DNA from: Sulfurimonas sp. endosymbiont of Alviniconcha boucheti | GTDB lineage: Bacteria > Campylobacterota > Campylobacteria > Campylobacterales > Sulfurimonadaceae | DNA: 37,994 nucleotides | Assembly (NCBI GenBank): GCA_021766785.1 | Contig: JAICBP010000081.1 | Location: 103,887 to 141,880 of the forward strand | Direction: 5' to 3' | In this document: positions 1 through 37,994 of the stretch, piece after piece | Numbering within the stretch: the first letter of the stretch is position 1 | Layout: each line of letters begins with the position of its first letter | Notes under the pieces: model-generated | Told to the model about the DNA's origin: nothing | Databases searched by the model: none | Seen by the model: only the letters and a program-made list of their open reading frames with translations | Position numbers and translations under genes: made by a program

Positions 1-47
1 GAGAAGAGGATGAGAATAAGTGCTACTAGCAAAAAGAGATATTTCAT
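1..47 (-). CDS. Start of a leftward gene, cut by the window edge (signal peptide or membrane anchor)
   Basis: Only the first 15 codons are inside the window. They read MKYLFLLVALILILF, a short basic start followed by an unbroken hydrophobic stretch, which fits a signal peptide or a single N-terminal membrane anchor. The ATG at 47 is preceded on the minus strand by an AAAGG-like ribosome binding site 7 to 8 bases away. The gene diverges from the rightward cluster that starts at about 146. The mature protein lies outside the window, so no function can be given. Confidence 0.55.
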   Translation of the reverse strand, partial: MKYLFLLVALILILF

Positions 48-103
48 AATATGACCTTTTTTTATTAGCATTTTAACCTATTGCATTTTACATTAGTTTG
101 ATA

Positions 104-129
104 TGTATCAATAACAACAAAAAGATACA
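104..129. repeat. Short inverted repeat upstream of the promoter at 146
   Basis: TGTATC at 104-109 is repeated inverted as GATACA at 124-129, with 14 bases between. The right arm falls about where a -35 element would sit for the TATAAT at 146-151, so it could be an operator. The arms are only 6 bp and the region is AT-rich, so chance is possible. Confidence 0.25.
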
Positions 130-145
130 CAAAGCCTTTTTTTAG

Positions 146-151
146 TATAAT
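146..151 (+). promoter_or_regulatory. Sigma-70 type -10 box of the leader before the HDOD/rnr cluster
   Basis: A perfect TATAAT follows a T-rich tract, the usual form of a Campylobacterota housekeeping promoter. Transcription would start near 158 and give a leader of about 280 bases before the ATG at 441. That leader holds two tiny ORFs, 232-255 (MSTKRKT) and 270-284 (MANL), each behind a purine-rich Shine-Dalgarno-like stretch. Nothing else was recognised between 48 and 440. Confidence 0.5.
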
Positions 152-440
152 GTCCCCAGAAGAACAAACCACTTAATGCAACACTCTTATTTCAAATGAT
201 AAAATAAGAACAATATAAGCGAGGGATAAAAATGAGTACCAAAAGAAAAACATAAAGCTCGGAGTGAAAATGGCGAATTTATAGTAATTTAGTAAAATTT
301 GGATAAGGGAGATTAATTACTTGTATAGGCTTGAATTTGCAAGTGGCTCTTATATAAGTTTTTTTGTAAATATTCAGTCTGAATTTATCTCATATGACTA
401 TAATTATAAAGACAGATTTATTTTGAAAAAGGGACTTTAC

Positions 441-722
441 ATGACTGAAGAGATGTTAATAAGGATAAAACAGCTCCCTCCTCTTCCAGAATCTGCTATG
501 CGAATTGAAGCTATATATCACGATCAAAATAGTAGTTTCAATATGATAAAAATTTTAGAACAAGATCCACTCTTAACAGCAGAGATTCTTCATGCAGTAC
601 GTACTACTGTTACTCTTGATGGCGTTATGACTAAAGCCAGTGTAGCTGCGGCTAAAGAGCTTATTGCAAAGTACTCTTTAGATCTTGAAAGCTTTGAAAT
701 TGCTTTAAAAGCCAACGACTAA
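441..722 (+). CDS. Shortened HDOD-domain protein (possible internal deletion)
   Basis: Residues 1-50 resemble the start of an HDOD domain: LPPLPESAMRIE followed by EQDPLLTAEILHA matches the usual pattern of Pro-rich start, helix and DPxLTA segment. HDOD proteins are normally 270-300 residues and are linked to signalling. This one has only 93 and runs from LLTAEILHA straight into what looks like a C-terminal helix (ASVAAAKELIAKYSLDLESF). The central HDOD core with its usual ANSxxYG segment is missing, although the frame stays open. I chose the ATG at 441 because it has a GAAAAAGGGA ribosome binding site. A TTG at 321, also with an AAGGGAG site, would add 40 residues that resemble nothing I know. 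The gene ends 4 bases before rnr. It may be a decayed remnant or a reduced but translated regulator. Confidence 0.6.
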   Translation: MTEEMLIRIKQLPPLPESAMRIEAIYHDQNSSFNMIKILEQDPLLTAEILHAVRTTVTLDGVMTKASVAAAKELIAKYSLDLESFEIALKAND

Positions 723-726
723 TAAC

Positions 727-2652
727 TTGAAATCTCTACTTATTAGACTCACACTTGGTGCGAATGAGCAAGATATCACTCCTGATGAAGCAAAGATAGT
801 TGATCAGTGGCTTATGAAAAAATACCTCACAAAAAAAGACTCTCTTTATGCATTTAATTCAAAGTACCGTGCTGGAACTTTAGGAGTTATACAAAAAGGG
901 ACTGCCTATCTACATGTTATCGGTGAAAATGTTCGTGATTTCTTTATAGAGGAGTTAGGTAGTGCGAGCGAGGGTGACCTAATCATTGCACAACGTCTTT
1001 TAGGTAAACGTGGTACTCCTTCAGCAAAAATCTCTGAAATAGTAGGTCGAGAGCAGAGCTATAGTATAGCTTATATAGTATTTACAGAGAACTGCAAGTC
1101 ACTTGTTGATCTTAAAACTAAGTTTCCAATAAATGCTAAATTTACTGCTAAAGAGTTGGCAAAGTATAAAACTGGTGATATTTTCAAGATTGATAACCAA
1201 AAGAATAAGGTGCTTGAGTACTTGGGTAATATTGACGACCCACTTGTAGATGAAAAAATAGTACTCGCACAGTTCAACAAACACGATGAGTTTGAAGAAG
1301 ATGTTTTAAATATAGCCAACTCTTTTCCTCTAGTAAACGCCAATAATTACCCTAAGCGTAAAGATCTAAGAGATTTAGACTTTTGTACAATAGATCCTGT
1401 TACTGCAAAAGATTATGATGATGCTATCTACTGGGATAATAAGAACTCTACACTTTATGTAGCCATCGCAGATGTAAGTGAATACGTGAAACCTTTTGGA
1501 GCACTAGATAATGAAGCTATTTATAGAAGTTTCTCCATCTATCTTCCTCACCGATCTATCCCAATGCTACCAAGGCAACTGAGTGAGACACTCTGCTCCC
1601 TACAACCTCATGTAGATAGACTCGCTTATGTTTTTGAGATGAAACTAAATCTTAAAACTTTAGAAGTAACAAGTTCAAAGATTTATGAAGCAGTTATTCA
1701 CTCCAAACGCCGTTTTAACTATGAAGAGATAGATGCCTATTTTGAGGGAAAACTCCAAGCACAAAATTGTGATGAAAAGAGGATATTTGACTCCTTGACT
1801 CAACTGCGTTTTGTGACTAATGCTCTAAAGATCAAACGCCTTAAAATGGGTTATGACTTCCGATCAGTTGAGATAGATATGAAAATAGATAAAAACTCAA
1901 ACCTCATCTCTACTACAGAAGCAGAAGAGACAGCGTCTCATTCACTCATAGAGGAGTGTATGCTCTTAGCGAACAAAGAGGCAGCATCCCAATATGAACA
2001 TGGGCTCTTTAGAGTTCATGAGCAACCAAGTCAAAACAAACTCCAAATTCTCTACCAAGAACTCGCTGGGATAGGGATGCAAATAGAGATAAAAAACTCT
2101 ACAAAAGAGACTATAAAAAATATCCAAGAACAGGCAAAAAAGATGGGATTAGAATCAGAAGTTGACACCCTTATCATCCAATCACAGATGCAAGCAAGAT
2201 ATGCACCACTAAACTCTGGACACTTTGGACTAGGGTTTGAGAAATATACGCACTTTACTTCTCCTATTCGAAGATACTCTGATCTTATTGTACACCGTTT
2301 ACTCAAAGCTATAAACATAGATGACACAAAAGAGAGCTCTTATATCCTTCGTAACATAGAAGCTCTCTCTATGGCAATAAGTGAGAAAGAGAGAGAGGCT
2401 AGTAAAATAGAGACAGAGTTTAAAGCAAGAAAATATGCAAGATGGGCTGAGCAAAATCTAGGCAAAGAGTTTAAAGCTAGAATTACCTCTACAGAAGTAG
2501 AAATAAAAGCAGAAATACATGACACTCTCTCTGGTGCCCGTGTTTTTATAAACTCTGATTGTAATATAGCACTCTTTGAAGATGTTATCCTACGCATAGA
2601 GTCTGTAGATATTCCTCATGCAAAAATCTCGGCTATAGTAGTGAGCAAGTAA
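727..2652 (+). CDS. rnr: Ribonuclease R (RNB-family 3'-5' exoribonuclease)
   Basis: RNase R degrades structured RNA processively from the 3' end in the cytoplasm. The RNB catalytic signature TIDPVTAKDYDDA is at about residues 221-233 and carries the metal-binding aspartates. A second conserved block, HFTSPIRRYSDLIVHR, lies at about residues 500-515. The C-terminus is a short S1-like region. At 641 residues it matches the short Campylobacterota form rather than the longer gamma-proteobacterial enzyme. The start is TTG at 727 with no clear Shine-Dalgarno, so translation may be coupled to the HDOD gene ending at 722. One base separates its stop from holA, so rnr and holA are surely co-transcribed. 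Confidence 0.93.
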   Translation: MKSLLIRLTLGANEQDITPDEAKIVDQWLMKKYLTKKDSLYAFNSKYRAGTLGVIQKGTAYLHVIGENVRDFFIEELGSASEGDLIIAQRLLGKRGTPSAKISEIVGREQSYSIAYIVFTENCKSLVDLKTKFPINAKFTAKELAKYKTGDIFKIDNQKNKVLEYLGNIDDPLVDEKIVLAQFNKHDEFEEDVLNIANSFPLVNANNYPKRKDLRDLDFCTIDPVTAKDYDDAIYWDNKNSTLYVAIADVSEYVKPFGALDNEAIYRSFSIYLPHRSIPMLPRQLSETLCSLQPHVDRLAYVFEMKLNLKTLEVTSSKIYEAVIHSKRRFNYEEIDAYFEGKLQAQNCDEKRIFDSLTQLRFVTNALKIKRLKMGYDFRSVEIDMKIDKNSNLISTTEAEETASHSLIEECMLLANKEAASQYEHGLFRVHEQPSQNKLQILYQELAGIGMQIEIKNSTKETIKNIQEQAKKMGLESEVDTLIIQSQMQARYAPLNSGHFGLGFEKYTHFTSPIRRYSDLIVHRLLKAINIDDTKESSYILRNIEALSMAISEKEREASKIETEFKARKYARWAEQNLGKEFKARITSTEVEIKAEIHDTLSGARVFINSDCNIALFEDVILRIESVDIPHAKISAIVVSK

Positions 2653-2653
2653 G

Positions 2654-3622
2654 ATGTACAAGAACGAATTAGATAATGCTATACGAAGTGGAAAAATCAG
2701 TAACTCCTTTATCTTTTTTGGGGAGAGTAGTTTTCTCATAGATATGTACACAACTATGATGAGTAATATAGAAGATGCCAACATCATCGCATTTTATCAC
2801 GATGAGTATGACTTTAACTCTGCAAAAGCACATCTTTCTCAAGGTTCTCTCTTTGGTGATAGAAATATTCTCATCATCAAAAGCACAAAAAAAGTACCAA
2901 AAAAAGAGTTAGATATACTCCTTGAATTGTGTGAAAAAAATCCTGATAATATCTTCATCTATGCCTACTATGGAACTGATCACAAAACTTACAACAATAA
3001 AAAAACCTTTGCTAAGACCAAAGCGATGGCAGTACGTTTTTTCAATCCTACAGATTTTGAGGCACAAAATATTATCCTTCAAGTTGCACAAGAAAAAAAA
3101 GTTACTATAGACAAATATACTATAGCCCATCTTCTTAGCACTCATAATGGAGATGTAGCACTCGCATGCAATGAGATAGAGAAGTTTCGCATTTACGATA
3201 GAGCCATCACAACAAAGGATGTCGATGCCCTTGTCTATGGTTTAGGTGAAATCAGCTTAGATAACTTTATACTCAAACTTCTTAACAAAAAAGACTTTAA
3301 GGAGGATCTCGCTTCTATAATAGAACATGGTGAAGATGAAATACGCATTCTTACAGCAACAACAACATACATTACACAGCTTTATATGTTTAACATCTAC
3401 ATCCGAGTAAACGGTACTCCAAATGCTCTTGAAATCCTTGGCTACCCTGCTCCACCACATGTTGTCAATGATAAAGCTGCTCAGTCCATCAAAATAAAAC
3501 CAGCTATTTATACAAAACTCCATGAACTTCTGCTAACAAGTGAACTCAAAATGAAAAGTGCAAACATTGATAAAAGTGCTATACTCCTCTCTACTTTTAT
3601 TCGTATGCAAAAACTACTTTAA
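2654..3622 (+). CDS. holA: DNA polymerase III delta subunit (HolA)
   Basis: The delta subunit opens the sliding clamp as part of the clamp loader. The protein has 322 residues, a usual length. The order of elements fits HolA: an N-terminal region with FFGESSFLIDMY where the degenerate nucleotide-binding fold begins, a central part with ALACNEIEKF and GLGEISLDNF, and a helical C-terminal domain ending with LSTFIRMQKLL. No Walker A motif is present, as expected for delta. The ATG lies one base after the rnr stop. Sequence conservation in this family is low, so the call rests on overall pattern plus the common Campylobacterota rnr-holA pairing. Confidence 0.85.
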   Translation: MYKNELDNAIRSGKISNSFIFFGESSFLIDMYTTMMSNIEDANIIAFYHDEYDFNSAKAHLSQGSLFGDRNILIIKSTKKVPKKELDILLELCEKNPDNIFIYAYYGTDHKTYNNKKTFAKTKAMAVRFFNPTDFEAQNIILQVAQEKKVTIDKYTIAHLLSTHNGDVALACNEIEKFRIYDRAITTKDVDALVYGLGEISLDNFILKLLNKKDFKEDLASIIEHGEDEIRILTATTTYITQLYMFNIYIRVNGTPNALEILGYPAPPHVVNDKAAQSIKIKPAIYTKLHELLLTSELKMKSANIDKSAILLSTFIRMQKLL

Positions 3623-3662
3623 AAAATCTCCTGCTTTTAACAACTACTCAGCACATTTTTTG

Positions 3663-3695
3663 TATAATCGCAGTAATTATTTATAAGGAATTACC
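3663..3695 (+). promoter_or_regulatory. Promoter and ribosome binding site of prs
   Basis: A TATAAT at 3663-3668 with an upstream TG and a run of T residues forms a typical Campylobacterota promoter. AAGGA lies just before the ATG at 3696. It separates prs from the rnr-holA unit, whose stop is 73 bases upstream. Confidence 0.6.
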
Positions 3696-4622
3696 ATGCG
3701 CGGTTATAAAGTATTTGCTGGAAGTGCCAGCATTGAATTTGCACAAGAGATTTGTAGTGTCCTAGATATTCCACTTGGAAATGCTGATGTAAAAAAGTTT
3801 AGTGATGGTGAGATCTCTGTACAAATCACTGAGTCAGTTCGTGGACGTGATGTATTTATCATTCAAAGTACAGGTGCTCCATCAAACGACAACTTAATGG
3901 AACTTCTTATTATGACAGATGCACTTAAGCGCTCTTCTGCTTCAAGCATTACAGCAGTTGTTCCTTACTACGGTTATGCTCGTCAAGATCGTAAAGCAGC
4001 TCCTCGTGTACCTATTACTGCAAAACTTGTAGCAAATCTTTATGAGACAGCAGGTATTGATCGTGTAGTCACTATAGATCTTCATGCTGGACAGATTCAA
4101 GGTTTTTTTGATATTCCAGTTGATAATCTTTATGGTTCAGTAACATTTGAGCAGTATATCAAATCTAAAAATCTCAAGAACCCTATCATTGCTTCTCCAG
4201 ATATCGGTGGTGTTGCACGCGCTCGCTACTTTGCAAAACGTATGGGTCTTGATATGGTTATCGTTGATAAACGCCGTGAAAAAGCAAATGAATCAGAGGT
4301 AATGGGTATTATCGGTGATGTGGATGGCTATGATGTTATTATGATTGATGATATGGTAGATACTGCTGGAACTATGGTCAAAGCTGCTACTGCACTAAAA
4401 GATAAAGGTGCAACTTCGGTAATGGCATGTGCTACTCACGGTGTACTAAGTGGAAAAGCTTACGAAAACTTAGATAATGGTGAACTAGATGAGCTTATCA
4501 TCACAAATACACTAGAGACAAAAGAGCATAAAAAGATAAAAGTTCTCACTGTTGCACCACTCTTTGCAGAGGTCATCCGTCGCGTTTACCATAATGAGAG
4601 TGTTAATGGTCTTTTTGCTTAA
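3696..4622 (+). CDS. prs: Ribose-phosphate pyrophosphokinase (PRPP synthetase)
   Basis: This enzyme makes 5-phosphoribosyl-1-pyrophosphate from ribose 5-phosphate and ATP, the precursor of purines, pyrimidines, histidine, tryptophan and NAD. At 308 residues it has the usual class I length. Visible motifs are YYGYARQDRK (91-100) in the ATP-binding region, TIDLHAGQIQGFF (126-138), the flexible-loop region VDKRRE (190-195) and the PRPP-binding loop DDMVDTAGT (218-226). It has its own promoter and a good ribosome binding site. It sits between replication and translation genes with no pathway partner nearby, although hisD, which depends on PRPP-derived flux, is 18 kb away. Confidence 0.97.
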   Translation: MRGYKVFAGSASIEFAQEICSVLDIPLGNADVKKFSDGEISVQITESVRGRDVFIIQSTGAPSNDNLMELLIMTDALKRSSASSITAVVPYYGYARQDRKAAPRVPITAKLVANLYETAGIDRVVTIDLHAGQIQGFFDIPVDNLYGSVTFEQYIKSKNLKNPIIASPDIGGVARARYFAKRMGLDMVIVDKRREKANESEVMGIIGDVDGYDVIMIDDMVDTAGTMVKAATALKDKGATSVMACATHGVLSGKAYENLDNGELDELIITNTLETKEHKKIKVLTVAPLFAEVIRRVYHNESVNGLFA

Positions 4623-4629
4623 TAGTCTG

Positions 4630-4653
4630 GTAAAAGGCTCTCATCCCTTTTAC
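4630..4653 (+). terminator. Hairpin after prs, next to the lepA promoter
   Basis: GTAAAAGG at 4630-4637 pairs with CCTTTTAC at 4646-4653 across an 8-base loop, starting 7 bases after the prs stop. There is no long U-tract after the stem, only TTCTAT, so termination may be partial. The downstream edge nearly touches the lepA -10 box. Confidence 0.4.
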
Positions 4654-4656
4654 TTC

Positions 4657-4715
4657 TATAATGTCGCTAAAACGACTAAACTAACCTCTTTTGAGGTAAA
4701 AATTCTATTTTAGGA
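4657..4715 (+). promoter_or_regulatory. lepA promoter and leader with small hairpin
   Basis: TATAAT at 4657-4662 would start transcription near 4669. The leader holds a small hairpin, ACCTC (4684-4688) and GAGGT (4693-4697) with a TTTT loop. AGGA at 4712-4715 is 6 bases from the TTG start at 4722 and fixes that start. Confidence 0.5.
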
Positions 4716-4721
4716 ATATAA

Positions 4722-6512
4722 TTGGAAAATATTAGAAACTTCTCTATTATCGCGCATATTGATCATGGGAAAAGTACCTTAGCTGATCGTATCATTCAAG
4801 AGTGTGGTTCAGTAACTGAACGTGAAATGAGTACACAGATGATGGATACTATGGAGATCGAGCAAGAGCGTGGTATTACCATCAAAGCCCAATCAGTTAG
4901 ACTTGACTATGTAAAAGATGGACAGCACTATATACTCAACCTTATAGACACACCAGGACATGTTGACTTCTCTTATGAAGTGAGCAAGTCTCTTGCATCT
5001 TCTGATGGTGCACTGCTCATTGTAGATGCAGCTCAAGGTGTTGAAGCTCAAACTATTGCAAATGTTTACTTGGCATTAGATAATGATCTTGAACTTATTC
5101 CTGTTATTAATAAGATAGACCTTCCTGCTGCTGAGCCTGAACGTGTTGCTGAGGAGATCGAAGAGGCTATAGGCATTGATGCTACTGATGCTTGCTTAGT
5201 CTCTGCAAAGTCTGGAATAGGAATCCGAGAACTTATAGACTCTATCGTTGATCGTATTCCTGCACCTGTTGGTAATCCACAAAAGACTACAAAAGCGATC
5301 ATCTATGACTCATGGTTTGATACTTACCTTGGAGCACTTGCCCTTGTTCGTGTTTTTGATGGTGAGGTCAAAAAAGGACAAAATATCAAACTTATGAGTA
5401 GTGGTGAAGAGCATCATGTATTGGATCTTATGTATCCACACCCTATGAAAAAAATAAAAACAAACGCCATCAATTCTGGTGAGATTGGCATCGTTGTTCT
5501 TGGTCTTAAAGAGGTTGCTGTTATCAATGTTGGGGATACTATCACTGATGCTAAAAACCCTACTGCCGAGCCTGTTGGAGACTATGAACCTGCAAAACCT
5601 TTTGTATTTGCTGGAATCTACCCAATAGATACTGATAAATTTGAAGATCTTCGTGATGCACTTGACAAGCTTCGTTTAAATGACTCTTCACTCTCTTTTG
5701 AGCCTGAAACATCTGTAGCATTGGGCTTTGGTTTTCGTGTTGGTTTTCTTGGAATGCTTCACATGGAAGTGATCAAAGAGCGATTAGAACGTGAATATAA
5801 CCTCGATCTTATCGCATCAGCTCCTTCAGTTATCTACAATGTCTATCTTACAAATGGTGATATGATAGAGGTGCAAAACCCTTCACAACTTCCAGAGATC
5901 CAAAAGATAGATCACATAGAAGAACCTTATGTTCGTGCTACTGTCATAACACCAGCTGAGTATCTTGGAAATATCATTACTCTTTTAGTCTCTAAACGCG
6001 GAAATCAAACTAAAATGACTTACCTTAATGAAGATCGTGTAATGCTAGAGTATGAGATCCCTATGAATGAAATTGTTATGGATTTTTATGATACACTCAA
6101 GTCTATTTCTAAGGGCTATGCTTCTTTTGATTATGAGCCTATCGACTTTAAAACAGGTGACCTTGTCAAGCTTGACATCAAGGTCGCTGGAGAGGCTGTG
6201 GATGCTCTTAGTGTTGTAGTCCCTCGCAACCAAGCACTTCCTCGTGGTCGTGTTCTTGTTAAAAATATGAAAGAGCTTATTCCTAGACAACTCTTTGAAG
6301 TTGCTGTTCAAGCATCTTTAGGAAGCCAAATTATAGCTCGTGAAACTGTGAAGTCTATGGGTAAAAATGTTACTGCTAAGTGTTACGGTGGAGATATTAC
6401 TCGTAAACGTAAACTCTTAGAGAAGCAAAAAGCGGGTAAGAAAAGAATGAAGTCTATTGGTAAAGTACAGTTACCACAAGAGGCTTTTATGTCTGTTCTA
6501 AAAATGGATTAA
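4722..6512 (+). CDS. lepA: Elongation factor 4 (LepA GTPase)
   Basis: LepA is a ribosome-associated GTPase involved in translation fidelity and initiation. The protein has 596 residues, the standard length. G-domain motifs are in order: AHIDHGKST (11-19, P-loop), DTPGH (76-80) and NKID (130-133). The C-terminal LepA-specific region ends with the conserved basic stretch around [22 protein letters not shown], shown here only in part by its key Gly, Asp and Lys/Arg residues. The start is TTG, supported by an AGGA site. ComF-like follows 9 bases after the stop, so the two are probably one transcript. Confidence 0.96.
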
Positions 6513-6521
6513 TTCACTACT

Positions 6522-7103
6522 ATGCGATGTTTACTGTGTGAGAGTCTCTCTCTTACACATATCTGCAAATCATGCCAAACAAAATTTCTTAAACCCTCCC
6601 TCTATAAACGCCAACTAGAAAATGGTATAACTCTCTTCTCTTTTTATAAATATGAAGAGATCAAAGAGCTCCTATACACGAAACATACTGACATAGGTTT
6701 TTATATTTACAAAATTTTAGCAAAGAACTCTCTCAAACTCTTTGGAGACTCTTTTGATTATGAGAGGAGAGTAGCACTCTTGCCCATAGATGATACACCA
6801 AAGAGTGGCTATTCACACACTGCCATACTTGCTAAAAGTCTTAAATCAAGACTGATTAAACCCTACTTTGCAAAACTTCGTGCTAAAAATACTACTTCCT
6901 ATTCTGGAAAAAATAGAGCATTTCGACTCAACAACCCAAGAAATTTTATATATAGAGAGTTTAAGGAAGAGGAACTCATCCTTATTGATGATATTGTTAC
7001 CACAGGAAGTACTCTTTCTCAAGCTATTGCTCTTCTTCAAAAGCATAATAAAAAGGTACTTTTCTGCCTCACCCTCTCTGATGTAGCCAATAAACAGTTA
7101 TAG
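6522..7103 (+). CDS. ComF-like phosphoribosyltransferase-fold protein
   Basis: ComF proteins take part in uptake of single-stranded DNA during natural transformation in some bacteria; others of the family have no proven role. An N-terminal zinc-finger-like pair CxxC...CxxC is visible at C3, C6, C15 and C18. The type I phosphoribosyltransferase motif DDIVTTGS is at 156-163, preceded by the hydrophobic strand ELILI. The 193-residue length is usual for the family. It lies 9 bases after lepA with no promoter between, so it is probably co-transcribed. No other competence genes are in the window, so a transformation role is an inference from the family only. Confidence 0.82.
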   Translation: MRCLLCESLSLTHICKSCQTKFLKPSLYKRQLENGITLFSFYKYEEIKELLYTKHTDIGFYIYKILAKNSLKLFGDSFDYERRVALLPIDDTPKSGYSHTAILAKSLKSRLIKPYFAKLRAKNTTSYSGKNRAFRLNNPRNFIYREFKEEELILIDDIVTTGSTLSQAIALLQKHNKKVLFCLTLSDVANKQL

Positions 7104-7151
7104 TTGATAGAGATAGACTAAACTTTATTTATTTTTTTGACTAAACTATTA

Positions 7152-7172
7152 CTTGACATTGTTACACTCAAT
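7152..7172 (+). promoter_or_regulatory. HAIR-like (HspR) operator overlapping the grpE promoter
   Basis: CTTGACA at 7152-7158, seven bases, then ACTCAAT at 7166-7172. The HspR consensus is CTTGAGT-N7-ACTCAAG, so 11 of 14 half-site bases match with exactly the right spacer. It overlaps the -35 box and spacer of the promoter, where a repressor would block RNA polymerase. HspR control of hrcA-grpE-dnaK is established in Helicobacter and Campylobacter. Binding here is inferred. Confidence 0.5.
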
Positions 7173-7181
7173 ATGTATAAT
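7153..7181 (+). promoter_or_regulatory. Near-consensus sigma-70 promoter of grpE-dnaK
   Basis: A perfect -35 (TTGACA, 7153-7158) and a perfect -10 (TATAAT, 7176-7181) are separated by 17 bases. A full -35 box is unusual in this lineage. Transcription would begin near 7188. The AAAAAGGAG site at 7197-7205 lies 13 bases before the ATG at 7219, a rather long spacing. Confidence 0.8.
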
Positions 7182-7218
7182 ACTATCAACTTTAATAAAA
7201 AGGAGTCATCCAACTATT

Positions 7219-7788
7219 ATGTCTAAAGAAAAATTACAAGATGAAAACCTCCAAAAAGAGGAAGAGATAGTAGAAGAAAAAGAGCAAGAAGTAGTTACTG
7301 ATGAAGCAGAAGTAGAAACAGTAACTGTTGAAAATGAGTTTGAGTCACTCCAAACTGAACTCGCTGAACTCAAAGATAAATATGCTCGTGTTCATGCTGA
7401 TTTTGATAATATCAAAAAAAGACTAGAACGTGAGAAATATACTGCCGTTGAGTATGCAAACGAAAAATTTGCTAAAGATATGATTCCAGTAATGGATGCG
7501 CTTGATGGTGCTATGAAGTCAGTTGAAACAGATGGCGATAAAGCTGAACTCTTTGATAAACTCAAAGAGGGAATTGAGCTTACACACAAGCAATTTCTCA
7601 CACAACTAGATAAACATGGTGTTACCATGGTCGCACATGATGAGCCATTTGACCCAAATATTCACAATGCAGTCCAAACAGTTGATAGTGAAGAGGTAGA
7701 GTCTGGGCAAATAGTACAGACTTTTCAAACTGGATATAAATACAAAAATCGCCCACTCCGTGAAGCGATGGTAATAGTAGCGAATTGA
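7219..7788 (+). CDS. grpE: GrpE nucleotide exchange factor of DnaK
   Basis: GrpE releases ADP from DnaK in the cytoplasm. The protein from this start has 189 residues: an acidic, Glu-rich N-terminal tail, a long coiled-coil segment (about 45-85, including ELKDKYARVHADFDNIKKR), and the C-terminal beta domain with NIHNAVQTVDSEE and GYKYKNRPLREAMVIVA. I chose ATG 7219. An in-frame TTG at 7153 would lie inside the -35 box and cannot be on the transcript. In many relatives hrcA comes directly before grpE; here a ComF-like gene does, so HrcA must be encoded elsewhere or be absent. Confidence 0.95.
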   Translation: MSKEKLQDENLQKEEEIVEEKEQEVVTDEAEVETVTVENEFESLQTELAELKDKYARVHADFDNIKKRLEREKYTAVEYANEKFAKDMIPVMDALDGAMKSVETDGDKAELFDKLKEGIELTHKQFLTQLDKHGVTMVAHDEPFDPNIHNAVQTVDSEEVESGQIVQTFQTGYKYKNRPLREAMVIVAN

Positions 7789-7798
7789 TTTCGCCTTG

Positions 7799-7826
7799 TG
7801 CCACTTAAGTGGCAAAACTTTTTTTT
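7799..7826 (+). terminator. Palindromic stem-loop with T-run between grpE and dnaK
   Basis: A perfect 16-base palindrome, TGCCACTTAAGTGGCA (7799-7814), is followed after AAAC by eight T residues (7819-7826). It is 10 bases after the grpE stop. It looks like an intrinsic terminator or attenuator, so part of dnaK transcription should come from a promoter in 7827-7881, where AT-rich -10 candidates such as TAATAT occur but none is clear-cut. Confidence 0.6.
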
Positions 7827-7893
7827 AAAACATAATATACTTTCACTGTTTTAAAAAACAATATCTATAAAAAAATAAATTAAGGAAACTAAA

Positions 7894-9780
7894 ATGAGTA
7901 AAGTAATTGGAATAGATTTAGGAACAACAAACAGTTGTGTAGCAGTTTATGAGGGTGGGGAAGCAAAAATTATCCCTAATGCAGAGGGGAAAAATACTAC
8001 CCCATCAATAGTTGCATTTACAGATAAAGGTGAAGTTCTTGTTGGTGACCCTGCCAAACGCCAAGCGATTACAAATCCTGAAAAGACTATCTCCTCTATA
8101 AAGAGAATTATGGGGCTTATGATGAATGAGGAGAATGCAAAAGCTGCTCACGATAAGGTAACATACAAGATAGTAGATAGAGATGGTGCTGCTTGTGTTG
8201 ATGTCGCTGGTAAAGTATATACTCCACAAGAGATTTCTGCAAAAATCCTCACAAAACTTAAAGAAGATGCTGAGGCATACATTGGTGGGAAAGTTACAGA
8301 TGCTGTTATTACAGTTCCTGCTTACTTCAATGATAGCCAACGTAAAGCGACAAAGGATGCTGGTACGATTGCAGGGTTAAATGTTCTGCGTATTATCAAT
8401 GAACCAACTGCATCGGCACTCGCTTATGGTTTAGAGAGCAAATCTGAAGAGAATGTACTTGTTTATGATCTTGGTGGTGGTACATTTGATGTAACAACTC
8501 TTGAGATCTCTGATGGCACTTTTGAAGTTCTCTCAACAGATGGTAATGCATTTCTTGGTGGTGATGACTTTGATAACAAAATCGTTGACTTCTTAAATGA
8601 TGAGTTTAAATCAAGTCACGGTATTGAGCTAAAAAATGACAAAATGGCTCTACAACGTCTAAAAGATGCAGCTGAAAATGCAAAAAAAGAGCTTTCTAGT
8701 GCAACAGAGACTGAGATTAACTTACCATTTATTACAATGACAGAAGCTGGACCACAACACTTAGTAGTAAAACTTACTCGTGCGAAATTTGAGGGTATGA
8801 TTGATTCTCTTATAGATGAGACAATTGAACACATCAAAACAGCTATGAGTGAAGCTGACTTAGATACCAACGAGATCAAAGAGATCATTATGGTCGGTGG
8901 TTCTACTCGTGTGCCAGCTGCTCAAGAGGCTGTAAGTAAATTCTTCGGTGGAAAAGAGCTTAACAAAGGTGTAAATCCTGATGAAGTTGTTGCTGCTGGT
9001 GCGGCTATTCAAGGTGGTGTTTTAAGAGGAGATGTTAAAGATGTTCTTCTTCTTGATGTTACTCCATTATCGCTTGGAATTGAGACTTTAGGTGGTGTTG
9101 CTACAAAAATCATTGAAAAAGGTACAACCATTCCAGTTAAAAAATCTCAAGTATTCTCAACAGCAGAAGATAACCAACCAGCAGTAAGTATCTCAGTTGT
9201 TCAAGGTGAGCGTGAGTTTGCTAAAGATAACAAATCTCTTGGACTTTTTGAGCTTGGAGACATTCCAGCAGCACCACGTGGTGTACCTCAAATAGAAGTA
9301 ACATTTGATATAGATGCAAATGGTATTTTAACTGTTAGCTCAACTGACAAAGGTACTGGAAAATCACAATCTATCACTATTTCTGGATCATCAGGATTAA
9401 GTGAAGAAGAGATCAACAAAATGGTTCAAGATGCAGAAGAGAACAAAGCCGCTGATGAAGAGAGAAAAGCACTGGTTGATCTTAAAAATCAAGCTGATGC
9501 ACTCATCGTTCAAACTGAAAAATCTGTAGAGGAGATGGGTGAGAACCTTGATGCAGAAGAGAAGGCTAAAATAGAAACTGCTGTAACAGATCTAAAAGAG
9601 ACACTTAAGGATGAATCTGCTACAAAAGAGCAAATCCAAGAGAGAGTAAAAACTCTTACAGAAGCTGCACACAAGATGGCAGAGGAGATGTACAAAAAGG
9701 AACAAGATCCAGCAAAAGCTGAAGCAGATGCAAAGAAAAAGAAGGAAGATGAAGACGTTATTGATGCAGAGATAGAGTAG
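7894..9780 (+). CDS. dnaK: Chaperone DnaK (Hsp70)
   Basis: DnaK is the cytoplasmic ATP-dependent Hsp70 that binds unfolded polypeptides with DnaJ and GrpE. The 628 residues include the ATPase motif GIDLGTTNS (5-13), DLGGGTFDV at about 190-198, VGGSTRVPA at about 330 and the substrate-binding domain beginning near [10 protein letters not shown]. The C-terminal lid and acidic tail end in [10 protein letters not shown], a variant of the common tail. AAGGA at 7882-7886 fits the ATG at 7894. No dnaJ gene is adjacent. After the stop, two weak AT-rich hairpins are seen (9774-9790 and 9817-9834), neither with a proper U-tract. Confidence 0.98.
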
Positions 9781-9877
9781 TTTTTACTCTCTCTCCTTCC
9801 CCCTTTTTTACTCTGTTTATAATCACTATTATAAGATAAATTCTACAACATACATTTTTTTATTTCCTATTAGATAC

Positions 9878-9904
9878 TATAATATTTATATAAAACTACT
9901 AGGA
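9878..9904 (+). promoter_or_regulatory. Promoter and ribosome binding site of the TlpA-like/Bat operon
   Basis: TATAAT at 9878-9883 lies in a very AT-rich stretch. AGGA at 9901-9904 is 6 bases from the TTG start at 9911 and decides that start. It probably drives the four tightly packed genes to 13995. Confidence 0.5.
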
Positions 9905-9910
9905 AAATAT

Positions 9911-10411
9911 TTGCTAACCAAGATCAAACACTATAGTAAAGAGATTTTTTTTCTCTTTATCTTCATAATATTAACTACAAATATCATCAGTCTCTACAAA
10001 TCACAATCACTCAACAAAGAGAGACTCATACTCTCAACACATAAACTTATAGATACATCTCACTATGTAGTAGAAACAGACAAACCACTACTTGTTCATA
10101 TATGGGCAACTTGGTGTCCTATTTGTCAGGCAGAGGCAGATAATATAGAGAGGCTCTCTCACTACTATAATGTTATCACCATTGCTGTAAACTCTGGAAC
10201 TGATTATGAAATTCAGAACTATTTAAACAAGAGGGGCTTTACTTTTAAGGTTATTAATGACAAAAATAGTAGCCTCTCTAAAAAACTTAATATTACTAAT
10301 TTTCCAACTACTTTCATCTACGATAAAAAGAAAAAATTAGTTTTTAGTGAAGTAGGCTATACAAGTAGTTTTGGTCTTTGGCTACGAATGCTTTGGGCAG
10401 GCATACAATAA
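9911..10411 (+). CDS. Membrane-anchored TlpA/ScsD-like thiol-disulfide protein
   Basis: A single hydrophobic segment at about 12-28 anchors the protein, placing a thioredoxin domain in the periplasm. The active site is CPIC (69-72) in the context HIWATWCPICQAE, close to the ScsD/TlpA pattern. A cis-proline follows in NFPTTFIYD at about 135. The length, 166 residues, suits an anchored TlpA-type protein. Its stop is one base before the ATG of batA, so it belongs to the Bat operon. A role as periplasmic thiol reductant or oxidant for envelope proteins is inferred from the family; redox direction cannot be read from sequence. The start codon is TTG. Confidence 0.85.
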   Translation: MLTKIKHYSKEIFFLFIFIILTTNIISLYKSQSLNKERLILSTHKLIDTSHYVVETDKPLLVHIWATWCPICQAEADNIERLSHYYNVITIAVNSGTDYEIQNYLNKRGFTFKVINDKNSSLSKKLNITNFPTTFIYDKKKKLVFSEVGYTSSFGLWLRMLWAGIQ

Positions 10412-10412
10412 G

Positions 10413-11315
10413 ATGCAACACTTCGAGTTTGAGTATCTCTTCCCTTTCATTTTACTCCTACTCATTATCTGTATCTATAAATGTCCGTTAACTATAAAAA
10501 CTATAATATTTCCACATATTCACCTCTTTAATAAAAAAACAGAGTTTTTTAATAAGGATAAACTCCTTTATTCTGTTATCCTAGCACTTCTTATTACATC
10601 TCTTGCTTCGCCTATCTCTTATGACTCTAAGAGTTCACAAGAGAGAAAAGGACGTAATGTAGTTTTTACACTTGACACAAGTGGTTCTATGGATGAGAGT
10701 GGATACTCTACACAAAACAGACAACAATCAAAGTTTACTATTTTACTCTCACTTATAAAAACATTTGTCACAACAAGATTTGATGATAATGTTGGTGTTG
10801 TTGTCTTTGGCTCTTATGCTTTTAGTCCTGTACCAATCACCTATGATATGCACTCTTTAGAGTATATGCTTGATTTTTTAGAAGTTGGTATGGTTGGAGA
10901 TTCTACTGCTATTGGTGATGGGTTAGCTCGCTCTTTAGAGATGTTAGAACGATCAAAAGCAAAAAACAGAGTTATCATTCTCATCACCGACGGTTACCAA
11001 AATAGCGGTAGCACAAAGATCACAGATGCAGTTACACTTGCTAAAAAACTGCATGTCAAAATCTATACAATTGGCTTAGGTAAAACAAGTGATTATGATG
11101 TTAAACTTCTACAAAAGATAGCAAAAGAGACCAACGGCGTTGCCTTTTTGGCAGAAGATGCAGCAACACTTAAGGAGGTTTACGAGAAGCTAGATAGACT
11201 TGAACCAAGCCACATACGTTCACAAAACTATCTCAACAAATATATGCTCTACTATTATCCACTAACTCTTGCAATTTTACTACTTCTCTATCTTCTTGCA
11301 AAGAGGAGAAGCTAA
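10413..11315 (+). CDS. batA: BatA-like von Willebrand factor A membrane protein
   Basis: Bat (Bacteroides aerotolerance) proteins are VWA-domain inner-membrane proteins tied to stress tolerance. From the ATG at 10413 the protein has 300 residues: hydrophobic segments at about 9-22 and 51-67, then a VWA domain whose metal-ion (MIDAS) motif is DTSGS at 88-92, followed by the MIDAS threonine region around GDSTAIGDG and the conserved DGYQNSG. A last membrane segment sits at the C-terminus (YYYPLTLAILLLLYLLA). I chose 10413 over an in-frame TTG at 10371 because the latter would overlap the upstream gene by 41 bases. The stop abuts the next start with no gap. Confidence 0.85.
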   Translation: MQHFEFEYLFPFILLLLIICIYKCPLTIKTIIFPHIHLFNKKTEFFNKDKLLYSVILALLITSLASPISYDSKSSQERKGRNVVFTLDTSGSMDESGYSTQNRQQSKFTILLSLIKTFVTTRFDDNVGVVVFGSYAFSPVPITYDMHSLEYMLDFLEVGMVGDSTAIGDGLARSLEMLERSKAKNRVIILITDGYQNSGSTKITDAVTLAKKLHVKIYTIGLGKTSDYDVKLLQKIAKETNGVAFLAEDAATLKEVYEKLDRLEPSHIRSQNYLNKYMLYYYPLTLAILLLLYLLAKRRS

Positions 11316-12866
11316 ATGACACTCCTCAATATATGGATTCTTTTTGGAATTATTCCACTCTATTATCTCTACAAAAAACATACAACAGCTGCTAAACAAA
11401 TAAAACTTCTCTATCTGAGTCTCCTTTTTATGTTTTTAGCCATTGCAAGACCTGTTTATGAGAATGCTTATGTCAAAAAAAATTTTAACTCTCACGATTA
11501 CATCATAGCACTAGATGTCTCTTTTTCTATGCAAGCAAATGACATCAAACCAACAAGATATACTCTTGCAAAAGAGGCTATTAAGAGACTAATACGATCA
11601 GATCCAAAAGATAGATTTACCCTCTTTGCTTTTACCTCTTCTACCCTGCTCATCTCACCGCCAACTACTGATTATAAAATAAGTATCATGGCATTAGATG
11701 CACTTAATCCTAAATATATTTTAACAAAAGGTACAAATCTTAAAAATCTTTTCACTACAGTTGCAAAACTTCCTATGAAACAAAAAAAACTCATTATTTT
11801 TAGTGATGGTGGTGATGAGCACGATCTACAAACAGTTGCTCTTATTGCTAAAAAAAACAGTATAACTCCTTATATAGTTGCTACTGCTACTATAAAAGGT
11901 GCAGCCCTTAAAAAAGATGGCAAATATATTAAGAACACAAACGATTCTATTGTCATCTCAAAAATAAATCCTATGCTAAAAGACTTAGCAAGTATAAATA
12001 GAGGAAAGTACTATCATCTCAACACACTCGATGATATTACAACCCTTTCAAATGATTTACAAACAGAACAAACAAAAAAAGAGACCATAGAAGTCAAAAC
12101 ATACAAAGAACTCTTTTTTATCCCTCTACTTTTTAGTATCTTGTTCTTCTTTTTCGCTGTTACAAAGTTTGGACAAAAGTTCTTTCTCTTACTACCTCTA
12201 CTGCTACTCTCTCCCCTCCCTAGCAAAGCAGGATCCTTAGACTTTTATTATCTCATAGAGGCATCACATGCATATAGTACTAAACATTTTAAGAAGTCTG
12301 CTACTATATTTACAAAAATTGCACCCTCTCCAAAAAGTTATTATAATATTGCCACTGCTTATTATAAAGCTGGTGCTTATAAAAAGGCAATGAAATACTA
12401 TACACAGATTAGAACACAAGATAAAAATCTTAAATACAAAATCTACTATAACCTAGGCAATACAGCAGTAAAACTTAAAAGATACGACAAAGCTAAGAGA
12501 TACTATATCTATGCCCTTGCTCTACATGAAGATACAGATGCACTCTATAATCTTAATCTTCTAAAAAAACTACATCTAAAGACCAAAAAAGATAGAGATA
12601 AAATAGTGCCACAAAGTCAGACTAATAGCCAAAAGAAGAAGTTGCAAAGAGATGAAAATAAGAGAGAGAAAGCTCAAAACAATAAAAGCAAGAACTCCTC
12701 TAAAAACTCTTCTTCAAGTGGAGGCACTACATTAAATAACAAAAAGCCAAAAGAGAAGATACAAAAACAAAAAGCTGCAAAAAAACGAAAAACCAACTAT
12801 AGATTTACCTATAAAGCTTATGAAAAAATCAATAAAGGATATACAGATGAAAAAGAGCCTTGGTAG
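11316..12866 (+). CDS. batB: BatB-TPR (BatB/BatC fusion) protein
   Basis: Two hydrophobic segments at the N-terminus precede a VWA domain with MIDAS motif DVSFS (67-71) and a conserved FSDGGDEH. A hydrophobic pair follows at about 265-305. The rest is a TPR region (YYNIATAYYKAGAYKKAMKY, then a second repeat with YYNLGNTAVKLKRYDKAKRY) and a Lys/Asn/Ser-rich tail. In many bacteria the VWA part (BatB) and the TPR part (BatC) are separate genes; here both are in one 516-residue chain. A GAGGAG site lies before the ATG at 11316, which directly follows the batA stop. The TPR region should face the periplasm and bind a partner, but this is inferred. Confidence 0.85.
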   Translation: MTLLNIWILFGIIPLYYLYKKHTTAAKQIKLLYLSLLFMFLAIARPVYENAYVKKNFNSHDYIIALDVSFSMQANDIKPTRYTLAKEAIKRLIRSDPKDRFTLFAFTSSTLLISPPTTDYKISIMALDALNPKYILTKGTNLKNLFTTVAKLPMKQKKLIIFSDGGDEHDLQTVALIAKKNSITPYIVATATIKGAALKKDGKYIKNTNDSIVISKINPMLKDLASINRGKYYHLNTLDDITTLSNDLQTEQTKKETIEVKTYKELFFIPLLFSILFFFFAVTKFGQKFFLLLPLLLLSPLPSKAGSLDFYYLIEASHAYSTKHFKKSATIFTKIAPSPKSYYNIATAYYKAGAYKKAMKYYTQIRTQDKNLKYKIYYNLGNTAVKLKRYDKAKRYYIYALALHEDTDALYNLNLLKKLHLKTKKDRDKIVPQSQTNSQKKKLQRDENKREKAQNNKSKNSSKNSSSSGGTTLNNKKPKEKIQKQKAAKKRKTNYRFTYKAYEKINKGYTDEKEPW

Positions 12867-13995
12867 AATTATTATACTTTTTTTACTTCTTATCAATTAT
12901 ACCTATGCAACAGAGTTAGCCAAATACAAACTTTATGCGAACAAAACATCTGCTTATACAAAAGAAGCAGTCATCATTACCTTTAAAACAGAACAAAAAG
13001 ATTATACTGATAATATGATGTTCTCTTTAAAAGCAAAGCCAAATAGTGATTACAAAATTATTTTACTCAATAAAGAGGTAGATGATAAGAGAAAGCATCA
13101 TGCAAGTGCAACATTTAGCTATCTTCTTTTTGGACTTAGAGAAAAAGAGATATCTGTGCATTTTGACTTCATCATTCGTACTGCAAGTGATGAAGCAGTT
13201 ACCCATAGCTTTGTAGATGATCATGATGATAGTATTGCCACTCAAACACATGACACACATATCACAGTAAAGCCACTCAAGCTTCTTATAAAAAAGTTGG
13301 CTCATACTGTAGATCTAGTAGGAGACTTTACATTAGATACCAAGATAAGTGAAAAGAATATCAATCAATATGAATCTGTAAATATTGTATATACACTCCA
13401 AGGTAAGGGGTATGAAGAACAAACTTTTCAGCCCATAAGTAGTATTTATGGTGTAACTATTTTTTCTGAAGTAAATGATCTTTCTAAAAAAAACACTAAA
13501 AAAGGTTATGCTATCAAGAGAGAGTATATCTATGCTATGAGTGCAAAGAGTGATTTTATCATACCAGAACTAGAGTTAAAAGCTTACTCTCCAACACAAG
13601 AGAAATACTACACCCTAAAAAGTCCAAAACAGACTATACACGTAAACGCCATAAAGACAGCAAAACTTTTAGACAATGAAGAGTATCCAATTCAAGATAG
13701 AGCTATAGATATAGAATCTATCAAAAACTATTTTATCTATCTTATGATATTTCTATGTGGTTACATTACAGCAAAGATACAAATACCTCTTTTAAGAAAA
13801 AGAAGAGAGTCAAAAGAGTATAATCTTTTCAAACAAGCATCAACACCAAAAGCTCTTCTCTTTGCTATAATTACTCTACATAAAGAGCATATTTTCACCA
13901 AAGAAGTACAACTTTTAGAAGATATACTCTATAAAAATATAGAGCATAATTTTAAGAGCATAAAGAAAAAATTACTCAAAAAGGTAAAAAGATAA
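12847..13995 (+). CDS. batD: BatD-like oxygen-tolerance membrane protein
   Basis: The protein has 382 residues. It starts with a signal peptide (KKSLGRIIILFLLLINYTYA), continues with beta-rich Ig-like repeats typical of BatD, and has one transmembrane helix near residues 300-320 (NYFIYLMIFLCGYITA) followed by a basic cytoplasmic tail. I chose the ATG at 12847 since AAAGGA lies 7 bases before it; an ATG at 12820 adds nine residues before the signal peptide. The start overlaps the end of the BatB-TPR gene by 20 bases. Together the three Bat genes and the thioredoxin-like gene form one operon. The MoxR ATPase and DUF58 protein that usually accompany Bat genes are not here. Confidence 0.78.
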   Translation: MKKSLGRIIILFLLLINYTYATELAKYKLYANKTSAYTKEAVIITFKTEQKDYTDNMMFSLKAKPNSDYKIILLNKEVDDKRKHHASATFSYLLFGLREKEISVHFDFIIRTASDEAVTHSFVDDHDDSIATQTHDTHITVKPLKLLIKKLAHTVDLVGDFTLDTKISEKNINQYESVNIVYTLQGKGYEEQTFQPISSIYGVTIFSEVNDLSKKNTKKGYAIKREYIYAMSAKSDFIIPELELKAYSPTQEKYYTLKSPKQTIHVNAIKTAKLLDNEEYPIQDRAIDIESIKNYFIYLMIFLCGYITAKIQIPLLRKRRESKEYNLFKQASTPKALLFAIITLHKEHIFTKEVQLLEDILYKNIEHNFKSIKKKLLKKVKR

Positions 13996-14067
13996 AGCTT
14001 ATATACTTATGAGCACTCCTTGTTATAACTTTAACAGTAAAGCTCTTGGCTTAAGAAGATAGCGATT

Positions 14068-14127
14068 ATGAGAAAGGATACAACAAAGTATGATGTTGAA
14101 GAGGATCTTCTAGGGGTGGACTTCTAA
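14068..14127 (+). other. Tiny ORF in the gap between batD and the molybdoenzyme operon
   Basis: An ATG at 14068 opens 19 codons (MRKDTTKYDVEEDLLGVDF). The region upstream has AAGAAG but no strong ribosome binding site. The acidic, non-repetitive sequence looks protein-like, perhaps the tail of a lost gene, but I recognise no family. It ends 7 bases before the convergent gene at 14134. An imperfect 8-bp hairpin (14110-14117 with 14130-14137) overlaps it. Confidence 0.2.
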
Positions 14128-14133
14128 AAACTC

Positions 14134-14583
14134 CTAGTGCTCCATAAAAAACTCAGTATATACTTTTTCAAAGTAGCGTTTAGCATTCTCTACTTTATCA
14201 ATTTTCGCATCAAAAATCTCTTTTGTCGCAGGATACTTTTGTGAATACTCTTTATAAAGTTCACACTTTCTATCCATATTATTGCTAAACTGCTCAATAA
14301 CAGCTCTAAAATCATCAGGTGTTGCAACCCACTGCATAAATTTTTGAAACATTCTCTCACGAACATCTATAGCAAATGACTCATCTAATTGCCCTGCCAT
14401 TCTCTTGAGATCCCATCTTGAGAAATAAACGCCACTCTTTTGTGGAGGCATTACCTCAGCATAAATCGCTTTTAGATAGTCAGGATAATCCTCTTGTGTA
14501 TCCATATCATGACTACCCTCCATACAAGACTGTTGCATCTGTTCAAACTCACCTCTGAGTTCATTTAAATCTTTCATATCCAT
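14134..14583 (-). CDS. Unrecognised 149-residue protein, last gene of the molybdoenzyme operon
   Basis: I do not recognise this protein. It is acidic at the start, has two cysteines (C20 and C107), no signal peptide and no membrane segment, and appears mostly helical. Notable segments are YPDYLKAIYAEVMPPQKSG (33-51) and FSRWDLKRMAGQLDESFA (54-71). The ATG at 14583 has an AAGGA site 8 bases upstream and lies 12 bases after the stop of the AroE-N-like gene, so it is in the same operon. Its place at the end of a set of maturation genes suggests a cytoplasmic helper for the enzyme, but this is only context. Confidence 0.7.
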   Translation of the reverse strand: MDMKDLNELRGEFEQMQQSCMEGSHDMDTQEDYPDYLKAIYAEVMPPQKSGVYFSRWDLKRMAGQLDESFAIDVRERMFQKFMQWVATPDDFRAVIEQFSNNMDRKCELYKEYSQKYPATKEIFDAKIDKVENAKRYFEKVYTEFFMEH

Positions 14584-14595
14584 TATAATTTTCCT

Positions 14596-15021
14596 TTATT
14601 GTATAAACTGTTTATATATCTCTCGTGCTAAAACTTCATCCACTAAAACGCCTCTCTTTTCTAGGTATGTACCAATAAGTCGCTCACCCTTTCGTACAAC
14701 AAAGTCACACTTATTATAAACTTGTACAAACTCATCAGCTTCATCTAAGAGCTCAACTACACTCTCTTGATACTCTGCTGCTATATAAGCTCCATCTACA
14801 TGAGATTTTTTTATATTTGAGAGTGTAAAGTAAAAATCATCTTCTCTAATATTCATAGGAATCATCATCGCATCACTTCCTTCACTTTTAATAATCTTAT
14901 TAAGCATCACAAAAAGACGATTAGTAGTTGCATGTTCTGCTATAAGTCCATAAAGTTTTGTCTCATTTTTAATCTCATCATTAGCATTCATAGTATCAAT
15001 ATTTTGCATATTTTCGCTCAT
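14596..15021 (-). CDS. Stand-alone domain resembling the N-terminal half of shikimate dehydrogenase, without catalytic residues
   Basis: Residues 22-123 align by eye with the substrate-binding domain of AroE: KLYGLIAEH at the first strand, then a helix, VDGAYIAAEYQESVVELLDE where AroE has its VTVPFKE region, and VYNKCDFVVRKGERLIG where AroE has GAVNTLxxxxGxLxG. The catalytic lysine of AroE is replaced (Gln85), the NTDG aspartate is lost (TYLEKRG), and the HSxSP shikimate-binding serines are absent (TTNRLF). The NADP-binding Rossmann domain is missing too: the protein ends at 141 residues. It therefore cannot be a shikimate dehydrogenase. Its start overlaps the stop of the ferredoxin gene by one base. 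The likely role is a binding or maturation protein for the molybdoenzyme, by context only. Confidence 0.65.
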   Translation of the reverse strand: MSENMQNIDTMNANDEIKNETKLYGLIAEHATTNRLFVMLNKIIKSEGSDAMMIPMNIREDDFYFTLSNIKKSHVDGAYIAAEYQESVVELLDEADEFVQVYNKCDFVVRKGERLIGTYLEKRGVLVDEVLAREIYKQFIQ

Positions 15022-16121
15022 TATTTAATTCCCCACAACTCTCTAGCTTCATCCTCTTCAATCAAACATCTACGACATAAGATCTCACCGCTATGGTAAG
15101 AGAAAGGATTACCACACTCCTCACAACGTTTTATTGTAAAACGCACTAATGTCTCAATCTTTGGATCAAAAAAACTTGCAAGTGAAAAAGTTTCTCTTAG
15201 TCTCAAAGAGTCTGGCTCACACACATCATGGCAACTATGACACTGCACACATGAGAGTGGATTAAAGTTGATAACGGAACCCTTTGCATCAGAGAAGAGT
15301 GCTCCTGTTGGACAGATTCTATAACACATTTGACAGTTAGTACAACTCTCTTCATCTAAATTCTTTTGGGATATAAAACTAATATCTGCAATATCTATCG
15401 TGTGAAATATATCAAGAACCCCTACCCTTTTCATAGCCATCATCAACAAACTACGTCTATCTGGGATATTTTTCTGCTTTATTTTAGCAATATCTGCACC
15501 CGTTACTTTATGTATTTTGAGTGTTTTATCACTAGATGCTACCTTATTTTCAAACTCTTGCTTGATACTCACTACCTTTTTAAACCCATCTTTTGAGAGT
15601 AGTTTACGTCTTGAGAGTATGTCACTCTCTTGAGCTTCAAGTGCAACTTCTGCTGATGTCAAAGAGATAGATTTATCCTGTTGCAGAGCATCTAAAATAA
15701 AGTTAACCTCTTCAATTCGCTCTTGAATAATCTGGAAATTTTTTGTAGCAATAGGACACTCTTCACAAGAGCTAATATCAGCTTGAAGACTCTGTGGTGA
15801 GATAAGAGCGACACTTAAAAGCTCCTCAACACTCAATGCTGCGATACAAGGAAGTTTACTTTTACAGGTTATAAGTTCTAAATCATTCTCTAAAAAATGA
15901 AATAGATAATCTAACGACTTAAAATCATCTAACATATAAGCTTCTGTAGGACATACTGCATTACAACCACCACACCCTACACATTCACTTGGAGTAAAAG
16001 AGAGCAATCCCTCTTTTATATGAATGGTATCTACAGGACATGCTTCAACACACTTCTCACATATTGCAAATTTATTTGATGTATGCACACATTTTGATAC
16101 ATCTAAAGTTAATAGGCTCAT
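15021..16121 (-). CDS. Polyferredoxin with four [4Fe-4S]-type motifs and a C-terminal zinc ribbon
   Basis: The 366-residue protein has two ferredoxin-like cysteine sets at the N-terminus (C11, C21, C24, C28 and C47, C50, C53, C57), an extra group C86, C92, C119 and C122 that could hold another cluster, and two more ferredoxin sets near the C-terminus (C260, C263, C266, C270 and C291, C294, C297, C301). It ends with a zinc-ribbon-like CEEC...CRRC (C333, C336, C349, C352). The linker at 130-225 is helical and charged. There is no TAT or Sec signal, so it is cytoplasmic and not the periplasmic electron-transfer subunit. Its start overlaps the TorD gene by 4 bases. A role in delivering electrons or clusters during enzyme assembly is inferred. 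Confidence 0.8.
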   Translation of the reverse strand: MSLLTLDVSKCVHTSNKFAICEKCVEACPVDTIHIKEGLLSFTPSECVGCGGCNAVCPTEAYMLDDFKSLDYLFHFLENDLELITCKSKLPCIAALSVEELLSVALISPQSLQADISSCEECPIATKNFQIIQERIEEVNFILDALQQDKSISLTSAEVALEAQESDILSRRKLLSKDGFKKVVSIKQEFENKVASSDKTLKIHKVTGADIAKIKQKNIPDRRSLLMMAMKRVGVLDIFHTIDIADISFISQKNLDEESCTNCQMCYRICPTGALFSDAKGSVINFNPLSCVQCHSCHDVCEPDSLRLRETFSLASFFDPKIETLVRFTIKRCEECGNPFSYHSGEILCRRCLIEEDEARELWGIK

Positions 16122-16768
16122 CTTGTATATTTATACTCTTTATCTTTGAAATCATTTAAATACTGAAAATCACTCATAATAAACTCTAAAGTAAACTCAG
16201 CTAAATCAAAATAGAATGCTGTTCCTGACTCATTTTTCACATTTATAAGATACATTGGCATCCACTCTATAATATGATCCTTCATAAAACCGTATTGAAG
16301 TTGTGCTAGCTGTTTTGCTACCTCTAGATCTTCCTCTTCAAGAGCCTTAAGTTCTGCTTTACATAACTCATACATAAACTCTAACTCTATACCTATATGA
16401 TCAGCAGCCATTACACGAGCCTTATCAAGTTCTACCTTAAACTCAAAAGCGTTGAATATAGCCTGAACAGGATTATCACCACCAGTTTCCATCATTTGAT
16501 CCTCTCTTGTGTAAAAGGACTCATAAGGAATAAGGTGCAGTAAAAAAAGATTAGTAAAATCAACATTGAGATACTGCTCAATCAACTCTTTTTTCTCATA
16601 TTTATCTCTTTTGTTCCATGAAGCATATGTTGGAAAAAAGGAGAGTATATTTTCATCTTCTTCTATTGATTTTAGTAACCCTTCATCAACTTCAGACATT
16701 GTAAGTCTTGATAGGAGTGCATATATATTTATGCGAGCAATCTGCTCTTTTTTTAGTTCATCATTCAT
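16118..16768 (-). CDS. TorD/DmsD-family chaperone of the molybdoenzyme
   Basis: TorD-family proteins bind the TAT signal of a molybdoenzyme in the cytoplasm and hold it until the cofactor is inserted. The 216-residue, mostly helical protein carries the family motif DHIGIELEFMYEL at about 123-135 and a preceding segment PYESFYTREDQMM (81-93), also typical. The gene lies 80 bases after the catalytic subunit gene, whose TAT signal is its probable client. The gap holds a hairpin and a possible promoter (see separate entries). The AAAGG site lies before the ATG at 16768. Confidence 0.88.
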   Translation of the reverse strand: MNDELKKEQIARINIYALLSRLTMSEVDEGLLKSIEEDENILSFFPTYASWNKRDKYEKKELIEQYLNVDFTNLFLLHLIPYESFYTREDQMMETGGDNPVQAIFNAFEFKVELDKARVMAADHIGIELEFMYELCKAELKALEEEDLEVAKQLAQLQYGFMKDHIIEWMPMYLINVKNESGTAFYFDLAEFTLEFIMSDFQYLNDFKDKEYKYTR

Positions 16769-16807
16769 TTGATAAAGTACCTTTATAGGAAGTTTTCTCT
16801 TTGGGGA

Positions 16808-16842
16808 ATTATATTAAAGCACCACTTGCAGTGGGCTTTAAT
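16808..16842 (-). promoter_or_regulatory. Strong hairpin (16813-16842) and internal TATAAT between catalytic subunit and torD genes
   Basis: ATTAAAGC (16813-16820) pairs with GCTTTAAT (16835-16842), and inside it CCACT (16822-16826) pairs with AGTGG (16830-16834) around a 3-base loop, with one bulged base. That is 13 base pairs starting 6 bases after the catalytic gene stop. No real U-tract follows. On the minus strand TATAAT at 16813-16808 could be the -10 box of a second promoter for torD and the genes after it. Confidence 0.5.
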
Positions 16843-16848
16843 GTCAAG

Positions 16849-19800
16849 TCAAACGTCTTTTATCTCAACTTTGTAAGCTTTTTGACTTGGTTTTACTGGT
16901 CGCTTGATATGGTACGGACGTCGCCATTGATCACCAGTTGCAAGTGGACGTGTAAGTCCTTGCCAAGCTTTATAAACCTTAAAGTTATTTTCATAATTTA
17001 CATGAATATCACCGATTTTTTCATCAGCAGTAGCTTTTGTAATGATAACTTTTTGATGCCAGCCATGATTACCTGCAATTGGATCTGGATGTACAGGAGC
17101 TACAGCATTTTGCCATGCACCTGAGAGCCCATCCCACCAAATATCATCTAAATCTCTATTGTACTCTTTAAACTGCCATACTTTATGTGGGTGTATTCCC
17201 TCAGTAGTTGTCATTGTTCCAACTTTTCCATCATTAGTCATAGTTACTTTTGGAGAACCTAGACTCATAATATCTAAAGAGTGCTCAAATCCAGGAATAT
17301 CAACAGCATTTTGAAGTTTCCAACGACCAGCATGGTGTGAACATGCAAGAACACCTGGACGTGTCGCTTCTGTTGGTACAGCCATTGCAATAAAGTAACC
17401 ACTTTGAATACCCGAGAGAGTATCTTCTATTTGAACCTTCACTGCATCCCCACGTTTAATACCAAGTTTTTCAGCATCTTTTGTGTAAATCCAAATTGGA
17501 TTATGATTTTGTGAAATCTCCATTAGATGTTTAGAGTTCACCGAACGTGTATGAATATTATATGGTAAACGATAAATAGTATTCAGTGCAAACTCATTAT
17601 CTGCTTTCATATGTTTATGGTGTACTTGTGTTACAAGTTCTACCATTTTATCATTTTCAGCATCATCTCTTGGATAAATTGGTATTGCATATTCTGGCCA
17701 CTTCCACTCAGCTAGCCACTCAGAGAAAAATTCAAGCTTTTTACTTAATGAATGAAACCCCTCTTTAAGCTCACCATCAATTTCAATACCAATAGATTTC
17801 TCCAATTCACCATCTTTTATCCATAATGCACCAAACTCATCTTTGCGAACTTCATTTTTATGGTGTTTATGACCATGTACAATATAGTGTGTACCATCAA
17901 ACTCAAGCTCCTCTTCTTGAGGTTTATATACATTAGTTTTTTCAGTCCAAGCACCATGATCTCTTATATAAGAATATACTGGATACTCTTCACCTTTATA
18001 CATTTTTGTAGCTCTCTCTTTTAGCCTTGGAAGAAGACTTAATGCAGCATCAAAATACTCAGGAACACTAACACAACGAGATGGATCTTTTTTACTTGCC
18101 CAATAATCTCTGATACCGAGCTTACCATCTTTATCTACATGATGAAAAATAAGGTTTGGCCAAAATTCAGACTCTTCCCAAACTTCACCAAGACCATATT
18201 TCATATGTGCTTCTAATGTTGCACGAGTTGGATCTTTTGGCTTCCAACCAGATTTTTCAGCTGCAACACGAAGAACTGCTTGACGAAATTCAATACGTTG
18301 CTCAGGCTTAGATGGAGTAGATTGTTGATCATTTCTCTCACCAGCAAGTCCAACAGGAAGTACATAATCACAATACCAGTTTGTCTCAGACCAAGTTGGA
18401 GATAAGTTAAATGTTAATTCAAATTTATCCTCACGCTTAAGTGCTTCTATCCATCTAAAACCATCTGGATTAATCCAAAGTGGATTATGCATTCTTGGAA
18501 CATAAACAGCCATAGATTTAGGAATTTTAAGACCACGTTTTGTCCATTTATCATACCACTCATCATCCATCATAATCTGTGGCATCATAAAGCCCATCTC
18601 ATATGTAGAAATTGGATACTCTGGTGGCCATGCTATCTCATTCCATACATCAGTTTTTTCTGGGTGTTTACCAGCTACAGTAGCTTTATCACCTTTTCCA
18701 GCGACAGAGATCTCATGCCAGTGGTGCATACCGACCCCACCAATATCACCGCGCATAGCACCAACAAGAACAAGAGGCAAGAAACCTGTACGAGTATTCA
18801 TCCAACCACCACGGTGACCAATTGCTCCTGCACGCCATATATATGAAACTATTTTTGCACCAGCTGGAACAAATAGTTCCCAAAGTTGATCTAATTTATA
18901 CTCCATACCTTCAAGTTTACACTCTTTAACTACAAACTCTTTGGTATATGGAGCATAGAGTTCTTTAAGTACCTCTACAAATGACTCATAAGAATTATCT
19001 TTTGGCATTTTAGAGATATAACCATAACCTACCATCTTTTGAAGATACTCTTTATTCGCCATAAGACGATCCCAATTTACCCAGTTTTTCACAAATTCAT
19101 GCTTAATAATATCTTCACCATCTTTATTTTTCTCATGAACAATTCTATTTACAAGATAAAGGTAGAGTGCAGCTTCAGTTCCTGGCCAAGCTGGTATCCA
19201 AAGATCTGCCATACCAGCAGAGTTTGACATACGAGGGTCAATAACAACCATCTTCGCACCACGTTTACGGGCATCTGCTATAAGACCTGCTGATTGTTGA
19301 AAATAGTGACCTGCATCAGCTGCATGAGATGACTGCAAGAAGATTAGATCTGCATTAGCCCAATCTGGTGAATTTCTATCATCATTTGCCCATTGAATTG
19401 TACCCTCACGAGCACCTGCAGAACAGATGTTTGTATGAGAGTTATACCCATCAATACCTAATGATTGTGGTACACGAGGTCCAAAACCATTTTCATTTGG
19501 ACGACCAATATGATACATGATCTGTTTTTTAGAGACTTCATCACCTTTAGCCAGTGTATCATGCATTTTCTTACCGATAACTTTCATAGCCTCATCCCAA
19601 GTTACACGAACCCATTTACCTTCACCACGTTTAGAACCTGGAGCACGTTTGATTGGGAACGGAATACGATCTGGATCATACATCTGAGATGTTACTGCAT
19701 AACCTTTTGCACAGTTGCGCCCACGAGAACCTGTATGAAGTGGGTTACCCATGTATTTACGTACAGTAAGTACTCCTTTATCAAACTCATTTTTATTTAC

Positions 19801-20133
19801 CCATGCAGTAAGACCACATCCTGCTTCACAGTTTGAACATACTGTAGGAACAATTGTATAATCATTTACTTGAATACCATCCGTGTTAGAATTACTACGA
19901 ACGCCATGGCGTTCAATACCACCACGCTTCCAATCTGTTGCATCTAACTCTTTAAAGCTATCCCACTCTTTTACATCAGGGTAAAAAGAGATAGTCTCTG
20001 GTGTATTGGTAAATTTTGAGCTTGTTTCAGATTCTGCTACTGCATCAGTTGAAAACACACCCTTTACAACAGCAACGCCAGCAACACTAAATGCGGCACC
20101 TTTTAAAAATGTTCTTCTACTTTCTAAATACAT
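16849..20133 (-). CDS. Periplasmic molybdopterin oxidoreductase, catalytic subunit (Psr/Phs/Ttr-like)
   Basis: The N-terminus has a twin-arginine signal (SRRTFLKG at 5-12, then a hydrophobic stretch ending near AVA), so the folded enzyme is exported. A [4Fe-4S] motif follows: C99, C102, C106 and C141. The probable molybdenum ligand is C237 in NICSAGAREG, a cysteine as in polysulfide, thiosulfate and tetrathionate reductases, not the serine of DMSO reductase or aspartate of NarG. At 1094 residues it is much longer than PsrA or PhsA (about 760) and nearer TtrA-like enzymes. The C-terminal dinucleotide-binding region is present (SVNSKHLMEISQNHNPIW onward). A sulfur compound is the likely substrate from lineage and family, but the sequence cannot settle substrate or direction. 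AAGGAG precedes the ATG. Confidence 0.9.
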   Translation of the reverse strand: MYLESRRTFLKGAAFSVAGVAVVKGVFSTDAVAESETSSKFTNTPETISFYPDVKEWDSFKELDATDWKRGGIERHGVRSNSNTDGIQVNDYTIVPTVCSNCEAGCGLTAWVNKNEFDKGVLTVRKYMGNPLHTGSRGRNCAKGYAVTSQMYDPDRIPFPIKRAPGSKRGEGKWVRVTWDEAMKVIGKKMHDTLAKGDEVSKKQIMYHIGRPNENGFGPRVPQSLGIDGYNSHTNICSAGAREGTIQWANDDRNSPDWANADLIFLQSSHAADAGHYFQQSAGLIADARKRGAKMVVIDPRMSNSAGMADLWIPAWPGTEAALYLYLVNRIVHEKNKDGEDIIKHEFVKNWVNWDRLMANKEYLQKMVGYGYISKMPKDNSYESFVEVLKELYAPYTKEFVVKECKLEGMEYKLDQLWELFVPAGAKIVSYIWRAGAIGHRGGWMNTRTGFLPLVLVGAMRGDIGGVGMHHWHEISVAGKGDKATVAGKHPEKTDVWNEIAWPPEYPISTYEMGFMMPQIMMDDEWYDKWTKRGLKIPKSMAVYVPRMHNPLWINPDGFRWIEALKREDKFELTFNLSPTWSETNWYCDYVLPVGLAGERNDQQSTPSKPEQRIEFRQAVLRVAAEKSGWKPKDPTRATLEAHMKYGLGEVWEESEFWPNLIFHHVDKDGKLGIRDYWASKKDPSRCVSVPEYFDAALSLLPRLKERATKMYKGEEYPVYSYIRDHGAWTEKTNVYKPQEEELEFDGTHYIVHGHKHHKNEVRKDEFGALWIKDGELEKSIGIEIDGELKEGFHSLSKKLEFFSEWLAEWKWPEYAIPIYPRDDAENDKMVELVTQVHHKHMKADNEFALNTIYRLPYNIHTRSVNSKHLMEISQNHNPIWIYTKDAEKLGIKRGDAVKVQIEDTLSGIQSGYFIAMAVPTEATRPGVLACSHHAGRWKLQNAVDIPGFEHSLDIMSLGSPKVTMTNDGKVGTMTTTEGIHPHKVWQFKEYNRDLDDIWWDGLSGAWQNAVAPVHPDPIAGNHGWHQKVIITKATADEKIGDIHVNYENNFKVYKAWQGLTRPLATGDQWRRPYHIKRPVKPSQKAYKVEIKDV

Positions 20134-20146
20134 TTATACTTTCTCC

Positions 20147-21070
20147 TTAACTTAACGATAGTAGTTGCGGGATTACTAGCCAAACATGTTTGACTATCCA
20201 TAAACCTGCGATTGCTAAAATAGCGGCAAGTGTTAAAATACTATTACTTCTGCTTACTCTATAAAGAGCAATAAGTATCATTGGTAAGATATATGCTACC
20301 CACTCTCCTATCCAAAACATAGTTGCATATGCACCATCACCTTTTATATATGCTAAAATTGCTGCTGTCTCTTCTGATTTCATTGCACCAAAGATATACT
20401 CAGACATATAGATGATAAATGCTAATAATGCACTTAAACCTAAGATAGAAGCAAAGAAGTTCTTTGTCTCATCACTTAGTTTAGAGCCACCAAGAAGAAG
20501 AATAGCTGCTGAACCACTAAGAGTTGCTGCTAAAATCATCTGTACTGACTCTGTTGGCATTTGCCACAACTCACGTGCAGTTGCTTCTGCCATAATACCT
20601 GCAGTATAAAGAGTAACAGGAATTGCTAAAAGAGTTACCCAAAAAAGGAGTTTATCAAAAGATGCATTAGCATTGCTTGTAAGTAAACACTTCTCTTTTC
20701 TAATCATCATAACCATCATTATAGACTCAAGAGCAACGAAAACTGTCGCCATCCATGCGCCAACAGTAATTGCTGAAGTCCAATGAGGATAGAAAAAGAT
20801 ATGCCACATTCTAAATGGTTGGTGCAAATCAGCAAGAGTAAAAAGTAAAAAAACATTCATCATTATAAATGAAACAGTAATTGCTGAAGTCCTTACTCCA
20901 GACATCTCATCAGAGTTCTTTCTTAGTAATAAAAAAAGCATAAATACAAGACCTGTACCAATACTCTTCGCCCACATATTCATAGTAACAAACCAGCCCC
21001 AAAATATATCTGGCAATGCTACATCCAAAGTTACCACAGCATGAGTAGCTGCTAAAGTTTCTTGTACCAT
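20147..21070 (-). CDS. NrfD/PsrC-type quinone-interacting membrane subunit
   Basis: The 307-residue protein has about eight predicted membrane helices, the usual NrfD/PsrC design. Examples are GTGLVFMLFLLL near 40 and the C-terminal LTLAAILAIAGLWIVKHVW. NrfD proteins lack haem and pass electrons between the quinone pool and the iron-sulfur subunit. Conserved features include the early WGWFVTMNMWAKS and a HQPFRMWHIFF segment near 85-95. The ATG overlaps the stop of the iron-sulfur gene by one base, and the catalytic gene begins 13 bases after its stop, so the three subunits are translated as one unit. Confidence 0.87.
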   Translation of the reverse strand: MVQETLAATHAVVTLDVALPDIFWGWFVTMNMWAKSIGTGLVFMLFLLLRKNSDEMSGVRTSAITVSFIMMNVFLLFTLADLHQPFRMWHIFFYPHWTSAITVGAWMATVFVALESIMMVMMIRKEKCLLTSNANASFDKLLFWVTLLAIPVTLYTAGIMAEATARELWQMPTESVQMILAATLSGSAAILLLGGSKLSDETKNFFASILGLSALLAFIIYMSEYIFGAMKSEETAAILAYIKGDGAYATMFWIGEWVAYILPMILIALYRVSRSNSILTLAAILAIAGLWIVKHVWLVIPQLLSLS

Positions 21071-21705
21071 TAGTGATGCCCTCCTAGTGGAAGATGTGTT
21101 AGTTTATTAAATAGGTCATAACCCTCTTCTCTTTTTGAAGCTAAGGGGTTAAGATGAACTTGTGATGCACCTACATAAAAGTGGTGAGGATTAGTCCCTT
21201 TCTCTGGCTTACGCACTTGAACATCAGTATGCCTCTGAATATATTTTGAGATATTAGAAGTAGGATCTTCTAAATCACCAAAAATATTTGCACCAACTGG
21301 ACAAGCAACAACACACGCCGGCATCATAGATGAGGCTATGCGATGCGCACAGTAAGTACACTTATCAGCGGTTTGTGTTTCAGGATCAATATAGATTGCT
21401 CCATAAGGACAAGCCATAACACAACCTGCACATCCAATACAACGCTCTTTATCAATATTTACAATACCATTTTCAATATAATGAAGTGCAGATACTGGAC
21501 AAATTCTCTCGCAAGGAGCATTCTCACAGTGATTACATCTCAAAGGTGTAAACGTTCTCTTTGTTTCTGGGAATGTTCCCACATCTACATACTTAACACG
21601 TAGTCTCCATGTACTAAGCGGTACTTCATTCTCCACCTTACATGCGATCTCACATCCTTTACAACCCATACATAGGTGTAAATCAACTAGGAAACCTAAT
21701 TGCAT
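21070..21705 (-). CDS. Four-cluster [4Fe-4S] electron-transfer subunit (PsrB/DmsB-like)
   Basis: This subunit connects the membrane subunit to the catalytic subunit. Four cysteine sets are complete: C12, C15, C18, C22; C57, C60, C65, C69; C89, C92, C95, C99; and C116, C119, C131, C135. No signal peptide is present; such subunits are normally exported in complex with the TAT-bearing catalytic subunit. The 211 residues fit the family. It is the first gene of the operon, with AAAGGAGA before the ATG at 21705 and a promoter region upstream (TATAAA on the minus strand at 21744-21739). The gene order B-C-A is unusual, since A-B-C is more common. Confidence 0.93.
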   Translation of the reverse strand: MQLGFLVDLHLCMGCKGCEIACKVENEVPLSTWRLRVKYVDVGTFPETKRTFTPLRCNHCENAPCERICPVSALHYIENGIVNIDKERCIGCAGCVMACPYGAIYIDPETQTADKCTYCAHRIASSMMPACVVACPVGANIFGDLEDPTSNISKYIQRHTDVQVRKPEKGTNPHHFYVGASQVHLNPLASKREEGYDLFNKLTHLPLGGHH

Positions 21706-21762
21706 ATATTCTCCTTTAACCTTTACGGTTTATTTAGATTTATAACTACTACTAATTTTTAT

Positions 21763-21802
21763 TAAAAGAAGCCCTTATACACGGTATTTAGGGCTTCTTT
21801 TA
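21763..21802 (-). terminator. Strong bidirectional terminator between hisD and the molybdoenzyme operon
   Basis: A 13-bp perfect stem (21763-21775 with 21790-21802; core AAAAGAAGCCCT) encloses a 14-base loop. On the minus strand it is followed by UUUU and an A/U-rich tail, so it ends transcription arriving from hisD. The T-run inside each arm also lets it work in the other direction. Confidence 0.75.
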
Positions 21803-21869
21803 CTGTTCTAATAGTATCTAAGTAAACTTAAATAATTTATAAATTCACTAAAAAGTTATAAAAAAAAAT

Positions 21870-21918
21870 TATAATACGGGTAAATTGAGTAGTGCAAAAG
21901 TTTCTACACTACTTTTTT
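21870..21918 (+). other. TATAAT followed by a short stem-loop with T-run, opposite the hisD 3' end
   Basis: On the plus strand, TATAAT at 21870-21875 is followed by AGTAGTG (21888-21894), a 12-base loop, CACTACT (21907-21913) and six T residues to 21918. Read literally this is a promoter making a transcript of about 37 bases. Read on the minus strand it is a second hairpin 18 bases after the hisD stop. The latter is the simpler explanation. Confidence 0.35.
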
Positions 21919-21935
21919 GATATGAGAGAGGTCTA

Positions 21936-23225
21936 TTAATTTAACCTAACACGAACTGATTGTTCATGAGCTGTTAATCCTTCTGTATTTGCAATAAGAG
22001 CACACTCTTCTCCTAACTCATTTATTGCCGCATGACTAAATGAGATAATTGAAGTTTTTTTCATAAAGTTCTCTACTCCAAGTGGAGAATAAAATTTTGC
22101 TGTTCCACCAGTTGGCAATGTATGGTTTGGTCCTGCTATATAATCCCCTATAGCTTCGGGAGTATTATGCCCCAAAAAGATAGCCCCAGCATGTTTAATA
22201 AAAGGAAGAAGTTCAAAAGGACTTAATGTTGCCACTTCTAAATGTTCAGGAGCGATTTCATTCATAAGTTTAATAGCTTCTTCCATATCCACGGTAACAA
22301 TAATAGCACCACGTTCTTCAATACTCTTACGAGCGATATCTTGACGAGGAAGTTTCATAAGCCATTTTTCTATCTCTATACTTATCTCATCTGCTAACTT
22401 CTGTGATGGTGTTATAAGTATAGAACTTGCCATTTCATCATGTTCTGCCTGAGAAAGTAAGTCTATTGCTAAGTGATTGGCGTTTGCACTTTCATCAGCT
22501 AAAATACCTATCTCACTTGGTCCTGCTATCATGTCAATGTTTACTTCACCAAAAACCATCTTTTTTGCAGTTGCAACAAAAATATTTCCAGGTCCTGTAA
22601 TGACATCAACCTTAGGAATGGTCTCAGTTCCATAAGCCATAGCAGCAATTGCACTAGCACCTCCTACCTTATAAACTTCACTAACACCACAAAGATGACA
22701 AGCGGCTAAAAGTAACTCATTAGGCTCATTATCTGGTGTTGGTGTACAGACTACAATATTTTCTACCCCTGCAACTTGTGCTGGGATAACATTCATCAAA
22801 AGAGAGGATGGGTATGCTGCTTTGCCACCAGGAATATAGAGTCCTGCAGTATCCACAGCAGTCACTTTTTGCCCTAAAATAGTTCCATTAGCTTCTGTAT
22901 CAAACCATGAGTTTGGCTTTTGCTTTTCATGGTATGACTTAATGCGATCATAAGCGAGGTGAAGAGATGATTTTAGCTTCTCATCTAGTGCATCATAAGC
23001 CTTACACATAGAGTCTGTAGATATTTTCAAATCTCTGTCTTCTACAGGTATCCACTTATCAAATTTTGTTATATGCTCTTTGAGTGCACTATTTTTTCTC
23101 TCTTGAATTTCAGAAATAATATCACCAACTATACTACTTACATGAGCAATATCCATCTTACCACGCTCAAGCAGTTCTTGAAATTTTATAGTAAAATCAT
23201 TATCATCTGATTTAATAAACATCAT
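21936..23225 (-). CDS. hisD: Histidinol dehydrogenase
   Basis: HisD oxidises L-histidinol to L-histidine through two NAD-linked steps, the last of the pathway. The 429 residues have the family motifs: AGLYIPGGKAAYPSS near 130, VITGPGNIFVATAK near 215, DMIAGPSEIGILAD near 235 and the zinc-binding SQAEHDE near 260, with histidines PEHLE and GPNHTLPTGG near the end. It is an isolated his gene here, in an operon with a thioredoxin-like gene and aroK. Its ATG overlaps the upstream stop by one base. A double terminator follows. Confidence 0.97.
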   Translation of the reverse strand: MMFIKSDDNDFTIKFQELLERGKMDIAHVSSIVGDIISEIQERKNSALKEHITKFDKWIPVEDRDLKISTDSMCKAYDALDEKLKSSLHLAYDRIKSYHEKQKPNSWFDTEANGTILGQKVTAVDTAGLYIPGGKAAYPSSLLMNVIPAQVAGVENIVVCTPTPDNEPNELLLAACHLCGVSEVYKVGGASAIAAMAYGTETIPKVDVITGPGNIFVATAKKMVFGEVNIDMIAGPSEIGILADESANANHLAIDLLSQAEHDEMASSILITPSQKLADEISIEIEKWLMKLPRQDIARKSIEERGAIIVTVDMEEAIKLMNEIAPEHLEVATLSPFELLPFIKHAGAIFLGHNTPEAIGDYIAGPNHTLPTGGTAKFYSPLGVENFMKKTSIISFSHAAINELGEECALIANTEGLTAHEQSVRVRLN

Positions 23226-23674
23226 TACTTATGCACCCTTTTTGTTAGATTTTTCTTACTGATTGTTGTTCTCTTAAATGTTTTTTTGACAATACTAAGT
23301 GCTTGTAAAAAATCTTTTACACCGATAGCTCCCATTAAAGGTTGGTACATAGGTTCTGCATCTGAATGAAGAAACCAGATAGTAGGTGTTCCTGGTCTCC
23401 ATAGCTCTTTTGGCATAGCATCATGTTCATCACTATAAGCGATGATAGAAACAAAGTTTTTATTAAGATCTTTAATAACTTTTTTGTCTGAAAATGTTGT
23501 TTTTTCTAGTAGCACACAATACTTACAAGTGTGGCTTGAAAAGACAAAGAGTACTGGTTTATGTTGAGCTTTTGCTTGTGCAATACCACTATTAAAATCT
23601 TTTGCCCACTTTATTTCATCTGCCATGAGTGTTGTAGTGAAAAGTAGAGCTATGAAGAAAAATATTTTACGCAT
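23225..23674 (-). CDS. Exported thioredoxin-like protein (CKYC active site)
   Basis: A signal peptide (RKIFFFIALLFTTTLMA, cleavage near residue 18) sends this small 149-residue protein to the periplasm. The thioredoxin-fold active site is CKYC (50-53) in SSHTCKYCVLLE, and the cis-proline is in RPGTPTIWFL near 95. The acidic/aromatic features match the Thioredoxin_7/DsbD-gamma-like group. The C-terminus is strongly basic. It lies between aroK and hisD with overlaps on both sides (8 bases with aroK, one with hisD), so it is co-transcribed; no functional link to either is evident. Substrate unknown. Confidence 0.82.
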   Translation of the reverse strand: MRKIFFFIALLFTTTLMADEIKWAKDFNSGIAQAKAQHKPVLFVFSSHTCKYCVLLEKTTFSDKKVIKDLNKNFVSIIAYSDEHDAMPKELWRPGTPTIWFLHSDAEPMYQPLMGAIGVKDFLQALSIVKKTFKRTTISKKNLTKRVHK

Positions 23675-24188
23675 GTTTTTTTACCTTTTTAAGAAGTTCT
23701 TTTGAGCAAACCTCTGGAGTTTTATTTGTGACATCTATTACAATATCTGCCAATTTCAAGTACTCAGGACGCCGTGCGTCATAGAGCTCTTTTGCTTTTT
23801 TTAAGTCAGCTAAAAGTGGTCTTTTTTTTAACTTTTTTGCTGCATTTGGATGCTCTTTTATACGTTTGATAATTGCATCAAAAGGAGAATCCAGAAGTAC
23901 TATTATACCTATTTTTTTCAAGTTTATCTGTTTATAAAAGCCACCACCTGTAGAAATAAGCGTATTTTGCACACTCAACTCAAGCCATTGAGCAACTTTT
24001 TTCTCTAAGTTACGAAAATAAGCCTCACCTTTTTCAGCGAATATGGTCTTTATTTTTTTATTTTCCATAGACTCTATAAGGTCATCTGTATCTATAGTCA
24101 TATACTTTGAGTCTCTAATAACTTCACGAGCTACACTCCCCTTGCCTACACCCATAAAACCTATTAAGATTATATTGTTTGTTCTCAT
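23667..24188 (-). CDS. aroK: Shikimate kinase
   Basis: AroK phosphorylates shikimate at the 3-OH using ATP, in the route to chorismate. The Walker A loop is at G10-S18 (GFMGVGKGS), with Gly after the lysine instead of the usual Ser/Thr. The shikimate-binding DTDDLIE and FRNLE segments are at about 34 and 59, GGGF at about 81-84, and the lid arginines lie in KKRPLL near 123. The 173-residue length is normal. The start directly follows the stop of the membrane protein upstream, and the end overlaps the thioredoxin-like gene by 8 bases. Confidence 0.92.
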   Translation of the reverse strand: MRTNNIILIGFMGVGKGSVAREVIRDSKYMTIDTDDLIESMENKKIKTIFAEKGEAYFRNLEKKVAQWLELSVQNTLISTGGGFYKQINLKKIGIIVLLDSPFDAIIKRIKEHPNAAKKLKKRPLLADLKKAKELYDARRPEYLKLADIVIDVTNKTPEVCSKELLKKVKKHA

Positions 24189-25487
24189 TTACGCAACTCC
24201 ATCCACACTAAATGCACTCATATCAAAATCAGGTTTTCTCTTTTTTGTCGCTCTATAGAGTAGTACGGGTACGAGTAAATTATACTCTAAAAGAGCCATA
24301 CTAATGATAAAATATAGAGCAGAAACTGCCAAAAGTTGCGGTATATAAAATGCAAAAATAAATCCGATAAGAGAGAGAATAAATAGTGTAAACTGCACTT
24401 TTGCCAAACCATTATCTATCATCTCATTTATTGTAGGAATATTCATATAACCTGTAGCATTAAGATGAAACCATATTAAAAATGGAAGTATTTTATAAAG
24501 CATACCTAAAATAATCGAGAGTACAAAACCACCCCCAATTAAGATTCCTACCATTACAATATACTCATGCTTAAAAAATTCATCAAAAATCCAAAGAAAT
24601 GAACCAAGTGTTAAGAAGAGACTAGCACTTCTCCAGTACCATACTGTCACATCACTTATAGGTCGTTTACGCCTGTTAAACTTAAGCCATACTGCTGTAG
24701 CAAATGCCCAGAAGAAAAGTGCTATCCAAATCTTTGCTACAAGCTCATACTCCTCATAGTAAAGATTAAGACAAAACCAGATACTAAGTCCGATACTTAT
24801 CAAAATGACTACACGTTTTTTACAAAACTGTTTAAACTTTGGTGCTACATAAAACATAGGAAGAACTTGGAAAGAGATCCCAATGATAAGTAATCCACAA
24901 AATCCAAAAATAGCCCAAACACTATGAATATTTGCCACCAAAAGATGATACTGTGAGATACTATTACTTGCATATTCATACAACAAAAACGATCCAAGAC
25001 ATGCAGTAAAAAAAGCAAAAAGTAAACTTGCAGCCATACCCTTTATGGTAGCAGTAAAATTTTTTACATTTCTAATAGCATACACTATACCTAAAACCAT
25101 AGTTAAAAAGCCTAATCCTATCCCAACATATGCATAACTAGTTAAAAAAGATAGAGAAAACTTAAGCCCTAAAATCATAGAGATAAGCCCTGAACTCAAT
25201 AAGAGATAAGAGAAGAGAGTTACTCTTTTCACCTCACCTATTTTAGCTCCAGCTAAAACAGGTAACATCTGAGTCAATGCCCCAAACATCACAAAAGTAA
25301 ACATACCAATAGTAATAGCATGTGTGATAATAATTGCATCAATCGAATAGCGATTCATTAAAGTATGTGAATCATTTAGAAGAATTAATACTCCAGCAAT
25401 AATTCCAAAAAGGGGTGCAGTCAAAAAGAAGCGCAAAGGGACTGCTATTGGGGGTGCTTGATCTACTGATAAACCATTAAGTTGCAT
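24189..25487 (-). CDS. NnrS/haem-copper-oxidase-I-like 12-TM membrane protein
   Basis: The 432-residue protein has about 12 hydrophobic segments. Conserved-looking histidines lie inside or next to helices: HAITIGMFTF near residue 55, YHLLVANIHSVW near 175 and WFHLNATGY near 340. This pattern resembles the NnrS family and the subunit-I fold of haem-copper oxidases, which bind haem or copper and are linked to nitric oxide stress. I see no clear full set of oxidase ligands, so it is not a terminal oxidase by this evidence. It lies 10 bases after a hemerythrin gene, which supports a role in oxygen or nitric oxide handling. The assignment is moderate. Confidence 0.55.
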   Translation of the reverse strand: MQLNGLSVDQAPPIAVPLRFFLTAPLFGIIAGVLILLNDSHTLMNRYSIDAIIITHAITIGMFTFVMFGALTQMLPVLAGAKIGEVKRVTLFSYLLLSSGLISMILGLKFSLSFLTSYAYVGIGLGFLTMVLGIVYAIRNVKNFTATIKGMAASLLFAFFTACLGSFLLYEYASNSISQYHLLVANIHSVWAIFGFCGLLIIGISFQVLPMFYVAPKFKQFCKKRVVILISIGLSIWFCLNLYYEEYELVAKIWIALFFWAFATAVWLKFNRRKRPISDVTVWYWRSASLFLTLGSFLWIFDEFFKHEYIVMVGILIGGGFVLSIILGMLYKILPFLIWFHLNATGYMNIPTINEMIDNGLAKVQFTLFILSLIGFIFAFYIPQLLAVSALYFIISMALLEYNLLVPVLLYRATKKRKPDFDMSAFSVDGVA

Positions 25488-25497
25488 AAATCTTTAT

Positions 25498-25938
25498 CTA
25501 CTCAACTGCTAAAGAGTCCATCATCGAAACAATACGATCAGACTCTGCACTAAGATGTTGTTGTGCCATTGGATAAAGCATCTGCTCTTCTTTCATATTG
25601 TGTTGCTGTAGAAGTATCATAAGTGTCTCACTTGTTCCAAAAAATCTATCACTATTATTTTCATTAAGAGAATCCATCAGTTGTGTAAAAAGGGAACGCA
25701 TTTGTGTATGCTCTTGGCGCATCATTTCAGTAGGACCTTGAGTCATCCCCGTCTTTTGTTCAAATTCTGGAAACATAACCTGCTCTTCCATTGCAAAGTG
25801 GTGCTGCATATCTGAGATAAACTCTTCCACTAAGATACGAGAATTCTCTAAAGAAGAACCAGCCTCTTCTTCCATCTTTGCAAAAATAGCATCACATTTT
25901 CTATGATCAGTTGTTAAGTACTCTTTAATTGTGTTCAT
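25498..25938 (-). CDS. Hemerythrin-like domain protein
   Basis: Hemerythrins bind oxygen or nitric oxide at a di-iron site. The 146-residue protein has the motif order: TTDHRKCDAIF (H near 12), MQHHFAMEEQVMFPEFE near 48, RQEHTQMRSLF near 80 and QQHNMKEEQMLYP near 115. The histidines and glutamates match the di-iron ligands of the family. I take the ATG at 25938 as the start because it leaves a leader after the TATAAA-like box at about 25983-25989; an ATG at 25965 and the longest frame from 26025 are possible but add residues outside the domain. Its close neighbour is the NnrS-like gene. Confidence 0.85.
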   Translation of the reverse strand: MNTIKEYLTTDHRKCDAIFAKMEEEAGSSLENSRILVEEFISDMQHHFAMEEQVMFPEFEQKTGMTQGPTEMMRQEHTQMRSLFTQLMDSLNENNSDRFFGTSETLMILLQQHNMKEEQMLYPMAQQHLSAESDRIVSMMDSLAVE

Positions 25939-26060
25939 ATCTCTCTCATAAATAGTTTTAGTCATTATATAGAAATAAGATAATTTATAATTGAAAGTAA
26001 ACAAATCTTTTATTGAAAATATCACAAAAAGAGAGATCTATGCTTTAACAAAACCAATAC

Positions 26061-26765
26061 TCACACCAATTCTAAAAGAAAAAATATTCCAAAAAATAAC
26101 ACTTGATGAAGTAAATATATCCATATAGAGTATCTTCCAATGTATGAAAAGATATTATTGAAGACAAACTCTTTACTAAAGAGATGCACTCTAAAGAGTT
26201 TCTGAGCAAACTTATAATAGCTAAAAACTATTCCCAATAAGAAAACACCAAACCAAGGAAAAATATTTATTAAATCCTCTGTATATACGATTGGCAAATG
26301 AAGAGGCAGTTGAAGAAGTTGATATAACCAGTGCATATTCAGAAGCTGTAGATTATATCCTACAATGATGCCTATTCCTGTAAAAAGAGCGATCTTTGGA
26401 ATCTTTAAAAAAAATAAACCAGCAAAAGAGGCAAAAAGAAAAAAATGTAATATGCCAAAATATATCCATGTAGTAGGGAACTGCATATAACTCCCAATAC
26501 TTACAGCCAAAGAAGCTCCACCTAAGGTAAAAAGTCGATAAAGAACCTTTTTCTTCTTAATCCCATCTCTATAGGCAATCTCTAAACTTATACCAGAGGC
26601 AAACACAAATATACTCACAATGAGATAACGATAATAATGCCAAAAAACACCATACCTAATATCAAAATCTGCATAATGGAAGATATTAAGATCAAAGCAA
26701 AAATGAAAAATAATCATGAGTACAACTCCATACCCACGAAAAATATCTAAACCGACTAATCTCAA
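26061..26765 (-). CDS. DUF1624 membrane protein (heparan-alpha-glucosaminide N-acetyltransferase-like)
   Basis: The 234-residue protein has about seven membrane segments. The N-terminus GLDIFRGYGVVLMIIFHFCFDL is the hallmark of DUF1624, a family related to lysosomal heparan N-acetyltransferase and other membrane acyltransferases; the histidine in HF (about 21) is in the expected place. A second conserved part is WIYFGILHFF near 100. Its substrate in bacteria is not established. It overlaps ruvX by 4 bases, so it is co-transcribed with mnmE-ruvX. No other surface-sugar genes are nearby. Confidence 0.75.
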   Translation of the reverse strand: MRLVGLDIFRGYGVVLMIIFHFCFDLNIFHYADFDIRYGVFWHYYRYLIVSIFVFASGISLEIAYRDGIKKKKVLYRLFTLGGASLAVSIGSYMQFPTTWIYFGILHFFLFASFAGLFFLKIPKIALFTGIGIIVGYNLQLLNMHWLYQLLQLPLHLPIVYTEDLINIFPWFGVFLLGIVFSYYKFAQKLFRVHLFSKEFVFNNIFSYIGRYSIWIYLLHQVLFFGIFFLLELV

Positions 26766-27163
26766 AATTCTTGTTTTTTTCTATAAAGATATCGTTGTAA
26801 AATAATCATAGCAGAGATAGAATCAATGCGTCCATCACGAATAGACTTTATCTCACTCTTCATAAGATTTTTGGCTTCTAAAGAAGTTCCTGCTTCATCT
26901 TGATAAAAAATTTTTCCTTCAAACGCCACAAGATTCATAAAATGATCAATACGTCTCTTCATCTCCTCTTCACTGCTCCCACCAAGAGGTACACCAATGA
27001 CAACAGCATCAGCCTCCCACTCTTTAATAGCCTTCTTTACCTCATCTGAAGCTTGTTTACGATTTTTACGGATAATAGCTGGAAGTGGTGTAACTAAATC
27101 TTTATATCCTGAGTAAGCAAGACCTATGCGTTTGAGACCTAAATCTATAGCTATATACTTCAT
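26762..27163 (-). CDS. ruvX: RuvX/YqgF-family RNase H-like protein
   Basis: RuvX (YqgF) is a RNase H-fold nuclease implicated in 16S rRNA 5' maturation and once annotated as a Holliday junction resolvase. The first strand carries the catalytic aspartate in AIDLGLKRIG. The mid motif VIGVPLGGS and the C-terminal DEAGTS and RIDSISAMIILQRYL complete the family pattern. The 133-residue length is standard. The start directly follows the mnmE stop without a gap, and the end overlaps the DUF1624 gene by 4 bases. Confidence 0.93.
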   Translation of the reverse strand: MKYIAIDLGLKRIGLAYSGYKDLVTPLPAIIRKNRKQASDEVKKAIKEWEADAVVIGVPLGGSSEEEMKRRIDHFMNLVAFEGKIFYQDEAGTSLEAKNLMKSEIKSIRDGRIDSISAMIILQRYLYRKKQEF

Positions 27164-28507
27164 CTACTTTCCCAAACAAAAAGAGCCAAACATCTTCTCT
27201 AACATCTCATCATTTTCAAATGGTCGTGTTATAGCTGTCATCTCTTTAACTGCTTCATTAAGATGAAAAGAGAACAACTCAAGCTCTTGATCTTCAAGTG
27301 GCATAAAAGACTCTTCTATACTCTTCATTGTCTGCTTTACTGCACTAATCTGCCTTGTTGAAATAAGCATAATTTCATCACTATGATTACTTCTATTCAT
27401 AATATTTTCTAAAGCTTTTATAAGAGAAGTAACATCATCTTTTGAATTAAGTTCTATATCAAACGCCAATCTATCAAGAGAAAACTTCTCTTCTAAGTCA
27501 ATTTTATTTTTAACAACAAGTACATCTTTATTCTCTTGTCTTGATAACTCTACTAATCTTACGATCTCTCTATCTTCATCATCTGCCACTCTTGAACTAT
27601 CAAAGAGTGCCACAACAATATCACTCTCTTTGATAGCTTCTAAACTTCGTTCTATCCCTATACGTTCTATATCATCTTTTGCTTCACGGATCCCTGCTGT
27701 ATCTACCATTCGAATAACATGCGAACCGATTTTTACCTGTTCTTCTACCGTATCACGAGTTGTTCCAGCGATATCACTCACGATTGCACGATCAAAATTG
27801 AGTAAAGCATTTAAAAGAGAACTTTTTCCAACATTAGGCTTACCTATGATAGCTACACGAAAACCTTGCATAAGACCTTCACGAGATTTTGAAGCTTGAA
27901 GTGTTCTCCTAAGCAGTTTATGGAGTTCTTCTAGTTTTGCTTTTATCTGAAGAAGTAAATCTTCAGGTAGATCCTCTTCAGCATAATCAATACTCACCTC
28001 ACTAAACGCCAATATATGAAGAAGATCATCACGAACTTCTTCCACAAAATGTTTGAGAGAACCCTTCATCTGTGATGCCAAAATCTTAGCAGCATCTTCA
28101 CTCTTTGCTTCTATAAGCTGTGCTATTGCTTCTGCTTCACTAAGGTCTATGCGTCCATTTAAAAAAGCACGTTTTGAAAACTCTCCAGCATTTGCAACTC
28201 TTGCACCAGCTTCTAGTGTAGCTTTTAAGATACTCTGTGCAACAACAAAACCACCATGGCACTGTATCTCTACTACATGTTCTGCAGTAAAAGAGTAAGG
28301 TGCTTCAAAGTAAATAACTATAGCCTCATCTATCAATGTTTTATCTACATCATAAATATTTGTCAGAGTAGCATAGCGAGGAGGGAAACTCTCACGTTTG
28401 GAGAGTCTTTTTACAATCTCCAAAGCCTTAGCACCACTAATGCGAATAATAGCTATAGAACCTATGCCATTTGCAGTTGCAATGGCTGATATAGTATCGT
28501 CTATCAT
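27164..28507 (-). CDS. mnmE: tRNA modification GTPase MnmE
   Basis: MnmE works with MnmG to place the carboxymethylaminomethyl group on wobble uridine 34 of several tRNAs. The 447 residues contain the N-terminal tetrahydrofolate-binding domain (TANGIGSIAIIRISG near 11-25), a helical domain, and an inserted G domain with P-loop GKPNVGKS (222-229), AGTTRD (248-252) and DTAG. The C-terminus ends in FCLGK, carrying the essential cysteine of the C(I/L)GK motif. The gene is part of the rpmH-to-mnmE block and lies 8 bases after jag. Confidence 0.97.
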   Translation of the reverse strand: MIDDTISAIATANGIGSIAIIRISGAKALEIVKRLSKRESFPPRYATLTNIYDVDKTLIDEAIVIYFEAPYSFTAEHVVEIQCHGGFVVAQSILKATLEAGARVANAGEFSKRAFLNGRIDLSEAEAIAQLIEAKSEDAAKILASQMKGSLKHFVEEVRDDLLHILAFSEVSIDYAEEDLPEDLLLQIKAKLEELHKLLRRTLQASKSREGLMQGFRVAIIGKPNVGKSSLLNALLNFDRAIVSDIAGTTRDTVEEQVKIGSHVIRMVDTAGIREAKDDIERIGIERSLEAIKESDIVVALFDSSRVADDEDREIVRLVELSRQENKDVLVVKNKIDLEEKFSLDRLAFDIELNSKDDVTSLIKALENIMNRSNHSDEIMLISTRQISAVKQTMKSIEESFMPLEDQELELFSFHLNEAVKEMTAITRPFENDEMLEKMFGSFCLGK

Positions 28508-28515
28508 AAAAAGAG

Positions 28516-29538
28516 TTAGTGGTAATAATCAGAGATCAAAATATACTTGCTACCACCTCGTACTGTACGAACAGCAACATACTTGTTTGTATATTTTTTA
28601 CGTAACTCTTTGAGTGCTATCTCAAGTAAAATACCGTCTAAAATTTTTGTTTGTCCGCAACCTTTACTATCAATACTCTTATAAATACTATTTAAATAGC
28701 AAGCAATTGCCTCCTCTTGATTTTTTAAGAACTCTGCTACCTCTAAACGTAGTTGCACATCATAAGTATAATTAATCCAATTAGAAATCATATAAAGAAG
28801 AGCTTTATATCTATATCCATCTTTACCTATAAGCAGTGCAACATCATTACCTTGAAAATCTACTAAAATAGTCTCAGAATCATAAACACTCACCTCTATC
28901 TTATTCATAATAAAACAGATATGCTTAAAAAGTTTATTTATTTTCTCTTCAACCTCACTTGCTATAGAGGAAATATCAGTAGATTTACTTGAACTCTTTT
29001 GAACATGTTTATGAGTTTTTTCTACTTCATCATCTTGACTACTCACAAAGGAGAGAGGTTGATTCTGTTGCTTCTCTACTTTCTCTTTTTTTTGTTCTTG
29101 CTGTTCTTTTGGCTCTTTCTGCTCTTTCTGCTCTTTCTGTTCTTTTGACTCTTTCTGCTCTTTTGGTTCTTTCTGCTCTTTTGGTTCTTTCTGCTCTTTC
29201 TGCTCTTTTGGTTCCTTTGGTTCTTGCTGTTCTTTCTGTTCTTTTGGCTCTTTCTGCTCTTTCTGTTCTTTTAGTTCTTGCTGTTCTTTCTGCTCTTTTG
29301 GCTCTTTCTGCTCTTTTTTTGGAGTGATAGACACCTCTTTAGGAGAAGGAACTTCTTCTTGATTAAGTACCTGCTGGCGTTTCATAGCAACTATAATTGC
29401 AGATTTTTTAAAGAGACCGAAAAAGCCATTACATGGTACTTGAATCACTTCTATGTCAAGTTCAGTAACAGAACACTCAAACAGTGTTGCTGCATTTGTA
29501 TATGCCAATTCTAGTGTTAAAGCTTCTATCTTCTTCAT
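28516..29538 (-). CDS. jag: Jag/KhpB RNA-binding protein with long Lys-Glu repeat
   Basis: Jag (KhpB/EloR) is a small RNA-binding protein encoded next to yidC in many bacteria and tied to cell-elongation control. Three parts are visible: a Jag_N domain (1-55, with VPCNGFFGLFKKSAII), a KH domain (about 225-275, with ALLIGKDGYRYKALLY), and an R3H-like C-terminus (about 275-340, with VAVRTVRGGSKYILISDYYH). Between them, residues 74-154 are almost only Lys-Glu-Gln and Lys-Glu-Pro triplets, an extended charged linker. The start lies 2 bases after yidC. An apparent plus-strand Leu/Ala-rich frame opposite this repeat is a shadow. Confidence 0.9.
   Translation of the reverse strand: MKKIEALTLELAYTNAATLFECSVTELDIEVIQVPCNGFFGLFKKSAIIVAMKRQQVLNQEEVPSPKEVSITPKKEQKEPKEQKEQQELKEQKEQKEPKEQKEQQEPKEPKEQKEQKEPKEQKEPKEQKESKEQKEQKEQKEPKEQQEQKKEKVEKQQNQPLSFVSSQDDEVEKTHKHVQKSSSKSTDISSIASEVEEKINKLFKHICFIMNKIEVSVYDSETILVDFQGNDVALLIGKDGYRYKALLYMISNWINYTYDVQLRLEVAEFLKNQEEAIACYLNSIYKSIDSKGCGQTKILDGILLEIALKELRKKYTNKYVAVRTVRGGSKYILISDYYH
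29083..29318 (-). repeat. Degenerate 9-base repeat encoding Lys-Glu-Gln/Pro in jag
   Basis: About 236 bases of near-tandem nine-base units encode KEQ or KEP, with occasional variants (QEL, KES, QQE). On the plus strand they read as alternating TTCT and TTTCTGCTC-like units. Such arrays expand and contract by slippage, so length should vary between strains without breaking the frame. Confidence 0.85.
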
Positions 29539-29540
29539 TG

Positions 29541-31139
29541 CTACTTCTCTTTTTTTGCTACTGCTATTGTGGCATCTTTTGCATTTTTAAACTGCTGATT
29601 TACTATAAACTGTTGTGCAATAGAAAAGAGATTGTTAACAAACCAATAAAGCACTAAACCCGAAGGAAAAGTAATAAAGAAAAATGTAAAAACTACAGGA
29701 AGATACTTCATCACTTTCTCTTGCATTGGATCTGTAAAATTATTTGGTGTCATTCGTTGCTGTAGAAACATTGATGCACCCATAAGGATGGGCAGTACAT
29801 AGTAACTATCCATACGGGAGAGATCATGTATCCATAAAATCCAAGGAGCACCTTGAAGTTCCACTGCATTTAAAAGCACACGATAAATCGCAAAAAATAC
29901 AGGAATTTGAAGAAGCATTGGAAGACATCCTCCTAAAGGATTTGCTCCATGTTTTTTGTACATCTCCATAGTCGCTTGATTTAAACGCTGTGGATCACCC
30001 TTGTACTTCTCTTTGATCTCTTTCATCTTTGGTGCGAGATTCTTCATCTTTTGCATAGATACCATACCCTTGTATGTTAGAGGATAAAGTACAACACGAA
30101 TAATAGCAGTGAGCCCAATAATAGCCCAACCCCAGTTACCAAAGATACCATACAACCAAGTAAGTAGAGCAAAAAGTGGTTTAGCAGCGAACGTAAACCA
30201 ACCATACTCTACTGCATTTGTAAGTACTGGCTTTATAGACTTTAATGTTTGGTAATTCTTATCTCCTACATATCCAGAAAAAGTAATGTTTTGCGCGCCA
30301 TCGAAGTAAACGACAGGATTATCATCTTTATCTCTATCAATTATGACAACATTATCCTTGGAGATATTGTAGATAATTGTTGCATTGTACTGATCAAAAG
30401 CAGCGACTAAAGCGATATCTGTAAAAGTTTTTCTAGCATCAGCATCACCATCTTCTATTATAGTAAGAAGATCTGAATTAGAGTAAACCATAGCACCTGT
30501 AGCCGCCATCATCTGCTCCTGTTCATTCACTTGAGGACGTTTTCCAAGGTAAATAAAATACTTCTTATCTTGTGAGAGATGGATAGTAACATCATAGTGT
30601 CCATCAGCATAAAATATTAACTCTTTTGTTACTGTTAACTCAGAAAGTTTTTGTGTCAATGTAACTTTTTTAGGTGCACCCTCTACATTTATTTCACTTG
30701 CGCTAGCAGTGTATGGTGTTGCTATTGCTTCTTTATTTAACTTTTCGTCCATAAATCTTAGATAGAGTGGTTTTGTACCAACTGCAGGAATGAGTTGTGC
30801 ATGTTTGTTCTCTTTATTTCTAAACTTCTCTTGAAGTAACTCTTTGCTTGAGATACGCCCAAGTGTATCCATTTTAAGAATAAAGTTCTTACTTGTTACA
30901 GTAAGAATACTATTTGATGCTACTTGCTCACTTGCGACTACACTATGACCAACCACTACTTCTTGAGAACTTAAAGACTCTTGCAAAGATTTATCAATTT
31001 TTTGTGTCTGATCCATAGTACTCTTCTGAGGAGTATCAGGTTGTACTGGTGGAAAGATTGTGCTATAGCCTATAAAGAACAAGACTGAGAGGAGTACGGC
31101 TACTATTAGCCTCTGATTTGGTGACATTTTATCTAACAC
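29541..31139 (-). CDS. yidC: Membrane protein insertase YidC
   Basis: YidC inserts proteins into the inner membrane with or without Sec. The 532 residues show a first anchor (LIVAVLLSVLFFIGYSTIF near 12-30), a large periplasmic beta domain (about 60-330), and the conserved five-helix insertase core in the last 200 residues (from NWGWAIIGLTAIIRVVLYP, through NPLGGCLPMLLQIPVFFAIY to LYWFVNNLFSIAQQ). The start is GTG at 31139, with AAAAGGG 7 bases upstream; the ATG at 31127 lacks such a site. The GTG directly follows the yidD stop. Confidence 0.96.
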   Translation of the reverse strand: MLDKMSPNQRLIVAVLLSVLFFIGYSTIFPPVQPDTPQKSTMDQTQKIDKSLQESLSSQEVVVGHSVVASEQVASNSILTVTSKNFILKMDTLGRISSKELLQEKFRNKENKHAQLIPAVGTKPLYLRFMDEKLNKEAIATPYTASASEINVEGAPKKVTLTQKLSELTVTKELIFYADGHYDVTIHLSQDKKYFIYLGKRPQVNEQEQMMAATGAMVYSNSDLLTIIEDGDADARKTFTDIALVAAFDQYNATIIYNISKDNVVIIDRDKDDNPVVYFDGAQNITFSGYVGDKNYQTLKSIKPVLTNAVEYGWFTFAAKPLFALLTWLYGIFGNWGWAIIGLTAIIRVVLYPLTYKGMVSMQKMKNLAPKMKEIKEKYKGDPQRLNQATMEMYKKHGANPLGGCLPMLLQIPVFFAIYRVLLNAVELQGAPWILWIHDLSRMDSYYVLPILMGASMFLQQRMTPNNFTDPMQEKVMKYLPVVFTFFFITFPSGLVLYWFVNNLFSIAQQFIVNQQFKNAKDATIAVAKKEK

Positions 31140-31469
31140 TTATTTACCCTTTTTATAGAAAAAATTTTTTATTATGTAATATCGATTCGTTTTATCTGGA
31201 ACCAGCCAATATTTTATATCTTCAACCCTTAGATTTGTAGGTTTACATCGGAGTTTATCGAGCAATGGATGCTCTATACCTCCATCAAATAATTGATTAC
31301 AACGTAGTATTCTAGTAAAAGTGTGGTAAAATGCACTTGAAATTGAATTGTTTTCAAAATATAATCGTGCATATTCACTACAAGTTGGGTAATATCTACA
31401 CGAACCAAAGCCTATGAGGGTAAAAAACTTCTGATAAATCCATAATAATTTAAGTAAAACTTTTCGCAT
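31140..31469 (-). CDS. yidD: YidD membrane protein insertion efficiency factor
   Basis: YidD is a small membrane-associated protein that helps YidC-dependent insertion. The hallmark CRYYPTCSEYA (24-34) is present. An N-terminal amphipathic stretch ([18 protein letters not shown]) should bind the membrane. The 109 residues are slightly longer than the usual 70-90 because of a charged C-terminal extension ending in YKKGK. The start overlaps the end of rnpA by 20 bases, and the stop touches the yidC start. Confidence 0.93.
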   Translation of the reverse strand: MRKVLLKLLWIYQKFFTLIGFGSCRYYPTCSEYARLYFENNSISSAFYHTFTRILRCNQLFDGGIEHPLLDKLRCKPTNLRVEDIKYWLVPDKTNRYYIIKNFFYKKGK

Positions 31470-31788
31470 TTTTAAGTACTTTTTTAAAATCTTTTACAAA
31501 CTGTTTATATGGAGTATCAAAGAGTGCAACTTTTGCAACAAATACATAAGAGCCATCTTTAAGAGAGGATGAGAGTTCACGAAAAACTGCACGCATTCTG
31601 CGTTTGGCACGATTACGTTTAACCGCATTTCCTAGTTTTTTTGTAGCTGTAAAACCTACTTTTTGAATTTCATTTTGGGGAAGAAAGAAAACAACGACAC
31701 TCCCAGAGTGTGCATTTTTTCCTTTATTATAAACATTTTGAAACTCTTTATGGAGTTTCAGTGTCTTAAAGTTACCTAAACTGTTAAT
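31450..31788 (-). CDS. rnpA: Ribonuclease P protein component, without a standard start codon
   Basis: RnpA is the protein subunit of RNase P, which trims tRNA 5' leaders. The family signature [18 protein letters not shown] is clear, preceded by [11 protein letters not shown]. Reading upstream in frame, a stop (TAA) is met before any ATG, GTG or TTG at the expected N-terminus; the only ATG in frame lies inside the RNR motif. Candidates are ATT at 31788 (giving [16 protein letters not shown] and 112 residues, with AAAGG 9 bases upstream) or CTG at 31761 (103 residues). I give the ATT version. It overlaps the rpmH end by 13 bases and yidD by 20, so translation is probably coupled. A sequence error is another explanation. 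Confidence 0.85.
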
Positions 31789-31910
31789 CTCTTACGACCT
31801 TTAGCTCTACGACGGTTTAATATTCTACGACCATTTTTTGTAGCCATACGTGCTCTAAAACCATGCGTTCTTTTTCTCGGTGTTGAATGTGGTTGGTATG
31901 TTCTTTTCAC
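31776..31910 (-). CDS. rpmH: Ribosomal protein L34
   Basis: The 44-residue, strongly basic protein [19 protein letters not shown]... is a textbook L34 of the large subunit, ending in GRKRLTV. The start is GTG at 31910, with AGGA 6 bases before it; an ATG at 31916-31914 just upstream is out of frame and closes after two codons (ATG TCG TGA). It is the first gene of the L34-RnpA-YidD-YidC-Jag-MnmE block conserved in many bacteria; dnaA, the usual neighbour elsewhere, is not here. Confidence 0.97.
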
Positions 31911-31974
31911 GACATATCCTTATATAAAATTAAGTCCGAAATAGTACTAAAAGATTGCTTAAAGTGTGGTTAAA

Positions 31975-32002
31975 AGTATAATCTGTACAAACTCATCTGC
32001 AA
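31975..32002 (-). promoter_or_regulatory. Probable rpmH promoter
   Basis: On the minus strand TTGCAG (32002-31997) and TATACT (31980-31975) are 16 bases apart, giving a plausible sigma-70 promoter about 65 bases upstream of the rpmH GTG. It sits right after the clpB stop. Confidence 0.4.
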
Positions 32003-32011
32003 CTCTTTTTG

Positions 32012-34591
32012 TTAAACTACCCTAACCACTATCTCCTCGCCCTCTTTTACAAACTCTACACTACTCCCCTCTACAACTTTACCTGCAAGTATCAGGTCTG
32101 CTAATCTATCCTCAACTATCTCATAGAGAGCACGTTTGAGTGGTCTAGCACCATAAACAGGATCAAATCCAGCCTCTGCAATATATGCTTTTGCCTCAGG
32201 GCTTAGTGTGAGTGTGATCTCTCGATCTTTTACTCTCTTCGCAATATCCTCAAAGAAAATATCTACGATACCTACTATCTCCTCTTGCCCAAGAGCATTA
32301 AAGATAACTACATCATCTAATCTATTTAAAAATTCAGGTTTAAATGCCTGTTTTAGTTCAACCATTACCATCTCATCAAGCTCATGAGTAGGCTCGTTTG
32401 CCATAATCTTATCACTTGCTATATTTGATGTTAAGATGATAATAGTGTTAGAGAAATCTACTGTCACCCCTTTATTGTCTGTTAAACGTCCATCATCTAA
32501 AACCTGCAGGAGCATATTAAAAACATCAGGATGTGCCTTTTCTACCTCATCAAAGAGTACAACAGAGTATGGTTTACGGCGGACTGCTTCAGTCAGTTGT
32601 CCACCCTCTTCATACCCAACATACCCTGGAGCTGCACCTACTAAACGTGAGACTGCATGTTTTTCCATATACTCACTCATATCAATGCGAATAAGCGCAT
32701 CTTCACTATCAAAGAGAAAGTTTGCTAAAGTCTTAGCTGTCTGTGTTTTACCAACACCAGTAGGTCCAAGGAAGAGAAAACTACCTATAGGAGAGTTCTC
32801 TTCACTCAATCCTGCCTTGTTGCGTTTAATAGCACGAGCAACAGCGTGTATCGCTTTACCTTGACCTATAACACTCTTATTTAACTCATCCTCTACATGA
32901 AGGATTTTCGCCTGTTCTGAAGCAAGCATCTTACTTACAGGAATATGTGTCCAGCGAGAGACTATAGAGGCGATAGAGTCCTCATCTACACTATTTTTAA
33001 GAAGTGTACCCTGCTCTTGAAGTCTATTCCAGTTCGCACTGACACTTTTCTCCTCTTCAAGAAGTTTTGGAATATCTCCATACTCTATCTCAGCAGCACG
33101 GTTAAAGTCACTACTTGCCTTTGCAAGTTCAGCTTCACGGCGTTTGCCCTCTATCTCACCTTTGATAGTGCTTATCTTTTCAAAGACCTCCTTTTCAGTC
33201 TCAAACTGTGAAGTGAGTTTTCTCACCTCCTCTTCAACATCAGCAAGCTCTTTTTCTATCTCAACAATGCGTTTCTCATTTGATGGAGTTTGTTCCATCT
33301 TAAGTGCCTCTTTTTCTACCATAAGCTCTGAAAGTTGGCGTTTAGCACGAGAGAGTGCTGTAGGTTCTGACTCTATCTGCATCTTTAACTCTGCTGCTGC
33401 CTCATCAATAAGATCTATAGCCTTATCTGGTAAAAATCTATCTGCTATATATCTATCAGCAAGTTTTGCAGCAGCTACTAAAGCACTATCTGTAATCGTA
33501 ACATTATGGTGCGTCTCTAAACGCTCCTTAATCCCGCGGAGAATTTGAAGTGACTGATTTACACTAGGTTCATCAAGATTAATAGCTAAAAAACGTCTCT
33601 GAAGTGCTGCATCTTTTTCAAAGTATTTTCTATACTCCTTAAGTGTAGTCGCTCCAATAGTGTGTAACTCTCCACGAGCAAGTGCAGGTTTTAAAATGTT
33701 TGCTGCATCCATACTCCCCTCATTAGCCCCAGCACCGACAATAGTATGAATCTCATCAATAAAGAGAATAATCCTTCCATTCTCTTGAACTTCATCTATA
33801 ACCGCTTTTAGTCTATCTTCAAACTCTCCTCTATATTTTGCACCAGCTATCAGTGCAGACATATCAAGAGCTATTAACTTCTTATTTTGTAAGGATGTAG
33901 GAACATCCCCTGCTTGAATTTTTTGAGCTAAACCTTCAACAAGAGCTGTTTTCCCAACACCAGGTTCACCTAAAAGCATAGGATTATTCTTTGTTTTACG
34001 TATAAGAATCTGCATCATACGAGTAATCTCTTCATCACGACCTATTACAGGAGAGAGTCTCCCCTCTGCTGCTTGAGCGGTTAAGTCTATACCATACTTA
34101 GAGAGTGCATCTAGTGTCTCATCAGCACTCTGTGAATCTATTGTAGCACCACCACGAGCAGCCTCAATACTCTTAGCAAGTTCTAAAATATCTACATACT
34201 TTGCTATTATAGTAGAAAATGGTTCACTCTTTAAGTTTGCAAGCAGATAAGTATCAACTGCCAGAAAGGAGTCTCCCTGTTGTGCCATAACACCAGCACC
34301 CCGTTCAAGTGACTCAACAAAACTCTTAGAGAGACGAATAGACTCTTTTGTTACAGATGAGGATTTTGGTAGTTTTTCTGTGAGACTTTTTACATCAAGC
34401 TCCATAGCAACCTTATCTACATTCATCTTTCTTAGCATCTGATTTAAAAGTGAGTCAGAGTTTGCAAGCATTCCCCATAAAAAATGTTCACTCTGTACCT
34501 CTTGATTTTGATTGTGTAGTGCCAAGGAGATAGAACTCTCTATAGCCTCAGTTAAATTGTGTGTTAGTTTTTCAAAAATATTATTTTTCAT
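32012..34591 (-). CDS. clpB: Chaperone ClpB (Hsp100 disaggregase)
   Basis: ClpB is a hexameric AAA+ ATPase that pulls proteins from aggregates with DnaK. The 859 residues include the N-terminal domain (1-150), first AAA+ module with Walker [10 protein letters not shown] near 205-213 and Walker B FIDEIH, the coiled-coil middle domain (about 405-520), and the second AAA+ module with GPTGVGKTQ near 600 and [12 protein letters not shown]. ATPs are bound in both. The IGL/F loop of ClpA/ClpX, needed for ClpP binding, was not seen. It has its own promoter region shared back-to-back with the nitroreductase gene. Confidence 0.97.
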
Positions 34592-34619
34592 CTCAAATCC
34601 TTTTTGTTTTAATGGTGTA

Positions 34620-34670
34620 AGTATATACCATAAAAACTCAAATATATGCCACCTTAGTAGCTAAACTCAG
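34620..34670 (-). promoter_or_regulatory. clpB promoter with weak HAIR-like element
   Basis: On the minus strand TATACT (34625-34620) with an upstream TGG forms a probable -10 box about 30 bases from the clpB ATG. Further upstream CTTAGT (34653-34658) and ACTCAG (34665-34670), read on the plus strand, form an imperfect inverted pair six bases apart, similar to the HspR consensus but with a shorter spacer and two mismatches in each 7-base half. HspR controls clpB in Campylobacter; here the match is weak. Confidence 0.3.
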
Positions 34671-34740
34671 AGGAAAAGAGTTTTTTTAATTTTTAAAGAG
34701 GATTTAGCTTTCTTTTATCGTAATTTCAATAAATAATATG

Positions 34741-34746
34741 TATAAT
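34741..34746 (+). promoter_or_regulatory. Promoter of the nitroreductase gene
   Basis: A perfect TATAAT preceded by TG forms an extended -10 box; transcription should start near 34753 and AAGGA lies before the ATG at 34773. Confidence 0.6.
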
Positions 34747-34772
34747 TGCGTCAATAATTTAAGGATATAAAA

Positions 34773-35453
34773 ATGCCAACAGTTTTAGAAGCTTTAAAAA
34801 ATCGTTCTTCTGTAAGAGCTTATAGAGATAAAAAAATCCCAAAAGAGACTTTAGAGAAGATACTTACAGCAGCAGGAATGACTCCAAGTGGTGCAAATAT
34901 GCAACCATGGGTTACTTATGCTATCAGTAATGCTGAAACTCTTAAAAAGATTGGTAATGCTATTATAAAAAAGATGGATGCTGGTATTAAAAGTGATCAA
35001 CATATCCAGTACTACCCTGTAAAGTGGACAAATCCTTATAAAAAACGCCGTATTGTAACGGGTGCTGGTCTTTACAAACTTCTTGACGTGGATCGCAAAG
35101 ACAATGAAACACGCATAGAGATGTGGAAAGATAATTTCAGATGGTTTGGGGCACAGAGTGTTATTTTTGTCTTTACTGCGAAAGCGAACTTAGAAGGTTC
35201 TGAGGGTATGCTTATCGACTGTGGTGCTTATATGCAAAGCATTATGCTTGCGGCTCAAGAGTTTGGTATAGACTCCTGTCCGCAAGGAAGCACTACTGAG
35301 TTTGGTAAGGTTGTTTCAGAGGCTCTTGATGTTCCTGATAATCTAGCTCTTCTTTATAGTGTAGTTTTAGGCTACAAAGATGAAGATGCAAAAATAAATA
35401 GATATAAGCCAGAACGTGCTACACTTGAAGAGTCTGTTACTTTTATAGACTAG
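34773..35453 (+). CDS. Nitroreductase-family FMN oxidoreductase
   Basis: Proteins of this family bind FMN and reduce nitroaromatics, quinones or flavins using NAD(P)H. The 226 residues show the N-terminal RSSVRAYRDKKI (12-23) that binds the FMN phosphate, SGANMQPW (38-45), and the C-terminal GIDSCPQG plus LGYKDEDAKINRYKPER typical of the family. It is a single gene with its own promoter. The stop codon TAG overlaps the convergent stop of the neighbouring gene in the four bases CTAG. The physiological substrate cannot be told. Confidence 0.9.
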   Translation: MPTVLEALKNRSSVRAYRDKKIPKETLEKILTAAGMTPSGANMQPWVTYAISNAETLKKIGNAIIKKMDAGIKSDQHIQYYPVKWTNPYKKRRIVTGAGLYKLLDVDRKDNETRIEMWKDNFRWFGAQSVIFVFTAKANLEGSEGMLIDCGAYMQSIMLAAQEFGIDSCPQGSTTEFGKVVSEALDVPDNLALLYSVVLGYKDEDAKINRYKPERATLEESVTFID

Positions 35454-36310
35454 GTAAGCTCTTTAAACTTCTTGAAGTATCGTTCAAGCATACTTCTATT
35501 GCCACTTACTCCCCCACTATGAATGTACAAAACTTTTTCCTCTATCTGCTCTAATAATGCTATCCACAAAGATGGTGCATATAACAGATCAAACTCTATT
35601 CCAGCGTTTAGTAACTTCATATACATCTCATAAAACTCTCTATAAGGCTTCGCAAAATGATATTTTTTCTTAGGCTTAAGAATGATAAGATTCTTTGGCA
35701 GTCTATGTAGGGCTCTCATCTGCTCTTTGAGATACTCTATATCTCCTACTGAGGGTGTTGTATAGACTATGTACTCAGGAAGTGCAAGTGCTAAAAAGAG
35801 AGCTGTTGTTCCAGTTCCAGAAGGTGTAGCTAGTACTTTCACATTGGGGTTTTGTTCTCGTATCTCTTGAGCTAAGACTTCTAGTCCAGCTTTAGCACTC
35901 ACATCTGCCCCACCCTGATCTATTACTACAGTTTTTTTATCAAGATTAAAACGTAGAGTAGAGATGAACTCTCTATACATATTTTCTTCTATCTCAATAT
36001 GTTGCATCCCCAAACAGAGAGCATCTGCATAGTTAGCACTCTTGTCTCTTTTAAGAAAACTACTTAAAGGTTTTGTGTAGTAGAAAAATTTCCACCCTTT
36101 TTTCTTGCACATCGCTGCTATTGCAAGCATCGCATTTGATTGGGTACCACCATAAGATATGATTGTGTTAAGTTGTTCTTTTGGAGTTGTAAGAAGAGCA
36201 TAAAGTTTTCTATACTTGTTCCCTGCAAGATAGGGATCTATGAGGTCATCACGTTTAACAAGAAACTCTCTTCCTTCTAAAATTATCTTAGAGATCGGAG
36301 AGGTAGTCAC
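35450..36310 (-). CDS. PLP-dependent deaminase/D-cysteine desulfhydrase-like enzyme
   Basis: This fold-II PLP enzyme belongs to the 1-aminocyclopropane-1-carboxylate deaminase/D-cysteine desulfhydrase group. The cofactor lysine is probably K35 in LAGNKYRKL (29-36), and the phosphate/substrate loop is SYGGTQSNA (52-60). PSGTGTTALFLA near 163-174 and GGVSGNR near the end complete the pattern. The 286 residues are shorter than the usual 330. The two functions cannot be separated from sequence alone. The start is GTG at 36310, 7 bases after the stop of the PpiC gene and without a clear ribosome binding site, so it is probably translationally coupled. Confidence 0.75.
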   Translation of the reverse strand: MTTSPISKIILEGREFLVKRDDLIDPYLAGNKYRKLYALLTTPKEQLNTIISYGGTQSNAMLAIAAMCKKKGWKFFYYTKPLSSFLKRDKSANYADALCLGMQHIEIEENMYREFISTLRFNLDKKTVVIDQGGADVSAKAGLEVLAQEIREQNPNVKVLATPSGTGTTALFLALALPEYIVYTTPSVGDIEYLKEQMRALHRLPKNLIILKPKKKYHFAKPYREFYEMYMKLLNAGIEFDLLYAPSLWIALLEQIEEKVLYIHSGGVSGNRSMLERYFKKFKELT

Positions 36311-36317
36311 GAGGGTG

Positions 36318-37148
36318 TTACTTAATTACAGCTTTTTTCTTGAGTGCATCCATCTTTTCTTTTAATACAGTTTTAAATTTTTCCATTTTTAGTCGCTGCT
36401 CAATAAATAGTTTTACATCCTTAAAGCTTTTTGTTGTTGCATTTTTCTTCTCTTGAAGATAGATAACATGATAGCCAAACTGAGTTTTTACAGGTGTTAA
36501 AGTGATAGTACCTACTTTCATACTAAAGACTTTATCATTAAACGCCGGAACCATTTGTCCTTTTGTAAAAAAACCGAGATCTCCACCTTTTGATCCACTA
36601 GGTCCTGTAGATTTAGTTTTTGCTAACTCTTCAAACTTAGATTGTAGTTTTTGACCACTTAAAGGCTTAAGTTCATTGATAATTGCTTTTGCCTCTGCCT
36701 CTGTTTTCACTAAAATATGACGAGCATGAACAGACTCTTTTTCATTAAACTCATCTTTATTATCGTTGTAGTACTTCTTCAAAGTTTTCTTTGGAATTTT
36801 AATGCTATCTAAAACTCTTTTTTGCCATACCTGAATAGCTAACTCTTTTTTCATTCGTTCTTCGAGTTTTTTATAATCACTTTTATACTCTTTTGAGTTT
36901 AAGATACCAGATTTTTTTGCATCACCATAGATAATTTCTCTACCAATAAGCTGCTTTAGTACTTGCTCTCTAAACTCTGCTTGTTTTTCCTCTGGAACTT
37001 GGTTAAATCTCCCTTGAGTAGCTTGCATTAGCTCTGAATCTACATCTTTTTGAGTAATTGCTTTACCATTTACAGTAACAAGTGTTTGTGCTGTTGCTAC
37101 TGCACCAGTTATAAAAAGTGCTGAAAGAAGTTTTGTTGCTATTTTCAT
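36318..37148 (-). CDS. Periplasmic peptidyl-prolyl isomerase/chaperone (PpiC/PEB4-like)
   Basis: A signal peptide (KIATKLLSALFITGAVATA) exports the 276-residue protein. The parvulin domain lies at about 138-238, with HARHILVKTE, SGSKGGDLGFF and QFGYHVIYLQEK, flanked by a SurA-like chaperone N-domain with LIGREIIYGDAKK and a basic C-terminal helix. Campylobacter PEB4 (Cj0596) is the closest known match: it assists outer membrane protein assembly. AAAGGAA precedes the ATG. An AT-rich hairpin (37179-37197) in the 117-base gap upstream may end transcription of the FISUMP gene. Confidence 0.9.
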   Translation of the reverse strand: MKIATKLLSALFITGAVATAQTLVTVNGKAITQKDVDSELMQATQGRFNQVPEEKQAEFREQVLKQLIGREIIYGDAKKSGILNSKEYKSDYKKLEERMKKELAIQVWQKRVLDSIKIPKKTLKKYYNDNKDEFNEKESVHARHILVKTEAEAKAIINELKPLSGQKLQSKFEELAKTKSTGPSGSKGGDLGFFTKGQMVPAFNDKVFSMKVGTITLTPVKTQFGYHVIYLQEKKNATTKSFKDVKLFIEQRLKMEKFKTVLKEKMDALKKKAVIK

Positions 37149-37265
37149 AAAAATATTCCTTTATTTTTTAATTCTGAAAGTTTAATGCTTTTAAACTAAT
37201 GCTTATTAAACAATATCTTAAACCTTTACTTTTAATCATCAGTATCTTTCATATTTATATGAGTA

Positions 37266-37994
37266 TTAGTCTTTGATACAGCGGACAACACTCCCAAGAG
37301 CCACACCAAAATGAGCTCTATTCCAATATGTTGTATGATAACCAGCAGGAAGATCCGCAAATAGATAAGCTTTTCCATCTGAAGCCATTGAACCACTCCA
37401 GTAATCACCAAACAACGTTCCTGCATACTGTATATTATTATTAGAATCACGCCATCCTGAGAGAGTCAGTTTAAGTTTACTATCATAAGCACCTTCAAAA
37501 TCTTCACTCTCCCATGTAACCCCCTCTTCTAGCCACTCATTATTTGCACCTGCTGGTTGCGTTTGATCATTTGTTGCCAATCTATAACTAACAGGACAAG
37601 GATTATTTGGAGCATCTACACCTTTCCAGAGATCATTATCTGGATGTACTCTCCAAGTATATTTAGCATTAGAATTGCCAAAATCTGGAGCAATAAAGAG
37701 TGAATCTGTTGGATTGTCATTTTGTGTTTTGGTTATGCCATACTTTCCTGTTCCATGAACAGCATCTGTCCATATCATAAGCTCATGTCCATCTGCTTTT
37801 CTTCCCCACTGAAATTCTGAACCATATGCATTGGGATCTATTTTTGACTTAGCTTGTTGTGCTGGGTTATATTTGCTACTGTCCATATTTGCATACTCAG
37901 CACCGAGGTTGTTGTTTAGCCATGTTCTTCCTGTAGTAGAGTTTGTTACTGGTAGATAGACAAATCTATGTTCAAACTTGTTATTTGTTTTTTT
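37266..37994 (-). CDS. C-terminal part of a FISUMP-domain protein, cut by the window edge
   Basis: The frame is open from the right window edge, for 242 residues, and starts before the first ATG at 37886. FISUMP (Fibrobacter succinogenes major paralogous) domains are often found on exported surface proteins. Diagnostic parts are TGRTWLNNNLGAEYA near residue 21, a middle region AYGSEFQWGRKADGHE, and near the end GDYWSGSMASDGKAYLF then VALGSVVRCIKD. Function is not established for this family. The true start and any signal peptide lie outside the window. The gene has few strand neighbours, so whether it forms an operon is unknown. Confidence 0.7.
   Translation of the reverse strand, partial: KKTNNKFEHRFVYLPVTNSTTGRTWLNNNLGAEYANMDSSKYNPAQQAKSKIDPNAYGSEFQWGRKADGHELMIWTDAVHGTGKYGITKTQNDNPTDSLFIAPDFGNSNAKYTWRVHPDNDLWKGVDAPNNPCPVSYRLATNDQTQPAGANNEWLEEGVTWESEDFEGAYDSKLKLTLSGWRDSNNNIQYAGTLFGDYWSGSMASDGKAYLFADLPAGYHTTYWNRAHFGVALGSVVRCIKD

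Follow-up and report, generated by a model that had tools for sequence, protein, structure and literature searches.

Gene A of the window, the whole stretch of 37,994 nucleotides from a Sulfurimonas sp. endosymbiont of Alviniconcha boucheti that was analyzed here, encodes a 141-residue protein which is homologous to the substrate-binding domain of shikimate dehydrogenase (AroE). The loss of its catalytic residues and of the NADP domain, the strong selection acting on it, and its place next to the genes for the chaperone and the ferredoxin of an exported molybdoenzyme suggest that a dead enzyme has been reused as an enzyme-assembly factor in sulfur-cycling bacteria. A is regarded as a putative non-catalytic scaffold or binding protein for the maturation of a PsrA-like molybdoenzyme, a reading to which a probability of about 55% is assigned; we infer here that A acts in maturation, that it does so by binding, and what it binds. 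AroE-derived pseudoenzymes are already known in the form of fungal repressors, and what appears to be new is the link to a molybdoenzyme gene set.

The operon of gene A

The genes of the operon are arranged in the order FeS subunit (B), NrfD (N), MopB (M), TorD (T), polyferredoxin (F), A and D:

21070 to 21705, minus strand: 4Fe-4S electron-transfer subunit (B), TtrB/ArrB-like
20147 to 21070, minus strand: NrfD-type membrane subunit (N), PF03916 at E 3e-18
16849 to 20133, minus strand: MopB (M), Tat-exported molybdopterin oxidoreductase catalytic subunit of 1094 amino acids, PsrA/PhsA-like, signal SRRTFLK
16118 to 16768, minus strand: TorD/NarJ-family chaperone (T), PF02613 at E 6e-16 and NF003442 at E 3e-16
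15021 to 16121, minus strand: polyferredoxin (F), two Fer4 pairs plus linker, C-terminal CxxC..CxxC
15597 to 15611, minus strand: Tat-like twin-arginine motif SRRKLL in the polyferredoxin linker, about residues 171-175
14596 to 15021, minus strand: A, pseudo-AroE protein of 141 amino acids, AroE substrate-binding-domain fold plus C-terminal helix, without NADP domain and without the catalytic Lys and Asp
14134 to 14583, minus strand: D, 149 amino acids, all-helical, adjoining A wherever the module is intact

The reading frame of A was found where the first-pass annotation had placed it, and its proposed coupling with the TorD and polyferredoxin genes is borne out by the stop/start overlaps. 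The start ATG of A shares one base (15021) with the stop codon of the polyferredoxin gene (TAATG), and the TorD stop and the polyferredoxin start overlap by four bases (ATGA, 16118-16121). A scan of the operon for promoters and terminators returned no more sites than shuffled sequence did.

Like PsrABC, PhsABC, TtrABC, and ArrAB, the operon encodes a catalytic subunit of the MopB type together with FeS and NrfD subunits, but its MopB of 1094 residues does not reach the cut-off of any named NCBIfam family and lies far below every one. The closest solved catalytic subunit is 2vpw, and the Tat signal motif is also seen in the MopB proteins of relatives. To our knowledge, accessory genes for a polyferredoxin, A and D are not parts of the systems named above. 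One paper on Sulfurovum psr makes no mention of TorD or chaperone genes.

TorD chaperones bind Tat signals and aid cofactor insertion (PMC10609526). The polyferredoxin may by analogy have a role like that of NapF, an Fe-S protein of the cytoplasm which binds NapA and is needed for its Fe-S assembly (PMC10609526, PMC3712460); at E 1e-6, NapH was among the matches listed for its C-terminal half and NapF was not among them. The twin-arginine motif in its linker is present in 100 of 100 complete polyferredoxins, two of which, both members of family f17, carry it as KR. It has the form S/D/N-RR-x-F/L-L/F, the same in loci L033-L142, and is not followed by a hydrophobic stretch. The motif may mimic a signal peptide for TorD. 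A second motif, IPDRRxLLF, was seen 50 residues further on.

For the D protein, neither the fold search against the PDB (best Foldseek E 0.6, best VIA Z 6.8, for a helical model) nor the comparison with Pfam and NCBIfam (RhoGEF at E 6e-4, below the cut-off) gave a reliable or convincing match. Its invariant residues are P47, G51, S55, D58, R75, M78, and Y110.

Descent from AroE, domain loss and pocket residues

The relationship of A to AroE was followed at the level of profiles and of the fold. The PF08501 (AroE N-domain) model matched A with E 7.5e-5, and its score of 23.3 bits is below the curated cut-off of 27, so that automatic annotation may miss the protein; the profile match which the first-pass annotation had named as a check is present, but sub-threshold for the single sequence. 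NCBIfam AroE models matched residues 17-125 of A (E 3.2e-8 and 3.6e-6), and a profile of the A family found AroE crystal structures in the PDB at E 2.8e-13 (hmmsearch). Profile-profile comparison of the A family with 15 Campylobacterota AroEs (hhalign) gave a probability of 98.3% and E 1.4e-14 with both domains covered, while the neighboring 149-residue D protein, used as negative control, reached 0.2%. The true AroEs in the genomes of relatives appear as weak second matches of the A-family profile, mostly at E 1e-4 to 1e-12. Identity between A and AroE is about 15-20%. A chance resemblance was ruled out by the profile, fold, and negative-control comparisons. The further possibility that A replaces AroE was also ruled out, as an intact AroE of 264 amino acids is encoded elsewhere in the genome.

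The AlphaFold model of A (pLDDT 87.5, pTM 0.82) matched AroE structures with a Foldseek E of 5e-8 and a VIA Z of 18.1 on 2hk9_B (rmsd 1.9 Å, 126 residues aligned), which upholds the AroE N-domain fold assigned from the letters alone, and the best 50 structure matches listed were all of shikimate dehydrogenase type. The 126 aligned residues stretch over AroE residues 1 to 252, so the substrate domain and the C-terminal helix are matched and the NADP domain is skipped. In the model, the C-terminal helix which packs back on the N-domain appears to be retained, with which MAFFT sequence alignments agree; the input alignment for AlphaFold included two-domain relatives, which may aid the placement of this helix. 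The parts of A are as follows:

14668 to 14958, minus strand: alpha/beta core of the substrate domain, residues 22-118 (DSSP of the model)
14602 to 14637, minus strand: C-terminal helix, residues 129-140, counterpart of the AroE C-terminal helix after the NADP domain (VIA and MAFFT)
14773 to 14775, 14767 to 14769 and 14704 to 14706, minus strand: remodeled pocket positions E83, Q85, and D106, respectively (residue mapping)

A had been described as a stand-alone N-domain. The absence of the NADP domain stood up to analysis, but A is not a plain N-terminal fragment, as the C-terminal helix is kept and the domain between has been excised. By eye, a helix-like stretch after the excised domain also closes the sequences of other short forms (family f6).

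In most Sulfurimonas relatives the A gene encodes 250-290 amino acids including a second domain that corresponds by homology to the Rossmann domain of AroE, the NADP-binding domain missing from the protein of the window. The lengths within the family, counted from the start of the match, are bimodal, with 113-167 residues for one group and about 190-290 for the other. Most two-domain members have a disrupted glycine motif in the Rossmann domain; f4, L186, and L187 largely keep the motif, e.g., as GAGATARA (f4, L049) or FGAGKMAKAL (L186). A appears to have arisen by excision of the NADP domain from a pseudo-AroE with two domains, the form which most relatives still have. On a polyferredoxin tree with 66 rows, the short and two-domain states require at least five changes, four of which follow necessarily from branches with good support. 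Since both domains were present in the AroE ancestor, the simplest reading would be that the NADP domain was lost repeatedly, at least four to five times; short forms may also have moved between lineages by transfer. The alternative that A and D are halves of one split gene was ruled out, because the long relatives have an AroE-like Rossmann domain and a separate D beside them.

The residues of the active site were compared in an alignment of 58 members of the A family (Lys65, Asp102, and further AroE positions in E. coli numbering). The reported loss of the catalytic lysine and of the aspartate of the NTDG motif extends to nearly the whole family: Lys65 is Q85 in A and a lysine in one of the 58, and Asp102 is E121 and an aspartate in two. 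The shikimate-binding serines are likewise gone, Ser14 and Ser16 being N34 and L36 in A and Asn/Ser and Leu/Phe, respectively, across the family; at the position of Gln244 a glutamine is not conserved. Judged from these residue counts and from the loss of the NADP domain at least four to five times, catalysis appears excluded as the common function of the family.

Other positions are strongly conserved. N41, the asparagine of the MHN motif, is invariant and common to AroE, which also shares a KLIG-type strand with A, whereas N57, I58, D62, N69, S73, E83, and D106 are family-specific (93-98%). E83, kept in 55 of the 58 members, sits at the pocket proline of AroE two residues before the catalytic lysine, and D106, an aspartate in 54, sits at the position of Asn86. 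The pocket of A thus seems to have been rebuilt and not lost. Furthermore, the median dN/dS of A is 0.086 (computed among close relatives of the short form for the 114 pairs whose dS is below 2): A is under strong purifying selection and is a working gene.

AroE (PDB 2hk9, 1nvt) and its paralogs YdiB and HI0607 resemble A in the fold of the substrate domain and the place of the C-terminal helix, but A lacks the catalytic Lys and Asp, the shikimate serines and the NADP domain, and is encoded in a molybdoenzyme operon.

Distribution and association with MopB

The association with a molybdoenzyme, proposed from the window alone, holds up in conserved gene order and in co-occurrence even when the genes are unlinked. 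The order B-N-M-T-F-A-D recurs with some gaps in families f1, f4, f6, f17, and f18. Many Sulfurimonas genomes carry B-N-M at one locus and T-F-A-D at another, and genome G096 has A, D-T-F and B-N-M in three different places (L051, L151, L152). The A homolog of this genome (L051, 7227-7880; 217 amino acids) is a two-domain remnant directly after dnaJ and away from TorD, polyferredoxin, and MopB.

Among 99 relatives from the Campylobacterales, MopB is present in 57 of the 58 A-carriers and in 7 of the 41 non-carriers, and outside the genus in 10/10 carriers and 4/29 non-carriers; as relatives are not independent, the Fisher p-values overstate this association, which counted by family stands at 6/0/3/13 (p 0.001). 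The sole A-carrier without MopB (G052) is a draft of 84% completeness. One genome (G079) contains B-N-M-T-F-D without A, and another (G037, 96% complete) contains MopB without the TorD-polyferredoxin-A-D module; in G065 and G077 the loci are truncated at the ends of contigs. Since at least two lineages retain other parts in the absence of A, an enzyme of this kind does not strictly require it; G037 and G079 offer natural tests of how far A is required.

In a sample of 397 genomes from the phylum, 81 carry the A family at E 1e-15, of which at least one (G233) is a true AroE. The match in family f14 (L181) is likewise a true AroE and was excluded.

A different molybdoenzyme (L173, L174, L175, L176, L177) is accompanied by a paralogous TorD-polyferredoxin pair, with neither A nor D beside it. 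This enzyme has about 960 amino acids, a Tat signal and a ferredoxin-type subunit of 370 amino acids and was seen in several genomes. TorD and polyferredoxin are constant neighbors in the present module and also occur without A and D at the other enzyme, and the simplest account is that they are general parts of molybdoenzyme biogenesis in Campylobacterales to which A and D were added for the PsrA-like enzyme.

Proposed role of A and competing explanations

In the favored model, A would be a cytoplasmic pseudoenzyme descended from shikimate dehydrogenase, which is devoted, as one module with TorD, polyferredoxin, and D, to the maturation of the Tat-exported PsrA-like molybdoenzyme encoded in its operon. 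The former substrate domain, its pocket without the Lys/Asp/Ser set and with E83 and D106 conserved instead, would serve as binding or scaffold module. Most likely, A would hold the apo-catalytic subunit or a partner from the module during insertion of the Fe-S cluster and bis-MGD, while export is held back. In favor of this model are the conserved gene order, the co-occurrence with MopB also at unlinked loci, the low dN/dS, and the fact that both recognizable partners, TorD and the polyferredoxin, are of maturation type. TorD/DmsD/NarJ, NapD, NapF, FdhD/FdhE, and XdhC are likewise small cytoplasmic accessory proteins encoded with Tat-exported or complex molybdoenzymes, and we know of no AroE fold among them nor of any molybdoenzyme gene set which includes a protein derived from AroE. 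Searches of open-licence papers for shikimate dehydrogenase with molybdopterin, chaperone or operon returned nothing relevant, and no report of an AroE-derived protein in the biogenesis or gene set of a molybdoenzyme was found there.

If this model is correct, respiratory molybdoenzymes have gained an assembly factor from an enzyme of central metabolism. The several independent excisions of the NADP domain, with the rest kept under strong selection, would then amount to a natural dissection of the function-carrying half. For a respiratory enzyme common in Sulfurimonas and its relatives, a four-gene set including the unannotated A and D would now be named, by which the maturation of the PsrA-like enzyme becomes directly testable.

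Gene order would also fit an electron-transfer or a regulatory role of A. It is unlikely, but the several Fe-S motifs of the polyferredoxin and the co-occurrence of the gene set with a respiratory enzyme would agree with it, that polyferredoxin, A, and D form a cytoplasmic electron-transfer complex feeding or draining NrfD/FeS/MopB; A, having no cofactor motif, would be a structural subunit. Against this, the Tat signal of MopB places the expected active site in the periplasm, with FeS and NrfD subunits of its own, and both the position of TorD between MopB and polyferredoxin and the TorD-polyferredoxin pair at an unrelated molybdoenzyme point to biogenesis.

Slightly less likely still is a ligand sensor or co-regulator in the manner of QutR and GaaX, which reuse AROM domains to bind inducer and activator. 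The fungal proteins QutR, Qa-1S, and GaaX are similar to the final three domains of AROM, and in GaaX the shikimate dehydrogenase domain has the highest density of missense mutations (PMC6528562). Like A, they apparently represent a non-catalytic reuse of this domain (PMC6528562), but they are multidomain regulators of quinate and galacturonate genes without a molybdoenzyme link, and excision of the Rossmann domain is not reported for them. A pocket which was remodeled rather than randomized would suit a sensor, whereas the conserved gene set holds no DNA-binding partner and its constant neighbors are a TorD chaperone and a polyferredoxin.

It is rather improbable that A is an enzyme with a different, unrecognized activity or substrate. 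The Rossmann glycine motif kept in some two-domain members makes an NAD(P)-dependent activity possible there, but it is broken in most of them, nearly all members of the family have lost the AroE Lys and Asp, and the absence of the whole domain from the clade of the window and from other lineages means that such an activity is not the shared function.

A more specific variant, which we rate as comparably speculative, is that A binds a twin-arginine motif, either the Tat signal of MopB or the internal RRxFL of the polyferredoxin, and acts as an export gate coupling Fe-S loading to Tat release. The shift of the pocket from carboxylate-binding (Ser/Ser/Lys) to acidic (E83, D106) would, at similarly long odds, belong to such a gate. 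In family f17, in which the polyferredoxin has KR instead of RR, one member (L050) also lacks E83 and D106, while the MopB signal of f17 keeps RR; the joint change lends weak support to twin-arginine binding. If it held true, A would be a new class of molybdoenzyme proofreading protein.

That A is a decaying relic without function is hardly credible: catalytic residues and one domain are lost, but decay is ruled out by the dN/dS and by several positions conserved to 93-100% across families, and the protein-query matches show no internal stops.

Finally, a thioredoxin-like ORF and three vWA/BatD-like ORFs on the other strand run toward the end of the operon (9911-13995, plus strand), and a similar set adjoins the operon in related genomes (L033, L188).
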